NCBI RefSeq assembly: GCF_001010805.1
Contig: NZ_CP011477.1
Location: 496,001 to 560,000 of the forward strand
Origin: Spongiibacter sp. IMCC21906
Lineage (GTDB): Bacteria; Pseudomonadota; Gammaproteobacteria; Pseudomonadales; Spongiibacteraceae
Length of the DNA stretch: 64,000 bases
Reading direction: 5' to 3'
Part shown: piece by piece, positions 1-64,000 of the stretch
Layout of the letters: each line of letters opens with the position of its first letter
Position numbering within the stretch: position 1 is the stretch's first letter
Program-made: the position numbers and the translations under genes
Notes under the pieces: model-generated
What the model was told of the DNA's origin: nothing
Database searches by the model: none
What the model saw: only the letters and a program-made list of their open reading frames with translations

Positions 1-368
1 TGCTCATCCAGCATACGTCTAATCCATTGCGCTTCGCCGGTAAGGTCACAGTAATCAGTACCGGTTTCTACACAGACTTTAACCAATGGGCTGCCATACA
101 ATGCGTAGGGTCCCACGGTGCTGACGATCACTCTGCTTTGCTCACATAGGCTGCGCAATGCCACTTCATCGTCGGCATCTGCGATTAAGCTGGGAAGGTC
201 CTCTCTGCCTAACTCCGCTTTGAGGGCGGTGAGCTTCTCTGCCGAGCGACCCGCAATGGCCCAGCGCAACGGCGGTTGCTCGTCGATATCGCTCAGATAG
301 CGGCACAGTATTTTGCCGACAAAGCTGCTTGCCCCAAAAACGATTAAATCGTAGCGATGATCCGTCAT
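1..368 (-). CDS. Saccharopine dehydrogenase-like NAD(P)-binding oxidoreductase (partial, C-terminus off window)
   Basis: The first 122 codons of a minus-strand gene that runs off the left edge. The start ATG is at 368-366. The N-terminus gives MTDHRYDLIVFGASSFVGK, a Rossmann nucleotide-binding loop (GASSFVG at about residues 12-18). AGRS and a later STVGPYALYG segment follow, as in the saccharopine dehydrogenase NADP-binding family, which includes trans-acting enoyl reductases. The substrate cannot be told from this fragment. It is divergent from egtB with a 146-bp gap. The family call is fairly safe; the function is inferred only at family level. Confidence 0.75.
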   Translation of the reverse strand, partial: MTDHRYDLIVFGASSFVGKILCRYLSDIDEQPPLRWAIAGRSAEKLTALKAELGREDLPSLIADADDEVALRSLCEQSRVIVSTVGPYALYGSPLVKVCVETGTDYCDLTGEAQWIRRMLDE

Positions 369-514
369 ACCCTATCCTCTTGAAATCAGGTCTTTTGCTA
401 TCGGTTGCTGTGACAAAAATAACGCTAAGCGTCTCCATCTTGAAACAGATAGCCATTTAAATAGTCTGTTAAAGTTAGATCAAACTGTAAAAAACGCACA
501 GCAAAGGGGAGTAA

Positions 515-1753
515 ATGGCTGAAATTTCGGTGCTAATCCAGCAGTTTCGCAATGTCCGCCAGCAAACAGAGCGCTTGGTAGCGCCTTTAAGCGAGGCCGA
601 TGCACAGCTTCAGTCTATGCCAGATGCCAGCCCGGCCAAATGGCACTTGGCCCATACCAGCTGGTTCTTTGAGAGCTTTTTGCTGCCGGGGCTTAACCCG
701 AACTACCAAGTGTTTGATCCCTATTTTAGCTATTTGTTTAATTCTTATTACAACGGCATTGGCGAACAATATCCCCGGGAGCGACGTGGCATGATTAGCC
801 GCCCCTCTTTGGCCGAGATACTGGAATACCGCCACTATGTGACTGAGCAAGTCATTGCGGCTGTGCAAGCACCCTCGTCGCAACAGATTTTTACCTTAGA
901 GCTGGGAATTCACCACGAGCAACAGCATCAGGAATTGTTATTAACAGATATTCAGCATGGGCTTTGGCAAAACCCCATGTTACCCGTTTACCGTCCTCGT
1001 GATAGCAGCAGTATATCGTTAAATCCAGGCCCTATGTCGTGGGTATCTTGTCCAGAAGGTTTATACCGCATTGGTGCCGAGGGGGCTGGGTTTTGCTTTG
1101 ATAATGAGCAGCCCCGCCACCGGGTTTTTTTAGATGCCTTTGAATTAGCCAATCGGCCGGTCAGCAATCGAGAGTTTTTGACGTTTGTTGAAGATGGCGG
1201 TTACCACAACCCTTTGCTGTGGTTGGCAGATGGTTGGGCGATGTTGGAGCAGCAATCAATTCGACACCCTCTTTATTGGCGCAAGGATGACAATGAGGGC
1301 TGGCAGCAGTTTTCTCTGCACGGTGAGCAGCCTTTAAATCTAGATGCGCCGGTGAGTCAGCTTTCATATTATGAAGCCAATGCGTTTGCCCAATGGGCCT
1401 CTGCACGCTTGCCTCGAGAAGCCGAATGGGAGCAGCTACTCAGCGCTTGTAATTTAGATACGCCTTGCACGCTACAAGCAGAATTTTATGATTTAAAGCC
1501 CCATAACTTGTATTCGGGAGGGGTGTGGGAGTGGACTCAAAGCAGCTATCAACCCTATCCCGGCTATAGAGAGTTTAGCGGGAAGGCTGGGGAATATAAC
1601 GGTAAGTTTATGTCCTCTCAATTTGTATTGCGGGGTGGATCTTGCGTAACGCCACAGGGCCACATTCGTTCTAGTTACCGAAATTTCTTTTATCCCCATC
1701 AGCGCTGGCAGTTTAGTGGCCTGCGACTTTGCCGTGACAGCGGAAACCAATAA
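515..1753 (+). CDS. egtB: Ergothioneine biosynthesis protein EgtB (sulfoxide synthase)
   Basis: A cytoplasmic non-heme iron enzyme that joins hercynine to a thiol donor (gamma-glutamylcysteine or cysteine) with O2 to form the sulfoxide intermediate of ergothioneine. The 412-aa protein has the two expected parts. The N-terminal DinB-like helical domain carries the iron-binding histidines (WHLAH at 43-47, HHEQQH at 133-138). The C-terminal formylglycine-enzyme-like domain runs from about residue 155 to the end and includes GGSC and GLRLCR near the C-terminus. The start has a strong GGGGAG ribosome binding site 5 nt upstream. It is followed after 16 bp by egtD, so the two are almost certainly one operon. 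No egtC or egtE lies in the window. Confidence 0.93.
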   Translation: MAEISVLIQQFRNVRQQTERLVAPLSEADAQLQSMPDASPAKWHLAHTSWFFESFLLPGLNPNYQVFDPYFSYLFNSYYNGIGEQYPRERRGMISRPSLAEILEYRHYVTEQVIAAVQAPSSQQIFTLELGIHHEQQHQELLLTDIQHGLWQNPMLPVYRPRDSSSISLNPGPMSWVSCPEGLYRIGAEGAGFCFDNEQPRHRVFLDAFELANRPVSNREFLTFVEDGGYHNPLLWLADGWAMLEQQSIRHPLYWRKDDNEGWQQFSLHGEQPLNLDAPVSQLSYYEANAFAQWASARLPREAEWEQLLSACNLDTPCTLQAEFYDLKPHNLYSGGVWEWTQSSYQPYPGYREFSGKAGEYNGKFMSSQFVLRGGSCVTPQGHIRSSYRNFFYPHQRWQFSGLRLCRDSGNQ

Positions 1754-1769
1754 TTAAAAGGAGATTGCT

Positions 1770-2741
1770 ATGTCGATTGCGACCGCGTTAACGCCACAGA
1801 AAACAAACCAGACATTTTTACATGATGTTATTCAGGGCTTGTCTCAAAGTCCCAAAACGTTGCCTTGCAAATATTTTTACGATGAGCGTGGATCGGATCT
1901 TTTTGAAAAAATATGTGAAACCCAAGAGTATTATGTGACCCGCACTGAAATGGCAATTTATCGTGATCGGGCAGCCGAAATGGCCGCATTGATTGGCCCC
2001 AATGCACAAATTATTGAACCCGGTGCAGGCGCTTTAAAGAAAGTGAGTTTGTTGTTAAATGCCTTGCAAGATCCTTTGGCCTACACGCCAATGGATATCT
2101 CGGCAGATTTTTTGCGACAGTGCAGCGATAAATTGCGGCATCAATTTCCCTTCTTAGATATTGACCCGATTGCTGTCGATTTTAATAACCATGAGGCACT
2201 TATAGATGGCCTGCGTCGGCGGGATTTTGATGCCAGCCCGCGGGTGATATTCTTTCCCGGCTCAACAATTGGCAACTTTGCTCCAGCAGCAGCAACGACA
2301 TTCTTGGCGGCGATTGCAAAAGGTCTGAAATCAGGTGATGGTTTGCTGATTGGGGTAGATCTTTTGAAATCAGAAGCGGTACTAGAAGCGGCCTATAATG
2401 ATGTTGATGGCTTTACTGAAGCATTTAATAAAAATTTATTGCGCCGCATTAATGTAGAGTTAGATAGTGATATCGACGCGGAATATTTTTCCCATATAGC
2501 TTGCTTCAATCAGAACCAGCAGCGTATTGAAATGCATTTGCGAAGCGATCGAGAGCAATACTGTCAGGTTGGCGATAAGCGATTTTACTTTGCCGAAGGC
2601 GAGACTATCCACACTGAAAATTCTTATAAATATAGCAGTGAAGATTTTATTGCATTAGCTGCAGGGGCGGGGTTTAAATCCGAGACAGTATGGATGGATG
2701 CTGAACAATTATTCAGTGTGCACTTTATGCGCCGAGTATAA
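1770..2741 (+). CDS. egtD: L-histidine N(alpha)-methyltransferase EgtD
   Basis: Transfers three methyl groups from S-adenosylmethionine to histidine to make hercynine, the first step of ergothioneine synthesis. The 323-aa length is normal for EgtD. Family signatures are YFYDERGSDLFEKICE at about 35-50, the SAM-binding EPGAGALKK at 83-91, and FFPGSTIGNF in the middle of the domain. An AAAAGGAG ribosome binding site precedes the ATG. It lies directly behind egtB, and the pair is sufficient for the core of the pathway. It is convergent with the PhzF-like gene, with only 15 bp between the stops. Confidence 0.95.
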   Translation: MSIATALTPQKTNQTFLHDVIQGLSQSPKTLPCKYFYDERGSDLFEKICETQEYYVTRTEMAIYRDRAAEMAALIGPNAQIIEPGAGALKKVSLLLNALQDPLAYTPMDISADFLRQCSDKLRHQFPFLDIDPIAVDFNNHEALIDGLRRRDFDASPRVIFFPGSTIGNFAPAAATTFLAAIAKGLKSGDGLLIGVDLLKSEAVLEAAYNDVDGFTEAFNKNLLRRINVELDSDIDAEYFSHIACFNQNQQRIEMHLRSDREQYCQVGDKRFYFAEGETIHTENSYKYSSEDFIALAAGAGFKSETVWMDAEQLFSVHFMRRV

Positions 2742-2756
2742 GTTTAAAGCTTGCGC

Positions 2757-3590
2757 TCAGTTGTGCTTAATTAATTGAACACGGGCGCTTATTAATGTGG
2801 TGTGGTCAGGGTTTAATTGGCAACGATATTCGCCGCCGCGGCCAGATAATTGCTGCACCGACATTTTTTGGCCGCTGGGTATAGAAAATAATAACAGCAA
2901 ACAGGGTGCCGCTGAGCCGGTTGCTGAATCTTCAATAACGTCTATCTGAAGCGGTATCTTGGATTTGTTACTGAGGTGAGATGGATCGCGTAAACACCGA
3001 AAGTAGCGAAAATAAATATGGTTCTTATCCTGAGTTGCCACAATGAGAGAAGCGTTTTCACAGTGTTGCATTATGTGAGGATGGGGATTAAAGCGTGCAA
3101 GCTGAGCGACCGAGCCAAGTTTTAGTGCAATATATCCGGCCTCACCGCCGAGGCTTATCATATCAGTTGCGCCGCATAAGCTTGCTAATATCTGCCCGCG
3201 CTCATTTTGAATTGGCGTGCCGTAATCTGGCAATGTGAGCGTATATTCAGAGCCGTCGGCGCCAACATAAAATCTTTCACCAACGTGACTGTGAAGTACC
3301 GCTGTGGTTTCGACGAGTTTGTTGTGTCCATGGAGATAAGCCGCTGCTGCGAAGGCACCATGACCGCAGCGTTGAATGTCACCGTGGTAATCAAACCAGC
3401 GAACGTAAAACTCGCCCGCCGTTCTTGGTGACAATAGGCTTAACACCGCATTGTTCGGCAGGCGATTTACGAAAAGCTCTTTTGATAATGAGCGCGGGTC
3501 TTGTTGCTGTGAGCAAAAGCTAACTGCGGCGATATTGCCATTGGCTTGTGGGCCGCTAAAAACGCGATATATAAAAAAAGTCTGAGTCAT
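2757..3590 (-). CDS. PhzF-family isomerase-like protein with altered active site
   Basis: A 277-aa protein of the PhzF/diaminopimelate-epimerase fold. Recognisable elements are the N-terminal FSGPQANGNIAAV (normally F-x-G-N-P-AAV), RCGHGAFAAAAYL at 74-86 and EDSATGSAA in the C-terminal half. The stretch that in PhzF reads N-L-S-E-T, and carries the catalytic glutamate, reads NRLPNNA at 42-48, so the glutamate is missing. The substrate is unknown. It may be a non-isomerase member or a degenerate enzyme. It sits between egtD (convergent) and a small lipoprotein gene on the same strand, 11 bp upstream. Confidence 0.8.
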   Translation of the reverse strand: MTQTFFIYRVFSGPQANGNIAAVSFCSQQQDPRSLSKELFVNRLPNNAVLSLLSPRTAGEFYVRWFDYHGDIQRCGHGAFAAAAYLHGHNKLVETTAVLHSHVGERFYVGADGSEYTLTLPDYGTPIQNERGQILASLCGATDMISLGGEAGYIALKLGSVAQLARFNPHPHIMQHCENASLIVATQDKNHIYFRYFRCLRDPSHLSNKSKIPLQIDVIEDSATGSAAPCLLLLFSIPSGQKMSVQQLSGRGGEYRCQLNPDHTTLISARVQLIKHN

Positions 3591-3601
3591 TTTTTGAAGG
3601 A

Positions 3602-3781
3602 CTACAGATAGTCTGGGGTATTTTTTCTACAGGCTGTTTTGTCTTCTTCGTAGAGTAGTTTTTCACATTGGCGTAGTCGCCACTCGCGTTGAGAGTCGTA
3701 TTCAGGGTTGCTGCTGCAACCACTAAGCGACATGCAGGCCATGAGTATGGTTATAAAAATACGGAACGTGGACGCTGTCAT
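3602..3781 (-). CDS. Small putative lipoprotein (59 aa)
   Basis: A short gene of 59 codons. The protein starts MTASTFRIFITILMACMSLS, then GCSSN. A hydrophobic signal ends in a lipobox (LSGC, Cys22), so it is probably a lipid-anchored envelope protein. The mature part is about 38 residues, charged, with two further cysteines. Its ATG overlaps the TGA of the GNAT gene in an ATGA arrangement (3778-3781), which suggests translational coupling. It resembles small entericidin-like or hypothetical envelope lipoproteins only in general form; no function is assigned. Confidence 0.6.
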   Translation of the reverse strand: MTASTFRIFITILMACMSLSGCSSNPEYDSQREWRLRQCEKLLYEEDKTACRKNTPDYL

Positions 3782-4377
3782 TGTTGGTTTAACTCTTTTA
3801 TCCAGAAGCGCAAGGGTTTAGTGCTGTTCTCGTCTGTCCCTACATCGGGCCAATCGAAGTGGCACATAATTTCGGTGGGCCGATAGTGGTGGCGCCGCCA
3901 GAATGCCTCGTTGCCTCGGTAGTTTAAGGGTTTTCGCGGATCGTCGGCGTGCCTTTCTACAGCACAAAAGCAGCCATTTTTCTTGCCGAGATGTATGCCG
4001 TGGTTTTCTCTTAGTTTAAAAAAATGCCCACCTAAACCCTGGCCCCGATACGGTCGAAGAATCAAGGATTCGCCGTAATAGAGGAATTCGTCAGCCGAAT
4101 ACCCCGCGCTTATCATAGGTTTTTGCATTTCTGTTTCAGCATGTTCTAGTGGCAGTGCGGTGGAGGCAGCAACCAATGTGTCCCCATCAAAGCAGAGCAT
4201 ACTGATACTGTCAGCGCAGTCGGCATAGCGTTGTAAATACATCGCCTCGTAGTGCATGTTGCCCTCGTAAAGATAGGGCCATTCCCGAAAGACAGACATA
4301 CGTAACTGGGCTAAGGCGTTGAGATGTTCGCCGATTGCGCTGCCATTCAGGGTTTTGATGTTTAGAAAATTGAGCAT
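3778..4377 (-). CDS. GNAT-family N-acetyltransferase
   Basis: A cytoplasmic acetyl-CoA-dependent acyltransferase. The acetyl-CoA pyrophosphate loop is visible as RPYRGQGLGGHFF, preceded by the strand ESLIL and followed by the CFCAVER strand. Length is 199 aa from the internal ATG at 4377, which I prefer over the in-frame codon at 4398 because the longer N-terminus has no family resemblance. The substrate is unknown. The gene overlaps the downstream lipoprotein by 4 nt and lies 35 bp after the ZIP transporter gene, so an operon of four genes is likely. Confidence 0.75.
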   Translation of the reverse strand: MLNFLNIKTLNGSAIGEHLNALAQLRMSVFREWPYLYEGNMHYEAMYLQRYADCADSISMLCFDGDTLVAASTALPLEHAETEMQKPMISAGYSADEFLYYGESLILRPYRGQGLGGHFFKLRENHGIHLGKKNGCFCAVERHADDPRKPLNYRGNEAFWRRHHYRPTEIMCHFDWPDVGTDENSTKPLRFWIKELNQQ

Positions 4378-4412
4378 TTTTCTCGGAGCACTTTGCACAG
4401 GAATTTATGGTA

Positions 4413-5132
4413 TCAGCTTTGGGTAAGTATGGTGCCTAGCATGGCCAGGGCAAAACCGATAACAGCGCCGAGGGGCGGCCCCCAGTGTTTTTCTAGTTTG
4501 GCCTGTGGCGCAATATCTTGAAAGATGAGATAGAGAATACCGCCACTTGCCAATAGCAGCACACTTCCAAGCGCCATTTCCTGGCCTGCTAATACGCTGT
4601 AGCCCAATACTGCAAACAACGGCCCCAAAGGAATTAACACTAGCATTAAAAGTAAAATATTGCGCCGGGAATGGCCTGCGTCCTGTAACTCCCGAAAGGC
4701 GTTGAAGCCTTCAGGTAAATTTTGTAGGCCGATCAGTATTGCCAGCAGTGCGGCATCACTGGAGCCGCTGGCGATAATACCGCCCAATGCTAAGGATTCA
4801 GGGAGGTAGTCCAGCAGCATGCCGGTGAGTTGTGGAGCCGCTTTTTTCCTGACGCCAAGTTGTTGTTCCAGCAGAAAAAACAGTAATCCGCCGGACAAAA
4901 ATAAGGCAATGGCACCCAGAGAGTAGTCCATGGCGGTGAGCGCTTCAGGCACCAATACCATGGCGACAGCGCCAGCTAGAATGCCGCCACCCAAAGCAAT
5001 AACAAAGTGGCGAAACTCTTGCTCAAGCCAGTCGCGCTGAAACCGCGCCATGCCTGCGAGAGCGCCGCCTATTACAATACAGGCACCGGCTCCGGCGCTG
5101 TAGAACACGAGTAACCAGTGGCTAGCATTCAT
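4413..5132 (-). CDS. ZIP-family divalent metal transporter
   Basis: An inner-membrane transporter expected to bring zinc or related divalent metals into the cytoplasm. The 239-aa sequence is almost entirely hydrophobic with about eight predicted membrane segments. The two ZIP signature helices are seen as DYLPESLALGG (108-118) and LQNLPEGFNAF (136-146). In many ZIPs the first residue of each motif is a histidine ligand; here they are Asp108 and Gln137, a pattern that may belong to a ZIP subfamily and could change metal preference. The start ATG overlaps the stop of the upstream esterase gene (ATGA, 5129-5132). Confidence 0.85.
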   Translation of the reverse strand: MNASHWLLVFYSAGAGACIVIGGALAGMARFQRDWLEQEFRHFVIALGGGILAGAVAMVLVPEALTAMDYSLGAIALFLSGGLLFFLLEQQLGVRKKAAPQLTGMLLDYLPESLALGGIIASGSSDAALLAILIGLQNLPEGFNAFRELQDAGHSRRNILLLMLVLIPLGPLFAVLGYSVLAGQEMALGSVLLLASGGILYLIFQDIAPQAKLEKHWGPPLGAVIGFALAMLGTILTQS

Positions 5133-5983
5133 GGTTGATTTTTGAAGTTGGTGAGTTGGAACATAAATTTTTCCACCGCTTCGGTGTACTCGCCCTCGCT
5201 TCCCAAATTGCTGTTGATCGCCAGATGACTCAGGTTTTGGGGCAGTACGGTAGTGGCAACACCAAGGGCTTTGCCTTTTGCAGAAAAGGATTCCGCTTGA
5301 TTGCAGCTATCGCTGCGACGGTTTGAGCATACCAAAAGTATGGGCTTCACTTTGGCGTGGAGGTGATGCGTCGCCGAATTTTGCCGCCAATATTCGGGTT
5401 CATCACCAAAGGCCCGGTCATAGAGTTTCGGGTGGCGCTTCTCCATGATTTGAGTGATATCGAGGGCGGCGCTATCCAACAATATGGCGCCTTGCCAGTG
5501 CAGTTTTGGATAAGCTGATGTCAACGCGGGATTCGTTGCGATGATGGCGACGAGTTGTGCTCCCGCTGAATGCCCCATTAACACCATTTGCTTTGGATCG
5601 GCCTGCCATTGGGGGGCAAGCTTTTGCACCTCGGCTAAGGCGCTGGCAATGTCCTTTGCTTGTTGATCCGGAGGTGTATCTGGCAGCATGCGGTAGTTGA
5701 GGGAAACCAGAACCCAGCCCTGTTCAACCCAGCGTTGGATTTTGTTTTTGACCACGGCGCGATTTTTCTTATCGCCAAAACGCCATGCGCCGCCATGCAC
5801 CATTACCAACAACGGACGTTGCGAGGAGGCTTGATCGGGAAGATATACGTCCATGCGCTGGGCGGGATCGTTTCCGTAGGCGATATCTTCCAGTTTACTG
5901 GCGTTGGCAAGGCCGGTGAGTGAGAGAAGAAAAATCATGGCGATGCCAGCGCGGCGTCGGTGCCAGCAGTTTTTCATCTGCAC
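5129..5983 (-). CDS. Secreted alpha/beta hydrolase (esterase, BD-FAE/Aes-like)
   Basis: A 284-aa hydrolase with an N-terminal signal peptide (basic RRRAG, then IAMIFLLSLTGLANA), so it is probably periplasmic. The oxyanion-hole motif HGGAW is at 63-67 and the nucleophile elbow GHSAGA at 137-142, with Ser139 as nucleophile. The C-terminal SHLAIN supplies the likely catalytic histidine. DVYLPD near residue 45 is typical of the BD-FAE/Aes esterase group. The substrate is unknown. It appears to be the first gene of the minus-strand set esterase - ZIP transporter - GNAT - lipoprotein. Confidence 0.82.
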   Translation of the reverse strand: MQMKNCWHRRRAGIAMIFLLSLTGLANASKLEDIAYGNDPAQRMDVYLPDQASSQRPLLVMVHGGAWRFGDKKNRAVVKNKIQRWVEQGWVLVSLNYRMLPDTPPDQQAKDIASALAEVQKLAPQWQADPKQMVLMGHSAGAQLVAIIATNPALTSAYPKLHWQGAILLDSAALDITQIMEKRHPKLYDRAFGDEPEYWRQNSATHHLHAKVKPILLVCSNRRSDSCNQAESFSAKGKALGVATTVLPQNLSHLAINSNLGSEGEYTEAVEKFMFQLTNFKNQP

Positions 5984-6009
5984 GTCCCTGTTTTGGGCTT
6001 GGAATGTAT

Positions 6010-6423
6010 TTAGGGAGCATCGCAGCTGGCGCGACTCTCCCAGAGTGCCGTCAAAATGGCACCGCGGGTTAGCAGACCAAGCAAAACGCCGTCTTCAATG
6101 ACCGGATAGGATTTGGGGCGGTTTTTACCCATTGTTTGGGCAATGTCGACAATTGAGCGGTCGGGACTCACCGATAAAACTTCATTGTGCATCACGTCGC
6201 TGACGGTGGGCGAGCCTTCGCAGTGATAGCTGCTCACGAGCATAGCGTGAATGCAGTCTTGCTCAGAGACAAAGCCAATGACGGTGTTTTGATCATCGAC
6301 CACCGGTAGGCCTGTGAGCTGGTGCTTAATGAGCGTGTCGACAACTTCACCCAGCGCCGCGTTGGCTTTTATCATTGGGGCGGGGCTGATCATAATACTG
6401 CTGGCTAAAAGACTTGTGCTCAT
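6010..6423 (-). CDS. CBS-pair domain protein
   Basis: A 137-aa cytoplasmic protein made only of two CBS motifs (about residues 10-65 and 75-130), a fold that binds adenine nucleotides and acts as an energy or ligand sensor. Conserved pieces are HQLTGLPVVDDQNTVIGFVS and SYPVIEDGVLLGLLTR. I choose the ATG at 6423 because AAGGAG stands 8 nt before it; a longer in-frame start at 6456 has no such site. Partner and target are unknown. It lies 119 bp downstream of pirin and 26 bp upstream of the esterase gene. Confidence 0.8.
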   Translation of the reverse strand: MSTSLLASSIMISPAPMIKANAALGEVVDTLIKHQLTGLPVVDDQNTVIGFVSEQDCIHAMLVSSYHCEGSPTVSDVMHNEVLSVSPDRSIVDIAQTMGKNRPKSYPVIEDGVLLGLLTRGAILTALWESRASCDAP

Positions 6424-6542
6424 AACATCACTCCTTGAAACGGATAATAAAATCATATGCCCGTTTTAGAGCTAGGCAAAGTCGAAAAATTCGATGGTGA
6501 TCAATAATGGTGAACCTTAGGCCAAGTTAATCGCGTTCAATT

Positions 6543-7409
6543 TTAAGGCAGTGCCAAACGACCATCCCGGTAATCTTGAAGGGTTTGTTCAATTTCTTCG
6601 CTGCTGTTCATCACAAAAGGACCGTATTGCACGATGGGTTCATTGATGGGGCGTCCGGCAATGAACAAGGCCTGAACCGCGCCTTGACGGGCGCTAAGTT
6701 CGAGCGTGTCGCCCTCCCCCAATACGGCTGCGTGGGCCTCTGGGACCAGCTTGCTGCCGATAGTTGCTTCGCCTTCATAGACGTAAATGACCGCGTTGTG
6801 ATGGGCGGGAGTTGCCAGCTGCAAGGTCTCGCCAGCAGCCAAGCGCAGGTCTGCATAAATGGGCGCGGTGCTTAAGGTTTTGCCCTCATGTTGGGTCAGG
6901 GCGCCGCTGAGCAGCTTATTGGCCAAGGTCAGCTCACCGGCGATCAATTTTATTTCGCCGCCGTGTGGGGTGGGATAATGAGGAATTTGATCCGCTGGTA
7001 AGTCTCGGTACCACGGGGCCTGCATTTTTTCTGTCGCAGGCAGATTGATCCACAGCTGAAAGCCACGCATGCGACCCTGATTTTGTTGGGGCATTTCTGA
7101 GTGGATGATCCCTCTGCCCGCCCGCATCCACTGGACGCCTCCGGACTTCAGGTCACCTTTATTACCCAGATGATCTTCATGGAGCATATGGCCGTCGAGG
7201 ATATAGGTGACGGTTTCAAAGCCCCGATGTGGATGAGAGGGAAAGCCCGCTAGATAATCGGCAGGTTCGTCGGAGTAAAACTCGTCCAGCATTAATAACG
7301 GATCCAGGCGCGCGCCAGCGGACTGGCCCAAGCTGCGCCGCAGTTTTACGCCGGCACCGTCGCTGGTGTCGATGGCGCGGATGAGTTGTTTTACTTGGCG
7401 AGCAGGCAT
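6543..7409 (-). CDS. Pirin family protein
   Basis: A 288-aa cupin-fold iron protein of the pirin family; some members act as quercetin dioxygenases or redox-linked regulators. The N-terminal cupin contains HPHRGFETVTYILDGHMLHE, supplying the metal ligands (two His, one His or Glu). It is followed by GGVQWMRAGRGIIHSEMP, a pirin hallmark. The C-terminal pirin domain follows from about residue 175. The start at 7409 is chosen for the GGGAGGG site 6 nt upstream. It is 42 bp behind azoR on the same strand, and a lysR - azoR - pirin arrangement is common in Pseudomonas and relatives. Confidence 0.9.
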   Translation of the reverse strand: MPARQVKQLIRAIDTSDGAGVKLRRSLGQSAGARLDPLLMLDEFYSDEPADYLAGFPSHPHRGFETVTYILDGHMLHEDHLGNKGDLKSGGVQWMRAGRGIIHSEMPQQNQGRMRGFQLWINLPATEKMQAPWYRDLPADQIPHYPTPHGGEIKLIAGELTLANKLLSGALTQHEGKTLSTAPIYADLRLAAGETLQLATPAHHNAVIYVYEGEATIGSKLVPEAHAAVLGEGDTLELSARQGAVQALFIAGRPINEPIVQYGPFVMNSSEEIEQTLQDYRDGRLALP

Positions 7410-7451
7410 GTTTAACCCTCCCATTGCGATATCGTCATCAAGGTTTGGCTT

Positions 7452-8060
7452 TTAGGCCGCTAAAGTTGTAGCAATTTTACTTTGCGCATCTTTTAAGGCT
7501 GTGGCAGCAGTATCTTCGCCCAAGTTCAGTCCCTCGGCGTAGATAAATTCCACCTTTGTTAAACCCATTAAGCCTAAAATATGGCGCAGATACGTGCTTT
7601 GGGTGTCCATTTCGGTACCCTGATATTGACCGCCTCGAGCAGCGAGTACGTAAACGTTGGTATCGCTATTTAGCAGGCCTTGAGGGCCATTTTCAGTATA
7701 GCGAAAAGTTTGGCCAGCTCTGGCTACATGGTCGATCCAGGCCTTGAGCGTGGACGGCACACCGAGGTTGTACATGGGCACACCCAGAATCAGCACTTTG
7801 GCAGCTTTTAATTCGCTAATAAGGGTGTCAGAGAGGGCCAGCACCTCTTTTTGGTAGTCGTTAAGTTCGGCTTCCGGGCTGCTAAACGCGGCAAAGCGCT
7901 CACCGTCTAAATGGGGGATGGGTTGGCTGTGCAGGTCCCGGTATTGATACTGGCTGGCGGGGTTGGCGTTCAGCAAGGTATTGGCGAATTCGGCGGCCAG
8001 TCGGCTGGATTTACCCTCTTGGCCAAATAAACTGCTGTCGATATGAAGAATGTTAGTCAT
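7452..8060 (-). CDS. azoR: FMN-dependent NADH:quinone oxidoreductase / azoreductase
   Basis: A flavodoxin-fold enzyme that uses NADH to reduce quinones and azo compounds by two electrons, in the cytoplasm. The 202-aa length matches AzoR. Family features are ILHIDSSLFGQEGKSSRLA at the FMN phosphate loop, VPMYNLGVPSTLKAWIDHV around the flavin ring, and the LAARGGQY loop. The start has a GGACC spacer region and a poor Shine-Dalgarno (AAGGACC). Expression is probably controlled by the LysR protein encoded at 19310, which would ordinarily be its divergent neighbour but is now 11 kb away across the restriction island. Confidence 0.93.
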   Translation of the reverse strand: MTNILHIDSSLFGQEGKSSRLAAEFANTLLNANPASQYQYRDLHSQPIPHLDGERFAAFSSPEAELNDYQKEVLALSDTLISELKAAKVLILGVPMYNLGVPSTLKAWIDHVARAGQTFRYTENGPQGLLNSDTNVYVLAARGGQYQGTEMDTQSTYLRHILGLMGLTKVEFIYAEGLNLGEDTAATALKDAQSKIATTLAA

Positions 8061-8110
8061 GGTTATTGGTCCTTCTGTCCTGTAATGGGTTTTGCTTTGC
8101 CATGTGCCCT

Positions 8111-8175
8111 ATTTAATGATTGATTTAGTTGTTTAAAAAGCGCAATTTACTGGCTTAACCAATCAAGAAATTGAA
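8111..8175. repeat. Left copy of 65-bp island-flanking repeat (putative LysR operator region)
   Basis: This segment aligns without gaps to 19239-19303 at roughly 78 percent identity over the first 60 bases, including an exact 10-base block GTTTAAAAAG and a shared TTAACCAATCA end. Outer TGATTG and CAATCA are inverted with respect to each other. It begins 51 bp upstream of azoR, and the partner copy ends 7 bp before lysR, so each gene of the split divergon keeps one copy. It is most simply a promoter/operator for the LysR regulator. The role as an insertion boundary is inferred. Confidence 0.65.
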
Positions 8176-8180
8176 TATTA

Positions 8181-8578
8181 ATGCTGGCGCATGATCGATG
8201 GCAGGGTTTACTGGCTGAGAGACAGGTGATCCAGGAGATTGTTCTTACGGAGCAGGATTCAGATACCATACGGCGGCGCTGACTCGGCTTAACAGAACAC
8301 CGTTTTCGAAAGGTAAATCTAAAGGGCTACATACGCATGGAACAATAGGAGCCAGCGGGAAGGCGTTCACTGCTTTGAAGAGGCTTTACCGCCATTGCCG
8401 TAGGCGCTCCCAAAGTTACTGAAAAACAACCAAAATTCGAAATCGAACATGTTTTGCAATGGTGGGGCTCACTGGAATGCCCTCAGAGCCATATCTTGGG
8501 CGTCACGCCTGCAGGGCGACTTCCGCCATAATTCGGCGCAGCTGCGCGCCCAAATAAATAATTGACTAAGGGACCTGA
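8181..8578. other. Intergenic left end of the restriction island, no convincing gene
   Basis: About 400 bp between the left repeat and hsdM. A 33-codon frame opens at 8181 (MLAHDRWQGLLAERQV...) and stops at 8282. It has no clear ribosome binding site and may be the remnant of a disrupted gene. The rest shows short palindromes, including GGCGTCACGCC at 8499-8509 and the perfect 12-mer GCGCAGCTGCGC at 8536-8547, 32 bp before hsdM. The latter could be an operator or leader hairpin. No integrase, transposase or tRNA end is visible. Confidence 0.4.
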
Positions 8579-11017
8579 ATGGATCACAGCGCACACAACA
8601 AACTCGTATCCTTTATATGGAATATAGCCGATGACTGCCTGCGCGACGTCTATGTACGGGGCAAGTACCGGGATGTCATTCTGCCGATGGTCGTTCTACG
8701 CCGCCTCGATACCCTCCTGATGCCCACCAAGGAGACCGTGCTGGAGGAGGTGCGGTACCAGAAGGAGGAGATGGAAGCCACGGAGCTTGACGAGGAACCC
8801 CTCAAGGAGGCCTCAGGCTATGTGTTCTACAACATCTCGAAGTGGACGCTCACTAACCTGTATAACACCGCCACCAATAACCGCCAGATCATGCTGGCGA
8901 ATTTTGAGGAGTACCTGAACGGGTTCAGCCCCAACGTTCAGGAAATCATTGAACGCTTCGAGCTCAAAAGTAAAATCCAGCATATGGCCCACAAGGACGT
9001 GCTTCTTGATGTGGTCGAGAAATTTGTCTCTCCCAAAATCAATCTTACCCCCAATGATGCTGTGGATCCTGATGGCTACAAGCTGCCCGGACTGTCCAAC
9101 CTTGGCATGGGCTATGTATTTGAGGAGCTGATCCGCAAGTTCAACGAAGAAAACAACGAAGAGGCCGGTGAGCATTTTACTCCACGGGAAGTGATCGAGC
9201 TGATGACTCACCTGGTTTTCGATCCCGTCAAAGATTCGCTGCCGCTGACAATGACGGTGTACGACCCCGCCTGCGGCAGCGGCGGTATGCTCACCGAGTC
9301 ACAGAACTTTATTGAAGAAAAGTACCCCTCAGGTTCTTCATCTCAAAGTCAGCGTGATATTTACCTCTACGGCAAGGAGATCAACGACGAGACTTACGCC
9401 ATCTGTAAGTCCGATATGATGATCAAGGGCAACAACCCGGAAAACATCAAAGTCGGCTCCACCCTGTCCACCGATGAATTCGCCTCAAATCGCTTCGACT
9501 TTATGCTCTCCAACCCGCCCTACGGCAAGAGCTGGGCGTCAGAGCAGAAGTACATCAAGGAAAATGGCGATGTGATTGATGCCCGCTTCAAGGTCAAGCT
9601 GAAAGACTATTGGGGAAATCTGGAAGACTGCGACGCCACGCCTCGTTCCAGCGATGGTCAGCTGCTGTTCCTGATGGAAATGGTCAGCAAGATGAAAGAC
9701 CCGGCCACAGGTACCAATGGCAGTAGAATCGCATCCGTCCACAACGGCTCAAGCCTGTTTACCGGCGACGCCGGCGGTGGCGAAAGCAATATTCGCCGGT
9801 ACATTATTGAAAATGACTGGCTCGACGCCATTGTGCAACTGCCCAATAACCTGTTCTACAACACCGGCATTACCACCTATATCTGGCTGCTCAATAACAA
9901 CAAACCGGAATCCCGCAGGGGAAAAGTACAGCTGATTGATGCCAGCCTGTTGTACCGCAAGCTCCGCAAGAACCTGGGCAACAAAAACTGCGAGTTTGCA
10001 CCGGAACATATCGAAGAGATTACCCGCGCCTATCTGGACTGCGCCGCCATTGAGCGCAAGCTGGATGCAAACGGTAACCCGACCGGTATTGCCAGCCAGG
10101 TATTTCGCAATGAGGATTTCGGCTACTACAAAGTCACCATTGAACGGCCCGACCGTCGCAAGGCCCAATTCTCTGCAGAGTGCATCGCCAGCCTGCGTTT
10201 CGACAAGCAGCAAAGTGAAGTCATGGCGCATTTTTATGCAGAGCATGGTGACAAAGTTTACGATAAGACCGGACACGGCAAAGACAACAAGCAAAGCTTC
10301 CTGAAAAGCATTGAGAAAGCCATTCTTGCCTGGTGTGAAGAAAATGACATCAACCTCAATGCCAAGGCGAAAACCAAGCTGCTGGATGTAAAGTATTGGT
10401 TAGCACTGAAGGCTATTTATGAAACTGCCGGTGAGCTGATGGCGGCCATCGGTGAGCAGCAGTTCGATGACTACAACGTATTCAAAGAGCAGGTGGATAC
10501 TGCGCTGAAAGCCAGAAAGATCAAACTCTCCGTCCCAGAAAAAAACGCCATTCTCAATGCCGTTAGCTGGTACGACGAATCTGCGGCCAAGGTGGTTAAA
10601 AAAGTCCTTAAGTTAAGTGGCGACAAATTGGATGAAGTGCTGGAGCGCTACGGCTGCACCCAAGCGCAACTGCCGGATTTTGGGTTTTACCCAACTAATA
10701 AGAAAAACGAATACATCACCTATGAAGCCAGTAGCGATCTGCGTGACAGTGAATCAGTGTCATTGTTGAAAGATGATGAGCGGCAAAGCATTCATCAGTA
10801 TTTCCTGGATGAAGTAAAGCCCCATGTAGAGGAAGCCTGGACCAATCTGGATTCCGTCAAAATCGGCTACGAGATTAGCTTTAACAAATACTTCTATCGC
10901 CATAAGCCGCTGCGTTCATTGGAGGACGTTGCAAAGGACATTATCACCCTGGAGCAAAAGGCTGAGGGCTTGATTGCTCAGATTCTGGGTGTGGATATTG
11001 AGCAGGTGCAGGGGTGA
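8579..11017 (+). CDS. hsdM: Type I restriction-modification system DNA methyltransferase subunit HsdM
   Basis: Adenine-N6 methyltransferase subunit; with HsdS it methylates the recognition site and with HsdR it forms the restriction complex. An HsdM_N helical domain covers about residues 5-170. The methyltransferase domain has the SAM motif DPACGSGGML at about 229 and the catalytic NPPYG at about 312. At 812 aa it is some 300 residues longer than classical EcoKI-type HsdM (about 530). The extra C-terminal part (about 520-812) is charged and helical with no motif I recognise. It has a GGGACC pre-start region with weak Shine-Dalgarno. hsdS follows with a 1-bp gap. Confidence 0.93.
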   Translation: MDHSAHNKLVSFIWNIADDCLRDVYVRGKYRDVILPMVVLRRLDTLLMPTKETVLEEVRYQKEEMEATELDEEPLKEASGYVFYNISKWTLTNLYNTATNNRQIMLANFEEYLNGFSPNVQEIIERFELKSKIQHMAHKDVLLDVVEKFVSPKINLTPNDAVDPDGYKLPGLSNLGMGYVFEELIRKFNEENNEEAGEHFTPREVIELMTHLVFDPVKDSLPLTMTVYDPACGSGGMLTESQNFIEEKYPSGSSSQSQRDIYLYGKEINDETYAICKSDMMIKGNNPENIKVGSTLSTDEFASNRFDFMLSNPPYGKSWASEQKYIKENGDVIDARFKVKLKDYWGNLEDCDATPRSSDGQLLFLMEMVSKMKDPATGTNGSRIASVHNGSSLFTGDAGGGESNIRRYIIENDWLDAIVQLPNNLFYNTGITTYIWLLNNNKPESRRGKVQLIDASLLYRKLRKNLGNKNCEFAPEHIEEITRAYLDCAAIERKLDANGNPTGIASQVFRNEDFGYYKVTIERPDRRKAQFSAECIASLRFDKQQSEVMAHFYAEHGDKVYDKTGHGKDNKQSFLKSIEKAILAWCEENDINLNAKAKTKLLDVKYWLALKAIYETAGELMAAIGEQQFDDYNVFKEQVDTALKARKIKLSVPEKNAILNAVSWYDESAAKVVKKVLKLSGDKLDEVLERYGCTQAQLPDFGFYPTNKKNEYITYEASSDLRDSESVSLLKDDERQSIHQYFLDEVKPHVEEAWTNLDSVKIGYEISFNKYFYRHKPLRSLEDVAKDIITLEQKAEGLIAQILGVDIEQVQG

Positions 11018-11018
11018 T

Positions 11019-12452
11019 ATGAGTATGACGAGTATTGTTGAGCTGCCCAAGTATGAGGCTTATAAAGATTCCGGCTATGGGTGGATCGGCAACGTCCCAT
11101 CAAAATGGGAGGTGTCAAAACTTGGTAGTTGTTTGTCTCCGATTTCAATCAAAAATCATCCAGATTTGCCCCTGCTGTCTATAACGAGAGAAAAAGGGGT
11201 AATTGAGCGGGACATAGAGGATCAAGATTCAAATCATAATTTCATTCCTGATGATTTGAGTGGCTATAAATTGCTCAAAGAGGGGCAGTTTGGAATGAAT
11301 AAAATGAAGGCATGGCAAGGCTCTTACGGTGTGTCAAATCATACCGGAATCGTTAGCCCCGCATACTTCGTTTTTGATTTCGTAAAGCCTATATGTCCGT
11401 CATTCTTTAATTGGGCAATACGGAGCAATTTATATGTTTCGTACTTTGGTAGCGCTTCGGATGGTGTTCGAGTTGGTCAATGGGATTTGTCGAAAAGCAG
11501 AATGAAGTTTATTCCATTTCTGATTCCTTCTGAGCAAGATCAAAAGTTAATTGCCAATTTCCTCGACAAAAAAACCACCCAAATCGACGAAGCCATTGCC
11601 ATCAAAGAGCAGCAGATCGCCCTGCTGAAAGAGCGCAAGCAAATCATTATCCAAAAAGCCGTCACCCAGGGGCTTGGTTCCACAAATTCGTCTGGAACGA
11701 ATTTGAACAGCGGCTCTGCCGCTGGCCCGCAGGGCGAGGGCATGGATAGCTCGAGTAATGTGCCTATGAAAGATTCCGGCGTGGATTGGATTGGGGAGAT
11801 GCCGACGCATTGGGACTTAGTTAAGTTGCGTGGATTGGGCAATATAGTTCGAGGCGGATCGCCACGACCGGCTGGACATCCGATGTACTTTTCTGACGAG
11901 GGTGTTCATTGGATTACGGTGGGCGAGGTGACCAAAAACGAAAATGCCTTTTTAGAAAAAACAACAGGATTTCTGACTAAAAGAGGTGTTGAGCAAAGCA
12001 GGTATATTGAGAGCGGTACTTTCTTGTTAACGAACAGTGGTGCAACTTTGGGGGTGCCAAAGATTTCCAGAATTTCCGGTTGCATAAATGACGGCGTACT
12101 TGCATTTCTCGGAGTAAATGAGAGCAGAATATCAAAAAATTTCTTGTATTACTTTTTTTCTTCTCAAACTATGAGGATTCGAGATGAGATGAATCAAGGC
12201 GCCACGCAGCCGAATTTAAACACGAATTTGGTTAAGAATATGAAGTTGCCGTTGCCTCCCGTTATTGAACAAGAAAAAATCGTCGAGTGGTTGAATAAGT
12301 TCACCATTGATGTTCGGGTGTGCATCACTATTCAAAATGAACAAATCAAAAAGCTAAAAGAATACAAAACCACCCTGATCAACAGCGCAGTGACCGGCAA
12401 AATCAAAGTCACCCCTGAAATGGCAGAGATGCAGGAAGCAGTGGAGGCATAA
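11019..12452 (+). CDS. hsdS: Type I restriction-modification system specificity subunit HsdS
   Basis: Sets the bipartite DNA target of the type I complex. The 477-aa protein shows the expected internal duplication. KDSGYGWIGNVPSKW (about 16-30) and KDSGVDWIGEMPTHW (about 250-264) open the two target-recognition domains. Each domain ends in a helical spacer (DEAIAIKEQQIALLKERKQ; QNEQIKKLKEYKTTLINSAV). Start at 11019: TGATATG places it 1 nt after the hsdM stop with an AGGGG site inside hsdM. An unusual 25-residue Ser/Gly/Asn-rich linker (about 223-247) between the halves coincides with two DNA palindromes. TRD codons are AT-richer than the flanking helices, as is usual for exchanged TRDs. Confidence 0.93.
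   Translation: MSMTSIVELPKYEAYKDSGYGWIGNVPSKWEVSKLGSCLSPISIKNHPDLPLLSITREKGVIERDIEDQDSNHNFIPDDLSGYKLLKEGQFGMNKMKAWQGSYGVSNHTGIVSPAYFVFDFVKPICPSFFNWAIRSNLYVSYFGSASDGVRVGQWDLSKSRMKFIPFLIPSEQDQKLIANFLDKKTTQIDEAIAIKEQQIALLKERKQIIIQKAVTQGLGSTNSSGTNLNSGSAAGPQGEGMDSSSNVPMKDSGVDWIGEMPTHWDLVKLRGLGNIVRGGSPRPAGHPMYFSDEGVHWITVGEVTKNENAFLEKTTGFLTKRGVEQSRYIESGTFLLTNSGATLGVPKISRISGCINDGVLAFLGVNESRISKNFLYYFFSSQTMRIRDEMNQGATQPNLNTNLVKNMKLPLPPVIEQEKIVEWLNKFTIDVRVCITIQNEQIKKLKEYKTTLINSAVTGKIKVTPEMAEMQEAVEA
11684..11724. repeat. Two adjacent palindromes inside hsdS linker
   Basis: First palindrome: AAATTCGT (11684-11691), 5-nt loop CTGGA, ACGAATTT (11697-11704). Second: CAGCGGC (11708-11714), loop TCT, GCCGCTG (11718-11724). 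Both are perfect. They encode part of a low-complexity linker between the two halves of HsdS, at the point where HsdS proteins usually run directly from QGL to a short N-V-P-M-K-D-S-G junction. The position and structure look like a small palindromic insertion that kept the frame. No other copy was found in this window. Confidence 0.6.
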
Positions 12453-12454
12453 GG

Positions 12455-13627
12455 ATGTTCACCGTCAATCACCAGACCAACCGCATTAGCCCGGTAAAAA
12501 TCAAAACCTTCAGCGAGCTGGGTTTTAGCGAACGAAAGCACCTACAGGAGTGGTTGGCCTATCAGCCCGATGCATTGGGTGAAGAACTGCTGATTATCCA
12601 GAAGGAGTTTGATGGCTTTGACGACACCCGTGAGCGCCTTGACCTGCTGGCGCTGGATAAAGACGGCAACCTGGTGATTATCGAAAACAAGCTGGATGAC
12701 AGTGGCCGCGATGTGGTGTGGCAGGCACTGAAATACGCCTCCTATTGCGCTAGCCTCACCAAAGGACAAATAGTCGAAATTTACCAGCAGTACCTGCACC
12801 GCTACCAACCAACAATTCAGGCTGGCGAATCCTTGGCCCAGGCAGGGCAGCCTTCTGATGCCGCATCACGAATTTGTGAGTTCCTTGATGCGCCAGATCT
12901 GGATGAAGTAAAACTCAATCTGGGCAATAGCCAGAGAATTATGCTGGTAGCTGCTAACTTTAGAAAGGAGGTCACCAGCACCGCCCTTTGGCTGCTCGGT
13001 CAGGGAATAAGCGTTCAATGCTTTAAGGTCACACCCTACTCCCTCGGTGAGCAGTTATTAATCAATATCGACCAGATTATTCCCACGCCGGAAGCCAGAG
13101 AGCTGATGATTGGTATTAGCGCCAAGGAGGCGGAGGAGAAAACCACGGAAGTGGTGCGAAGAAATGCCCAGAGCATCAGAAGGGAGTATTGGGAGCAGGC
13201 ACTGGAAGTCTTCCAGAAAAGTGCTTGTACCCTGTACAACAATATCAGCCCCAGCAAAGATCACTGGCTTTCTGCGGGGTCGGGTTTGAGTGGCTGCCCC
13301 TACAATCTGATTTTCTTGCAGAAGGAGCTTCGGGTAGAGCTTTGGATAAGCCGAGGTAATACGCTTGAGAACAAGTTTTTGTTCGATTCTCTGATGGCAA
13401 TGAAGCAGGAGGTTGAACAGAGCTTTGGCGCGGAGCTGGAATGGATGCGACTGGAAAGCAAAAAATCCTGTCGAATTCAGTTCTCTTGCCCAGCGGATGC
13501 TTTTAATAAGGACGCATGGCCGGAATCTGTTACTTGGCACCTGGCGCATATGAGCAAGCTGGAGCAGGCGCTGAAGCAACCGCTGCAAAAAGCCGCCGAC
13601 GCATTGAAACAGCATGGTTTTGAGTAG
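12455..13627 (+). CDS. DUF4268-type protein with PD-(D/E)XK nuclease-like N-terminus
   Basis: A 390-aa cytoplasmic protein starting 2 bp after hsdS with an overlapping AAGGATG start. The N-terminal part (about 30-130) holds RLDLLALDKDGNLVIIENK, the D-x(n)-E-x-K arrangement of PD-(D/E)XK nucleases, and resembles NucS/DUF91-like folds. The C-terminal half (about 240-385) resembles the DUF4268 family, often encoded near restriction systems. It could be a nuclease with an accessory defence role or a partner of the HsdRMS complex. Family placement is from memory of motifs; enzymatic activity is inferred. The tight spacing means it is almost certainly co-transcribed with hsdMS. Confidence 0.7.
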   Translation: MFTVNHQTNRISPVKIKTFSELGFSERKHLQEWLAYQPDALGEELLIIQKEFDGFDDTRERLDLLALDKDGNLVIIENKLDDSGRDVVWQALKYASYCASLTKGQIVEIYQQYLHRYQPTIQAGESLAQAGQPSDAASRICEFLDAPDLDEVKLNLGNSQRIMLVAANFRKEVTSTALWLLGQGISVQCFKVTPYSLGEQLLINIDQIIPTPEARELMIGISAKEAEEKTTEVVRRNAQSIRREYWEQALEVFQKSACTLYNNISPSKDHWLSAGSGLSGCPYNLIFLQKELRVELWISRGNTLENKFLFDSLMAMKQEVEQSFGAELEWMRLESKKSCRIQFSCPADAFNKDAWPESVTWHLAHMSKLEQALKQPLQKAADALKQHGFE

Positions 13628-13636
13628 GGTTATTCG

Positions 13637-15106
13637 ATGACCGTAGACCGCAGCCAAGAGTACTTACAATCCCTGCTAAAAGAACTGTGCTCACTGCCGC
13701 AGGAAACCGAATGGGTGGAGTTCAAGCACAACAACGATGACGCGCCGCTGATCGGTGAATATATTTCGGCGTTGGCGAATTCGGCGGCTTTGCTGGGCAA
13801 GCAATCTGCCTATGTGGTTTGGGGTGTTGAGAATGATACCCACGAGGTGATCGGCACTACGTTCAAGCCTTCGGCGGCTCGTCACAAGCAGCAGGAGTTG
13901 GAAAGTTGGTTGTTGCAAAAAATATCGCCAAAGATTCACTTTCGCTTTTTTGAGTTTGTCAGTGCTAATGGGTTGTCGGTCGTTATTCTGGAAATGCAGG
14001 CTGCTACCAATAATCCGGTGCAATTTGAAGGCATCGAGTTTATTCGTGTTGGCTCCTATAAAAAGAAGTTAAAGGAGTATCCAGAGAAAGAGCGAGCACT
14101 ATGGCGGATTTTCGATAAAACGCCTTTTGAGCGTCAAATGGCAGCCTCTAATTTAAGTGCCGATGAGGTGCTGAAATTGCTGGATTACCCGGCCTATTTT
14201 GAGTTAACCAGCTTGCCTTTGCCGGATAATCGTGCCGGTATTTTAAATGCTTTAAAGGCAGATCAGTTGATTCAGGAAGTGCCCGGTGGTCAATGGGGTA
14301 TCGCGAATCTGGGCGCCATTCTGTTTGCGAAAAAGTTGCAAAATTTTCAGCACCTTGGGCGCAAGGCGGTGCGCCTGATTTTATACCGGGGTAACAGCCG
14401 TATCGAAACGGTGCGAGAATTTGGCGGCAACAAAGGTTATGCCGTTGGCTTTGAAGGGCTTATCGATTATATAAAGACCCTGTTGCCCTCCAATGAAGAA
14501 ATAGGCAAAGCGTTCCGTAAAGAAGTGCCTATGTATCCAGAGCTGGCTATTCGTGAGTTGGTAGCGAATGCCATTATTCATCAGGATTTCACCCTGACGG
14601 GTACCGGCCCCATGATTGAGCTTTTTGACAAGCGGATGGAGATTACCAACCCCGGGGTGCCATTGGTGGATACCCAGCGCTTCTTGGATAGCCCTCCTCA
14701 AAGCCGCAATGAAGCCCTGGCGTCATTTATGCGCCGAATCAATATTTGTGAGGAGCGCGGTAGCGGTGTTGATAAGGTTATTGGTCAGGTGGAGGTTTAT
14801 CAATTACCCGCCCCTATCTTTGAAAAGACGGATCAACATACCCGTGTAGTATTGTTCACATATAAAGATTTCAAGGATATGGAGTCAGAGGATCGGATAA
14901 GAGCTTGCTATCAGCATTGCTGCCTGAAATATGTCAATCGGGAGCCCATGAATAATACCTCTCTGAGAGAGCGGTTCCGTATTGAGGAGGGAAACAGCGC
15001 AATGGCAAGCCGCATTATCAAGCAAACGGTGGAGGCTGGGCTGATTCGACTCCATGACTCCACTGCGAATAGAAGAGCCTATCGTTATGTCCCCTTTTGG
15101 GCATAG
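13637..15106 (+). CDS. AlbA_2 (Schlafen-like) domain and GHKL-type ATP-binding protein
   Basis: A 489-aa protein with an N-terminal AlbA_2/Schlafen-type domain (about 14-135; ETEWVEFKHN, then ISALANSAALLGKQSAYVVW and GVEND). A central to C-terminal HATPase_c_4-like region follows (RELVANAIIHQDFT at about 300-313, EITNPGVPL, EERGSGVDKV). A winged-helix end covers about 430-485. Proteins with this architecture are called putative transcriptional regulators or ATP-dependent helicases in databases, and some are linked with phage defence. The gene starts 9 bp after the nuclease-like ORF and is followed by a 218-bp gap before hsdR. The function inside an hsd locus is unknown. Confidence 0.72.
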   Translation: MTVDRSQEYLQSLLKELCSLPQETEWVEFKHNNDDAPLIGEYISALANSAALLGKQSAYVVWGVENDTHEVIGTTFKPSAARHKQQELESWLLQKISPKIHFRFFEFVSANGLSVVILEMQAATNNPVQFEGIEFIRVGSYKKKLKEYPEKERALWRIFDKTPFERQMAASNLSADEVLKLLDYPAYFELTSLPLPDNRAGILNALKADQLIQEVPGGQWGIANLGAILFAKKLQNFQHLGRKAVRLILYRGNSRIETVREFGGNKGYAVGFEGLIDYIKTLLPSNEEIGKAFRKEVPMYPELAIRELVANAIIHQDFTLTGTGPMIELFDKRMEITNPGVPLVDTQRFLDSPPQSRNEALASFMRRINICEERGSGVDKVIGQVEVYQLPAPIFEKTDQHTRVVLFTYKDFKDMESEDRIRACYQHCCLKYVNREPMNNTSLRERFRIEEGNSAMASRIIKQTVEAGLIRLHDSTANRRAYRYVPFWA

Positions 15107-15123
15107 CGCTGTTCTCATGTGAC

Positions 15124-15210
15124 GGTCATTTGACGGGATACAGGGTTGATTTTGTCTGTCCTTTTAAAATCAATGTGTTGCGGTTGTTTTTCATTTGATG
15201 GTCATTTGAC
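15124..15210. repeat. Direct repeats GGTCATTTGAC upstream of hsdR
   Basis: The 11-mer GGTCATTTGAC occurs at 15124-15134 and again at 15200-15210, 76 bp apart. An additional TCATTTGA is at 15191-15198 and a related CATTTGATTG lies near 15270. All lie in the only sizeable gap inside the hsd gene set, between the AlbA_2 gene and hsdR. They may be operator sites for separate control of hsdR, which would help delay restriction until methylation is established. This is inference from position; no promoter hexamers are clear. Confidence 0.35.
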
Positions 15211-15324
15211 TAGAAGGTTGAATGTTGGAACTAAATATAAGTAAATCAATTGGTTAGCTTGTTGTTCCCATTTGATTGAGGCTTTATTCTAAAGGCGAGT
15301 AAAGACAGATAGATAGGATGTTTT

Positions 15325-18300
15325 ATGGTCAGCAACACCAAGGAACAGGCGCTGGAGGCCGCGATTGAGCAGGCTTTGACTGGCACCACCATAGAAGCCG
15401 TCAAGGCTGCGGGGGAGATTGCCGATGGTGCCCACACCCAGGTCAGGGAGACGCCAGCTGACTATCTGGTGGGCAATCAGCGTTTTAAGCTGGGGCTGCC
15501 GACCGATTTCAACGCTCAATACGCCATCGATAACCGATTTTTCTGGCGTTTCTTAGAACAGACCCAAACGCTGGAGCTGGCTAAGCTCCAAAAGCACAAC
15601 CCGTCGGATTGGCAGCGCAAGCTGTTAGAACGCTATGACCGGCTGATGAAAAAGCATGGAATTCTGCACTTGCTGAAGAAAGGGCTGAGTGTGGACGATG
15701 CCCACTTTCACCTGATGTACCCTGCCCCACTGGCCAGTAGCAGCGAGAAGGTGAAGCAGAACTTTGCTGCCAACATCTTCAGCTGCACGCGCCAGGTTTG
15801 TTACTCCCTGGCCAATCCCCTTCAGGAAATCGACATGGTGCTGTTCCTGAATGGCATCCCCCTGGTGACGCTGGAGTTGAAAAACGCCTGGACGGGGCAA
15901 ACGGCCCGTTACCACGGCCAGAAACAGTACCGTGAAGACCGTGATACGAATCAGCCACTACTGAATTTCGCGCGCTGCCTGGTGCATATGGCGGTGGACA
16001 CCGATGAAGTGTATATGACCACCAAGCTGGCTGGGAAAGGCACTTTCTTTTTACCCTTTAACAAAGGCCACAATCACGGCAAAGGTAATCCGCCGAATCC
16101 AAGTGGCCACAAGACAGCCTATCTCTGGGAGCAGGTGTTCACCAAGGACAGTATGGCGAACATCATCCAGCACTTTGTAAGGCTGGACGGAAGCAGCAAA
16201 GATCCGCTGGCCAAACGCACCCTGTTTTTTCCTCGCTATCATCAGCTTGATGTGGTTCGTAGGCTGGTAAAGCACGCTGCAGAATACGGTGTTGGACAAA
16301 GTTACCTGATTCAGCATTCCGCTGGTTCGGGAAAATCAAACTCGATCACCTGGGCCGCCTATCAATTGATCGAAACCTATCCGCTCTCTGAGACGGTTGA
16401 GGGCAACCGGGGCATGGAGCAGCCGCTATTCGATTCTGTGATAGTGGTCACTGATCGGCGGCTTCTGGATAAGCAACTGCGTGACAATATCAAGGAATTC
16501 TCAGAGGTTAAGAATATTGTCGCCCCGGCATTCAAGTCCTCAGAGCTTAAGCATGCTCTGGAAGCGGGCAAAAAAATTATCATCACTACCATTCAGAAAT
16601 TCCCCTTCATTATTGATGGCATTGAAGATCTCAGCGACAAACGCTTTGCCGTAATCATCGACGAAGCTCACAGCTCTCAGTCTGGCTCGGCACACGACAA
16701 TATGAATCGGGCTATGGGGCAGTCGGCCATTGAGGAAGAGGAAGACGCCCAGGACAAAATCCTGATGGCAATGAAGTCCCGAAAAATGCGCGGCAATGCC
16801 TCTTACTTGGCGTTCACTGCTACGCCCAAAAACACCACGCTTGAAAAGTTTGGTGAGCAGCAAGCTGACGGCTCTTTCAAGCCATTTCACCTCTACTCGA
16901 TGAAGCAAGCCATAGAGGAAGGCTTTATTCTTGATGTGCTGGCCAACTACACCACCTACAAAAGCTACTATGAGATTGAAAAATCGATAGCCGAGAACCC
17001 CGAATTCGACACCAAAAAGGCGCAGAAGAAGCTGCGCGCCTATGTTGAGCGCAGTCAGCACACCATCGACACCAAAGCCGAGATTATGCTCGAGCACTTC
17101 ATTGCCCATGTGATCAACGGTAAGAAGCTGAAAGGCAAAGCGAAGGCCATGGTGATTACTCAGAACATCGAGACCGCGATTCGCTACCACAAAGCGCTGA
17201 CGAGACTGCTGATCGCCAAGGGGTCGCCCTTTAAAGCCTTGATAGCCTTCTCAGGTACAAAGGAAGTGGACGGCATTGAGTACACCGAGGCCGAAATAAA
17301 CGGGTTTTCCGAGTCTGACACCAAAGACAAATTCGACACGGATGAATATCGCATGCTCGTGGTGGCGAACAAGTACCTGACGGGCTTTGACCAACCCAAA
17401 CTATCCACTATGTATGTGGATAAGAAATTGGCTTCGGTGTTGTGCGTTCAGGCGCTGTCACGCTTGAACCGATCGTCTCAAAAGCTCGGTAAGAAAACGG
17501 AAGACCTCTTCATTCTGGATTTCTTTAACAATGTGGACGACATCAAAACCGCCTTTGACCCCTTCTATACCGCGACTTCACTATCGCAGGCGACTGACAT
17601 CAATGTACTGCATGAGTTGAAAGATGCACTGGACGATGTGGGAGTGTATGAGTGGTACGAAGTCGAAGACTTTGTGAAGCGGTATTTCAACAACGAAGAT
17701 GCTCAGAAGCTTAGCCCCATTATCGATGTAGCAGCTGCCCGCTTTGAGCACGAACTTGAGCTGGAAGACAGCGAGAAAATCGATTTCAAAATCAAAGCCA
17801 AGCAGTTTGTGAAGATCTATGGCCAGATGGCGTCGATTATCCCCTATGAAATCGCCGTTTGGGAGAAGTTGTTCTGGTTCCTCAAGTTCCTGATACCCAA
17901 GCTGAAAGTGAGCGACCCTGATGCAGACGCCATCGACGAGCTACTGAGCTCGGTAGATCTGAGTTCCTACGGGCTTCAGAGAGTCAAGCTCAACCAGGCG
18001 ATTGCGCTGGATGCCGGAGAAACTGAGGTTGATCCGCAAAACCCCAATCCGCGCGGCGCGCATGGTGTGGAGGTGGAGACCGATCCACTGGATGAGATTG
18101 TCCGGAGCTTCAATGAGCGATGGTTTCAGGGCTGGAGCGCAACTCCTGAAGAGCAGCGTGTTAAATTCGTCAACATCGCAGAAAGTATTCGTCAGCATCC
18201 AGACTTTGAAGATAAGTACAAGAACAACCCTGATCCTCATAATCGCGAGCTGGCTTTCGAGAAAATTCTAAAGGAAATTATGCTTCGCCGTCGTAAAGAC

Positions 18301-18390
18301 GAACTTGAGTTGTACAAGCTGTTTGCGGGGGATGTCGCTTTCAAGGCCTCGTGGATGCAGAGTATGCAGAGGGTTATTGACCGAGGCTAG
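15325..18390 (+). CDS. hsdR: Type I restriction endonuclease subunit HsdR
   Basis: Motor and nuclease subunit that translocates and cuts unmethylated DNA. In the 1021-aa protein the N-terminal PD-(D/E)XK nuclease is seen around residues 165-190 (MVLFLNGIPLVTLELKN). The SF2 helicase core has Walker A HSAGSGKSNS at about 331, DEAH at about 446 (IIDEAHSSQSG), motif III FTATPKN, and the second RecA lobe with VANKYLTGFDQPKL and QALSRLNRS. A C-terminal helical domain follows from about 800. The start at 15325 is preceded by a modest AGGATG. It is separated from hsdMS by two other genes rather than adjacent to them. Confidence 0.94.
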   Translation: MVSNTKEQALEAAIEQALTGTTIEAVKAAGEIADGAHTQVRETPADYLVGNQRFKLGLPTDFNAQYAIDNRFFWRFLEQTQTLELAKLQKHNPSDWQRKLLERYDRLMKKHGILHLLKKGLSVDDAHFHLMYPAPLASSSEKVKQNFAANIFSCTRQVCYSLANPLQEIDMVLFLNGIPLVTLELKNAWTGQTARYHGQKQYREDRDTNQPLLNFARCLVHMAVDTDEVYMTTKLAGKGTFFLPFNKGHNHGKGNPPNPSGHKTAYLWEQVFTKDSMANIIQHFVRLDGSSKDPLAKRTLFFPRYHQLDVVRRLVKHAAEYGVGQSYLIQHSAGSGKSNSITWAAYQLIETYPLSETVEGNRGMEQPLFDSVIVVTDRRLLDKQLRDNIKEFSEVKNIVAPAFKSSELKHALEAGKKIIITTIQKFPFIIDGIEDLSDKRFAVIIDEAHSSQSGSAHDNMNRAMGQSAIEEEEDAQDKILMAMKSRKMRGNASYLAFTATPKNTTLEKFGEQQADGSFKPFHLYSMKQAIEEGFILDVLANYTTYKSYYEIEKSIAENPEFDTKKAQKKLRAYVERSQHTIDTKAEIMLEHFIAHVINGKKLKGKAKAMVITQNIETAIRYHKALTRLLIAKGSPFKALIAFSGTKEVDGIEYTEAEINGFSESDTKDKFDTDEYRMLVVANKYLTGFDQPKLSTMYVDKKLASVLCVQALSRLNRSSQKLGKKTEDLFILDFFNNVDDIKTAFDPFYTATSLSQATDINVLHELKDALDDVGVYEWYEVEDFVKRYFNNEDAQKLSPIIDVAAARFEHELELEDSEKIDFKIKAKQFVKIYGQMASIIPYEIAVWEKLFWFLKFLIPKLKVSDPDADAIDELLSSVDLSSYGLQRVKLNQAIALDAGETEVDPQNPNPRGAHGVEVETDPLDEIVRSFNERWFQGWSATPEEQRVKFVNIAESIRQHPDFEDKYKNNPDPHNRELAFEKILKEIMLRRRKDELELYKLFAGDVAFKASWMQSMQRVIDRG

Positions 18391-18458
18391 AAAATTCGGA
18401 GCCTTTGGCGGCGTGGGGCTTTGCCAAAAAGTTTCGAAAAGTCACAATGGAGTGAGCG

Positions 18459-18743
18459 TTGGAAGTTAAAAATAATCCTGCAGGTCGACTTTATGATTTG
18501 TTAAAGGCGGCGAAAAAGCAACCACCGAGAGAGAAAGTGAGAGATGTTTGGGCGAAGGTGTTTGATGTCGACCCAGCTGATACGGCCTTACTTTTAACGA
18601 TGATTGCTGACTTAATAATTTTGGTAGCCAATACGAAGGCTTCCATAGAGCGGCTGGAGAATGTAGACAATACGTTATATCTCAAGCCATTCGTTAAATT
18701 AGAAAACCTATTCTCTCAGGTTAATTTAAATCGTGAATGCTAG
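18459..18743 (+). CDS. Small hypothetical protein after hsdR (94 aa, TTG start)
   Basis: An unrecognised 94-aa protein. The likely start is TTG at 18459 with GGAG 8 nt upstream (AATGGAGTGAGCG). The N-terminal third is basic (LLKAAKKQPPREKVRDVW), and the middle is hydrophobic and helical (DTALLLTMIADLIILVANTK), followed by a leucine-rich stretch that could be a coiled coil. No signal peptide. It overlaps the next gene by 11 nt, so the two are probably translated together. Base composition is AT-richer than hsdR. It may be an accessory defence or toxin-antitoxin-like component, but this rests on context only. Confidence 0.6.
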   Translation: MEVKNNPAGRLYDLLKAAKKQPPREKVRDVWAKVFDVDPADTALLLTMIADLIILVANTKASIERLENVDNTLYLKPFVKLENLFSQVNLNREC

Positions 18744-19209
18744 TTGGGAGCCATGGCACAAACAATTGGACGAGCCGACGTTGTACGGTTTGCAGTTTGC
18801 GGCTGATCAGCTTTCGCGTAGCTCTGGCAAAACAGCATTGCCTGGTAAAGACATCGAGTCATTGCAGAGTGAGCTTGAGCAACTGTTAGATAATGTCATT
18901 GGATCTGATATTCCTCAGGGTTTGAAGGCCTTATTTTTGCGTAACTTAGAATCTATCCGCCATTCTGTTCTTGTGTATCGAATCAAGGGTATTGACGGCC
19001 TTGAAGAGGAGTTAGAACGTGCTGTCGGGTTCTTAGTGTTGAATCGTCAAGATATTCCTGCAGAAGGTGATCCATCCGAATCAAGGAAATATTGGGAGAA
19101 ATTTTTCTCATTGGTTGATCGAATCAATCAGTTGGTCGCTCTAGGTCGTGGAGTGAAGGAGTTGTCGGGGCCTGCAATGCATGCGATCAGTCATATTTTG
19201 GGTAAATAG
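18733..19209 (+). CDS. Hypothetical protein at right end of the island (158 aa, GTG start)
   Basis: A 158-aa protein that I do not recognise, starting at GTG 18733 inside the end of the previous gene. It is acidic and leucine-rich, predicted mostly helical, with no membrane segment or signal. Visible segments are DIESLQSELEQLLDNVIGSD and GLKALFLRNLESIRHSVLVY. The 11-nt overlap and shared low GC content suggest a two-gene module with the upstream ORF. It ends 30 bp before the right island repeat. Similar small pairs are seen behind hsdR in other bacteria as far as I can recall, without a characterised role. Confidence 0.6.
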   Translation: MNASWEPWHKQLDEPTLYGLQFAADQLSRSSGKTALPGKDIESLQSELEQLLDNVIGSDIPQGLKALFLRNLESIRHSVLVYRIKGIDGLEEELERAVGFLVLNRQDIPAEGDPSESRKYWEKFFSLVDRINQLVALGRGVKELSGPAMHAISHILGK

Positions 19210-19238
19210 TGTTTTTCCGTAATGAATACTCTGTGTTC

Positions 19239-19303
19239 ATTTAACGATTGATTTTTCTGTTTAAAAAGCGCAAATATACGCTTTAACCAATCAGAAAAGT
19301 TGA
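19239..19303. repeat. Right copy of 65-bp island-flanking repeat (putative LysR operator region)
   Basis: Counterpart of 8111-8175 in the same orientation, with the shared GTTTAAAAAGCGCAA core and TTAACCAATCA end. This copy also has AAAGCG (19266-19271) facing CGCTTT (19280-19285) across 8 bases, a dyad of the kind bound by LysR-type regulators. It ends 7 bp before the lysR start codon, so it must also contain or overlap the lysR promoter. The two copies are diverged, so if they came from one insertion event it was not recent. Confidence 0.65.
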
Positions 19304-19309
19304 TCAACT

Positions 19310-20248
19310 ATGGCAGCACCGCGAACAACTTTGGATCAATGGCATTGCTTTTTGGCGGTGGTGGACGAAGGCAGCTATGCCCGAGCAGCTGATGCCCTGC
19401 ATAAAAGTCAGTCGGCTGTGACTTATGCCGTGCAAAAACTAGAAGAACAATTGAATGTGCCGGTCTTTGAGATTAAGGGTCGAAAAGCGGTGCTGACAGA
19501 AGCCGGTCAAAGCTTGTATCGGCGGGGCCGGGGCCTGATTGATGAGGCGATGCGGCTGGAGAAAAGTGCAGCGTCGGCTGCTGCGGGTTGGGAGCCCCAG
19601 CTACGCATAGTGGCTGATGCTTTGTTTCCGTCGGCGGCGATGCTGGATTGCTTAAAACACTTGGCGGAGGAATGCCCAGATACTCGTCTGGAATGCATAG
19701 AAACTGTACTCAGCGGGGCAGAAGAAGCATTGCTGGAGCGGCGTTGCGATATCGCGATTACGGGCATTGTGCCGCCGGGGTTTTTGGGCGATCACCTGAT
19801 GCGAGTGCGCTTTAATGCGGTTGCACATCGAGACCACCCTCTTCATCAATTGGATCGGGTGCTGGATTTTCGGGATTTACGACCTTTTCGGCAGTTGGTC
19901 GTACGGGATTCCGGGGCGAGGAAGCCGCGGGACTCAGGCTGGCTTGATGCGGCGCAGCGATTGACGATAAGCCGTATAGACCTCTCTGTGCAAGCAGTTT
20001 CAGAGGGTATTGGCTTTGCTTGGCTGCCAGATATTGCGATGCAGAAAGAGCTTGCTGAGGGCGTTTTAAAGCCGCTGCCGATGGCCGAGGGGGGTGAGCG
20101 GTTTGCAGATTTGTTTATTGTCATGCCAGACCGTGAGTTGGCCGGCCCAGCTGCGTTGCGGGGTGAGGTGCTGATTCGTGCGGCGGCAAAACAGCTAGTG
20201 GCGGCCTGCCATGAGCACTGGGGGAATGAAGCGCTCTTAGAATCTTAG
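19310..20248 (+). CDS. LysR-family transcriptional regulator (probable azoR regulator)
   Basis: A 312-aa LysR-type regulator. The winged HTH is at about 7-65 (CFLAVVDEGSYARAADAL, then HKSQSAVTYAVQKLEEQLNV). The effector-binding domain from about 92 to 300 includes IGFAWLPD near the end, typical of the family. LysR genes next to azoR and pirin genes usually face them and respond to quinone-like or oxidative stress. Here the azoR-pirin pair is on the far side of the restriction island. It has a weak Shine-Dalgarno before the ATG, with the operator-like repeat directly upstream, which suggests autoregulation. Confidence 0.9.
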   Translation: MAAPRTTLDQWHCFLAVVDEGSYARAADALHKSQSAVTYAVQKLEEQLNVPVFEIKGRKAVLTEAGQSLYRRGRGLIDEAMRLEKSAASAAAGWEPQLRIVADALFPSAAMLDCLKHLAEECPDTRLECIETVLSGAEEALLERRCDIAITGIVPPGFLGDHLMRVRFNAVAHRDHPLHQLDRVLDFRDLRPFRQLVVRDSGARKPRDSGWLDAAQRLTISRIDLSVQAVSEGIGFAWLPDIAMQKELAEGVLKPLPMAEGGERFADLFIVMPDRELAGPAALRGEVLIRAAAKQLVAACHEHWGNEALLES

Positions 20249-20258
20249 TTTCTGCCAG

Positions 20259-20280
20259 GGCCTGTTAGTGTTTACAGGCC
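20259..20280 (+). terminator. Hairpin after lysR
   Basis: GGCCTGT (20259-20265) pairs with ACAGGCC (20274-20280) across an 8-nt loop, between the convergent lysR and a minus-strand gene. It lacks a T-run on the plus strand, so it is a weak or bidirectional terminator at best. Confidence 0.4.
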
Positions 20281-20311
20281 TTAAGCGGGTTCTTCTGAAG
20301 CAGAACGCGAC

Positions 20312-20629
20312 TTATCGTAATTGGGCTAAGTCTTGGTTATACGCTTGGGTAAGGTCATTGTAACGGCTGGCAATGTCTTCCAGTTCTGCTACGGCAGCGT
20401 TGTATAGCAAGCTGTTGTCGGTTTTTGGGCAGGCGGCCAGTTTGCGGCTAGCCTGCTGCAGATAGTGCTCAACTTCTGGTCCTAATGCCTTCACTTGCTC
20501 GTAATTGGTATCGGCAATTCCGGGGATGGGGGGCGCGCCAGCGGTTGCTTCAAGGGGGCAGTGGGCCAGGCTGCTTAGGGGCAGTAATAGCGCGGTGGTG
20601 ATAATGCCGCAACGAATAAACAGTGTCAT
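20312..20629 (-). CDS. Small secreted hypothetical protein
   Basis: A 105-aa protein with a clear Sec signal (MTLFIRCGIITTALLLPLS, then SLAHC), so it is probably periplasmic. The mature part is about 80 residues, helical, with ELEDIASRYNDLTQAYNQD near the end and two cysteines (HCPLE, AACPKT) that could form a disulfide. AAGGACACCTTGC precedes the ATG (AAGGA at suitable distance). No family recognised. It stands alone between convergent lysR and the MATE gene. Confidence 0.65.
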   Translation of the reverse strand: MTLFIRCGIITTALLLPLSSLAHCPLEATAGAPPIPGIADTNYEQVKALGPEVEHYLQQASRKLAACPKTDNSLLYNAAVAELEDIASRYNDLTQAYNQDLAQLR

Positions 20630-20837
20630 GCAAGGTGTCCTTCTGCCGCTATGGCGCAGAAAAAGCCAAATGGATAATAACTAAAATACACATATTATGC
20701 TCTATGTGCACTATCGGCGTGGCTGAATTTCTTGAAAATGCGACTTGCTTGGCCGTTAGCTTGTGTTATTGCGGATGATGGCGGAATTTGCCCGGTGTTT
20801 GGCAGCGCTGTGGGTGGGTGAGGATCTGCGAACTAGG

Positions 20838-22220
20838 TCAGTAAGTAGGGATGTTATTGCCGGCAACCCAGTGGTTGCTGCGGGTAAGAAAATAGAAGGC
20901 AATGCCGAGGCTGAGGCCCCTGGCAAGGTTAAAAGTCGCAAAGCTCAACCATAGACCGTGATTTAACCAAGGCTGGCTGACATACCATAAGGGCAGGTAC
21001 ACGAGGAACACGCTGCCCAGCATGCCCCATTGCATGGCGCGGGTGCGCAGACAGCCGATAAAAATACCATCCAGCAAATAACTCCACACCGATAATATCG
21101 GCATGGCGAGTAACCATGGGTAATAGGTTTTGGCGAGTTCGCGCACCGAGTCGAGCCCGGTCATCAGTTGCAGTAACGGAGATTTCGTAATGAGCAGGAT
21201 GGCCGTGGCCAGCAGAGCGCTGATCAGCGACCACTTTCCGCAGGCACGGCAGCAATCTAAAAATCGGCGCTTATCTTTTTGGCTGTAGGCTCGACCGCAG
21301 AGAGCTTCGGCGGCATGGGCAAAGCCATCTATGCCGTAGGCTCCGGCGAGCACCAGTTGAATGAGAATGGCATTGGCGGCCAATATATTTTCACCCAGTG
21401 CAGCGCCTTGGGCGGTAAAAAACGCAAAACTAAATAGCAGCGCTGCGGTACGCATAAAAATACGCCCATTGTCTGCGAGAAAGTGGCTTAGAGGCTGGCC
21501 TTGTTTAAAGGCGTTGCTTAAACCTTGCTGCCAGCTGGTCTTCAGTGCCGCTCGGGTGGCGAGTAAGGCAATACCGAAACCACAATATTCACTGATGACG
21601 CTGGCCCACGCGGCGCCTTCGCTCCGCCAGTCCATGTGCACAATAAAAAGGTAATCCAAACCAATATTGAGACTGTTTACGGCAACGGCAATGATCAGCG
21701 GGGTGCGGGTGTTGTGCTGGCCAATCAACCAGCCGCTGACGGCATAGGTGCACAGAACGGCGGGAGCGCTGAGCAGGCGGATGTGCAAATATGCGTCGGC
21801 CAGCGGGTGTAGCTTGGCGGGCGTGTCCATTAATGACAGGCCGGTGTTAATTAAAAATGGCTGGGCAATAACAATGGTGACGCCAATCGACAAGCCAACG
21901 GTCAGCGCTTTCAATAATAGTGCGGCGCTATCCTTGCCTTCGGCTTGGGCGCTTGCTCCGGTTGTGCCCATTCTCAAAAAGCCAAAACTCCAATAAATGA
22001 AGGCCAGCAAGCTGCTGCCGATGGCAACGGCGCTGAGAAAGCGGCTGCTTTCTAAGTGGCCGAGCATGGCGGTGTCCGCAAGACCGAGTGCGGGAACGGA
22101 TAGGTTGGCCAGAATCATCGGCCACGCTAGCTGCCAGATTTTTTGGTCAACGGGTTTTTGAGTTAATGCAGTCCGCAAAGTATTGCCGAGTTGTCTGGGA
22201 AGGTTGGCGATAGCCCACAT
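20838..22220 (-). CDS. MATE-family multidrug/antimicrobial extrusion protein (DinF-like)
   Basis: A 460-aa inner-membrane exporter with about twelve membrane helices in two six-helix halves. The N-terminal signature is NLSVPALGLADTAMLGHLES. The second half opens around ENILAANAILIQLVLAGAYG and includes GFAHAAEALCGRAYS, both typical of the DinF branch. It uses an ion gradient to export cationic or oxidative compounds; the substrate cannot be told. The first 20 residues before IWQLAWPMI may be longer than needed, so the start is uncertain. I see no LexA box upstream, in contrast to E. coli dinF. Confidence 0.88.
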   Translation of the reverse strand: MWAIANLPRQLGNTLRTALTQKPVDQKIWQLAWPMILANLSVPALGLADTAMLGHLESSRFLSAVAIGSSLLAFIYWSFGFLRMGTTGASAQAEGKDSAALLLKALTVGLSIGVTIVIAQPFLINTGLSLMDTPAKLHPLADAYLHIRLLSAPAVLCTYAVSGWLIGQHNTRTPLIIAVAVNSLNIGLDYLFIVHMDWRSEGAAWASVISEYCGFGIALLATRAALKTSWQQGLSNAFKQGQPLSHFLADNGRIFMRTAALLFSFAFFTAQGAALGENILAANAILIQLVLAGAYGIDGFAHAAEALCGRAYSQKDKRRFLDCCRACGKWSLISALLATAILLITKSPLLQLMTGLDSVRELAKTYYPWLLAMPILSVWSYLLDGIFIGCLRTRAMQWGMLGSVFLVYLPLWYVSQPWLNHGLWLSFATFNLARGLSLGIAFYFLTRSNHWVAGNNIPTY

Positions 22221-22784
22221 TGTAGTCGATCATTGTGCGGATTAGGGCGATGATTTTGACATCGGTGGCGCCGATATCAAGGTTTGCGACGAGCAGCGGA
22301 AAGCTGAAAGACTTAGGTTTTGTGCTCAGCAAGCTTAGCTTGCTCGCTGAGGGTAATTTGGGTGGGAGACCTCGTCAGTTTGCAAAAATTCAATTTTTTG
22401 CGAGATAAAATTATCCCTTAATCACTCTATATATTGTGTTGCAACAAGGACTGCCCCCCCTTCACTAGTGTAAAGAACCGATGCCGCCACGGTAAATCAT
22501 GCACTTACATCAATTCTTGGGGTATGGAGAGTAGCCTTGTTGAGCGTATCAGGTTTATAATTGCGGCGTTTTGTCGCACCCAAAGCCATTGGCGTGGTGC
22601 CGCAGTGTGTAATTCTCGGGGGAGATTTCAATTACTCACCACAGTTATTGTGGTGGCTTGCTCTCGCCCGGTCTGTTTTAGCATCCAATGTAAATTGTGT
22701 TTTCTAAACAGGGGGTTGCGTGTTGCGCGTACTGCAAAAAATTGCGCCTAGGGGTTTAATAAACTGTACACGGAGACACGGGAG
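22221..22784. other. Long leader/regulatory region between MATE gene and coxB
   Basis: A 564-bp gap with no convincing gene. It contains a perfect palindrome with 8-bp arms AGCAAGCT-T-AGCTTGCT (22328-22344), an A/T hairpin GCAAAAA/TTTTTGC (22382-22401), and a hairpin CACCACA-GTTAT-TGTGGTG (22637-22655) about 130 bp before coxB. A polyC run (CCCCCCC, near 22452) is also present. It probably holds the cox operon promoter and a long 5' leader. I could not place hexamers with confidence. Confidence 0.45.
22637..22655 (+). promoter_or_regulatory. Hairpin in coxB leader
   Basis: A perfect 7-bp stem, CACCACA and TGTGGTG, around a 5-nt loop GTTAT, about 130 nt upstream of the coxB start codon. Without a T-run it is not a terminator. 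It could be an operator dyad or an mRNA leader structure for the oxidase cluster. Confidence 0.35.
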
Positions 22785-23945
22785 ATGCTTCAACAAGCGA
22801 AACGGCTTTCAAAGCTGGCGCTTAGTCCTGTGCTAATGCTGCTGAGCCTGTCTAGTACTAGCGCTTGGGCCGCCGAGTCGGCACAGCGTTGGCAAACCAA
22901 TATGACGCCTGGCGTGACTGAAGTAGGGACGAAAATTTACGACCTGCACATGTTAGTTTTTTGGATATGTGTTGTTGTAGGTATTCTGGTTTTTGGGGTG
23001 ATGTTTTATTCGGTATTCGCATACCGCAAAGAGCGTCATCAAGAGCCTGCTACTTTTCACGAAAACACACGACTGGAAATTGCGTGGACAATTGTCCCCT
23101 TCATCCTGCTGATTTTCATGGCGGTACCCGCCACGACGACGCTGCTTGAAATCTATGATACCGACGATGCCGATATGGACATCTTGGTAACGGGTTATCA
23201 GTGGAAGTGGAAGTACGAGTACATTAACCCCAATGGCGACAATGTCAGTTACTTTTCTACTCTGTTGACCGATAAGTCTGAAATCGGTAACAGCGAAGAG
23301 AAAGGCTCGAATTATCTGCTAGAGGTCGATGAGCCCCTGGTATTGCCTGTCGATAAAAAAATTCGCTTTTTGGTGACTGCAAATGACGTGCTTCATGCTT
23401 GGTGGGTTCCCGCCCTGGCAGTGAAGCGCGATGCGATTCCTGGCTTTATTAATGAAGCTTGGACCAAGCCAACTGAAACCGGTGTTTACCGTGGTCAGTG
23501 TGCTGAGCTTTGTGGTCGCGACCACGGCTTTATGCCAATTGTGGTAAACGTCGTTAGTGATGACGAATACCAGGATTGGATGGCTGGCAAGCAAGCAGAA
23601 GTTGCCGAGCTGAAAAAGCTGATGGAAAAAGACTTCAACATGGACGAGCTTGTAGCCCGCGGTAAGCAGGTATACGACCGTGCATGTGCAGCTTGTCATG
23701 GCGGCAATGGTGAAGGCGGCGTGGGTAAAGCCATCGCTGGCAGCCCAATTGCTACTGGCTCCGTCGACGAACATCTTGATGTCGTTGTAAACGGCGTGCC
23801 GGGTACTGCCATGCAGGCGTTTGGTACTCAGCTGAATGAAGTGGATCTGGCAGCAGTTATCACTTATCAGCGCAACGCGTTTGGCAACAACATGGGCGAC
23901 CGGTTGCAGCCAGTTGATATCTACAAATTCAAGAAAGGTCAGTAG
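22785..23945 (+). CDS. coxB: Cytochrome c oxidase subunit II with fused cytochrome c domain
   Basis: The subunit II of aa3/caa3-type oxidase takes electrons from cytochrome c at the CuA centre and passes them to subunit I. The 386-aa protein has a signal sequence (to about residue 29) and two membrane helices (about 52-72 and 100-120). The periplasmic cupredoxin domain has CuA ligands in CAELCGRDHGFM from residue 239. A C-terminal c-type heme domain has CAACH at 301-305, making this a caa3-like enzyme. A GGAGACACGGGAG ribosome binding region precedes the ATG. coxA follows after 11 bp with AGGAGG. Confidence 0.95.
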   Translation: MLQQAKRLSKLALSPVLMLLSLSSTSAWAAESAQRWQTNMTPGVTEVGTKIYDLHMLVFWICVVVGILVFGVMFYSVFAYRKERHQEPATFHENTRLEIAWTIVPFILLIFMAVPATTTLLEIYDTDDADMDILVTGYQWKWKYEYINPNGDNVSYFSTLLTDKSEIGNSEEKGSNYLLEVDEPLVLPVDKKIRFLVTANDVLHAWWVPALAVKRDAIPGFINEAWTKPTETGVYRGQCAELCGRDHGFMPIVVNVVSDDEYQDWMAGKQAEVAELKKLMEKDFNMDELVARGKQVYDRACAACHGGNGEGGVGKAIAGSPIATGSVDEHLDVVVNGVPGTAMQAFGTQLNEVDLAAVITYQRNAFGNNMGDRLQPVDIYKFKKGQ

Positions 23946-23956
23946 GAGGATTCACC

Positions 23957-25513
23957 ATGGGTGCTCACGGACCTGCTAAAGGTTGGACCCGGTGGTTATT
24001 TACCACCAACCACAAAGACATCGGTACGATGTATTTGTGGTTTAGTTTCGCAATGTTCTTGCTTGGCGGCTCGTTCGCCATGATCATCCGCGCCGAGCTG
24101 TTTCAGCCCGGTTTGCAGATTGTACAGCCAGAGTTTTTTAACCAAATGACCACCATGCACGGCTTGGTGATGGTCTTTGGTGCGATCATGCCCGCGTTTG
24201 TCGGTTTGGCTAACTGGATGATTCCGATGATGATCGGTGCTCCAGATATGGCCCTGCCGCGGATGAATAACTGGTCGTTCTGGATTTTGCCGCCAACCTT
24301 TGCGTTGCTGGCATCTACCCTGCTTATGGAGGGTGGTGGCCCTAACTTCGGTTGGACGTTCTATGCGCCGCTATCAACAACGTATGCGCCGCCTAGTGTC
24401 ACCTTCTTTATCTTCGCGGTCCACGCGATGGGTATTTCCTCCATCATGGGGTCTATCAACATCATTGCAACGATTGTAAACATGCGCGCGCCTGGCATGA
24501 CTTACATGAAAATGCCGATGTTTGTGTGGACCTGGTTGATTACAGCGTTCTTGCTAGTAGCGGTTATGCCGGTATTGGCTGGCGCAGTCACCATGATGCT
24601 GATGGATATTCACTTCGGTACCAGCTTCTTTAACGCCGCTGGTGGCGGTGACCCGGTTTTGTTCCAGCACGTATTCTGGTTCTTTGGTCACCCCGAGGTT
24701 TACATCATCATTTTGCCAGCATTTGGTGTGGTGTCTGAGGTTATTCCTACTTTCTCTCGCAAGCCTTTGTTTGGTTACGACTCTATGGTTTACGCCACAG
24801 CGTCTATCGCCTTCCTGTCGTTTATCGTGTGGGCTCACCACATGTATACGGTGGGTATGCCGATTGCGGGCGAGCTGTTCTTTATGTACGCCACCATGCT
24901 TATCGCGGTGCCGACAGCGGCCAAGGTGTTTAACTGGATCACGACGATGTTCAAGGGTTCGATTACTCTTGAAACGCCGATGCTTTTTGCCATCGCCAAG
25001 GTCTTCCTGTTTACCATCGGTGGTCTGTCTGGCCTGATGCTGGCGATTGCGCCCGCTGACTTCCAGTACCACGATAGCTATTTCGTTGTTGCTCACTTCC
25101 ATTACACAATGGTGGCTGGTGCAATCTTCGCCCTGTCTTCTGCGGTCTACTACTGGATTCCAAAGTGGACTGGCAAGATGTACAACGAAACGATGGGTAA
25201 AGTGCACTTTTGGGTATCGTTTATCGGTTTCAACCTGACCTTCTTCCCGCAGCATTTCGTGGGTCTGGCAGGTATGCCGCGTCGTATTCCCGATTACAAC
25301 CTGATGTTTGCAGACTTCAATATGATGTCTTCAATCGGTGCCTTTATTTACGGTACTAGCCAGCTGTTGTTCTTGTTCAACATTGTTAGAACAATTACCC
25401 ACGGCAAGCCGGTTAACTCGGATAAAGTTTGGGAAGGTGCAACAACATTGGAGTGGACTGTTCCGTCTCCTGCGCCCTATCACACTTTCACGACGCCACC
25501 GGAAGTGAAGTAA
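23957..25513 (+). CDS. coxA: Cytochrome c oxidase subunit I
   Basis: The catalytic subunit holds heme a, heme a3 and CuB, and pumps protons while reducing O2 to water. The 518-aa membrane protein has twelve helices. Diagnostic pieces are the N-terminal FTTNHKDIGTMY, TTMHGLVMVFGAIMP, HVFWFFGHPEVYIIILPAFG (CuB histidine plus cross-linked Tyr, and the K-channel), WAHHMYTVGM (CuB His pair), and DSYFVVAHFHYTM (heme a/a3 ligands). AGGAGG precedes the start. Genetic order coxB-coxA-ctaG-coxC is the usual proteobacterial one. Confidence 0.97.
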   Translation: MGAHGPAKGWTRWLFTTNHKDIGTMYLWFSFAMFLLGGSFAMIIRAELFQPGLQIVQPEFFNQMTTMHGLVMVFGAIMPAFVGLANWMIPMMIGAPDMALPRMNNWSFWILPPTFALLASTLLMEGGGPNFGWTFYAPLSTTYAPPSVTFFIFAVHAMGISSIMGSINIIATIVNMRAPGMTYMKMPMFVWTWLITAFLLVAVMPVLAGAVTMMLMDIHFGTSFFNAAGGGDPVLFQHVFWFFGHPEVYIIILPAFGVVSEVIPTFSRKPLFGYDSMVYATASIAFLSFIVWAHHMYTVGMPIAGELFFMYATMLIAVPTAAKVFNWITTMFKGSITLETPMLFAIAKVFLFTIGGLSGLMLAIAPADFQYHDSYFVVAHFHYTMVAGAIFALSSAVYYWIPKWTGKMYNETMGKVHFWVSFIGFNLTFFPQHFVGLAGMPRRIPDYNLMFADFNMMSSIGAFIYGTSQLLFLFNIVRTITHGKPVNSDKVWEGATTLEWTVPSPAPYHTFTTPPEVK

Positions 25514-25543
25514 TAAGGCATTGATGTCAGGACAGGTAGCGGT

Positions 25544-26116
25544 ATGAGCCAGGTACATAACAGCAAAGTTGCAAAAACCAGCGCCAAATTGGCTGTGTTG
25601 GTTGTCGCTATGTTTGTTTTTGCTATTTGGGTGATGCCGCCACTCTATAATGCCCTGTGTGAAGTATTGGGTATTAATGGTAAAACCGGCGGTCGTTATG
25701 AGGTGGTGGAAAGCGGTATTGATACCAGCCGAACGATCAAAGTGCAGTTTGTGGCTCAAAACAACGAGCTGATGCCTTGGGAGTTCGCTCCCAATACTAG
25801 CCAGATTGAAGTTCATCCTGGCGAGCCGGCACAAGTCACCTACTATGCTAAGAATACCCAGGGCCATGCGATGGTTTCTCAGGCAATTCCGAGCATAGTG
25901 CCTTCTCGGGCGGCAGAATTTTTCCATAAAACGGAATGTTTTTGCTTTAACCAGCAGCCGCTGGATGCCGGAAAAGACACAGACTTAGCACTGCAGTTTA
26001 TTGTCGATAGGGATATCCCTGCAGATATTCATGTGATTACCCTGTCCTACACGATTTTTGATGTAACCGAGATGGCGGCCAAGCAACAAAGTGCTGTTGC
26101 AACGGCATCTAATTAG
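25544..26116 (+). CDS. ctaG: Cytochrome c oxidase assembly protein CtaG (Cox11)
   Basis: Copper chaperone that inserts CuB into subunit I. The 190-aa protein has one N-terminal membrane helix (about 14-36) and a periplasmic immunoglobulin-like domain. The copper motif ECFCFNQQ is at about residue 130, and VEVSGID-type substitution (VVESGIDTSRTIKVQF) near the start is characteristic of the family. Located between coxA and coxC, as in Pseudomonas. The annotated start has an AGGTAGCGGT region but no strong Shine-Dalgarno. Confidence 0.94.
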   Translation: MSQVHNSKVAKTSAKLAVLVVAMFVFAIWVMPPLYNALCEVLGINGKTGGRYEVVESGIDTSRTIKVQFVAQNNELMPWEFAPNTSQIEVHPGEPAQVTYYAKNTQGHAMVSQAIPSIVPSRAAEFFHKTECFCFNQQPLDAGKDTDLALQFIVDRDIPADIHVITLSYTIFDVTEMAAKQQSAVATASN

Positions 26117-26156
26117 GAAGAGATTTTTCTCTGATCGAGAAAACGGAGATATAACA

Positions 26157-27137
26157 ATGGCAGGTCAAAGCAATACCGGGCACGAAACCTACTACGTGCC
26201 AGAGAGTAGTAAGCTTGCTATAAGTGCAACTATTGGCATGGTAGCGTCAGTTTATGGCGCGGCCAGCTTTATTAATGACAGCAGCTACGGCGCGGCAGAA
26301 GGCAGCAATTCCGGGTTTATTTTATGCGCCGGTTTGGCTTGGTTGTTTGCCACGTTGTTTGTGTGGTTTCGCACTACTATCACAGAAAACCGTGCGGGCA
26401 TGAACAGTGCTCAGCTGAAGCATTCCTATGTTATTGGCATGCAGTGGTTTATTTTTTCTGAAGTGATGTTTTTTGCGGCTTTCTTCGGTGCACTGTTCTA
26501 CGTTCGTAATTTAGCTGGTCCCTGGCTTGCCGGTGAAGGTGACGGTGCCATGAACACGTTGCTGTGGCCTGGCTTTGAATACAGCTGGCCGTTGATGCAA
26601 ACGCCGCAGGATGCGATCGGTGGCGTTCAAGCGCAAGCCTCAGCAGGACATTTGGCTAACGCCGGTGAGTTTACTGGCGCAGAAAAGCATTTGTCCTTCC
26701 CCGGCTTTGCTAACATGAGCCACTGGTTGCCGTTGTACAACACCATTATTCTGTTGGCATCTAGCTTTACTTGCCATATTGCCCACGTGGGTATCAAAAA
26801 CAACGACCGCAAAAAATTCAACACATGGTTGATTGTGACTGTGGCATTGGGTTTGATCTTCCTGTTCTTACAGTACAAGGAATATCACGAAGCCATCTTT
26901 GAATACGGCATTCGTCTGAATAGCGGTGTGTACGGCACGACCTTCTTCATGCTGACCGGTTTCCACGGCTTCCATGTGGCGATGGGTACCTTCATGCTGT
27001 TGGTGCAACTGCTGCGCTCGCTGAGCAAGGGCCACTTCAGTGCCACCGATCAGTTCGGCTTTGAAGCCTCTAGTTGGTACTGGCACTTTGTTGACGTGGT
27101 ATGGGTGTTCTTGTTCCTGTTTGTTTACATCTTGTAA
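26157..27137 (+). CDS. coxC: Cytochrome c oxidase subunit III
   Basis: The 326-aa inner-membrane subunit stabilises the oxidase and its proton uptake. Seven helices are visible; FSEVMFFAAFFGALFY and the C-terminal SSWYWHFVDVVWVFLF are family signatures. A long insert between helices (about residues 125-185, ending GAEKHLSFPGFANMS) is normal for the Pseudomonas-type protein. I choose ATG 26157 (CGGAGATATAACA upstream) rather than the in-frame codon at 26091, since the longer form would run back over the end of ctaG. A hairpin terminator follows. Confidence 0.95.
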   Translation: MAGQSNTGHETYYVPESSKLAISATIGMVASVYGAASFINDSSYGAAEGSNSGFILCAGLAWLFATLFVWFRTTITENRAGMNSAQLKHSYVIGMQWFIFSEVMFFAAFFGALFYVRNLAGPWLAGEGDGAMNTLLWPGFEYSWPLMQTPQDAIGGVQAQASAGHLANAGEFTGAEKHLSFPGFANMSHWLPLYNTIILLASSFTCHIAHVGIKNNDRKKFNTWLIVTVALGLIFLFLQYKEYHEAIFEYGIRLNSGVYGTTFFMLTGFHGFHVAMGTFMLLVQLLRSLSKGHFSATDQFGFEASSWYWHFVDVVWVFLFLFVYIL

Positions 27138-27166
27138 GCCAGCAACACACACCAAAAGCGACAGGG

Positions 27167-27200
27167 AGGCCGGGAGTCGATAGCATCGATCCCGGCCTCT
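27167..27200 (+). terminator. Rho-independent terminator after coxC
   Basis: A perfect 10-bp stem, GAGGCCGGGA (27167-27176) and TCCCGGCCTC (27191-27200), followed by TTGTTTG. It lies between coxC and a convergent small gene and should end coxBA-ctaG-coxC transcripts. The loop itself can form an inner GAT/ATC pair. Confidence 0.75.
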
Positions 27201-27221
27201 TGTTTGAGGGGTTTGAAGGAT

Positions 27222-27482
27222 TTATTGAGCCGGTTCCAATTGTTCGATGGCTTCACCGCGGTCGAGATAGCGTTGATCCCATGGGGCGTTCGATCCCAGT
27301 TGGCCTGTATAAACGCCGTAAAACAGAAAGCCCATTAACAGGGTGGCCAATATCAAGCGAACGCTCAATGAATGCCAGGTGCGCATGGTCTTTCCCTGAT
27401 CTTTCATCAAAAAAGCCAGCCCGCTAAACAGGCTGATGACCAAACCGATGAATAGGATTACGATGACGACTTTTAACCACAT
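27222..27482 (-). CDS. Twin-transmembrane protein, DUF2909 family
   Basis: An 86-aa inner-membrane protein with two hydrophobic helices (about 3-22 and 36-56) separated by a charged loop with LMKDQGKTMRTWHSLSVR. This twin-helix family is usually found on the opposite strand inside cox clusters of Pseudomonas and relatives. Its role is unknown; an oxidase assembly or stability function is inferred from location. The start is chosen at 27482, which has GGAGGT 7 nt upstream; longer starts lack this. It is divergent from the SURF1 gene, with 59 bp between. Confidence 0.75.
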   Translation of the reverse strand: MWLKVVIVILFIGLVISLFSGLAFLMKDQGKTMRTWHSLSVRLILATLLMGFLFYGVYTGQLGSNAPWDQRYLDRGEAIEQLEPAQ

Positions 27483-27541
27483 TTGTAAGCACCTCCAAAA
27501 ACTTCGTCGCAGTATACACAAGCCTTGTTAGTCCAACGATA

Positions 27542-28279
27542 ATGACCCAGCCCTCTTCACGTTTTCAATGGCAATTAGACTGGAAATCGCTTTTAGCCAT
27601 CGTACTTATGTTGCCGGTTTTGCTCAGCTTGGGTAGCTGGCAGTTGCAGCGTGCTGATGAGAAAGAGGCATTGTTACTGGATTTTCAGCAACGACAAGCA
27701 TTGCCGCCCGTGGCTATTACTGGTCTTGAAGAATATCTTAATTACCGGCCGGTAACGGCCAAAGGTGAATTTGATTCAGCACGCTATTGGCTGCTGGATA
27801 ACCGGATAGTCGATGGCCGTTTTGGTTACGAAGTGGTTGGCCTTTTTACCTTAAAAAACGGCAGAAAGCTGCTCGTGAATCGGGGCTGGATACAGGGTGA
27901 TCCGGGTCGACAGCAACTGCCGCTGCCGCCTGTGCCCGCCGCTGAGATAGAATTACAAGGGCAGTTATATCTGGGTAAAGAAAAGCCCTTTAGCTTGGGC
28001 GAGCAAGTGGTAACGGAGTGGCCCCGGCTACAGCAGTGGTTGAATCCCGAAGCGCTCCATGCGGAGTTTCCGGCGTTGTTACCAACGGTGCTGCAGTTAA
28101 ATCAGCAAAGCCCTGCTGCGCTGAAAATAAAGCGGATCGTCGTTAATGTCAGCCCGGAAAAGCATATTGGCTATGCTGTGCAGTGGTTTGGCATGGCGTT
28201 GGTGCTGGCGATTATATTTTTATGCCGAAACAGCAATATTGTTCCCTTGCTGCGGCGTTCATCGACATTGAGAAAATGA
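27542..28279 (+). CDS. SURF1-family cytochrome oxidase biogenesis protein
   Basis: Helps deliver heme a into subunit I. The 245-aa protein has the family plan of an N-terminal helix (about 15-32, with SLGSWQLQRADEKEAL directly behind it), a periplasmic domain and a C-terminal helix (about 215-235). It contains VNRGWIQGDPGRQQLP, matching the R-G-W-(V/I)-P signature, and HIGYAVQWFGMALVLA at the second helix. It begins a second plus-strand assembly operon: SURF1 - unknown - ctaA - ctaB - sco. The next start lies 3 bp after its stop. Confidence 0.9.
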   Translation: MTQPSSRFQWQLDWKSLLAIVLMLPVLLSLGSWQLQRADEKEALLLDFQQRQALPPVAITGLEEYLNYRPVTAKGEFDSARYWLLDNRIVDGRFGYEVVGLFTLKNGRKLLVNRGWIQGDPGRQQLPLPPVPAAEIELQGQLYLGKEKPFSLGEQVVTEWPRLQQWLNPEALHAEFPALLPTVLQLNQQSPAALKIKRIVVNVSPEKHIGYAVQWFGMALVLAIIFLCRNSNIVPLLRRSSTLRK

Positions 28280-28282
28280 ACA

Positions 28283-28900
28283 ATGAGTGACATCGCAAAC
28301 TCAAATAGCAAAAAACAGCTTGGCTTAATATTGGGTATCCCCGTGGTGGTGGTGCTTTTTTCCAGTATTTTGTTTTTTCTGGCTAAGGAAAATGTCATCA
28401 ACTTCGGCACGGTTAATCAAGGAACCTTGATTCGACCACCAGTGCAGCTAGGTGAGCTGCATCCAGTGCGCAATGACGGTGGTGAATTTCTCTTCGACCT
28501 ACCTGAATCAAAATGGGTATATATCATTGTTGGTGGCCGCCAGTGTCGGGATGCCTGTGAACGCATGCTCTATTTGACCCGCCAAACCCGCATTGCTCTG
28601 GGTAAAAAAACCGATCGGGTGGAGAGGATTTATTTGGCGTTAGATGGGCCGGTATCCGCTTCGCTGCGCGATTTCATCGAGAGTGAACACGACGACCTAA
28701 CGATACTCCACGCCGATGGCAATGCTTTTTTAAAAGCCTTTGAGGGAATGGAAATTAATCCCAGAGATCCCCAGGTTTTTTATGTGGTCGACCCTTTGGG
28801 TTGGGCAATGATGTACTATCGCGCAGCCGACACAAATCAGCAAACACTGACGGCGCTTGGCAAAGATGTACTGAAGGATATGAAGCGTCTTCTTAAATAG
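28283..28900 (+). CDS. Membrane-anchored thioredoxin-fold-like protein of the cox cluster
   Basis: A 205-aa protein with one N-terminal helix (about 13-33, LGLILGIPVVVVLFSSILFF) and a periplasmic domain. The domain looks distantly Sco/thioredoxin-like: KWVYIIVGGRQCRDACERML would occupy the redox-loop position, with QCRDAC in place of CPDVC, and FYVVDPLGWAMMYY corresponds to the later strand. Genes of this kind sit between SURF1 and ctaA in Pseudomonas and are named cytochrome oxidase-associated hypothetical. A copper or thiol role in oxidase assembly is an inference. Starts ATG 3 nt after the SURF1 stop. Confidence 0.7.
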   Translation: MSDIANSNSKKQLGLILGIPVVVVLFSSILFFLAKENVINFGTVNQGTLIRPPVQLGELHPVRNDGGEFLFDLPESKWVYIIVGGRQCRDACERMLYLTRQTRIALGKKTDRVERIYLALDGPVSASLRDFIESEHDDLTILHADGNAFLKAFEGMEINPRDPQVFYVVDPLGWAMMYYRAADTNQQTLTALGKDVLKDMKRLLK

Positions 28901-28942
28901 AAGGCTACCCCAGGGTGGGCTTTTAATGGACTGTTTTGGTAA

Positions 28943-30004
28943 ATGATAATGCGTTTTTTTAACTCAGCAGCGGAACGTAAATCGGGTTTTCGGCTGACCT
29001 TAATAGCTTGCTTTGTGGCGATTGTGGTATTGGCTTTGGGTGTATTTACCCGTCTGGCTGATGCGGGTCTAGGCTGTCCTGACTGGCCTGGTTGCTACGG
29101 ACATGTATTGTGGCCAACAGCCGATCATGAGGTAGCGCGGGCAAATGAAGCTTACCCGGATATGCCGGTGGAGCATGACAAAACGTGGCCGGAAATGGTG
29201 CATCGCTATTTTGCGTCGAGTTTAGGCCTGTTCACTATTGCTATTTTGGCGTTATCGGTGCGCAATCGCCGACAAGATCCCAGTCAGCCGATAAAGCTCC
29301 CCGCCTTTTTATTGGGCTTTATTATTTTGCAGGGCATGTTTGGCATGTGGACGGTCACCTTAAAGCTGTGGCCGCAAGTGGTGACTTCGCATTTGTTGGG
29401 TGGCTTTACCACCCTTAGTCTGCTTTGGTTGCTTTGTTTGCGTTTAAACAATCAGCATTGGCAATTACCTGCGGTAAAAGAACCTACGTTAAAAATGCTT
29501 AAGCCCTTGGCAGCCTTTGGCTTATTTATTGTGGTGGTTCAAATTGCCTTGGGCGGTTGGACTACATCGAACTATGCGGATATAGCGTGCCCTGATTTCC
29601 CCCAATGTCAGGGTGATTGGTTGCCGCCGATGGATTTTGCAAATGGCTTTAATGTGTTTCAGCATATAGGCCCGAATTACTTAGGTGGCACTTTGGATAA
29701 TGCAGCGCGGGTTGCGATCCATTTCAGTCATCGTGTCGGTGCTATTGTCACCACGTTATTTTTATTATTTTTGATTTTTAAATTGCGGCATCTTGCGACA
29801 AGCCCCGCCAAGCGTATGGCGACCATCACCTTGCTGGTATTAGCGGCCCAAGTCGCTCTTGGGGTGAGCAATGTTGTCTTTCATTTTCCCATTGCAGTGG
29901 CGGTTAGCCATAACTTGGTGGGAGCTATTTTGTTGTTGTGCATGGTGACGTTGAACTACCTATTACGTACCGCCGTGGTTCATCGTGGAGGAGTTCGTAT
30001 ATGA
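28943..30004 (+). CDS. ctaA: Heme A synthase (CtaA/COX15)
   Basis: Converts heme O to heme A by oxidising the C8 methyl group, in the inner membrane. The 353-aa protein has eight helices. Conserved heme-coordinating histidine segments are [36 protein letters not shown] and [28 protein letters not shown] with a Cys pair is also conserved. Two ATG codons are possible (28943 or 28949). It overlaps ctaB by the ATGA at 30001-30004, so the pair are translationally coupled and make heme A together. Confidence 0.95.
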
Positions 30005-30906
30005 GTACCCAAGCAGCCGTAAGCTGGCGCGATTATTACGAGCTTTGTAAGCCCAATGTGGTATTGCTGATGTTACTCACATCCGCAATTGGTATGTTTC
30101 TGTCGACGCCGGGAATGGTACCTATAAAGGTTTTGATTTTGGGCAATGCGGGTATTGCCTTATGCGCCGCTGCCGCCGCTGCCGTCAATCATTTGGTAGA
30201 CAGACGTATTGATTTAGTGATGGCCCGTACGCGTAATCGTCCTATCGCAACCGGCCGTTTGAAAACGGCTAATGCAGCGATTTTCGCCGGGGTGCTCGGT
30301 TTGGCCGGTATGGCGATTTTGCTGGTGTACATCAATGCGCTCACGGCATGGCTGACTTTGGCCTCGTTGCTGGGTTACGCAGTGGTTTATACCCTGTTTT
30401 TAAAACGCGCCACGCCGCAAAATATTGTGATTGGTGGTATCGCTGGTGCGGCGCCGCCGTTGTTGGGTTGGACGGCAGTGACGGGAGAAATTCACGGCCA
30501 TGCTCTGTTACTGGTGTTGATTATCTTTGTGTGGACGCCGCCGCATTTTTGGGCGTTGGCTATCCATCGTCGAGATGACTATGCCAAGGTCGACATTCCC
30601 ATGTTGCCGGTCACCCATGGTATTGGCTACACCAAATTGCACACTCTACTTTATACGGTGCTGTTATTTGTTGTGACATTGCTGCCCTTCGCAACGGGCA
30701 TGAGCGGTGTTTTGTATCTCTTGGGCGCGGTATGTTTGGGTGCTGGCTTTATTTACTGGGCGGTGGTGCTAATGCGAGGGCAAAACCCCAAAGCCCCAAT
30801 GGCTACCTTCAAGTATTCCATCATCTATCTTATGGCGCTGTTTATTGTCATGTTGCTGGATCACTACCTGATTCCCAGTGTCACCGTATTTGAGGTAAGA
30901 CAGTAA
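30001..30906 (+). CDS. ctaB: Protoheme IX farnesyltransferase (heme O synthase)
   Basis: Adds a farnesyl group to protoheme to give heme O, substrate of CtaA. The 301-aa UbiA-family membrane protein has about nine helices and the two aspartate-rich motifs: [19 protein letters not shown] at about 62-80, and [13 protein letters not shown] at about 190-202. I choose ATG 30001 with GGAGGAG before it and an ATGA overlap with ctaA, rather than an earlier in-frame start inside ctaA. The sco gene follows, overlapping by one base (TAATG). Confidence 0.95.
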
Positions 30907-31574
30907 TGGCAGGTTCAGAAAACAGAGCAAACAGTCAAAAGCAGAATCGAGGCATTAGGCTGACGGTGACGATCATCCTGGTGATCGCGTCGATATTGGT
31001 CGGTGGATTCTTCTATGCCTTTACCAAGGCGCGGGTGATGACCGTTGACGAGCTAAAAGCAGAGGGTGCCTATCTTTATGAAAACCCTCGTTTATTGCCT
31101 AAGTTCAGCCTGGTAGATGACCTTGGTAAAAGCATGGGGCCTAAGTCGCTGCAAGGGCAGTGGAACCTACTGTTTTTTGGTTTTACTTACTGCCCTGACG
31201 TGTGTCCGACTACCCTTGCTCAGCTTAAGAATTTTTATCAGGAGCTAGACCCCGAGGTACAGGCAAACACGCAAATTTGGTTGGTTAGTGTAGACCCCGC
31301 CCGGGATACACCAGAGCAGCTACATAGCTACCTGGAGTTTTTTCATCCGGAATTTCGCGGTGTGACCGGCGAGTTTTTGGAGATTCACCGCTTTGCAACG
31401 GCGCTGAATATTCCTTTTTCTAAAGTTCCGGGTGGCGGCGACAATTATATGGTGGATCACAGTGCCAATATTGCTCTGGTAAACCCGAAAGGCCATTCGA
31501 TGGGCTTTTTTAAAGCGCCATTAGAAATCAGTCGTTTGACGAGAACGTATCTGGCGATTCGCGAGCACTACTGA
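30906..31574 (+). CDS. sco1: SCO1/SenC-family copper chaperone
   Basis: Membrane-anchored thioredoxin-like protein that delivers copper to, or reduces, the CuA site of subunit II. The 222-aa protein has one helix (about 17-38) and FTYCPDVCPTTLAQL carrying the CxxxC copper motif. The third ligand His is in YMVDHSANIALV. The ATG shares its A with the ctaB stop (30906). It ends the cox assembly operon; 32 bp further lies the stop of the opposite-strand znuB. Confidence 0.94.
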   Translation: MAGSENRANSQKQNRGIRLTVTIILVIASILVGGFFYAFTKARVMTVDELKAEGAYLYENPRLLPKFSLVDDLGKSMGPKSLQGQWNLLFFGFTYCPDVCPTTLAQLKNFYQELDPEVQANTQIWLVSVDPARDTPEQLHSYLEFFHPEFRGVTGEFLEIHRFATALNIPFSKVPGGGDNYMVDHSANIALVNPKGHSMGFFKAPLEISRLTRTYLAIREHY

Positions 31575-31606
31575 TTATTGAGTGACGTAGTGGCGATGTG
31601 TGGGGC

Positions 31607-32401
31607 CTACTGGCCCCGCCGATAGGCGGGCCAAAACTGCGCGAAGACAAATAATAACGCCGCGCCACAGACAATGGCGGGACCCGCCGGCAAGTCCCAA
31701 TACCACGCTCCACCCAGTCCACTGAAAACCGCCAGCGTGCCAATCACACTGGCGATTATGGCTGTTTGCTCCGGGCTTCTGGCCAGGCGCCCCGCCGCAG
31801 TTGCAGGAATAATCAGCATGGCGGTCACCAGCAGCACACCGACTATTTTCATGGCGATAGCCACCGTGGTGGCCACCATCAGCATCATCAATAGCCGCAG
31901 CCGGTTGACTGCCAGGCCTTCTATGGCTGCCAGTTCGTGATGGGCTGTGATCGCGACCAAGCTCTTCCAGTAGCGCAGCAATAGCAACAGAACAACCGCA
32001 TCAATAATCGCCAATTTGATGACATCTTCAGCCATAACCGCCATTAAATCGCCAAATAAAAAGGCGGTGAGATCCAGTCGCTGTTGGTCGAGCAAAGACA
32101 GGCTCACCAAACCAATGGCCAAGCTGCTATGGGAGAGAATCGCTAGCAAGCTGTCCAGCGGTGTGTCTCGCCAGTATTGTAGGGCGAACAGCGCCACGGC
32201 CAGCAGTAGGCAGCAGATCAGCACTGAAAATTGTAAATCTACTTGTAGGGCGACGCCCAGTGCGACACCTAATAGCGCGGAATGGGCTAAGGTATCGCCG
32301 TAAAAAGCCATGCGCTGCCACACCACCAGACTGCCTAATGGGCCAGCGGTGACAGCAAGCAGGAGGCCAGCTAATAAGGCATTTAAAAGAATATCAGTCA
32401 T
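31607..32401 (-). CDS. znuB: Zinc ABC transporter permease ZnuB
   Basis: The 264-aa inner-membrane permease imports Zn2+ with ZnuA and ZnuC. It has seven to nine helices. GPLGSLVVWQRMAFYGDTLA (about 20-39) is the conserved cytosolic start of the family, followed by HSALLGVALG. I use ATG 32401 (MTDILLNALLAGLL), which overlaps the znuC stop by 8 nt, rather than an in-frame codon at 32494, which would overlap znuC extensively and lacks hydrophobic character. It is last in the operon zur-znuC-znuB. Confidence 0.92.
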   Translation of the reverse strand: MTDILLNALLAGLLLAVTAGPLGSLVVWQRMAFYGDTLAHSALLGVALGVALQVDLQFSVLICCLLLAVALFALQYWRDTPLDSLLAILSHSSLAIGLVSLSLLDQQRLDLTAFLFGDLMAVMAEDVIKLAIIDAVVLLLLLRYWKSLVAITAHHELAAIEGLAVNRLRLLMMLMVATTVAIAMKIVGVLLVTAMLIIPATAAGRLARSPEQTAIIASVIGTLAVFSGLGGAWYWDLPAGPAIVCGAALLFVFAQFWPAYRRGQ

Positions 32402-33143
32402 GTTGGTGATCGCAGACGACATCGCCATGAATGTCGTGATGATGGTCGTGGTGGTGTTGATAAAGGGCGACGGCCTCGGCGTGGCGACGGCCAAATAACG
32501 AAAGGTAAGCCGGATCGTTGCTGACTTGTTCTGGATGACCGTGGCAGCAGATATGCTGATTCAGGCAGATAACCGTATCGGTCTGGGCCATGACCCAATG
32601 TAAATCGTGGGACACCATAAGAACGGCGCAGCCGAGATCGTCACGCAGTTGGCCGATCAGCTCATACAGCTCAGTTTGCCCGGTAATATCCAAGCCTTGG
32701 GCGGGTTCGTCCAATACCAGTAGCTGGGGTTGTCGCAGCAGTGCCCGGCTTAGCAAAACGCGCTGGGTTTCGCCACCAGAAATATCGTGTAGCGGGGATT
32801 TGCGCAGATGGGTGATATTGGTTTGTGCCAGTGCTCGATTGATGTCGGCCTCTCCCCGGCAGGACATGGCCAGAAACCGTTCAACGCTAACGGGCATCAA
32901 TGGATTGAGGCTGAGCCGTTGGGGCATATATCCAATACGTAAGCCCTTGGCGCGAATAATGTTACCTGCATTGAGCTTGATCAGTCCCAGCGCGGCTTTT
33001 ATCAAGGTGGTTTTACCGGCGCCATTGGGACCGATGACGGTCATGATTTCGGCAGCATGTAAGCTCAGGTCAATGTTATCCAGCAGCAACTGCCGCCCTT
33101 GCTTTAGCGTGAGGTGTTCTAACTGTAACAGGGGGGGGGTCAT
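32394..33143 (-). CDS. znuC: Zinc ABC transporter ATP-binding protein ZnuC
   Basis: The 249-aa ATPase of the zinc importer. Walker A GPNGAGKTTLIKAALGL at about 38, signature SGGETQRVLLSRALL and Walker B LLVLDEPAQGLD are all intact. The C-terminus is histidine- and aspartate-rich (HHHDHHHDIHGD and DHQHD), a metal-binding tail often seen in zinc transport proteins. The start is ATG 33143, overlapping the zur stop by ATGA (33140-33143); this fits a coupled operon better than the codon at 33164. Confidence 0.94.
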   Translation of the reverse strand: MTPPLLQLEHLTLKQGRQLLLDNIDLSLHAAEIMTVIGPNGAGKTTLIKAALGLIKLNAGNIIRAKGLRIGYMPQRLSLNPLMPVSVERFLAMSCRGEADINRALAQTNITHLRKSPLHDISGGETQRVLLSRALLRQPQLLVLDEPAQGLDITGQTELYELIGQLRDDLGCAVLMVSHDLHWVMAQTDTVICLNQHICCHGHPEQVSNDPAYLSLFGRRHAEAVALYQHHHDHHHDIHGDVVCDHQHD

Positions 33144-33625
33144 GGGCGCTGATCCCCGCGACACCGCTGGCAGTAACCGGTCACTTCAACGCACTGGCTG
33201 CTAATACTAAAACCTTGATGGTCGGCAGCGTCACCAATGGCGTGGCTGATGGCTGGCGATGCCATTTCTATGGCGACATTGCAGTCTTGGCAGATAAGAA
33301 AGTGACCCTCATGGTTGTGGGCGGGGTCATTACAGCCGACAAAGGCGTTCAAAGAGGCTATTCTATGCACCAATTTGTTTTCCAGTAGAAAATCCAGCGC
33401 CCGATACACCGTGGGTGGGGCGGGAGGCTTTTGATTTTTTTCGGCAAGATGCTCAAGAATACTGTAGGCCCCAATAGGTTTATGGCTGGACCAGACAATG
33501 GTCAGTACATCTTCTCGAATGGTCGTCAGTCGGCTATCACGCTGCCGACAGATATCCCGGGCCAGCGTCAATGCTTGGTCTACGCAAACCTGATGATTGT
33601 GGGGAGCGGTAATATTGTGGGCCAT
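33140..33625 (-). CDS. zur: Fur-family zinc uptake regulator Zur
   Basis: Zinc-sensing repressor of high-affinity uptake. The 161-aa protein has an N-terminal winged helix (about 25-90, with AYSILEHLAEKNQKPPAPPT, then VYRALDFLLENK) and a C-terminal metal-binding part with HEGHFLICQDCN and CQRCRG, two CxxC pairs for structural zinc. It is encoded first in the operon, ahead of znuC and znuB, and is divergent from znuA with a 141-bp shared promoter region. Placement next to znu genes separates it from other Fur paralogues. Confidence 0.93.
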   Translation of the reverse strand: MAHNITAPHNHQVCVDQALTLARDICRQRDSRLTTIREDVLTIVWSSHKPIGAYSILEHLAEKNQKPPAPPTVYRALDFLLENKLVHRIASLNAFVGCNDPAHNHEGHFLICQDCNVAIEMASPAISHAIGDAADHQGFSISSQCVEVTGYCQRCRGDQRP

Positions 33626-33718
33626 AATCTATGCGCTGGGTGGTATGCGGCAGCGGTCTGTTAGTGAAGCTGCCATCAGCTTAGGCAGAAAGAAAGAGTC
33701 TTTCGCTAAGCTTGAAAA

Positions 33719-33743
33719 TAAAATGTTATAATATTGCAATTAA
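33719..33743. promoter_or_regulatory. Putative Zur operator between zur and znuA
   Basis: The sequence AAATGTTATAATATTGCAAT (33721-33740) closely matches the gammaproteobacterial Zur box (consensus GAAATGTTATA, W, TATAACATTTC), with the left half exact and the right half degenerate. It stands 26 bp before the znuA start codon and about 95 bp before zur, overlapping a TATAAT-like hexamer. Zur bound with zinc would therefore block znuA and possibly its own operon. Confidence 0.7.
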
Positions 33744-33766
33744 GATTTTAAGACAATGGGAGTTGG

Positions 33767-34600
33767 GTGTTGAAGCAGGTTTGTGTATTGATGATGTTGT
33801 TGATCTGGATGGTTGCGCCGGTCAGTGCTCAAGATCGTCCCATCGTATTGAGCAGCGTCATGCCATTGCATCTGCTGGTGGCTGAAATTGGCGGTGATGC
33901 TATTGATAGCCAGTTGTTGATACCGGCCACTCTGTCTCCCCATGATTTTCAGCTTAAACCTTCCGATGCCCAGCGTATGCATGATGCTACTGCCGTGATC
34001 TGGGTGGGACCGGGCTTGGAGCCAGGTTTACGAAAGCTGCTTAAAAAGCTAGATCAAGCGCAAGCGCTGTATCCGGTAATGGAAGTGGGAGAAGACCCAC
34101 ACGTGTGGTTGGATGGGGCGCTGGTTCAGCAGATTGCCCATAAAATTGCCCGGGTTTTATCTAGCAATATGCCTGCAAGAAGTGCTTTTTTCCACGCTAA
34201 TGCTGCTCGGTTCGGCGCAGAGTTTCGGGCTTTTGATAAGCAGTTAGCGCAACGGTTTAAGCAATCAACGGCGCTTCCCTATCTGCTGCTTCATGATGGC
34301 TTTTCGCGGTTTGAGTCGCATTACCAGCTTCCCAAGGGTGAGGTGGTGATGTCATCAGATGAGCAAATGCCAGGGGCTAGACACATTGTGGAGTTGCGAA
34401 AGCGTTTGCAGGCCGGTGAGTTTGCTTGCGTGTTTCGGGAGCCGCAATATTCAGAGTCATTGCTGGAGGCCTTAACTGCGGGTTTAGAGGTGCCGGTAAT
34501 AGAGGTTGACCCACTGGGCTATGATTTGAATACAGCTGACGGCTTTTTAAGTTTATACCGTCAGCTTGGCGAGGCCTTTCTTTCTTGCTTTAAGTCTTGA
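33767..34600 (+). CDS. znuA: Zinc ABC transporter substrate-binding protein ZnuA
   Basis: Periplasmic zinc-binding protein of the ZnuABC importer. The 277-aa sequence has a signal peptide (VCVLMMLLIWMVAPVSAQ), the metal ligand histidines MPLHLLVAEI (near 45), SPHDFQLKPS, GEDPHVWLDG and LLHDGFSRFESH, and an acidic EVDPLGYDL near the end. Unlike E. coli ZnuA there is no long His-rich loop. The start is GTG 33767 (GGGAG 5 nt upstream); TTG 33770 is an alternative. Divergent from zur. Confidence 0.9.
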   Translation: MLKQVCVLMMLLIWMVAPVSAQDRPIVLSSVMPLHLLVAEIGGDAIDSQLLIPATLSPHDFQLKPSDAQRMHDATAVIWVGPGLEPGLRKLLKKLDQAQALYPVMEVGEDPHVWLDGALVQQIAHKIARVLSSNMPARSAFFHANAARFGAEFRAFDKQLAQRFKQSTALPYLLLHDGFSRFESHYQLPKGEVVMSSDEQMPGARHIVELRKRLQAGEFACVFREPQYSESLLEALTAGLEVPVIEVDPLGYDLNTADGFLSLYRQLGEAFLSCFKS

Positions 34601-34635
34601 GGCCTTTCGGCCCTTCGTATTACCACGCCGCAGTG

Positions 34636-34911
34636 TTATTTGGCGAACGTTGGCATTGTTGCAGCGATTCTCTCATCTAGTGCAACGCTGAGGTTGGCAG
34701 AAACTTCTCCCAATGTCTCATTGAGTGCACGCTCGCTACGAGTGCGGCTGACAGTCGAGGTGGCCGCATTATTTTTTGCGGTGCTCGTGCTGTTTTCGTT
34801 GCTGTTGTAGGCCAATACCAGCGACTGTTCGGCAGCTTTTTCTTGTGGCTCGTTGGCAGTCGCCAAGGTACTGGCTAACAAAAGCATCATTACGCTGGTT
34901 ACATATTTCAT
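34636..34911 (-). CDS. Small secreted hypothetical protein
   Basis: A 91-aa protein with a Sec signal (MKYVTSVMMLLLASTLATA). The mature part is low-complexity, rich in Asn, Ser, Thr and Ala (NSNENSTSTAKNNAATSTVS), followed by an amphipathic helix (RALNETLGEVSANLSVALDE). I choose ATG 34911, which has AGGAG 8 nt upstream; a longer reading frame to 34953 has no site. Probably periplasmic or surface exposed. No family recognised. It faces away from polA with about 260 bp between, which includes the polA promoter. Confidence 0.6.
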   Translation of the reverse strand: MKYVTSVMMLLLASTLATANEPQEKAAEQSLVLAYNSNENSTSTAKNNAATSTVSRTRSERALNETLGEVSANLSVALDERIAATMPTFAK

Positions 34912-35173
34912 GGTACGTACTCCTATTGAGAATGGGCTTATTGCCCGGCACAAGATGAATTTTTCACCTTGTGTTACTTAATGTAACACAACTGCTTTGA
35001 GCGGTAATCTTAAAGATTGGTAATTTCTGTTATTTTGCGAGCATCAGGGCTTTTGGGGCGAGTTTTTAATGTTTATTTAAGTAACACTTTGCTTTGCTAG
35101 GCTGATGAGCGGAGAGTCGGGCAGCATGCTACACTCCGCCTCTGCTTAAACTCACAGACGATCCCTACTGCTT

Positions 35174-37897
35174 ATGACGACAACAGCTCCTCTTGTTCTG
35201 GTCGATGGTTCCTCATACCTCTATCGGGCTTTTCACGCGATGTATAAAGCGGATTTGAGAAATACCAAAGGAGAGCCAACCGGGGCAGTGAGGGGGGTGA
35301 TCAGTATGTTGCGGCGACTGCAAAAAGATTACCCGGATAGCCCCATTGCGGTGATTTTTGATGCCAAGGGCAAAACCTTTCGCGACGAGCTGTTTGACCA
35401 GTACAAGGCTCAGCGCCCGCCTATGCCTGATGATCTGCGGCTACAGATTCAGCCTATCAACGATATTATTGACGCCATGGGCTTGCCCCGGCTGGTTATA
35501 GATGGGGTTGAGGCCGATGATGTTATTGGCACCCTTGCTGCCCAGGCTTCTGGTGATTTACCGGTGATTGTGTCCACTGGCGACAAAGATATGGCTCAGT
35601 TGGTGAATGGTCATGTCACCCTCGTTAATACCATGACCGAAACAATGATGGGTGAGGAAGGAGTAAAAGAGAAATTTGGCTTGCCGCCTAACTTGATCAT
35701 TGATTATCTCGCCCTGATGGGCGACAAAGTCGACAATATTCCAGGTGTTCCCGGCGTGGGGGAAAAAACCGCACTGGCCTTGATTCAGGCTTTGGGTGGA
35801 ATTAAAGACATTTACCAGAAGCTTGATCAGGTTCCCGAGTTAAGCATTCGCGGCGCGAAAAGCTTGGCCAAAAAGCTGGAAGATAACCGGGAAATGGCCG
35901 AACTCTCCTACACATTGGCGACGATAAAGTGCGATGTTGAGCTGGAGTTGGATCTGGCTGCTCTCACCCCCACCGAGCCCAACAAAGAAAAGCTGCTGGC
36001 CTTGTTCCAAGAAATGGAATTTAAATCTTGGGTGGAGGAGCTTGCGTCGGGTGAGGCTGAGCAAGGTGGCGACCCCGTTGCTGCGCCAGCTAGCAACTAT
36101 GAGCTGGTGCTGACCCAGGAGGCCTTTGAGGCTTGGCTTAAAAAGCTGGATGCTGCGGCTTTGTTTGCTTTCGATACCGAAACCACCAGCTTGGATTATA
36201 TGCAGGCCCGGGTTGTGGGAGTGTCCTTTGCGGTGGAGCCGGGCGAGGCAGCGTATGTGCCCTTTGGCCACGATTATATGGATGCGCCCGATCAATTAAG
36301 TGAAGGGCAGGTGCTGGGGGCTTTAAAGCCACTCTTGGAAAATCCCGATAAGGCTAAGCTAGGTCAAAATCTTAAATACGACGCGAATGTGCTTTTAAAT
36401 CACGGCATTTCCTTAAATGGCATCGCTGAAGACACTATGCTGCAATCCTATGTGCTGGACTCCACTGCCAGTCGGCATGATATGGATAGTTTGGCGCTGA
36501 AGTATCTAGGTCACTCGACCATCCATTTCCAAGACATCGCCGGCAAAGGCGCTAAGCAGCTGACGTTTAATCAAATCGCGCTCGATCAGGCTGGCCCCTA
36601 CGCTGCCGAAGATGCCGATATCACCTTAAAGCTACATAGCGAGCTGTCATCCCGCCTGGAAAAGCATTCGCCACTGGTATCGGTATACCGCGATATCGAG
36701 CTGCCGCTGGTGCCGGTGTTGTCCCGCATTGAGCGTAATGGCGCGCTGGTCAGCCGGGAAATGCTGGCCAAGCAAAGTCAGGAGTTGGGAGAGAAAATTC
36801 AGGCCTTGGAGGCGCAGGCCCATGACTTGGCCGGCGGCCCTTTTAACTTGTCCTCGCCCAAGCAGCTTGGCGAAATATTGTTTAATAAGCTGGAAATCCC
36901 GGTCATTAAAAAAACCCCCAAAGGCGCGCCTTCTACCGCAGAAGAAGTGCTGGCGGAGCTGGCCCACGACTACCCTCTGCCCAAAGTGATTTTGGATTAC
37001 CGGGGTTTGGCAAAGTTAAAGTCCACCTACACCGACAAGTTGCCACTGCTGATTCAGCCAACGACAGGCCGAATTCATACCTCCTATCATCAGGCCGTTG
37101 CTGCCACGGGCCGACTGTCGTCATCAGACCCCAATTTACAAAATATCCCCATTCGTACCCCAGAAGGGCGGCGTATTCGCAAAGCTTTTATTGCTGATAA
37201 AGGCAATAAAATACTGGCGGCGGATTACTCTCAAATTGAACTGCGGATTATGGCCCATTTGTCAGAAGATAAAGGCTTGATCGACGCATTTGCCAACGGC
37301 GAAGACATTCACCGGGCCACTGCTGCTGAGGTATTTGGGGTCGAACTGGACGACGTTAGCGACGAGCAGCGCCGCAATGCCAAGGCCATCAATTTTGGTT
37401 TGATATACGGCATGTCCGCTTTTGGTTTGGGCCGACAGCTGCATATTGGCCGCAATGAAGCTCAGCAATATATCGACCTCTACTTTGCGCGTTACCCCGG
37501 CGTACTCCGTTACATGGATGACACTCGCAAGCTGGCGGCTGAGAAAGGCTATGTCGAGACGCTATTTGGCCGTCGTCTGCACTTGCCCGAAATTAATGCC
37601 AAGAATGGTCAGCGTCGCCAAGCTGCCGAGCGGACTGCGATTAACGCGCCAATGCAAGGCACCGCGGCGGATATTATCAAGCGAGCGATGATTGCCGTGG
37701 ATGCGTACCTTATGGATGAGCAGCCTAAAGCGAAAATGATTATGCAGGTGCACGATGAGTTGATTTTGGAAGTGGCAGAAGAGCAGCTCGAAGCAGTGAC
37801 CAATAAAGTAGAGGCCCTGATGGCCGGAGCGGCAAGTTTGAATGTGCCGCTGGAAGTGGGTTTAGGTGTAGGGGATAACTGGGATGAGGCGCATTAG
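35174..37897 (+). CDS. polA: DNA polymerase I
   Basis: Repair and Okazaki-fragment polymerase. The 907-aa protein has a 5'-3' exonuclease domain (about 1-290; [45 protein letters not shown]). A 3'-5' proofreading domain begins near 330 with intact acidic residues ([11 protein letters not shown]). Family A polymerase motifs are [16 protein letters not shown] (A), [16 protein letters not shown] (B) and QVHDELILE (C). Length and domains are complete. It lies in the same znu - polA - engB - cytochrome c4 - dsbA order as in Pseudomonas. Confidence 0.97.
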
Positions 37898-37907
37898 CGT
37901 CTCACCG

Positions 37908-38939
37908 CTATCGGTCTAGCTGAAAAATTCGCAGGTCATTGTTTGGGCCGTAGTTGGTTACTGCTACTTTGCCGCCTGGGCTGATATCCAATCCGTGAGG
38001 CATATCGAAGCCGGTAAAGCGCCGTTGTAGGTTGAGAGTGTTTTGTATGGGGTCGTAAACGAACTCGTCAACACAGCTGTCATGTTGGTTCGCAGCGTAG
38101 ATCGCACCTTTGTAGGCTTTGATGGCGTCCAGATGACCAGGGAACTGCTCAGTTAATATTAGCTCGGGGAGGTCTTGTTCTAGGTTTTTAGGCAATCGAT
38201 AAACAAACATCGTTACATAGATATTTCTTTCGTTGGGCTGATTAACTGTAATATGGTCTGTTCGTGCGGCCTGTACAGCGAAGGTCTCTCCTTCGATTTC
38301 CAAAAACGCGACGTCTTGCCCCTGTTCGGGTAGCGCTATCGAGTGCACTGGATCGCCATTGAGTTTTACTATTTCTACTCCTTTGTGCCGAGCATCACAA
38401 TAGGACACCCAGAGCAGGTCTTCATAGCCGGGTACAAAGATGGCGCCGTGAATTTTTCTGCGATCGGTCAGTTTTTTGCCTTTTATTTTGCGAATCCAAG
38501 TACGGATCGGTCCCCGTTTATTTTCAATTAAAGAGGGAGGCAATATAGTGTGTGAAAATGTCAGCTGTTCAGCCCCCACGTTATAGAAGGCGACTTCCCC
38601 TTTATAAAAATTGGTTAGGATCATGGTTTGTCCGCGGATATCCATAAGATCGGTTTCCGTCGGGTTACCGCTGCCATCTGGGGTGGGAATGCTTTCTGCA
38701 ATGGGCTTGTCAGAAAAGGGTTTTACCCTATATACGGTCTTGGCGGCAAAGTCACCGGCAAATAGTGTCTCGTTGTCAAACCAGCGCACTGAGGTGAGGC
38801 CCGAGTTGCGTCGTAGTGTTCTAACATAGGCGTAGTGCGGGCTGGGTATGGGGAAGTGAATCGGTGGGCAGTTGTCTAGGAGCTTGACTGCAACAGTCTC
38901 GGTGCTGGAGAAGTCGAATTGGTAGGCTGTTGCAGGCAT
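37908..38939 (-). CDS. Hypothetical protein, beta-propeller-like (SMP-30/6-bladed type)
   Basis: A 343-aa protein if started at ATG 38939 (MPATAYQFDFSS); an extension to 39023 is possible but shows no resemblance to a protein N-terminus. The sequence has repeated beta-strand blades: TSVRWFDNETLFAGDF, TDLMDIRGQTMILTNFY, FVPGYEDLLWVSYCDA, IKAYKGAIYAANQHDS, and PHGLDISPGGKVAVTNYGPN at the end. The last is typical of NHL/SMP-30-like propellers. No signal peptide, so cytoplasmic. Ligand unknown. It is convergent with polA, with 10 bp between stops. Confidence 0.6.
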   Translation of the reverse strand: MPATAYQFDFSSTETVAVKLLDNCPPIHFPIPSPHYAYVRTLRRNSGLTSVRWFDNETLFAGDFAAKTVYRVKPFSDKPIAESIPTPDGSGNPTETDLMDIRGQTMILTNFYKGEVAFYNVGAEQLTFSHTILPPSLIENKRGPIRTWIRKIKGKKLTDRRKIHGAIFVPGYEDLLWVSYCDARHKGVEIVKLNGDPVHSIALPEQGQDVAFLEIEGETFAVQAARTDHITVNQPNERNIYVTMFVYRLPKNLEQDLPELILTEQFPGHLDAIKAYKGAIYAANQHDSCVDEFVYDPIQNTLNLQRRFTGFDMPHGLDISPGGKVAVTNYGPNNDLRIFQLDR

Positions 38940-39033
38940 GGTAAACCGTCCGTGGCAAGATAAAATAGTTAGACAATCATAGAGCGAGGGCGGATGGTCG
39001 GCAATAGTTAAGGTGATGCCCAAACGTTTTAGG

Positions 39034-39177
39034 TTAGCTCGTAGGTTGCTCTTCTATACATTTTCGCCAGATATGCTGCTGGTCAATTAGTTCTTGCATC
39101 CGTCGCTGGTGGCCGGAATTGCGTTTTGGCTTGTCAGCAAAATTTGGATTGGCTGGAAGCCTGAGAAGCTCATTCAA
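39034..39177 (-). CDS. Possible small basic ORF (47 aa), uncertain
   Basis: A 48-codon frame beginning at TTG 39177 and stopping at TAA 39036-39034. The C-terminal part (KPKRNSGHQRRMQELIDQQH) is basic and helical and looks more protein-like than random. There is no ATG and no ribosome binding site, and its start overlaps the leader of the opposite-strand glyoxalase gene. It could be a small unannotated gene or chance. Confidence 0.2.
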   Translation of the reverse strand: MNELLRLPANPNFADKPKRNSGHQRRMQELIDQQHIWRKCIEEQPTS

Positions 39178-39190
39178 TAAGGAAGCAGTC

Positions 39191-39547
39191 GTGTCGGCTC
39201 AAACACTATTTCTCAATGCCACCCCGGTCCTCGCCTCCCAGGATATCGAGAAGTCGGTAGGCTTTTATTGCGGCCAGCTCGGTTTTACGAAGGTCTACGC
39301 CGAGGTCGGAGTGTACGGCATTGTCTCCCGGGGCGAAGTAGCCCTGCATTTTTGGGCCTGCCAAGACCCGGCGATTGCCGAGGCCACCAGTTGCCGTATT
39401 GGTGTGGCGGGCATTGAGTCTCTCTAGCAATCTTGTTCTGATCTAGGCATTGTTCATCCCAATGCACTTTTGGCGGAAAAGCCTTGGGGGTCTAAGGAGT
39501 TTGGGGTGCTTGATCTGGATGGGAATTTGATTACCTTTCATGAGTGA
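39191..39547 (+). pseudogene. Glyoxalase/bleomycin-resistance superfamily gene interrupted by an amber codon
   Basis: Reading from GTG 39191 (AAGGAA upstream), the protein is a VOC-fold dioxygenase/bleomycin-resistance protein: LFLNATPVLASQDIEKSVGF, then FYCGQLGFTKVYAEVGVYG and ALHFWACQDP. After GIESL the frame meets TAG (39425-39427), then continues in the same frame as QSCSDLGIVHPNALLAEKPW, then GSKEFGVLDLDGNLITFHE, ending TGA at 39547. The downstream part is clearly the family C-terminus including the metal-ligand strand, so a single nonsense change, most simply TAC or TAT to TAG, splits a 118-codon gene. The truncated product (78 aa) would lack the second half. Confidence 0.85.
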
Positions 39548-39597
39548 TCTGGCGCCGACCGGGATGCGCCGGGCCTGGATTGTGGTGGGAAATTCTT

Positions 39598-39675
39598 TCG
39601 GCCTCAGCGCGGCTTCCTACGAAAAGCAGGTCGGAGCGATGTTTCTTGTAGGAGCGGGCGCTGACCGCGATGGGG
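39598..39675. repeat. REP-like inverted pair
   Basis: The plus strand carries TGTAGGAGCGGGCGCTGACC (39648-39667) followed by GCGATGGGG. This is very similar to the Pseudomonas-type repetitive extragenic palindrome (GTAGGAGCGGGCTTGCCCGC type). A second, diverged copy in opposite orientation lies at 39598-39627 (CGGCCTCAGCGCGGCTTCCT, ACGAAAA; reversed it begins TTTTCGTAGGAAGCCGCGCT). The two are separated by about 20 bp, so the pair resembles a BIME. It fills the gap between the broken glyoxalase gene and engB; no gene is supported here. Confidence 0.65.
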
Positions 39676-39754
39676 TATTAGATGACGTTTGGATGTGCCC
39701 GACACGCTGCATGGTCATGTGTTGGGCACCCTGTGGTTGAGTTTCCAGTACAGC

Positions 39755-40405
39755 TCAGTCTTCGTCAGTCTCGATGGGAGGCTCGTCTTCGACGTGTTCC
39801 AGCCAGATATCGAGCTGCTCGATAAGTTCTTGGAGGCCGTCGCCCTTGGTGGCTGAAAACACTTGTACGCTGACCAGTGCGCCGTAGCTTTGCAGTTGCT
39901 TGCGGACGCTCATCAGGGTGTTGGTGGCGGGGCCACGTTTTAGCTTGTCGCATTTGGTTAGCAAGATGCGGATGGGCATGGCGGCCTGAGAGGCCCATTC
40001 AATCATGGTGGTGTCGAAGTCGGTCAGGGGGTGGCGAATATCCATCATCAACACCATGCCTCGCAGTGACTGTCGGTGTTGGAAGTAGGTTTCTAGGTTT
40101 TTTGCCCATTCCCGCTTGACCGCCAAGGGGACTTTGGCAAAACCGTAGCCGGGTAAATCGACAATTCGTTGCCGATCGCCTGGGCCTAGGGTAAAAAAGT
40201 TTATGAGCTGGGTGCGACCAGGTGTTTTACTGGTACGTGCCAGTTTGCCGTTGCCGGTAAGGCGATTAATGGCGCTGGATTTACCGGCGTTGGAGCGACC
40301 GGCAAAGGCGACTTCGGCGCCACTGTCTTCCGGGCATTGATCTAGTTTGGGAGCGCTTTTAAGGTAACTGGCGCGGCGGTAATTAACTGCTGGAGAAGAT
40401 GACAT
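39755..40405 (-). CDS. engB: Ribosome biogenesis GTP-binding protein EngB (YsxC/YihA)
   Basis: Essential GTPase of large-subunit ribosome assembly. The 216-aa protein has GTP-binding motifs G1 GRSNAGKSSAINRL at about 36-49, G2 region KTPGRTQLINFF, G3 DLPGYGFAKV, G4 TKCDKL and G5 SATKGDG. I set the start at ATG 40405 (MSSSPAVNYRRASYL), matching the family N-terminus; a longer frame to 40645 would overlap the leader of the cytochrome gene on the other strand. The Shine-Dalgarno is weak. Divergent from the cytochrome c5 gene. Confidence 0.95.
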   Translation of the reverse strand: MSSSPAVNYRRASYLKSAPKLDQCPEDSGAEVAFAGRSNAGKSSAINRLTGNGKLARTSKTPGRTQLINFFTLGPGDRQRIVDLPGYGFAKVPLAVKREWAKNLETYFQHRQSLRGMVLMMDIRHPLTDFDTTMIEWASQAAMPIRILLTKCDKLKRGPATNTLMSVRKQLQSYGALVSVQVFSATKGDGLQELIEQLDIWLEHVEDEPPIETDED

Positions 40406-40570
40406 TAGGACTTCGCTGTAAAAAAGAACGGTGAGCGGACAATTTCTGGCCTTGGGCCGGGACCCAAGAATGGCCCTCGGCGTAACTAGTTGTGTATAAT
40501 GCCGCAGTTTTTGGATGGGGTCATCCGCTGTGCGGTTTGTCCAATTGCCCATGTTCGAGGGGGACAAGGC

Positions 40571-40873
40571 ATGAAAAAAATTCTGATGGCGGTTTCTGTG
40601 CTTGTGATGGCAAGTGCTGCTGGGGCCGAAGATCGCGACCTGCAAGCCTTATATAAAAAAAGCTGCTTTGCCTGTCATGCCTATGGTGCCAATAATGCTC
40701 CTAAAACGGGGGCTGCTGATCAATGGGCGCCGCGCTTAGAAAAAGGCATGGAAACACTGGTTGCTCATGCCCGCGACGGCTTTAACACCATGCCGCCCAA
40801 GGGCTTATGTTTTGATTGCAGCGATGCTGAATTCAAGGCTTTGATTGAGTTTATGTCCGAGCCGCAACAATAA
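40571..40873 (+). CDS. Cytochrome c5 family monoheme protein
   Basis: A 100-aa periplasmic electron-transfer protein with signal peptide MKKILMAVSVLVMASAAGA, heme-binding CFACH at about 33-37, and the axial methionine in NTMPPKGLC. Two further cysteines (LCFDC) give the disulfide typical of cytochrome c5. ATG 40571 is preceded by GGGGGACAAGGC. It is a paralogue of the lipoprotein cytochrome at 48415. Located just before the diheme c4 gene, so the two may both feed the terminal oxidase. Confidence 0.9.
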   Translation: MKKILMAVSVLVMASAAGAEDRDLQALYKKSCFACHAYGANNAPKTGAADQWAPRLEKGMETLVAHARDGFNTMPPKGLCFDCSDAEFKALIEFMSEPQQ

Positions 40874-40979
40874 GCTTGTAATAGAGATCTTCACGAGTCG
40901 GGATTTTTTCTCAGCAGAGAGAAAACGCCAATCGTACAAAGAGCCTCAATAGATTCCACTGATTAAAGAGAAAGTGACA

Positions 40980-41606
40980 ATGAAGAAACCACTGCTAGTT
41001 CTTTTAGCCTCTATGCTGTTTGCCTCTGCGGCGGCGGCGGTAGAAGGTAATGCCTCTGCCGGTAAGGCCAAAACTGCATCCTGTGCGGCTTGTCACGGCG
41101 CTGATGGCAACAGTCCCGCACCTAATTTTCCTAAGCTGGCGGGTCAGGGTGAACGCTACTTGGTTAAGCAAATCACCGATATTAAATCGGGCGCACGCCC
41201 AGTGCCGCTAATGGCGGGTCAAACCGACGATTTGTCTGAGCAGGACATTGCGGATATTGCGGCCTACTATGCGTCTAAAACCGTTACGGTTGGTCAGGCT
41301 GATCCTGCGCTGGCCGAAAAAGGTGCGGCGATTTATCGTGGTGGTATTGCCGAGCGTAATATTCCTGCTTGCGCGGCATGTCATTCGCCTACGGGCTTAG
41401 GCATGGCTGCGGCGGGCTTTCCCGCATTGTCAGGTCAGTATGCTGAGTACACGATTGCCCAGTTGAAAGCGTTCCGCGCGGCTGCTGATGGCCGTGAAGG
41501 TCGCGACAACGATGGCGAGACCAAGGTTATGCGCACCATTGCTTTCCAGCTAAGCGACTCCGAAATTGAGGCAGTGGCCAGCTTTATTCAAGGCCTGCAC
41601 CGCTAA
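40980..41606 (+). CDS. Diheme cytochrome c4
   Basis: The 208-aa protein is periplasmic or membrane associated. It has a signal peptide (LLVLLASMLFASAAAA) and two similar c domains, each with a CAACH heme site (about 37 and 133) and a distal Met (VPLMAGQT; TKVMRTIAF). It carries electrons between the bc1 complex and cytochrome oxidases. Starts considered: GTG 40974 and ATG 40980; the ATG is preferred (MKKPLLVLL signal). A strong terminator follows directly. The gene order c4 - dsbA is shared with Pseudomonas. Confidence 0.93.
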   Translation: MKKPLLVLLASMLFASAAAAVEGNASAGKAKTASCAACHGADGNSPAPNFPKLAGQGERYLVKQITDIKSGARPVPLMAGQTDDLSEQDIADIAAYYASKTVTVGQADPALAEKGAAIYRGGIAERNIPACAACHSPTGLGMAAAGFPALSGQYAEYTIAQLKAFRAAADGREGRDNDGETKVMRTIAFQLSDSEIEAVASFIQGLHR

Positions 41607-41621
41607 GACGCGGTGTGTAAG

Positions 41622-41645
41622 AAGGCGGCTTAGGCCGCCTTTTTT
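41622..41645 (+). terminator. Rho-independent terminator after cytochrome c4 gene
   Basis: AAGGCGGC (41622-41629) pairs with GCCGCCTT (41634-41641) around TTAG, and the T-run continues to 41645. A classical strong intrinsic terminator between the c4 gene and dsbA, so dsbA needs its own promoter. Confidence 0.92.
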
Positions 41646-41744
41646 ATTGCAAACTGCCAGCACTTGAGTAATAAAATAAACCCCCTTCGTGGTGGTTGAG
41701 TCATAACACCGCCGCAACCAATATTGGTGCCAAAAGGAGCAATA

Positions 41745-42452
41745 ATGAAACGTATCGTTACCCTGCTGATTTTGTCCTTGAGCTTGCTGGCAGTTTCTGC
41801 CTGCGGCAAAAGCGCAGACGCGCCTGCCACTCCTACGCAATCAAGCGGCAGTGAGCCTGTAACAAGTGCGGCGGCTGCTCAACCGGCTAATGCTAAGGAA
41901 GGCGAAGGTTTTATTCGCATAGCACAACCCGTTCGCACCTCAGACCCTGACAAAATCGAAGTTACCGAAGTGTTTTGGTACGGTTGTAGCCACTGCTTTG
42001 ACTTTGAGCCTATGGTTATGGCTTGGGCTAAAAAGCTGCCTGGCGATGTGGTCTTCCAGCATTCTCCCGCTATGTGGAACGAATTAATGGTGACCCATGC
42101 GCAGGCGTTTTATGCTGCCAAAGCTCTTGGGGTTTTAGAGCAGATGCACCAGCCTATTTTTGATGCCATTAACCTCAAGAAGAACCGCTTGGATAGCCCT
42201 GAGGCCATCGAAAAGTTATTTATGGCGCATTCGGATGTGAAAGCTGAAGACTTTCAGAACACCTTTGATTCCTTTGGTGTGACCTCTCAGGTTAAGCAAG
42301 CTGATGCCCGGGCTCGGGCCTATGGCATTGCCGGAACCCCTGAGTTGATCATCAATGGTAAGTATCGAGTGACGGGCCGCTCTGCGGGTGGCAAGGCGGC
42401 GATGTTAAAGGTGGCAGAAGAGTTGATCGCAAAAGAACGCGCGGCAATGTAA
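41745..42452 (+). CDS. dsbA: Thiol:disulfide interchange protein DsbA (lipoprotein-type)
   Basis: Periplasmic oxidase that makes disulfide bonds. The 235-aa protein starts at ATG 41745, with AAAAGGAG 5 nt upstream. The signal ends in LLAVSAC (Cys18-20 region), a good lipobox, so the mature protein is probably membrane-anchored, unlike soluble E. coli DsbA. The active site is FWYGCSHCFDFEP (CSHC rather than CPHC), and the cis-proline loop is GIAGTPELIINGKY. A Ser/Pro/Ala-rich linker of about 30 residues follows the lipobox. Confidence 0.9.
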   Translation: MKRIVTLLILSLSLLAVSACGKSADAPATPTQSSGSEPVTSAAAAQPANAKEGEGFIRIAQPVRTSDPDKIEVTEVFWYGCSHCFDFEPMVMAWAKKLPGDVVFQHSPAMWNELMVTHAQAFYAAKALGVLEQMHQPIFDAINLKKNRLDSPEAIEKLFMAHSDVKAEDFQNTFDSFGVTSQVKQADARARAYGIAGTPELIINGKYRVTGRSAGGKAAMLKVAEELIAKERAAM

Positions 42453-42478
42453 TTGCCATCGCTGTTGTTAAGGTTTGT

Positions 42479-42498
42479 GGGGAGGCTTGCCCCTCCCC
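42479..42498. terminator. Hairpin between convergent dsbA and ATP-grasp gene
   Basis: GGGGAGG (42479-42485) pairs perfectly with CCTCCCC (42492-42498) over a 6-nt loop. It has no T-run on either side, but its place between two convergent genes suggests a bidirectional stop signal. Confidence 0.45.
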
Positions 42499-42545
42499 CT
42501 AGTTCTTAAACGGCACGAATCGTTTAAGGATTGGGCAGCTTAGTA

Positions 42546-43646
42546 CTATTTGTTTGTTCCTTCGCTTTTTGGCGTAGCAGCGTCAGTTTCTTTTGGCTCT
42601 GTTGCTGCCGTTTCTGTGCCCCCTGCCGCTAAAGGAACGCTGCCATCTTCTGTAGACGGGGTAATGGCTTCATAGCGAGAGTCTGCAAAGGTCTTTTGAC
42701 AGAACGCCATGCGCTTTTCTGGTGAGGGCTTTTGAATGCCCTTTGCGGCCAATCTATCTATCTCTTTCTCAACCTTCTCGCAACGCATTCCGAGCCCGGT
42801 GTCGTTGGCGATTTGAATATTCAGGCCCGGCCTGGCGTTGATCTCCAGCATCAACGGCCCTAGATCTTTATCCAGCACCATATCCACACCTAAATAGCCC
42901 AGTCCGGTCAGCTCATAGCAGCGAGTGGCCAGGCTCATAAAACCGTCCCAGAAAGGCAACTGTACACCGCGAACAGGGTTGGTGGTGTCGGGGTGGGTTC
43001 GGATCTTTTTGTTTAGCCAGGTGCCATCCAGGGTGATACCGGTGGCGAGGTCGACGCCGACCCCTATCGCACCTTGGTGCAGGTTTGCCTTGCCACCCGA
43101 TTGCCGGGTGGGCAGGCGTAACATGGCTAAAACCGGATAGCCTCGCAATACGATAATGCGGATGTCCGGTACGCCCTCATAGCTAATGGAGCTGAAAATT
43201 GGGTCTGGTCGCACCCGATATTCCACCAGTGCCCGATCTCGGTGTCCGCCCAGCGAGTAGATGCCGGAGAGAATGCCCGAGAGATGAAACTCGATATCCT
43301 CTCCGCTAATCATTTTTCCTGAGGTGGTGCGGTAATAATCTTCAAATTGGTCAGCGATTACCATAATACCGTCGCCACCGGCACCCTGGGCGGGCTTAAT
43401 AACAAAATCACGATGAGACTTAACAATATCGCCAATCAGGCCAATATTTTTTTCGGAGTCGATCACGCCATACATGGGGGGGACATGAATACCGGCATCG
43501 CTGGCTTTGCGCTTGGTTCTGATCTTGTCATCCACCAGCGGATAGAGATGTCGGGCGTTGTAGCGCAGCACATAGTCGGCATTGCGCTCATTGATGCCCA
43601 TGATGCCTTTGCTGCGAAGCTCCTTCCAGGTCCGAATGAGTGACAT
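42546..43646 (-). CDS. Alpha-L-glutamate ligase-like ATP-grasp protein
   Basis: A 366-aa ATP-grasp enzyme of the sugar-transfer/RimK-like group. KPAQGAGGDGIMVI (about 105-118) binds ATP; LMLEINARPGLNIQIANDTG (about 265-284) provides the magnesium ligands (E and N). The C-terminal 60 residues are low-complexity (Thr, Glu, Ala, Pro). The gene is the third of a conserved trio with a 7TM inactive transglutaminase and a RimB-type protease; its start shares a base with the preceding stop (TAATG at 43646). In this family the product is thought to modify a peptide or protein, but the substrate is unknown. Confidence 0.85.
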   Translation of the reverse strand: MSLIRTWKELRSKGIMGINERNADYVLRYNARHLYPLVDDKIRTKRKASDAGIHVPPMYGVIDSEKNIGLIGDIVKSHRDFVIKPAQGAGGDGIMVIADQFEDYYRTTSGKMISGEDIEFHLSGILSGIYSLGGHRDRALVEYRVRPDPIFSSISYEGVPDIRIIVLRGYPVLAMLRLPTRQSGGKANLHQGAIGVGVDLATGITLDGTWLNKKIRTHPDTTNPVRGVQLPFWDGFMSLATRCYELTGLGYLGVDMVLDKDLGPLMLEINARPGLNIQIANDTGLGMRCEKVEKEIDRLAAKGIQKPSPEKRMAFCQKTFADSRYEAITPSTEDGSVPLAAGGTETAATEPKETDAATPKSEGTNK

Positions 43647-45181
43647 TATTTACGTCCTTCAATCATGGCTTTAAAGCGAAATAGCTCCATCAGTCGGTAG
43701 CCCCGATAGTGGCCGAGGGCCAGCATGATAGACATAAAGATCAACAGCGTGCCGGGGAAGGTGAAGATAAAATACACCCAAGGCTCGTAGGTCATCATCA
43801 GGTGAGCCAGCGTAGCGGCAATCAATGTGCCTATACCTACCTTCATACTGTGCAGGCCGCCCCGCTCTTCCCAGACAATCGACAGGCGCTCAATTGACAT
43901 GGTGAGAATAACCATGGGGAACAGCGCGATAGACAAGCCCTTGTCCAGCCCAAGTTGGTGGCCCAGTACAGCGATCATCGCCATGACAATGACCACAAAG
44001 GTGAGTACCACCGATAGCCGGGATAGTAGCTGTAAATGCAAATGTTCAAGATAAGATCGCAGCGATAGCCCCAGTGCAGAAATAAAGCTGAACAGGATAA
44101 TGCCCCACAGGACCTGGGTCTCTCTAAAGGCCAGGCCAATCAGCACGGGCGTAAAGGTCCCCAGGGTTTCGATGCCGATGATATTGCGCAAGAATAGAAT
44201 CAGCAGCACGCCAATGGGGATCATCATAATGATCTCAAAGGTTTGTTGCGCTTGAAGCGGCAGGTCATAGAGCGACAGCGCCCAGAGCATATTGTTTTTG
44301 CGCTCGGCGATGGACTGGGCCAGCATAATGGAGTTCATGGTTTGCTGGTTGGCAGTAATTTCCACCTTCAGTTTGGAGCCACCATCCACATCGGCAATAG
44401 ACTCTGAACCTGTCCACCAGACTATGCGGTCGTTGGGCAGACCCTGGGTGCCGGTTTCCGGATTAAAGTAAAGCCAGCGTTTGCCGTTATAGCTGCGCAT
44501 CCACAGTTCGGGGCTTTGGCTGGTGCCGGTGATCAAGCGCAGAGTACGAACTTTTTCGACTGGGATATGGGCGGCGGACAGCAGCAGCTCCAGCACCTCG
44601 GATTTACTCTCCTGAGAGTAGTCATTGGCCAGTAGCAAGCGGGCGTTGTGATTGTCGGTGTCGTTGATTAGCTTAATGGCTTCGCGAATAAAGGTTTCGA
44701 TATCGGCAGAGTGTTCACGAATCGGCTTGAGCAAGGCTTCCACTGCAACCTTTTCGACGCCTTCAAGCTGAGGGCTTTCACGAAACTGAGGGCCAGGTTC
44801 CTCTGCAGAAAGGCGTGCATTGCTACGCTGGGTGAGCATCAGGCGATAGAAGAGCTGCTGCTCTCCTTCGGCCCGACGAGCTGACCACACTGCTTGGCGA
44901 TTGTGCTCTTTGACGTCGATATTGACGCCATAATTTTTGGAGATGAAGCTTTCGTTCAAAGTGATGAACTTGCTCCAGCTGGGAGGGACAAACATCTCCA
45001 CCTTCACTGGCGTGTTGGGCCGGGCATTAAAGCTGAGCTTGGTGTCGATGACCCAAACTGGCTCGGTGGTTTTTGAGGAAACCGGGATATTGGCAACAAA
45101 TAATTGCCAGGCAACACTGATGGCGCCGAGCAAAAGCAGGGTGCCGGCGAGTATTTTTACGTGCAGCTTGACGCCTTTCAT
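43646..45181 (-). CDS. Inactive transglutaminase fused to seven transmembrane helices
   Basis: A 511-aa membrane protein of the inactive transglutaminase/7TM type. One N-terminal helix (about 8-29) is followed by a periplasmic transglutaminase-like domain (about 40-310) without the catalytic triad. Seven helices then run from about 320 to 500 (IIMMIPIGVLLILFLRNIIG, LGTFTPVLIGLAF and so on). The family is always encoded next to an ATP-grasp ligase and an aspartic protease of the RimB type, as here. The function is unproven; a role in processing or regulating glutamylation at the envelope is the usual speculation. Overlaps both neighbours by 1 and 4 nt. Confidence 0.85.
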   Translation of the reverse strand: MKGVKLHVKILAGTLLLLGAISVAWQLFVANIPVSSKTTEPVWVIDTKLSFNARPNTPVKVEMFVPPSWSKFITLNESFISKNYGVNIDVKEHNRQAVWSARRAEGEQQLFYRLMLTQRSNARLSAEEPGPQFRESPQLEGVEKVAVEALLKPIREHSADIETFIREAIKLINDTDNHNARLLLANDYSQESKSEVLELLLSAAHIPVEKVRTLRLITGTSQSPELWMRSYNGKRWLYFNPETGTQGLPNDRIVWWTGSESIADVDGGSKLKVEITANQQTMNSIMLAQSIAERKNNMLWALSLYDLPLQAQQTFEIIMMIPIGVLLILFLRNIIGIETLGTFTPVLIGLAFRETQVLWGIILFSFISALGLSLRSYLEHLHLQLLSRLSVVLTFVVIVMAMIAVLGHQLGLDKGLSIALFPMVILTMSIERLSIVWEERGGLHSMKVGIGTLIAATLAHLMMTYEPWVYFIFTFPGTLLIFMSIMLALGHYRGYRLMELFRFKAMIEGRK

Positions 45182-45744
45182 TCTTCTGGGTCCTTTTCTT
45201 CGGGGATGGCTTCACCCGAGCTGTTGCAGAGATTGATGTCCTGTAAAAATTCTTCACTGGGGTCGACTAGCGCATTGAAATCAACCAGTGGCTCTGAGCC
45301 GATTAACACCGGCTTAGAAAATTGTCTTCGGTCTGCTAAATTGGCTTCCACAGTGCGGTGTTGGCCGCCAATACAAAGATCCAGCTCTAGCACCGGGCGT
45401 CGAGCATAGTCCTTCTCATGGTCTTTGTAATCGGTGGCGCGACGCTTGATGCGAATATGCTTTTTTAACGGCAGTGTTAGTGACTTCAGGCTGTTGTCTG
45501 GCCGTATCAAGTCAAAATGCACGAGGTCGTCTTCGTCCTTGCTCTGGGCTTTTTCTATCCGTACGTTGATGGCATTAATCGAGACACTTTCGGCACCAGT
45601 ATCAATTTTTGCTTCAAAGTGGGTGTCGAAGGCTTCGATATAGACTTTTTCAGTTAAGCCAAAAATTTTATTGGTATTGGCAAAAACGGGTTGAATCAGG
45701 GTAACAAGTAATAACAAACCTAGTTTTATGCGAGGTTGGTGCAC
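45178..45744 (-). CDS. Retropepsin-like aspartic protease, RimB/PF05618 type
   Basis: A 188-aa protein with a Sec signal (KLGLLLLVTLIQPVFA) and the retropepsin active-site loop AKIDTGAESVSINA at about 46-59. The family was once called ATP-dependent zinc protease. A C-terminal acidic tail (EEFLQDINLCNSSGEAIPEE) ends the protein. As the first gene of the trio it overlaps the 7TM gene by ATGA (45178-45181). The start ATG 45744 has an AGGAGGACTAT site upstream. Confidence 0.82.
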   Translation of the reverse strand: MHQPRIKLGLLLLVTLIQPVFANTNKIFGLTEKVYIEAFDTHFEAKIDTGAESVSINAINVRIEKAQSKDEDDLVHFDLIRPDNSLKSLTLPLKKHIRIKRRATDYKDHEKDYARRPVLELDLCIGGQHRTVEANLADRRQFSKPVLIGSEPLVDFNALVDPSEEFLQDINLCNSSGEAIPEEKDPEE

Positions 45745-45922
45745 ATAGTCCTCCTGATCCTTTTTGGATTTTTATACATCCTCAATTAAGCGAGTAGGAT
45801 AGAACAGGGCGAAGCATAATAGCCAGCCGTACGGACTTAAATCCTTGCTGCTTTTGGGTATTCTTTGCCTTGCGTGGTGAGGATGTCCATATTGTCTTAA
45901 TTGTCGCTCTTTGACGTCGGTG

Positions 45923-47299
45923 TTAGTCAGCAAGATTTTGAAAAAGTGCGAGGCTGATTTTTCTCGCCACAGCGTGGTCAACTATCTGCGCAGGATAGTG
46001 ATCCATTGCTGGCGGCTGGTGCAGTGCCTTGCCACTTAGGGCATTTAACTCGGGCACATAGCGCAGAATAAAGCGGCCGTCTGGGTCAAAGCGCTGGCCT
46101 TGGGTGGTAGGATTAAAGATCCTAAAATATGGCGCGGCGTCGGTGCCCGTCGAGGCTGCCCACTGCCAGCCGCCGTTGTTGGAGGCAAAATCTGCGTCCA
46201 CCAGGGTTTCCAAAAAATGCTTTTCTCCCCACCGCCAATCTATGTGTAAATCTTTACACAGGAATGACGCGCTTATCATCCGTAGCCGATTGTGCATCCA
46301 GCCGGTTTCTTTCAGTTGGCGCATCGCGGCATCGACAATGGGGTAGCCGGTGTTGCCTTCTCGCCAAGCATCAAAATCTTTTTGATCGTAGCGCCACGCG
46401 ACCTTGTCGGTGTGGGGTTGGAAGGCTTTGCCTTTAACGACCCGGGGAAAATGAAAGGCAATATGCCGATAAAACTCACGCCATAACAGCTCATTAAACC
46501 AGCAACCGGGGCCAGACTTGGCCTCCCAGATCTGTTCACCAGCCTCTGCCTGCAGTCGTGCTAAACACTGTCTGGGGCTGATGATACCCAAGGCCAGCGC
46601 AGGAGATAGCGTCGAGGTGCCTTGTTCGGCAGGAAAGTCTCGTTGTTCTTGGTAGTCCTCTGCGCGCTCGGCACAGAATGTGCGAAGCTGATTAAGAACC
46701 GCCTCTTCTGTTACCGGCCAGTCTGTTGAAGGTTTTTCGTCGCCAAATACCGGGCATTGGCTGGGTATAACTGACACGCCTTTGGTGGTAGGTCTGCGTA
46801 AGCAGCGGGGGAACTGCTGCTGCAAATACGTTCGGCAACGTTTGGAAAACGGTGTAAATACTTTATAGGGGTCGCCGTCGTCTTTGCTAAGTGCGAGCGG
46901 ATTAATCAGGCTGTCATCGATAAGCTGTAATTTGCCGTTCAGTGCTTGCTGGCAGGCCTCATCTCTGGCGATTTCATCTACCAGCCACTCTTTGTGGGCG
47001 TAAACCGCTTCAAGTTGGAATTTATCGGCGTAGGCGCTGAGGGCTTGAGGGAGTGCTCGAAAATGCCCAGCGTTGACAATATCTAACTCAATACCCAACG
47101 TAGCCAGCTGGGTGGCCAGTTCGTCCAGTGCTCTGCGTAAATAGTGACGACGGATGGGGGCAATCACGTGCTCGTCGAGTTGCTCGGGGCAGAGAAAATA
47201 AACCGCGCGAACCGAATCTGCAGCTTCACAAGCCGCGCTTAGGGCCCTGTGGTCCAGGCAGCGCAGGTCGTGACGAAACCAAACGGCGACGGTGCTCAT
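45923..47299 (-). CDS. phrB: Deoxyribodipyrimidine photo-lyase
   Basis: Repairs cyclobutane pyrimidine dimers with blue light. The 458-aa protein has the N-terminal photolyase alpha/beta domain (VAVWFRHDLRCLDHRALSAA) and the C-terminal FAD-binding helical domain (about 200-455) with WNELLWREFYR-like WFNELLWREFYRHIAF, TGYPIVDAAMRQLKETGWMH, NRLRMISASF and NNGGWQWAASTGTDAAPYFR. All are class I CPD photolyase hallmarks, including the tryptophan wire. Start ATG 47299 follows TGAT of the upstream gene, and a few extra in-frame codons to 47311 are unlikely. Co-transcribed with the YbgA-like gene. Confidence 0.95.
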   Translation of the reverse strand: MSTVAVWFRHDLRCLDHRALSAACEAADSVRAVYFLCPEQLDEHVIAPIRRHYLRRALDELATQLATLGIELDIVNAGHFRALPQALSAYADKFQLEAVYAHKEWLVDEIARDEACQQALNGKLQLIDDSLINPLALSKDDGDPYKVFTPFSKRCRTYLQQQFPRCLRRPTTKGVSVIPSQCPVFGDEKPSTDWPVTEEAVLNQLRTFCAERAEDYQEQRDFPAEQGTSTLSPALALGIISPRQCLARLQAEAGEQIWEAKSGPGCWFNELLWREFYRHIAFHFPRVVKGKAFQPHTDKVAWRYDQKDFDAWREGNTGYPIVDAAMRQLKETGWMHNRLRMISASFLCKDLHIDWRWGEKHFLETLVDADFASNNGGWQWAASTGTDAAPYFRIFNPTTQGQRFDPDGRFILRYVPELNALSGKALHQPPAMDHYPAQIVDHAVARKISLALFQNLAD

Positions 47300-47300
47300 A

Positions 47301-48284
47301 TCACAGCCCAATTCGCAGTTTTAAATTTCGGGGGTAAGGGGCGAAGTAGTACTGATCTTGTAGATAGTCGATCTGATACTTTTTCAAAAACAGGCTTAGC
47401 AGCTCAAGCGGTACTAAAAGCGGCAGGAGTCCCTCTGAGTAGTCATGGATGACTTGAGTGAGTTGGGCGCGGTCGTCGTCTTCCAGATGGTTTTTGAAAA
47501 AGCCTTGAATGTGCATCAGCGTGTTGGTGTGGTTCTTGGCGCTGGCGGGGTTATTGAGTGCGGCCATGAAGGCAGCAATATACTCATCGGCAGCTTGGTT
47601 CAGGTTCTCGGGGTTGGCGACCATTGGTCCGAGTTCCCGGTAGATTTTTTGGTTATGGGCCAACAGTAAAAACTTATGACGGCGGTGAAATTCTTGCAAG
47701 GCGTGGCGACTAAGCCCTTGCGTCATCATCGCCTGCCAACGGGCGTAGGCGACCACCCGCAGGACAAAGTTTTCTCGCAGGTGTACATCATTCAGGCGGC
47801 CGTTTTCCTCAACCGGTAGCAGTGGTAGTGCTTCCATAAGTTGCCGGGCATAGATTCCAACGCCGACTTTGCCAAGCCCGGTACCCTGCTCAGATACAAC
47901 CGGCACTCGCTCCATGCCGCAGCTGGGTGATTTGGCGCAAAAAATATAGCCGCTGATGTGCTGAAGGTGTTGGACGGTATCTTTGGCGAAAACCTGCATG
48001 GCTTCAGTTACATCCAGCGAAGCGTCTTTACTGCCCTGCAAGCGGGGAGCGTCCGCGTCGCCGACCAAGCGGATGGTAGGCCTGGGAACCCCCAAGCCGA
48101 TGGCCTGCTCCGGGCAGACCTTGGTGAACTCAAAATGTTGGGCTAGTGAATCGGTGGCGAAGGGCAGGCGCTTGTGGCCGCCGTCATAGCGTACCGGCTC
48201 GCCCATTAGGCAGGCGCTGATACCAATGTTGATGGGCGAGGGTAGCTCCATAATCACATCTTCGGCGTAGTGTTTAAGAGTCAT
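47301..48284 (-). CDS. DUF523/DUF1722 (YbgA-like) protein
   Basis: A 327-aa protein of two parts. An N-terminal DUF523 module (about 15-165; IGISACLMGEPVRYDGGHKR, then CPEQAIGLGVPRPTIRL and CAKSPSCGMERVPV) carries conserved cysteines that may bind metal or a cluster. The C-terminal DUF1722/YbgA module (about 190-310) follows. In E. coli ybgA lies upstream of phrB, as here, so a link with light repair or tRNA thiolation-like chemistry is suspected, but no activity is established. ATG 48284 or 48251 are both possible. Confidence 0.85.
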   Translation of the reverse strand: MTLKHYAEDVIMELPSPINIGISACLMGEPVRYDGGHKRLPFATDSLAQHFEFTKVCPEQAIGLGVPRPTIRLVGDADAPRLQGSKDASLDVTEAMQVFAKDTVQHLQHISGYIFCAKSPSCGMERVPVVSEQGTGLGKVGVGIYARQLMEALPLLPVEENGRLNDVHLRENFVLRVVAYARWQAMMTQGLSRHALQEFHRRHKFLLLAHNQKIYRELGPMVANPENLNQAADEYIAAFMAALNNPASAKNHTNTLMHIQGFFKNHLEDDDRAQLTQVIHDYSEGLLPLLVPLELLSLFLKKYQIDYLQDQYYFAPYPRNLKLRIGL

Positions 48285-48414
48285 ACTACGCCTGAAATTA
48301 TCTTGTGGATCAAGTGGCTAGCGCAGAATTACCGCTGTGGAATGCTGGTTTTTGCAATCACTTGCTCGTTCCGGATGTGTCGCGAGCCAGTTGCTCCGCG
48401 GAGGCCGATTAAGG

Positions 48415-48804
48415 TTAAGGCTGGGGTTTTTGTTCATTTTCTTTTCCGGCCATAAAGCGAATCAGGGCGTTGAGATCCGTGTCGCTGCAGCTCATGCACA
48501 TCCCTTTTGGAGGCATGTTTTTAAAGCCTTCTTTGGTATGTTTTAGCAGCATCGGCAAGCCTTGTTCCCATCGGCTTTGCCATTCCGCGACTTCGCCTGT
48601 GCGGGGTGCATTGCCCGCACCAGAACTATGACAACCATAGCAGCTTTGAATATACAGGCTCTTGATGGCGGGGTCGGACGGCATTCTGGATTTACTGTTG
48701 GCCGCTTTGGGCGCAGCCGGGTCACTGCTGGGGCCGCAGGCAGACAGCATGGCGATGACAGCAATACTCAGAAAGCCGTGCACAAGGGAGAAATGCATTT
48801 TCAT
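48415..48804 (-). CDS. Cytochrome c5-type lipoprotein
   Basis: A 129-aa monoheme cytochrome. The start is ATG 48804 with GAGG 6 nt upstream; longer frames to 48933 overlap the ectR gene. The signal ends with lipobox AMLSAC (Cys near 21), so it is probably anchored to a membrane. The mature part has a short linker, then heme site CYGCH, axial Met in NMPPKGMC and a second Cys pair (MCMSC). It is very similar in plan to the soluble c5 at 40571. Located immediately downstream of ectR on the same strand. Confidence 0.88.
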   Translation of the reverse strand: MKMHFSLVHGFLSIAVIAMLSACGPSSDPAAPKAANSKSRMPSDPAIKSLYIQSCYGCHSSGAGNAPRTGEVAEWQSRWEQGLPMLLKHTKEGFKNMPPKGMCMSCSDTDLNALIRFMAGKENEQKPQP

Positions 48805-48817
48805 GGCAGCCTCAGTT

Positions 48818-49363
48818 TTAGCTAGCTTGTTTTTGATCGCCAGGCTCAAAACCAAAGTGGGGTTTTTCATCTTCACTTTGACGGTCAATGGCACCCACAT
48901 CCAAAAGTGGCGCTGCATCGATATGCTGGGCATCCATCATGTGGGCTAGCCGCTGCAAAGAACTGATGATTTGGGTCTGCTCCCAGTCTTGAAGGTCACC
49001 AAACTGGCGCTTGAAATATTCCTGCAATGGCGTTGGGGCGTTGCGGATTATGTCGTAGCCTGCGTCGGTGAGGCAAGCAAACACTTTGCGTTTGTCTTGG
49101 CTGGAGCGGGCGCGTTTGACCAGCCCGCGTTTTTCGAGGCGGTCAATAATGCTGGTGACGGTGGCTAAGCTGAGGCTGACTTGGCCGGCAATTTCGCTAA
49201 TGATGGCATCACCCTGATCGCGTAGCGTCTGCAAGATCAGCATTTGCGGCGCGGTCAGGCCAGCGGTTTTCATCAAAAACTTGGAATGAAGATCGATAGC
49301 GCGGGTGACCCGGCGCAGTGAAACCAGTACTTCGTCTATTCGGTCTACCAAAATATTCTGCAT
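48818..49363 (-). CDS. ectR: MarR-family regulator EctR of the ectoine operon
   Basis: A 181-aa winged-helix repressor. The MarR domain covers about 20-145 (APQMLILQTLRDQGDAIISE, IAGQVSLSLATVTSIIDRLE, RARSSQDKRKVFACLTDAGY). A C-terminal tail of about 30 residues follows. It is divergent from the ectABC-ask genes, as are the known EctR regulators of methylotrophs and halophiles, where it represses ect transcription at low salt. Its own start is ATG 49363. A dyad at 49467-49484 overlapping the ectA -10 region is the likely binding site. Confidence 0.9.
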   Translation of the reverse strand: MQNILVDRIDEVLVSLRRVTRAIDLHSKFLMKTAGLTAPQMLILQTLRDQGDAIISEIAGQVSLSLATVTSIIDRLEKRGLVKRARSSQDKRKVFACLTDAGYDIIRNAPTPLQEYFKRQFGDLQDWEQTQIISSLQRLAHMMDAQHIDAAPLLDVGAIDRQSEDEKPHFGFEPGDQKQAS

Positions 49364-49438
49364 TGTCTGAGATGCCCTAGTATTAGCCCTTTGCGGGGGT
49401 TTCGCACACTAGTTGTGCCCTGTTGTCAACATTTACAT

Positions 49439-49467
49439 TTGGCATAGGCCGAATGTGTCGTTATAAT
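49439..49467 (+). promoter_or_regulatory. Sigma-70-type promoter of the ectoine operon
   Basis: TTGGCA (49439-49444) is separated by 17 bp from TATAAT (49462-49467), a near-ideal sigma-70 promoter facing ectA. Transcription would start near 49474, giving a leader of about 120 nt before ectA. Confidence 0.75.
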
Positions 49468-49484
49468 ACTTCGTATTCAAAGTA
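49467..49484. promoter_or_regulatory. Putative EctR operator overlapping ectA -10
   Basis: The inverted repeat TACTT - CGTATTCA - AAGTA (49467-49484) starts on the last base of the TATAAT box and covers the predicted transcription start. A repressor bound here would block initiation. MarR-type regulators usually bind such pseudopalindromes next to or over the -10. Confidence 0.6.
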
Positions 49485-49580
49485 ATTGAAACGGAGGTTG
49501 CGTTCATACTTAGCGCGGTGGAGCGCCAATGCTGCAGAATCATGACAGCTTGGTGGCCAGATGCCCGCAAAAATACTATG

Positions 49581-49599
49581 AACACAAATGAATTGTGTT
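49581..49599 (+). promoter_or_regulatory. Hairpin at ectA start codon
   Basis: AACACAA (49581-49587) and TTGTGTT (49593-49599) form a perfect 7-bp stem with loop ATGAA. The GTG start of ectA (49595-49597) is inside the right arm. Two short out-of-frame ATG reading frames (49578 and 49588) begin in the same region. AACACAAAT is repeated directly after the hairpin. Confidence 0.5.
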
Positions 49600-50128
49600 G
49601 AACACAAATAAAGCGAGTTCGGAAGACGCTACACCCCATCATTTTCGTCAGCCTACGGCGGAGGATGGTTACGTACTCAATCAATTGGTGGAGAACAGCC
49701 CTCCTCTTGACCCCAATTCTGTCTATTGCAATTTATTGCAGTGCACCCACTTTGCTGAGACGTCGGTTGCCGTAGAGGAAAACGGTGTCTTGGTGGGGTT
49801 TATCTCCGCATATATTCCCCCTGCCAAGCCCGATACCGTGTTTGTGTGGCAAGTAGTGGTGGACAAGAGCCAGCGCGGTCGCGGCCTGGCCAAGAAAATG
49901 CTCCATGCGATTGTTGATCGTCCTGCTTGTTCAGCCGTCAGCCATATGGAAACCACTATCACCCCGGACAATGAAGCGTCTTGGGCATTGTTCCGCAGTT
50001 TTGCGCGGGATAAAGGCACCGAGATTAATGACCATATTTGGTTTGAAAAAGACGCCCATTTTGGTGGAAAGCACGACAGCGAGGCGTTGCTTCGTATCGG
50101 GCCTTTTTCAGACGACAGATCATCCTAA
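49595..50128 (+). CDS. ectA: L-2,4-diaminobutyrate N-acetyltransferase EctA
   Basis: The second step of ectoine synthesis, acetylating diaminobutyrate with acetyl-CoA. The 177-aa GNAT protein shows the family segments [55 protein letters not shown] and [13 protein letters not shown]. The likely start is GTG 49595 (or TTG 49598). The only ATGs upstream are out of frame and an in-frame TGA at 49589 rules out a longer form. No Shine-Dalgarno precedes it, and the codon lies in a hairpin, so translation may be regulated. ectB starts 23 bp later. Confidence 0.93.
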
Positions 50129-50151
50129 GAACGCCAAAGAGGACCAGAATT

Positions 50152-51423
50152 ATGACTATCTTCGATCAACTTGAATCGGAAGTACAAAGTTACGCACGTT
50201 CGTTTCCCGTTACCTTTAACCGGGCTAAAAACGAGCATCTTTATGACTTGGACGGCAAGGAGTACATCGACTTCTTGGCAGGCGCTGGCACGTTAAATTA
50301 CGGTCACAACAACGATGTGCTGAAAAAAGCCTTGGTTGAATATATTCAAGAAGACGGTGTTACCCACGGTTTGGATATGCACACCGCTGCAAAAGCGGAG
50401 TTCCTGAAGGCCTTTAATGAAATAATTTTAGCGCCTCGGGGCCTTGAGTATACGTTTCAGTTTACTGGCCCGACGGGTACCAATGCGGTTGAAGCGGCAA
50501 TGAAATTGGCCCGTAAAGTAACAGGTCGGAATACTATTGTGTCCTTCACCAATGGTTTTCACGGAGTGACATTGGGCAGTGTTGCTGCCACAGGTAACAG
50601 TCATCACCGCGGTGGCGCAGGTGTTGCGCTGGGTGATATTAATCGCATGCCATTTTGTGGCTACCACGGCCGTGATGTGGACAGCTTGAAGATGATGGAC
50701 AAGCTCTTGAGCGATCCTTCATCAGGCATCGATTTGCCTGCAGCAGTATTGGTTGAAACGGTTCAGGGTGAAGGTGGTCTAAATGTGGCGACCAACGAAT
50801 GGTTGCAAGGCCTTGAAAAACTCTGCAAAAAACATGACATCTTATTGATTGTGGATGACATTCAAGCAGGTTGTGGCCGCACGGGTACCTACTTTAGTTT
50901 TGAGCCTGCGGGCATTAAGCCAGACATCGTTACCCAGTCTAAATCACTCAGTGGTTACGGTTTGCCTTTTGCCATCGTGTTGTTGCGTCCAGATTTGGAT
51001 ATTTGGGAACCCGGTGAGCACAACGGTACTTTCCGTGGTAATAACCACGCTTTTGTGACGGCTGCGGCTGCGGTGCGCCACTTCTGGAGTGATGACAGCT
51101 TTGCGAAAGAAGTGGTCGAAAAATCCGCCATTGTTAACGAGCATTTCAAGAAAATTGCTGACCGTATTGGTGTTACCCGACTGCAGCTTAAAGGTCGCGG
51201 CATGATGCAGGGCTTGTCTTGTCAGAATGGTGATATTGCGGATGCGATTGCCAAAGCCTGTTTTGAGCGCGGTCTAATTATTGAGACCTGCGGCAGTCTA
51301 GGCCAAGTAGTGAAATGCTTTGCTCCGTTAACCATTAAGAAGGAAGAGTTGGTTAAGGGTTTAGAAATTTTATCTGACAGTGTTAACGAAGTATTTAAAG
51401 ACGAAGTAAGCCAGGCTTCTTAA
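50152..51423 (+). CDS. ectB: Diaminobutyrate-2-oxoglutarate transaminase EctB
   Basis: First dedicated enzyme of ectoine synthesis; makes diaminobutyrate from aspartate semialdehyde using glutamate as amino donor. The 423-aa class III aminotransferase has [20 protein letters not shown], the PLP-binding [17 protein letters not shown], and the Schiff-base lysine in SKSLSGYG (near 264). The substrate loop is [19 protein letters not shown] precedes the ATG. It is followed by an intrinsic-terminator-like hairpin before ectC. Confidence 0.96.
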
Positions 51424-51448
51424 GCGCGCCGGCAAGCACGTTAAAAGT

Positions 51449-51470
51449 GCCGCCGAAAGGCGGCCTTTTT
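51449..51470 (+). terminator. Terminator-like hairpin between ectB and ectC
   Basis: GCCGCC (51449-51454) pairs with GGCGGC (51459-51464) around a GAAA tetraloop, followed by CTTTTT. It looks like an efficient intrinsic terminator, yet ectC and ask must be expressed too. So it probably gives partial termination or marks a processing site, or a second promoter lies just after it. Confidence 0.75.
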
Positions 51471-51526
51471 ACAACAGTCAAATATAAGCAACAGAATTGT
51501 TAAACAAGAATTGAAAGGAACTGAAA

Positions 51527-51919
51527 ATGATTGTTAGAACTTTAGCGGAATGTGAAAACTCAGAGCGCAGCGTAGAAGGCGGCAACTGGAAAAGTGTTCG
51601 TATGTTGCTTAAAGATGACAAGATGGGCTTTTCTTTTAATATCACAACAATTCGCGCTGGTACAGAAACACTGATTCACTACCAAAACCATTTAGAGTCA
51701 GTGTATTGCATGTCAGGTAATGGCGAAATAGAAACCATTGCCGATGGCAAAGTTTACAAAATTGAAGCGGGTACACTCTACAACCTAGATCAGAACGACA
51801 AGCATTTCCTGCGTGGTGGTACTGAAGACATGATGATGGTTTGTGTTTTTAATCCACCACTGAGCGGTAGAGAAGTACATGACGAAAATGGCGTTTACCC
51901 AGTAGACGACGCGAGTTAA
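51527..51919 (+). CDS. ectC: Ectoine synthase EctC
   Basis: Cyclises N-gamma-acetyldiaminobutyrate to ectoine. The 130-aa cupin protein has [20 protein letters not shown] at the start, [20 protein letters not shown] (metal and substrate residues), [20 protein letters not shown], and [19 protein letters not shown]. All are characteristic of EctC. AAAGGAAC precedes ATG 51527. No ectD hydroxylase is in this window, so the product here is ectoine itself. Confidence 0.96.
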
Positions 51920-51968
51920 AGCAGGATTGACTCATTCACTTTGAATCAGCCAATCAATGGAGATTAAC

Positions 51969-53405
51969 ATGACACATAGTGTCGAAAAAATCGGTGGAAC
52001 ATCCATGAGTGACTATACCGCTGTGCGGGATAACGTCATTCTTGGTGGTAGTCATTCTGAAGACCCCTACGGCCGCATCTTTGTGGTATCTGCTTACGGT
52101 GGAGTGACAAACTTATTGCTGGAAAATAAAAGCAATGGTCACCCTGGTGTGTATGCCCTGTTTGCCGAAGAAGACGATGGTGCGTTGTGGCGGGATGCCT
52201 TAAAAGATGTAGATAAATATCTGCGGGAAATTAACCGCGCTCTGTTCGGCAAGGAAGATGAATTAAAAGAAGCCAACGAATTTATCGACGGTCGCTTGAA
52301 GGAAGCCGAGCGCTGCATGGATAATCTGCACAAGCTTTGCCAGCATGGTCACTTTGGCCTGGAAGATCATCTTCTTACTGTACGTGAAATGCTGGCCAGT
52401 ATTGGCGAGGTACATAGCGCGTGGAATACTGCAAAACTGCTTAAGCGCGATGGTATCAACGCTCGCTTTGTTGACTTGTCTGGCTGGCGAATGGAAGTCG
52501 CGGTACCATTAGATGAGCATATCGCGCAAGAGCTTGCCGGTATTAATTTAGAGCGCGAGTTGCCTATCGTAACGGGTTATGCCTACTGCAAAGAAGGCTT
52601 GATGGCCACATTTGATCGCGGTTATAGCGAAATGACCTTTAGTCGGATGGCGGTTATCAGCCGCGCTGCCGAGGCGGTTATTCATAAGGAATATCATCTT
52701 AGTAGTGCTGACCCTCGTTTAGTGGGTGCCGACAAAGTGGTGCCGATTGGTCGTACTAATTATGACGTTGCCGATCAATTAGCTAATCTTGGTATGGAAG
52801 CGATTCATCCTCGTGCGGCAAAAGGCCTCCGTCAGGACGATATTCCTCTGCGTGTGAAAAATACGTTTGAACCTGAGCACAGCGGTACCTTGATTACCTG
52901 TGGCTATACCAGCGAAAGTCCTTGTGTGGAAATTATTGCTGGTCGCAAGCAGGTTTATGCCTTAGAGGTATTTGATCAGGATATGGTGGGGAGTCTTTGG
53001 CAGTATGAGCAGAAGGTGCTCAATCACATTCAGCGCTTTAAAGGCACGGTGATTACCAAAGATATTAATGCCAACACCATTACTCATTACCTGGGTGCTA
53101 GTCTGAAAACAGTTAAGCGCATTGTTAAAGCGGTAAGTGAAGACTTTCCTAGCGCGGAAGTCAGCACTCGTAAAGTGGCGATTGTCTCTGCTATTGGTAG
53201 TGATATGAAGGTGCCCGGTATGCTGGCCAAAACGGTGTCTGCTCTCGCCTCTGCCGATATCAGTATTTTGGCTATGCATCAATCCATGCGCCAAGTCGAT
53301 ATGCAGTTTGTTATCAATGAAGATGACTACGAGCAAGCTGTGGCAAATCTGCACCGTTGTCTGGTCGAGGTCCATGACCATGGTGACGCAATATGCGCCG
53401 CATAG
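51969..53405 (+). CDS. ask: Ectoine-operon aspartate kinase Ask_Ect
   Basis: Phosphorylates aspartate to begin the supply of aspartate semialdehyde. The 478-aa protein has the kinase N-terminus VEKIGGTSMSDYTAV (first residues of the amino-acid kinase fold) and ITRG-like segments, with two ACT domains at the C-terminus (about 330-475). Proteins placed behind ectABC are the ectoine-specialised group and are thought to be less sensitive to lysine and threonine inhibition. I choose ATG 51969 with GGAG 8 nt upstream instead of ATG 51957, which itself contains that site. Confidence 0.93.
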   Translation: MTHSVEKIGGTSMSDYTAVRDNVILGGSHSEDPYGRIFVVSAYGGVTNLLLENKSNGHPGVYALFAEEDDGALWRDALKDVDKYLREINRALFGKEDELKEANEFIDGRLKEAERCMDNLHKLCQHGHFGLEDHLLTVREMLASIGEVHSAWNTAKLLKRDGINARFVDLSGWRMEVAVPLDEHIAQELAGINLERELPIVTGYAYCKEGLMATFDRGYSEMTFSRMAVISRAAEAVIHKEYHLSSADPRLVGADKVVPIGRTNYDVADQLANLGMEAIHPRAAKGLRQDDIPLRVKNTFEPEHSGTLITCGYTSESPCVEIIAGRKQVYALEVFDQDMVGSLWQYEQKVLNHIQRFKGTVITKDINANTITHYLGASLKTVKRIVKAVSEDFPSAEVSTRKVAIVSAIGSDMKVPGMLAKTVSALASADISILAMHQSMRQVDMQFVINEDDYEQAVANLHRCLVEVHDHGDAICAA

Positions 53406-54295
53406 GCGCAATACTGCTGCTAATTGTAATTTCGCCCCTGACACTGGCTGCTTCTGCATCTGACAATAAAAGTCAGGCGCCGACGCAGCAGCAAGTGGAT
53501 GGGGCGATTGACCAACTCGACGAGCCGCTCTACTCTCCTTTTATCGAACGTTATATGCTGGACGAAGTCCGACAGCTGCGTATTGATATGGAGCGAAAGC
53601 ATCGTGAGCTTGCCGAGCAAATTGTCGATCGCGAGTTATCAGCCGCCGATAAAGCCCTGAGCTATTCCAATACCACCGTTACTTATTTCTTCTATTTGAT
53701 TGCTGCCGTCAGTTCTGCGCTGGTACTCATTGGTTGGAATTCGCTTCGGGAAGTAAAAGAAAAAGTGCAAAACATCGCCCACGAGCAGGTGGCCGAACTG
53801 ATTGAGAAATACGAAGATCGCTTGCGTAAAGTAGAGAGCCAACTACAGCAAGAGACCGAGCTTATTGAAGTTAACCGCACCCAGATCAGTCTTACCCAAG
53901 AAGTACATTCCCTGTGGCTGAAAGCCAGTCAGGAAAGTTCGATTGCGGGCAAAATTGCTATCTACGATCAAATTATTGCTCTGCGCCCCGCAGATGTAGA
54001 GGCCTTTACCTTTAAGGCCGATGCGGTATTAGAGCAAGGTGAAGCCCAATGGGCCATAAACCTTTGCCACCAGGCGCTGGCAAGAGAAGAAAGCAATGCC
54101 CACGCGTTTTATCAGCTCGCCTGCGCCCATAGCAGTTTGGGACAAATTGATGAAGGTGCGCGTTATTTTGCCAAAGCTGTGGAGCAGTCAGAGGCGTACC
54201 GAGAAGAGCTGGATAGAGACGAAGCCTTGGCTGGCCTTAAAGACAGCAAGCTTTTGCAAGAGCTGTTAGATGCCGCTATCGTGGAGCAAACCTAG
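53393..54295 (+). CDS. Membrane protein with coiled coil and TPR-like repeats, in the ectoine operon
   Basis: A 300-aa protein that overlaps ask by 13 nt and is therefore probably co-translated. A signal sequence (ILLLIVISPLTLAASA) is followed by a periplasmic stretch of about 75 residues, a membrane helix at about 100-118 (YFFYLIAAVSSALVLIGW), and a helical coiled coil (about 120-175, EQVAELIEKYEDRLRKVESQ). TPR-like helical repeats (about 185-290, YDQIIALRPADVEAFTFKAD) end the protein. The role is unknown. Its place between ask and a symporter suggests a link with osmotic stress. Confidence 0.75.
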   Translation: MRRIGAILLLIVISPLTLAASASDNKSQAPTQQQVDGAIDQLDEPLYSPFIERYMLDEVRQLRIDMERKHRELAEQIVDRELSAADKALSYSNTTVTYFFYLIAAVSSALVLIGWNSLREVKEKVQNIAHEQVAELIEKYEDRLRKVESQLQQETELIEVNRTQISLTQEVHSLWLKASQESSIAGKIAIYDQIIALRPADVEAFTFKADAVLEQGEAQWAINLCHQALAREESNAHAFYQLACAHSSLGQIDEGARYFAKAVEQSEAYREELDRDEALAGLKDSKLLQELLDAAIVEQT

Positions 54296-54333
54296 TCCCC
54301 ATTCATCGACAATAAACCAAAGAGATACCGACA

Positions 54334-55758
54334 ATGATGATCACCGCCTGGAGTTTTTTTGCCTTTTTGCTGATCTTTGTCGGTATTGGTTTGTCCTCCG
54401 TATTTGCCAATAAACACCATAGTAGCGACTACTACCTCGCCAGCAATTCGGTTAAACCTTGGTTGGTGGGACTTTCTGCGGTTGCCACTAATAACAGTGG
54501 TTATATGTTTATTGGTGTTATTGGTTACACCTATACGGTTGGCCTCTCGGCATTTTGGATGATGGTGGGCTGGATTGCCGGTGATTTTATCGCCTCGAGT
54601 TTTGTTCACCGACGCTTGCGTCGCATGACCAGTGATACCGGTGAGGTCAGTTATATTGGCGTGTTGAGCAACTGGGGCGGCAACAAGCGTATTGCCTATC
54701 AGCGCATGGCAGCGATTGTGTCTCTCACTTTGTTGCTGGCTTATGCCGGTGCACAGCTACTCGCGGGTAGTAAAGCACTGGAAGTGTTGTTTGGCTGGCC
54801 TAGCTGGATGGGTGCGGTAGCAGGCGCATTTCTGGTTGCGTTGTATTGTTTAGCAGGCGGCATACGTGCATCTATCTGGACCGACGCTGCCCAGTCCATT
54901 GTGATGATTAGTGCTATGGCAATATTGCTGTGGGTAGCGGTAGCCAACTTGGGTGGCATGGGTGCCACAGTCGATCAGCTTCAAGCGGTGCCCGATTACA
55001 TGAACTGGTTCCCCGAAGATCTGGCGTTTCCCGGATTGTTTGGCGCGGTTTTATTTGCGGTGGGTTGGTTATTTGCGGGTATGTCAGTAGTGGGACAACC
55101 CCACGTGATGGTGCGGTTTATGACCTTGTCCGACGGCGACAGCATGGGTCGGGCACGGTTTTGGTATTACACTTGGTTTACCGCGTTTTATATTATGGCG
55201 ACCAGCGTGGGTTTGTTATCAAAGCTCTATTTGCCAGATATTGGTAGTTTTGACGCGGAGTTGGCGTTGCCGACCATGGCCCAAGAGCTGTTGCCGCCGG
55301 TAATGGTAGGTTTGATTCTGGCAGGTATTTTTGCAGCGACGCTTTCAACCGCAGATTCCTTAATTCTTAGTTCTTCAGCGGCATTTACTCACGACCTTCT
55401 ACCTCAGAATGTTGAGCGGCCTTTGCTGATAAAATTGGCAACCTTGTTTGTGACCTTGTTTGCGTTGGCGTGGGCTTTGCTGAGTGCGCAAAGTGTATTT
55501 GCCATGGTCGTTATGGCGTGGTCGGGTTTGGCCAGCTTCTTTGTGCCGCTATTGGTCGTGCTGATTTTTGGTGGTCGTCCCGGCACTATACTAAGTTTGG
55601 CAATGGCGTTTACCGGACTATTAACGGCCCTGTTGTGGCGCTATTTTGATCTGCATAATATGATTTATGAAGGCTTGCCAGGTATGGTCTCGGGTGTGCT
55701 TTGCTATTTGTTTTTTCGGGGTATTGGCAGAGTGCCAGCGGTGGCAGAGAAAATTTAA
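54334..55758 (+). CDS. Sodium/solute symporter (SSS family) in the ectoine operon
   Basis: A 474-aa inner-membrane Na+-coupled transporter with about thirteen helices, similar in plan to PutP and other members. Na+-site features are GLSAVATNNSGYMFIGVIGY, near residue 45, and ADSLILSSSAAFTHDLL. Adjacency to ect genes suggests uptake or recycling of ectoine, proline or betaine; the sequence alone does not fix the substrate. It starts 38 bp after the TPR gene with a weak site (AAGAGATACCGACA). A strong hairpin follows its stop. Confidence 0.85.
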   Translation: MMITAWSFFAFLLIFVGIGLSSVFANKHHSSDYYLASNSVKPWLVGLSAVATNNSGYMFIGVIGYTYTVGLSAFWMMVGWIAGDFIASSFVHRRLRRMTSDTGEVSYIGVLSNWGGNKRIAYQRMAAIVSLTLLLAYAGAQLLAGSKALEVLFGWPSWMGAVAGAFLVALYCLAGGIRASIWTDAAQSIVMISAMAILLWVAVANLGGMGATVDQLQAVPDYMNWFPEDLAFPGLFGAVLFAVGWLFAGMSVVGQPHVMVRFMTLSDGDSMGRARFWYYTWFTAFYIMATSVGLLSKLYLPDIGSFDAELALPTMAQELLPPVMVGLILAGIFAATLSTADSLILSSSAAFTHDLLPQNVERPLLIKLATLFVTLFALAWALLSAQSVFAMVVMAWSGLASFFVPLLVVLIFGGRPGTILSLAMAFTGLLTALLWRYFDLHNMIYEGLPGMVSGVLCYLFFRGIGRVPAVAEKI

Positions 55759-55766
55759 TAGCGGCT

Positions 55767-55802
55767 GAAAAGAGCAACAAAAGTAAATATATTGCTCTTT
55801 TC
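55767..55802 (+). terminator. Long-stem terminator after SSS symporter
   Basis: GAAAAGAGCAA (55767-55777) pairs perfectly with TTGCTCTTTTC (55792-55802), an 11-bp stem with 14-nt A/T-rich loop. It works in both directions, between the symporter gene and a minus-strand gene ending at 55821. Confidence 0.8.
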
Positions 55803-55820
55803 TACTGAGATCTAAATAGC

Positions 55821-56237
55821 TTAAAGCAGGGTGGATTCTTGTCTGTTATTCACATAAAACGCGGCCACCAAAGAAAAATTCATAAACGCCGCGCAGGTTG
55901 TTAAATAATCTGTCAGCCAATATGACACTTTCTCTTGGTATGCCGCTGGGTTTTGCAAGCCAGTAAAATCACACCGTACGAGATGTGGTGAATCCTGATT
56001 TTTGTCAGCATCGCTTACCACAATATTCAATTGTGAATGCTCTTTATTCCATTCAAATAATAGAAATAGTGAATCATCTTGAATGTTAACTGGTAATAGC
56101 TCGGCGGCTTTTTCTACGCACTGTCCTAACGCTGCTTTAATACTTTGATCGGTATCGCCTAAACATTGACTTACATGCTGATGCTGTTGGCTACCCGTGT
56201 TGCTTTGAATTGTATTTTCTTGCCAGTGTAAATGCAT
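55821..56237 (-). CDS. Hypothetical protein (138 aa)
   Basis: A 138-aa protein that I do not recognise. It has a Gln/His-rich beginning (SQQHQHVSQ), a short basic-acidic middle (DDSLFLLFEWNKEHSQLNIV) and a hydrophobic end (CAAFMNFSLVAAFYVN) that could be a buried strand or helix. No signal peptide, no TM helix predicted with confidence. AAGG precedes ATG 56237. It is downstream of the BASS transporter gene on the same strand with 134 bp between. Confidence 0.55.
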   Translation of the reverse strand: MHLHWQENTIQSNTGSQQHQHVSQCLGDTDQSIKAALGQCVEKAAELLPVNIQDDSLFLLFEWNKEHSQLNIVVSDADKNQDSPHLVRCDFTGLQNPAAYQEKVSYWLTDYLTTCAAFMNFSLVAAFYVNNRQESTLL

Positions 56238-56371
56238 ATCGTACCTTGTCAGGACTGTCGACGGATAAAATCGGCGTTATTGTAAACCCACAACGTGGTT
56301 ACCGCAGCGTTTTCGCCGATAAAAGACGTGGGCTTAGTCGCGTTAAGATATTGAGTCTTGTTCTGGAATAT

Positions 56372-57403
56372 TTATTTTTGTGCAATGTGAGGCTTTGTTG
56401 TTTGCCAGTGATCAATACGCACGCAGGCAGAGGCAAACAGCGAGCCGGTGATGTTGAGCCAAATGCTAAAAATAGCACCGGGCAAGGCTGCGCCAACACC
56501 GAAAAACTTGAGTGCCAATGCGGTGGCCAGTCCGGAGTTTTGCATGCCAACTTCTATCGCTATGGTTCTGCATACAAGCTTATTAAAGCCAAGTAGGTAG
56601 GCTGACACATAGCCCAAAAGCAGGCCAGATAGATTATGTAGCAAGGTCGCCAGAAATACCCAAGCGGCAATGTCGTTAAAGCGTTGGGCATTGAGGGCTA
56701 CAACAATGGCAATAATAAGCACAATAACCAGTACCGAGATAGCGGGTAATGCAGCTTCGATTCGCTTTACGCCACGGTCCCAGAAGATACTGATAAACAC
56801 GCCCAGAGCGACTGGTAATAAAATTATTTTAAATAAACTTATTAGTATATCCAGTGCGGGAACGGCTACCTCTGAGCCAAGTAGCCATACCATTAGCAGC
56901 GGCGTCATGGCGACACTGGCTAAGGTCGACATGGCGGTCATTGAGACCGACAGCGCTACATTTCCCTTTGCCACTAGAGTCATTACATTTGAGGCTGTGC
57001 CGCCGGCAACGCTGCCGACCAATACCAGTCCGGCGGTGAGTTCGGTATCCAGTTGGCAGAGTCGCGCAATGAGCAGAGCCATTATCGGCATTACGCTAAA
57101 TTGCAGCAGAATGCCGGTAGCAAAAGCGGCCTTGTATTGGCGCAGCTCGATAAAGTCTTTAGGCTTGAGTGTCAGTCCCATGCCTAGCATTACCAGCATC
57201 AAGAGCGGCACAATCAGTGTTTGCAAGCTGGCAAAGACAGCGGGAAAGAGTTTGGCAGATATTGCCGCTGTGATTACCCAGATTGGGAAACATTTTACAA
57301 TCATGACAAGTTGGCTGCTCTGCTGAGATATATTTCTTATTTGTTGATGTTTAAAAGCTTGTTGCTTCTTGTATGTCAACTCGGCTTGTAAGCGAAGTTG
57401 CAT
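56372..57403 (-). CDS. Bile acid:sodium symporter family (BASS) transporter
   Basis: An inner-membrane transporter of about ten helices, Na+-coupled, importing organic acids or similar compounds. Family signatures are VMLGMGLTLKPKDF near residue 75, GLVLVGSVAGGTASNVMTLV (the crossover region), and IAIEVGMQNSGLATALALKF. The start is uncertain: 57403 gives 343 aa with a 33-residue polar, basic extension, and ATG 57304 gives 310 aa, which fits the family better. The substrate is unknown, and the bile-acid name is only that of the family. Confidence 0.83.
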   Translation of the reverse strand: MQLRLQAELTYKKQQAFKHQQIRNISQQSSQLVMIVKCFPIWVITAAISAKLFPAVFASLQTLIVPLLMLVMLGMGLTLKPKDFIELRQYKAAFATGILLQFSVMPIMALLIARLCQLDTELTAGLVLVGSVAGGTASNVMTLVAKGNVALSVSMTAMSTLASVAMTPLLMVWLLGSEVAVPALDILISLFKIILLPVALGVFISIFWDRGVKRIEAALPAISVLVIVLIIAIVVALNAQRFNDIAAWVFLATLLHNLSGLLLGYVSAYLLGFNKLVCRTIAIEVGMQNSGLATALALKFFGVGAALPGAIFSIWLNITGSLFASACVRIDHWQTTKPHIAQK

Positions 57404-57638
57404 CTTTGGCTCTCATCGCGTCACAAACTGTTTTGTTGCCACGGCCTTGTTATTCATAGGTCATAGCATAGATGAATGCCTGTGGTTGAAGGATAAGCTC
57501 GTAATGCTCTATAGCTAAAATAGCCACGTTAATTCAACTTTGAGGCCAAGTTTTGATCTTTATGGAAGTCAAAATAAATGGTGTGTTTTTCGACCGTTCC
57601 AGTCCGAAGGGACGGTAGTGATTATTTGTGCCCAATAC

Positions 57639-58133
57639 TTATTGGGAGGCTCTCTTTTCCTGCAATTCTTTTTTCAGCTCTTCTGAAATAGACCGAATTT
57701 CAGGAAGGAATGACTGCATCATTTCTTGTGATAATTTTATAGAATCTCCAATGACGGCAGGCATTTTGTTTACCATAGAGCGGCCTGATTCAGATTTATA
57801 GAAACGTAACATATCTTGGATTTCTTTCTCAGTATAATGCTTTAGATAAATATCAATCATGGGGCCTTTCATCTTTTCCCAGCTCATATGTTCTTTCATG
57901 GAGTCGAAGATGTTCTTCATATAAGAATCAAATAGTTGTTGCTCCGAAGGCTTGATGCCAAATTGGTCTCCCATGTTTGCTAGCATTTGGTCCATCTGAT
58001 CGTACATGCTATCAATCATTGAATCTGCTTGGGTGGCGCGCAGAAGTTCTTCCACGCTTTCTCGTTTGCTTTCTTGCGCGACTGATGCTGTTGAAATTAA
58101 AAATCCAAGAACGAGCAGCATTATTTTTTTCAT
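57639..58133 (-). CDS. DUF2059 family secreted protein
   Basis: A 164-aa periplasmic protein with signal MKKIMLLVLGFLISTASVA. Family features of DUF2059 are the helical ESVEELLRATQADSMIDSMY, then YTEKEIQDMLRFYKSESGRS and VNKMPAV in the middle. It is all helical, no known activity. AAGGAAG precedes the ATG. No partners are evident; it stands between the BASS transporter and the RIO kinase genes on the same strand, each separated by more than 120 bp. Confidence 0.85.
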   Translation of the reverse strand: MKKIMLLVLGFLISTASVAQESKRESVEELLRATQADSMIDSMYDQMDQMLANMGDQFGIKPSEQQLFDSYMKNIFDSMKEHMSWEKMKGPMIDIYLKHYTEKEIQDMLRFYKSESGRSMVNKMPAVIGDSIKLSQEMMQSFLPEIRSISEELKKELQEKRASQ

Positions 58134-58257
58134 TATTCTTCCTTGGTCCAGTTTATTTACCTAAAGGCTAAAGCTTAGTGCAGCGCAATTTCAGCGTCTT
58201 GCTCTAAGGCTGTATACAATTTCCACAAAATTTCTTATAGGTATTTTGAGTCTAGAA

Positions 58258-59115
58258 TTATAAATCCTCGTCAGCTTCCCGTATGCGCTCTTGCCGTTCT
58301 TGTTCCTCTTGCATCACCGCTTGGATTTCTTCCAGTACGGCATCAACATCGGCGCTGACGTTAGCATCTTCAAAAATACCAGTGAGCCTGGAGTTGGGTG
58401 TTAAATTACCTTCTTCAAACAAGGCCCACATTTCTTTAGCGTATTCTGTATGCAATAAAGCGGGAGCGAATTCGCCATAATAGCGGCGCATATTATTAAC
58501 ATCCCGGGCAAACATTTCTTGGGCATTGTTATTAGCGGAGGCATTTACCGCTTGTGGCAAGTCGATAACCACGGGACCATAATCATCAACCAGCACGTTA
58601 AATTCAGATAAGTCGCCGTGTACCACTCCCGCACAGAGCATGAGCATAATGTAATGCATCATCAGCGCGTGATCTTCAAGCGCTTGTTGTTCAGACATGG
58701 TGACATCACCGAGCCGGGGTGCAACATCTCCCTCATCGTCAGTGACCAACTCCATTAATAATACGCCATCAACACAGCCGAAGGTTTCCGGGACCCGAAC
58801 CCCCGCATTCGCTAATCGCGATAGCGCATCGATTTCGGCATTCTGCCAAATTTCTTCCTGCTGCTGGCGGCCATAATTAGAGCGTTTTTCCATGGCTCGT
58901 GCTTGGCGAGCATTGCGAACTTTGCGGCCTTCTTGGTATTGCGCGGCTTTTTTAAAACTGCGTTTAATTGCATCTTTATACACTTTGGCGCAGCGGATAT
59001 GGTCACCGCAGCGAACAATGAAAATATCGGCTTCTTTGCCACTCATAAGGCGGCTGATAACTTCATCGATTAAACCGTCATCGACAAGGGGCTGTAGGCG
59101 TTTAGGGATCTTCAC
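58258..59115 (-). CDS. RIO-family atypical serine kinase
   Basis: A 285-aa cytoplasmic protein kinase of the RIO1 type. The start is GTG 59115. KEADIFIVRCGDHIRCAKVY contains the nucleotide-binding lysine, VHGDLSEFNVLVDDYGPVVI the catalytic loop Asp and Asn, and IDLPQAVNA replaces the usual DFG region. The C-terminal tail is acidic and helical (about 245-285). Pseudomonas homologues are proposed to phosphorylate cytosolic proteins during starvation or stress, but the target in this organism is not known. Ends with DEDL. Confidence 0.87.
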   Translation of the reverse strand: MKIPKRLQPLVDDGLIDEVISRLMSGKEADIFIVRCGDHIRCAKVYKDAIKRSFKKAAQYQEGRKVRNARQARAMEKRSNYGRQQQEEIWQNAEIDALSRLANAGVRVPETFGCVDGVLLMELVTDDEGDVAPRLGDVTMSEQQALEDHALMMHYIMLMLCAGVVHGDLSEFNVLVDDYGPVVIDLPQAVNASANNNAQEMFARDVNNMRRYYGEFAPALLHTEYAKEMWALFEEGNLTPNSRLTGIFEDANVSADVDAVLEEIQAVMQEEQERQERIREADEDL

Positions 59116-59291
59116 GGGTTCTCTGCTATCGGCATTCCATTTGGATTATATCGAGAATGCACTGTGCGTGTTTGTGAATGTGGATCAAGACAATGTGAAC
59201 TGTCAGAGGCTAATGGCAGCTATATTACAGGTTCGGAGCGATAAATGGCGCATTTTGAAATAGATAAGACCCTGTATTTTTATGAGAACAA

Positions 59292-59317
59292 TAAAAAGGC
59301 GACCCGAAGGCCGCCTT
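59292..59317 (-). terminator. Intrinsic terminator after type III glutamine synthetase gene
   Basis: On the minus strand AAGGCGGCC, a TTCG tetraloop and GGTCGCCTT form a 9-bp stem with one G-T pair, followed by a T-rich tail (59295-59292). This UUCG-loop terminator lies 19 bp beyond the glnA stop. Confidence 0.85.
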
Positions 59318-59335
59318 GGTAAGAGGTCATGACGT

Positions 59336-61510
59336 TTATTTGATAAACAGCATCTCGCGGTATTTAGGTAATGGCCAAACCTCGTCTGACACCTCCCCTT
59401 CCAGCGCGTCGGCGTGTTCCCGTACGTCATCCATCAGGGCACGCACGTCATAGGCGAGGTACTGCATATGCTCGTTAGTGTCAGCGAAGTCGTGCTTGTT
59501 CAGTGCCGCTTCCAGCTTGGTCGTGACGTCCATCATGCTCTCTAGTAAACCGGCGATTTTTTGGGCGCTGGTATTGCTGATGCTGACGCCAATTTCTTTG
59601 AGTGACAGGCTGGTTTCGCTAATGTCAGATAAATAGCCCATGGCAGCGGGATAGATTATTGTTTTAGCCATGTCAGTGATCAATTTGGCCTCCACTTCTA
59701 TCGACAATATATATTGCTCAGAATACACCTCGTAGCGGCTTTGAAGCTCTACGGGGGTGAATACACCGGCGTCTGAAAATAGCTTGATGACTTCTTCGCT
59801 GCACAGTTCTGGCAGCGCATCGGCGGTGGTTGGCAGGTTTTTCAGGCCGCGTTCTTCTACGGCCGACTTATGCCATTCTGATGAGTAACCGTCGCCACCA
59901 AAAACCACATTGCCGTGAAGTTCCATCAATTCTTTTAGCACGGTAATAACAGCAGCGGTTTTGCTTTCGCTGCTGGCCAGTGCTGTTTCCAGTGCGTCGG
60001 CCACCCAGTTGAGCGAGTCGGCGAGCATGGTGTTCATGGCAACAAGTGGGCCGTGTACCGAGGCGGATGACCCCACTGCACGGAACTCAAAACGGTTGCC
60101 GGTAAAAGCAAAGGGCGAAGTGCGGTTGCGATCACCTGGATCTCGTTCAAATTTTAGGATTTGTGATAATCCTAAATCCATATAGCCCCCTTTTTCGGAG
60201 GCTTCGAGTTTGCCGGTTTTAATGTCGTTAAAGAGCCGTTCCAGTTGGTCGCCAAGGTAGACAGACAAAATTGCTGGCGGGGCTTCGTTGGCACCCAAGC
60301 GATGGTCGTTTGATGCTGAGGCGATAACCGCCCTGAGCAGCGGGCCAAAAAGGTGCACCCCTCGAATTACTGCACCACAAAAGAGCAGAAAATTCAGGTT
60401 CTCGTTGGGAGTGCTGCCGGGATCTAGCAGGTTGCCTTGAGTGCTGTTGCCCACGGACCAGTTCACGTGTTTTCCTGAGCCGTTCACGCCTTTAAAGGGC
60501 TTTTCGTGCAGTAGGCAGACAAAGCCATGCTCTTTGGCGGTGCTTTTTAACAGTGTCATTAATTGCTGTTGATGATCTGCGGCAACGTTGGCTGCCTCAA
60601 AATAGGGCGCAATTTCGAACTGTCCTGGCGCAACTTCGTTGTGATGGGTTTTGGCGGGAATCCCCAGCTTGTAGAGCTTGTCTTCCAAATCTTGCATATA
60701 CAGCTGGACTCTAGCCGGAATTGCGCCAAAGTAATGATCGTCAAATTCTTGCCCTTTAGGTGATGGCGCGCCAATCAAACTGCGGCCAGTCAGCAGCAAA
60801 TCGGGTCTGGCATTGGCGAATGCCGTGTCGATCAAAAAATATTCCTGCTCGGCACCGCAGCTGGAATTTAGGGGCGCAATATCGTCTTCGCCCATTAAGG
60901 CCAGCACGCGCTGCCCGGCTTTGTTCATGGCAGCGTTGGAACGTAGCAATGGAATTTTCTTATCCAGTGCTTCTCCTGTCCACGACATAAACACGCTGGG
61001 GATCATCAGCGTAGCGCCGTTGGCGGTATGCATGATGTAGGCAGGGCTAGTGGGATCCCAGGCGGTGTAGCCTCTGGCGGCGTTGGTCATCCGCAGGCTG
61101 CCATTAGGGAAGGAGGAACCGTCAGGCTCGCCCTTAATCAGCAGACTACCGGTGAATTCGGTAATGGCTGCGCCGTCGGGATTGGTGATAATAAAGCCGT
61201 CGTGCTTCTCGGCGGTGGCATTGGTCATGGGGTAAAAAATATGGGAGAAAAACTTGGCGCCTTTGGCCATTGCCCATTCTTTCATGGCAGCCGCGACCAC
61301 ATCAGCGGTGGCGGGGTCTAAAGCCGCTCCCGTTTGCACCGTGTTTTTCATTGCCTTGAAGGCATTTTTTGATAAGGCCTCTTCCATGGAGGCGAGGTTA
61401 AACACGTCACTGGCCCAGATTTTATTCAGCGGCTGCGTCATGGTCAGCGGCATAGGCTCGCGTTGGTTGATCGTTGATATAGCGGCAGCTCGGCCGGGAT
61501 TGACACTCAT
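59336..61510 (-). CDS. glnN: Type III glutamine synthetase (GSIII)
   Basis: ATP-dependent ammonia assimilation into glutamine. The 724-aa length and sequence mark the GSIII class, distinct from the 470-aa GlnA of most proteobacteria. FFSHIFYPMTNATAEKHDGF, SSCGAEQEYFLID, HHNEVAPGQFEIAPYFE, NWSVGNSTQG and the ASASNDHRLGANEAPPAILS segment carry metal and substrate residues. The C-terminal extension (about 560-720) is unique to GSIII. The start ATG 61510 has AGGAG 6 nt upstream. The gene stands alone; a conventional glnA elsewhere in the genome is to be expected. Confidence 0.95.
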   Translation of the reverse strand: MSVNPGRAAAISTINQREPMPLTMTQPLNKIWASDVFNLASMEEALSKNAFKAMKNTVQTGAALDPATADVVAAAMKEWAMAKGAKFFSHIFYPMTNATAEKHDGFIITNPDGAAITEFTGSLLIKGEPDGSSFPNGSLRMTNAARGYTAWDPTSPAYIMHTANGATLMIPSVFMSWTGEALDKKIPLLRSNAAMNKAGQRVLALMGEDDIAPLNSSCGAEQEYFLIDTAFANARPDLLLTGRSLIGAPSPKGQEFDDHYFGAIPARVQLYMQDLEDKLYKLGIPAKTHHNEVAPGQFEIAPYFEAANVAADHQQQLMTLLKSTAKEHGFVCLLHEKPFKGVNGSGKHVNWSVGNSTQGNLLDPGSTPNENLNFLLFCGAVIRGVHLFGPLLRAVIASASNDHRLGANEAPPAILSVYLGDQLERLFNDIKTGKLEASEKGGYMDLGLSQILKFERDPGDRNRTSPFAFTGNRFEFRAVGSSASVHGPLVAMNTMLADSLNWVADALETALASSESKTAAVITVLKELMELHGNVVFGGDGYSSEWHKSAVEERGLKNLPTTADALPELCSEEVIKLFSDAGVFTPVELQSRYEVYSEQYILSIEVEAKLITDMAKTIIYPAAMGYLSDISETSLSLKEIGVSISNTSAQKIAGLLESMMDVTTKLEAALNKHDFADTNEHMQYLAYDVRALMDDVREHADALEGEVSDEVWPLPKYREMLFIK

Positions 61511-61885
61511 AAGGCGCTCCTGAAGTCGGATAATCGATAAGGTAAATAGTGACTAGAGAGGTCGATGGCGGAGGGCAAAAGTGCAGCGAGGCCGGTGGTC
61601 AGCGATTTTTCCCATGAAGGGTCTCTTATCGAGGTTTTATGCCAGCAATTTTCGGTCCAAAACGTTTGGTTTGCGCTGAGATTTAGTATTTTCGCCCATT
61701 TTATTTATGGGAGGGGCGGCGTTTGTACTGTGGGTGTGGCGTTTTAGGGTTCGCGAGCAGTGGCAAAAGGAACTTGAGCATGTCGGTTTTAGACCAAGTG
61801 GGTAGGCAGCTGCTCCGGAGTGGTGAGTCACTATTGTTATTCTATACTGGAGCAGTGTGTTACACGGGAAGGCAAGGAGTCGGTT
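61511..61885. other. Intergenic region between GSIII and lipoprotein genes
   Basis: A 375-bp gap. It must hold the promoter of the GSIII gene on the minus strand and that of the lipoprotein gene on the plus strand. A 32-codon frame (61707-61805; a hydrophobic start MGGAAFVLWVWRFRVREQW) exists but has no ribosome binding site and is not convincing. I see no sigma-54 -24/-12 element for glnN. Confidence 0.35.
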
Positions 61886-62269
61886 ATGAAAACCATGTTT
61901 AAGTTAATGAGTGTCGCCGCGCTGTGTAGCTTGGTGGCTTGCGCGTCGGGTAATGCCAAGCTCAGTTTTGAAGAACAGCTTGCCAAACGGGAGTACCGCC
62001 AAGGCGAAGAGGTTAAAGAGGTGCATAACTATCGGATTAATGGTTGGAATTATCTGGATGAAAAACATGTGATTTTTAATGCCGGTCCCGGTAGAGATTA
62101 TTTGCTTGCCCTCAAAATTCGCTGCATCGATTTGAGATCGGCGGATACCCTGGGGTTTACCTCAACAAATACTCGTTTGAGCCGTTTTGACAAAGTCGTG
62201 GTAGCCACAGAAACCGGTGACCGCAGCTGCCCCATTGATAAAATCTACGAGCTGGACAAAATTGAATAA
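61886..62269 (+). CDS. DUF6491-like lipoprotein
   Basis: A 127-aa protein with signal MKTMFKLMSVAALCSLVAC, a clear lipobox (LVAC, Cys at 19), hence probably outer-membrane or envelope anchored. The mature part has VHNYRINGWNYLDEKHVIFN, then AGPGRDYLLALKIRC and TGDRSCPIDKIYELD. These fit the DUF6491 group as I remember it, with two or three cysteines. The ATG 61886 has AAGGAG 8 nt upstream. Function unknown. It is followed by the tandem repeat array. Confidence 0.75.
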   Translation: MKTMFKLMSVAALCSLVACASGNAKLSFEEQLAKREYRQGEEVKEVHNYRINGWNYLDEKHVIFNAGPGRDYLLALKIRCIDLRSADTLGFTSTNTRLSRFDKVVVATETGDRSCPIDKIYELDKIE

Positions 62270-62301
62270 GAATGTCGGCTGTGTGGCTGGATTCCGGTGC
62301 G

Positions 62302-62780
62302 GTGGTTTGCTGGATACCGGCTCCGAGGCCGGTGTATAACGACATAGGTGGATCGCTCCTCCCTATGTCATCCCGGACGCGTTGAGCGATCCGGGATCCA
62401 GTTGCTCGATGTTCACGGCAAGCACGGCGTATGTATCACGCTCGGTGGTTTACTGGATACCGGCTCAAGGCCGGTATGACGGTATAAAGGTGTTGCCCAT
62501 CTCTATGTCATCCCGGACGCGTTTAGCGATCCGGGATCCAGTTGCTCGATGTTCACGGCAAGCACGGAGTATGTATTACGCTCGGTGGTTTACTGGATAC
62601 CGGCTCAGGGCCGGTATGACGACATAGGTGCATCGTTCCTCCCTATGTCATCCCGGACGCGTTAGCGATCCGGGATCCAGTTCCTCGATGTTTACGGCAA
62701 GCACGGAGTATGTATCACGCTCGGTGCGTTTGCTGGATACCGGCTAGGAGTCTGGTATGACGACACAAAGGTATCGCGGC
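62302..62780. repeat. 140-bp tandem repeat array with paired palindromes
   Basis: Three units begin CTATGTCATCCCGGACGCGT at 62363, 62503 and 62643, spaced exactly 140 bp, preceded by a partial unit (62302-62362). Each unit has two palindromes: element A, GTCATCCCGGA ... TCCGGGATCCAG, and element B, CTGGATACCGGC ... GCCGGTATGAC. The outer bases are the same in mirrored orientation (CTGGAT and ATGAC), while the stems differ by compensating changes (CCCGG or ACCGG). The intervening sequence GTTCACGGCAAGCACGG is almost invariant. Differences between units are few. Confidence 0.9.
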
Positions 62781-62854
62781 TACAGCGCAGTAGCATAATC
62801 CGGGTCGCCAACGAGGCTGTGGCGCTATAAGCTGGCTTTGTCTTTTTAGTGTGT

Positions 62855-63724
62855 ATGTCTACGCCAATGTCTAATTCTGTTCAAGACTATCAGCGGGTTG
62901 CCGACGCCATCGGTTTTCTCGTTAACCATCGTCAGCAGCAACCTTCGCTAGCGGAATTGGCGAGCCATTGTGGTTTGAGTCCTCAGCATTTTCAGCGATT
63001 GTTTAGTCGCTGGGCGGGCATCAGTCCGAAGCGTTTTTTGCAGCTATTAACAGTGGAGCGCGCCAAGCAGTTGCTTGATGACCATCATGTTTTGGGGCTA
63101 TCGGATGAGCTGGGTTTAAGCAGCGGTTCTCGGTTATACGACCACTTTGTACAGCTTGAGGCAGCAAGCCCCGGCGAGTTCAAGTCGGGTGGGCTGGGTT
63201 TGACTATTGAGTACGCAGTACAGGTCAGCCCCTTTGGCGAGGTATTTATTGCTCGTAGCCCTCGGGGTATTTGTAGTCTGCAATTTTTAGATGCTGGCGG
63301 AGAGGCTGCGGCCTTGCAGGCGCTGGCGACCCAATGGCCCAAAGCGCTTATTTACCATAATCCAACAATAGGGGCTGATGATGTGGCGGCGATTTTTGCC
63401 TCTGGAGTGGCTGCGGGGAAACCTATCTCGTTACATGTTCGCGGCACCAATTTTCAGGTGAGTGTGTGGCGGGCGCTGCTGCGTATTCCACCCTCTCATT
63501 TTGCCAGTTACGGGCAAATTGCCACGGCGCTGGATAAGCCTCGAGCTTCGAGAGCGGTAGGTACGGCAGTGGGTGCAAACCCGATAGCAATGCTCATTCC
63601 CTGCCACCGGGTGATCCAGCAAAGCGGCGCTTTGGGCGGCTACCGCTGGGGCTTAAACAGAAAGCAAGCTATCCATGTCTGGGAAGCAGCTAGAGGAGAT
63701 GGCGAGCGCTCACTCTCTGCTTAA
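62855..63724 (+). CDS. AraC-type HTH / methylated-DNA-protein cysteine methyltransferase
   Basis: A two-domain alkylation repair protein. The AraC-type HTH is at about residues 15-105 (SLAELASHCGLSPQHFQRLF, SPKRFLQLLTVERAKQLL). The MGMT domain is at about 130-285 with the acceptor cysteine motif IPCHRVI and GGYRWGLNRKQ. It lacks the N-terminal Zn-Cys domain of E. coli Ada, so it repairs O6-methylguanine but probably cannot sense methyl phosphotriesters in the same way. Start choices are GTG 62849, ATG 62855 or ATG 62867; ATG 62855 is used here. It is convergent with the next gene, overlapping by 15 nt. Confidence 0.88.
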   Translation: MSTPMSNSVQDYQRVADAIGFLVNHRQQQPSLAELASHCGLSPQHFQRLFSRWAGISPKRFLQLLTVERAKQLLDDHHVLGLSDELGLSSGSRLYDHFVQLEAASPGEFKSGGLGLTIEYAVQVSPFGEVFIARSPRGICSLQFLDAGGEAAALQALATQWPKALIYHNPTIGADDVAAIFASGVAAGKPISLHVRGTNFQVSVWRALLRIPPSHFASYGQIATALDKPRASRAVGTAVGANPIAMLIPCHRVIQQSGALGGYRWGLNRKQAIHVWEAARGDGERSLSA

Positions 63725-64000
63725 TGCCAGTGGTTGCTCGTGGCAGCAGACAAATTGCTCGCTGTTAGTTTGAAAATCCCAGCGTTGGATATGGCATTGG
63801 TGGTGGTCGTTTTGCAGTCGATGCTCTATCACATTGACGGAATTGGCTTGCTGGTCGCGTAGCCGCCATGACAGAGCGGTTCCTGCCTGGGCAGTCCAGC
63901 CGTAACGCTCTGCACCGCTCAGTTTATGCACATAGGGTAAATGAATATGCCCTGCTAGCAGCAAGTCCAATCCGGCATCGACCCAGGTGCTGACGGCTTT
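63710..64000 (-). CDS. Metallophosphoesterase family protein (partial, N-terminus off window)
   Basis: The last 96 codons of a minus-strand gene that runs off the right edge. The fragment begins KAVSTWVDAGLDLLLAGHIH, where AGHIH is the C-terminal metal-ligand motif (GHxH) of calcineurin-like phosphoesterases. It ends HEQPLALSRE at TGA 63712-63710, 15 bp inside the end of the AraC/MGMT gene. The substrate is not known from this part. Confidence 0.75.
   Translation of the reverse strand, partial: KAVSTWVDAGLDLLLAGHIHLPYVHKLSGAERYGWTAQAGTALSWRLRDQQANSVNVIEHRLQNDHHQCHIQRWDFQTNSEQFVCCHEQPLALSRE

Follow-up and report, generated by a model that had tools for sequence, protein, structure and literature searches.

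Defence genes embedded in type I restriction operons are already known (PMC11411939, PMC12255303, PMC3874165), and the accessible parts of a few papers describe the systems closest to the one considered here. The anticodon nuclease PrrC is embedded in the type I operon of EcoprrI and carries ABC-ATPase motifs (PMC3874165, PMC2610378). TgvAB, a pair of genes embedded in the type I operon of VPI-2, belongs to the GmrSD family of type IV restriction (PMC11411939). The small protein RptR represses type I RM islands and binds direct repeats of a promoter, its TAGCTA sites lying before the whole island (PMC12255303). Near BREX and BR systems there are proteins that combine a Schlafen domain, a minimal histidine kinase and a wHTH, and these have been interpreted as backup RNase effectors (PMC12839542). 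Further, PADLOC PDC-S11 includes a DUF4268 gene by profile; its entry gives neither a description nor a mechanism.

The window, by which we mean the whole 64-kb stretch of DNA that was analysed, contains an operon with two additional genes between hsdS and hsdR:

8579-11017, + strand: hsdM (812 aa), type I DNA methyltransferase subunit; Pfam N6_Mtase and HsdM_N, PDLC03029 at 870 bits
about 11019-12452, + strand: hsdS, specificity subunit; Pfam Methylase_S, PDLC03191 at 428 bits
12455-13627, + strand: DUF4268 ORF (390 aa); PF14088, PDLC04913 (PADLOC PDC-S11) at 592.6 bits
13637-15106, + strand: AlbA_2 ORF (489 aa); PF04326 (SLFN_AlbA_2), PF13749 (HATPase_c_4), structure model, fold matches
15325-18390, + strand: hsdR (1021 aa), type I restriction subunit; HSDR_N, SWI2_SNF2 and a T1R_D3-like domain

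The start of hsdS is an ATG taken from the sequence; the ORF list has a longer TTG start, and the domain scan ran from 11022. Domains of hsdM, hsdS and hsdR together in one operon identify it as a type I restriction-modification operon; hsdR scores 205.9 bits against TIGR00348, below the cut-off of 284.55. When seven genes at 8579-19209 were scanned with profiles, five were type I RM genes or DUF4268 and AlbA_2, and two had no match. The order hsdM-hsdS-DUF4268-AlbA_2-hsdR on one strand, which the first-pass annotation had proposed, is confirmed by ORF calls and Pfam. So are the gaps that it gave, 2 bp from hsdS to DUF4268 and 9 bp from DUF4268 to AlbA_2, and ORF and domain calls bear out that both are genuine extra genes inside a type I operon. 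Between AlbA_2 and hsdR lie 218 bp (15107-15324), a gap that was absent from that annotation.

In this gap a CATTTGAY repeat with an 11-bp period occurs at three sites, and one perfect match to the IHF consensus lies between each neighbouring pair of them:

15115-15134, + strand: array A, an 11-bp direct repeat, TCATGTGACGG / TCATTTGAC
15168-15180, + strand: IHF-consensus match 1, AATCAATGTGTTG, between A and B
15191-15210, + strand: array B, TCATTTGATGG / TCATTTGAC, 76 bp from A
15244-15256, + strand: IHF-consensus match 2, AATCAATTGGTTA, between B and C
15268-15276, + strand: single half-site C, CCATTTGAT, 77 bp from B

The full 64-kb window has seven perfect IHF matches, counting both strands. 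The paired repeat, searched for with up to 1 mismatch, occurs at only two places in the 3.48-Mb genome, both in the gap before hsdR, and the reversed control pattern has 0 matches. We therefore reject the idea that these are sites of a wider regulon, since in its own genome the pair is confined to this gap. No sigma-70 promoter match was found in the 218 bp. The likeness to RptR is that of a regulator of a type I RM island acting on direct repeats, as we propose for the AlbA_2 protein. However, RptR is small and its sites precede a whole island in the accessible text (PMC12255303), whereas the window has a 489-aa ATPase and predicted sites before hsdR only, and there is no TAGCTA at 8001-8600 or 15107-15325.

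The AlbA_2 protein itself is a Schlafen/SLFN_AlbA_2 member, with SLFN_AlbA_2 at 62.7 bits (cut-off 25.3) and Schlafen fold matches. It also matches HATPase_c_4 (77.7 bits, cut-off 26), has the HATPase fold, and has conserved N and G boxes (E307, N311, G375 and G377 in 69 of 69), which places it among the GHKL ATPases. The order of its parts is Schlafen fold, GHKL ATPase and a C-terminal winged helix at about 417-489 (model pLDDT 86.5). This is the same three-domain order as in the BREX-linked Schlafen-HK-wHTH class, as far as the accessible text of PMC12839542 describes it; the words operator and promoter do not appear in that text, whereas the window protein has a predicted cognate operator and a residue-base code. 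As with PrrC, the gene is embedded in a type I operon and possibly encodes a tRNase. PrrC, however, has ABC-ATPase motifs in the parts of PMC3874165 and PMC2610378 available, and the window protein combines a GHKL ATPase and a Schlafen fold with a predicted DNA operator; at E 0.001 or better only HATPase_c_4 and SLFN_AlbA_2 match, and no ABC-type ATPase. TgvAB resembles the window in having two embedded genes, but the proteins differ (PMC11411939, accessible part).

The association of AlbA_2 with hsd genes reaches far beyond the source genome. We surveyed the neighbourhoods of the best 80 of 203 AlbA_2 relatives in species genomes, and among these the gene lies repeatedly between hsdS and hsdR. 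At some loci AlbA_2 proteins of 72-76% identity stand beside HsdM/HsdR that are only 22-33% identical, and so AlbA_2 has moved between unrelated operons. Fifty-six distinct loci have an AlbA_2 protein of 57% identity or more and an hsd homologue nearby. In 40 of the 56 hsdR is 3' of AlbA_2 and in 10 it is 5', so that AlbA_2 is not always ahead of hsdR (10 upstream among the 50 loci having hsdR); the order M-S-A-R is found in 22. The exact order of the window, which the first-pass annotation suggested searching for, does recur, but only in 3/56 loci (the window, L003 and L004), to which L024, at a contig edge, adds S-D-A-R. L002 has all five genes with further ORFs interspersed, one of them GmrSD. 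Pfam scans of the neighbours (first 600 aa downstream, 700 aa upstream; counts from the 25 families listed first) find HSDR_N in 27 of 75 downstream genes, HsdM_N in 6, Methylase_S in 5 and GmrSD_N in 4; upstream they find Methylase_S in 26 of 68 and DUF4268 in 3. In 18 of 89 rows AlbA_2 shares exactly 4 bp with the ORF in front of it, and the gap to the next same-strand ORF is 85-480 bp in 72 of 75. One locus, L141, has the order DUF499-DUF3780-DUF1156-AlbA_2-PLD helicase and carries arrays; its setting resembles the BREX-linked one of the Schlafen class in the accessible text of PMC12839542.

The DUF4268 protein scores 132.9 bits against PF14088 (cut-off 27), and its PDLC04913 match spans residues 1-386, which makes it a member of PDC-S11. 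Residues D63, E77 and K79 are invariant in 19/19 aligned relatives, a pattern that we take to fit a PD-(D/E)XK site. The NucS profile matches weakly (22.4 bits, cut-off 216). Foldseek with the structure model, which is of low confidence (mean pLDDT 70.5), gave no match under E 0.001; the P. abyssi repair endonuclease 2vld came seventh in its list, at E 8.5e-3, among unrelated rows. Judged by these similarities, the protein is a probable NucS-like nuclease of the PD-(D/E)XK kind, and it would act as a separate accessory nuclease of hsd operons like that of the window. Its close relatives occur in hsd operons with or without AlbA_2. An E. coli plasmid (L139) has hsdM-hsdS-DUF4268-hsdR without AlbA_2 and with only 14 bp between DUF4268 and hsdR, which speaks against the earlier suggestion of one composite of two genes; a fixed two-gene unit was also rejected on the ground that most surveyed AlbA_2 loci have no DUF4268 match. 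Among eight further DUF4268 relatives in class-sample genomes (31-65% identity), only L144 (65%) has both hsdM and hsdR matches by tblastn; L150 has a single hsdR fragment 7 kb off, and L146 has almost no flank on one side. Because L144 is the only one of the eight, the more distant DUF4268 family is not generally part of hsd operons and a general tie was rejected. Overall, the first-pass interpretation is partly supported.

The arrays follow the AlbA_2 gene. In most loci an 11-bp tandem direct repeat stands directly 3' of the AlbA_2 stop: TCATTTGACGG in the window, and TTGCTTGACCG, TTATTTGATGG, GTAATTGATGG, TTTGTTGATGG and others elsewhere. The variant differs between loci and is mostly constant inside one locus, some loci having two variants (e.g. 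L008, L021, L025, L028). A repeat of period 11 is found within 60 bp 3' of AlbA_2 in 59/81 loci vs 1/81 shuffles, and other periods from 6 to 25 reach at most 6/81. Over the 300 bp ahead of AlbA_2, period 11 occurs in 6/81 loci (2 in shuffles) and a TTGAY pair in 1/87 rows, a few of the rows being copies of the window; upstream autoregulatory arrays were rejected on this count. With near-identical proteins removed (112 of 133 kept) and at 57% identity or more, arrays are present in 50/53 hsd-linked, 19/22 non-hsd and 10/15 short-flank loci, against 10/656 other ORFs. The strict TTGAY-pair pattern gives 49/53, 16/22 and 9/15 against 2/656. The shuffles, the other periods and the 656 other ORFs lead us to reject chance or generic AT-rich repeats. 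Non-hsd means that no relative of the window's Hsd proteins or DUF4268 lies within 6.5 kb. Some non-hsd loci hold other defence genes, L141 being an example. Among relatives under 57% identity arrays are found in 10/22 (0/6 hsd-linked, 6/8 non-hsd, 4/8 short-flank). Four further plasmid loci gave 1/4 in the period-11 test; two are array-like by eye and one is degenerate.

Could the operator belong to hsdR rather than to AlbA_2? We reject this, since of 30 hsdR loci that lack a complete AlbA_2 gene of the window class, 29 of them with some 1.5 kb of flank, 28 have no arrays. The exceptions are L103, with an N-terminal remnant of AlbA_2, and L102, where a distant AlbA_2-ATPase paralogue lies upstream; weak AlbA_2-like matches occur in L106, L122 and L124, all of them lacking arrays. 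Orphan AlbA_2 copies (L020, L026, L034) keep their arrays when the next gene is distant or on the opposite strand, and therefore the arrays cannot be explained completely by control of a gene downstream.

The bases of the repeat covary with residues of the winged helix. The two bases before TTGA served as the label, which could be given to 72 of 113 relatives (the rest have no TTGAY pair or a tie), and permutation of the labels was confined to clades defined on residues 1-410. Of all 489 columns the highest-ranking are R479 (z 10.5), S454 (10.0), G452 (7.4) and A481 (5.7), and the first column beyond the winged-helix region, K295, comes seventh (z 5.1). In a repeat with 61 non-redundant loci, region 411-489 supplied 10, 8, 10 and 7 of the ten best columns at four clade cut-offs, the loosest of which also ranked columns 84, 86 and 94 among its ten. 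Judging by these and by K295, permutation within clades does not fully remove relatedness. In the structure model 452 and 454 are at the start of the recognition helix (451-466) and 478-482 are in the wing. Among close relatives, ANR[KR]A[YW] wings pair with CATTTGA (4 loci), G[TAS]KAM wings mostly with GCTTGA and some with GTTTGA, and a VGxKSR wing with HNK in the helix pairs with TTGTTGA (2 loci). Winged helices that bind head to tail, such as PhoB, commonly have tandem 11-bp direct repeats as a target.

Where two arrays lie 60-115 bp apart (44 loci), the A-B spacings fall at 66, 75-78, 87-90, 97-101 and 109-111 bp, roughly 11 bp from one cluster to the next. Out of 20000 Gaussian or uniform draws none was as periodic, nor was any of 20000 Gaussian draws after thinning to 32 less related loci. 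Three two-array loci outside this range have 56, 147 and 215 bp, and another has 320. An IHF match of 8 or 9 of 9 lies between A and B in 28 of the 44 loci, vs 5.3 expected from dinucleotide shuffles, and a perfect match in 8 vs 0.3, the window's A/B limits having been set by hand for this count, which takes in phyla that may lack IHF. In 28/28 loci the centre of the match is 17-22 or 29-31 bp before B. All these counts use what we take to be the IHF consensus, and the assignment to IHF is one of consensus. The test is not fully independent, because it was by eye, in these very data, that the element first attracted attention. From the end of array B to the next start codon the median distance is 62.5 bp (15/30 at 57 bp or less).

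The first-pass annotation had considered the AlbA_2 gene as a possible added effector or guard. In our opinion the evidence above speaks in the first place for a protein that binds DNA sequence-specifically and has a predicted operator of its own before hsdR. Comparison of the loci brings out that predicted operator, its linkage to the gene, the covariation of residues with bases and the 11-bp steps of the spacing. It is because of linkage, uniqueness, covariation and spacing that we believe the Schlafen-GHKL-winged-helix protein very probably binds the arrays, and in the window it most likely controls hsdR. We infer the binding itself, co-transcription, ATP dependence, hsdR control, its sign and the role of IHF. 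The reading that we favour, with somewhat more confidence than doubt, is that of a winged-helix regulator that couples hsdR to the modification genes through IHF-assisted looping, probably as a repressor. The regulator encoded by AlbA_2 would then join three domains: AlbA_2 with its Schlafen fold, an ATP-binding domain of GHKL type and, at the C-terminus, a winged helix. This last domain would sit on the 11-bp repeats of A and B (and on half-site C), one subunit per repeat, head to tail. The arrays would lie on one DNA face and be joined by a bending protein such as IHF, and therefore a looped complex over the hsdR leader may form. Co-transcribed with the modification genes, the protein would couple hsdR expression to them; its AlbA_2 and ATPase domains would read a signal, and until that signal hsdR would be held low by loop repression. 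Loop repression relieved in this way seems likeliest to us, activation being the alternative.

We consider it unlikely, yet deserving of serious weight, that the protein is instead a Schlafen-type RNase effector, which would stay silent on the operator or on the Hsd complex, be released by a phage block or by damage to host DNA, and abort infection by cutting tRNA. PrrC, whose gene has its slot between hsdS and hsdR, acts comparably from inside a type I operon, and the array-keeping orphans leave room for an RNase held on an array. However, a Schlafen RNase needs three acidic catalytic residues: E23 and E28 align with E206/E211 of SLFN14, but the third position, 66, is N in the window protein and D in only 41/69. 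Nor would a pure effector need an operator that evolves. A wider role for the same DNA complex strikes us as rather improbable: parked on a bent, phased A-IHF-B beacon, the protein would be gene switch, host-DNA sensor and abortive-infection effector at once. Loss, degradation or unbending of the beacon on infection would derepress the restriction gene and free the Schlafen domain, and orphan copies with a beacon but no target gene would be its stand-alone form.

That gene and 3' arrays together form a mobile cassette, with the arrays as a recombination or targeting site, we hold to be very improbable. It would account for AlbA_2 of 72-76% identity beside such divergent HsdM/HsdR, and copies do lie near integrases (L176, L180 and L182 by eye, L189 and L190 annotated); an IHF-like site flanked by direct repeats is also a mark of recombination sites. 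But Pfam finds no recombinase domain in the protein, and in 86/87 rows the 300 bp ahead of AlbA_2 are free of TTGAY pairs. Hardly credible, in our opinion, is a role of the arrays at the RNA level, such as that of a type III-like antitoxin or of a signal for 3' processing. Short tandem repeats do adjoin a possible RNase gene here, but the 11-bp steps of the spacing and the covariation with winged-helix residues indicate double-stranded DNA.

In the full-text literature, with bioRxiv and most subscription journals outside the scope of the search, no paper on the operator or the residue-base code was found. The accessible parts of PMC12255303, PMC11411939, PMC12839542, PMC6299218, PMC2610378 and PMC3874165 do not describe the operator.

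A Schlafen-like protein that reads an operator, as predicted by comparison, suggests a new control of bacterial restriction. Restraint of type I restriction is known mainly as proteolytic control in E. coli (ClpXP). If our reading is true, many bacteria would have a general answer in a dedicated switch on the DNA in front of hsdR, common to unrelated type I families and to at least one BREX-related locus (L141). Schlafen-like proteins would then also recognise specific DNA sequences through a readable residue-base code, and that code would be testable through swaps of a few residues.

Two small ORFs follow hsdR, the window's own genome holds further relatives of the operon's proteins, and a related locus has a tandem gene pair:

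window 18459-19209, two small ORFs of 94 and 158 aa behind hsdR
G000:C1:1207153-1209153 (own genome), second HsdR homologue
G000:C1:3162927-3163334 (own genome, locus L188), second, shorter AlbA_2 gene
4339-7053 of the reversed locus L174, tandem AlbA_2 genes

The two small ORFs had no matches in Pfam, PADLOC or NCBIfam. The second HsdR homologue lies outside the window operon and shares 48% identity over residues 168-800. The second AlbA_2 gene stands at another place in the same genome. The tandem pair of L174 (417 and 489 aa) precedes further ORFs. At locus L103 only an N-terminal remnant of AlbA_2 is left (996-1382), which overlaps hsdS by 4 bp; despite this reduction, both arrays 5' of hsdR are retained.

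The repeats 3' of AlbA_2 vary. Five loci (L027, L030, L061, L064 and L073) have three repeat units per array or more than two arrays. In the distant relatives L092 and L163 (41-43%), the direct repeats downstream of the AlbA_2 gene are replaced, as judged by eye, by short, partly inverted motifs (GTGCTTTAGAGCA, GTGTTTTAACGCA), and it is possible that the predicted binding there takes an altered mode.

Where the gene order is hsdR-hsdM-hsdS-AlbA_2, hsdR lies 5' of AlbA_2, and the gene that follows the arrays, judged by first residues or a weak match, is GmrSD-like in L031 and DUF4268-like (24%) in L012. On this footing the array-following gene in these two loci is likely another effector.
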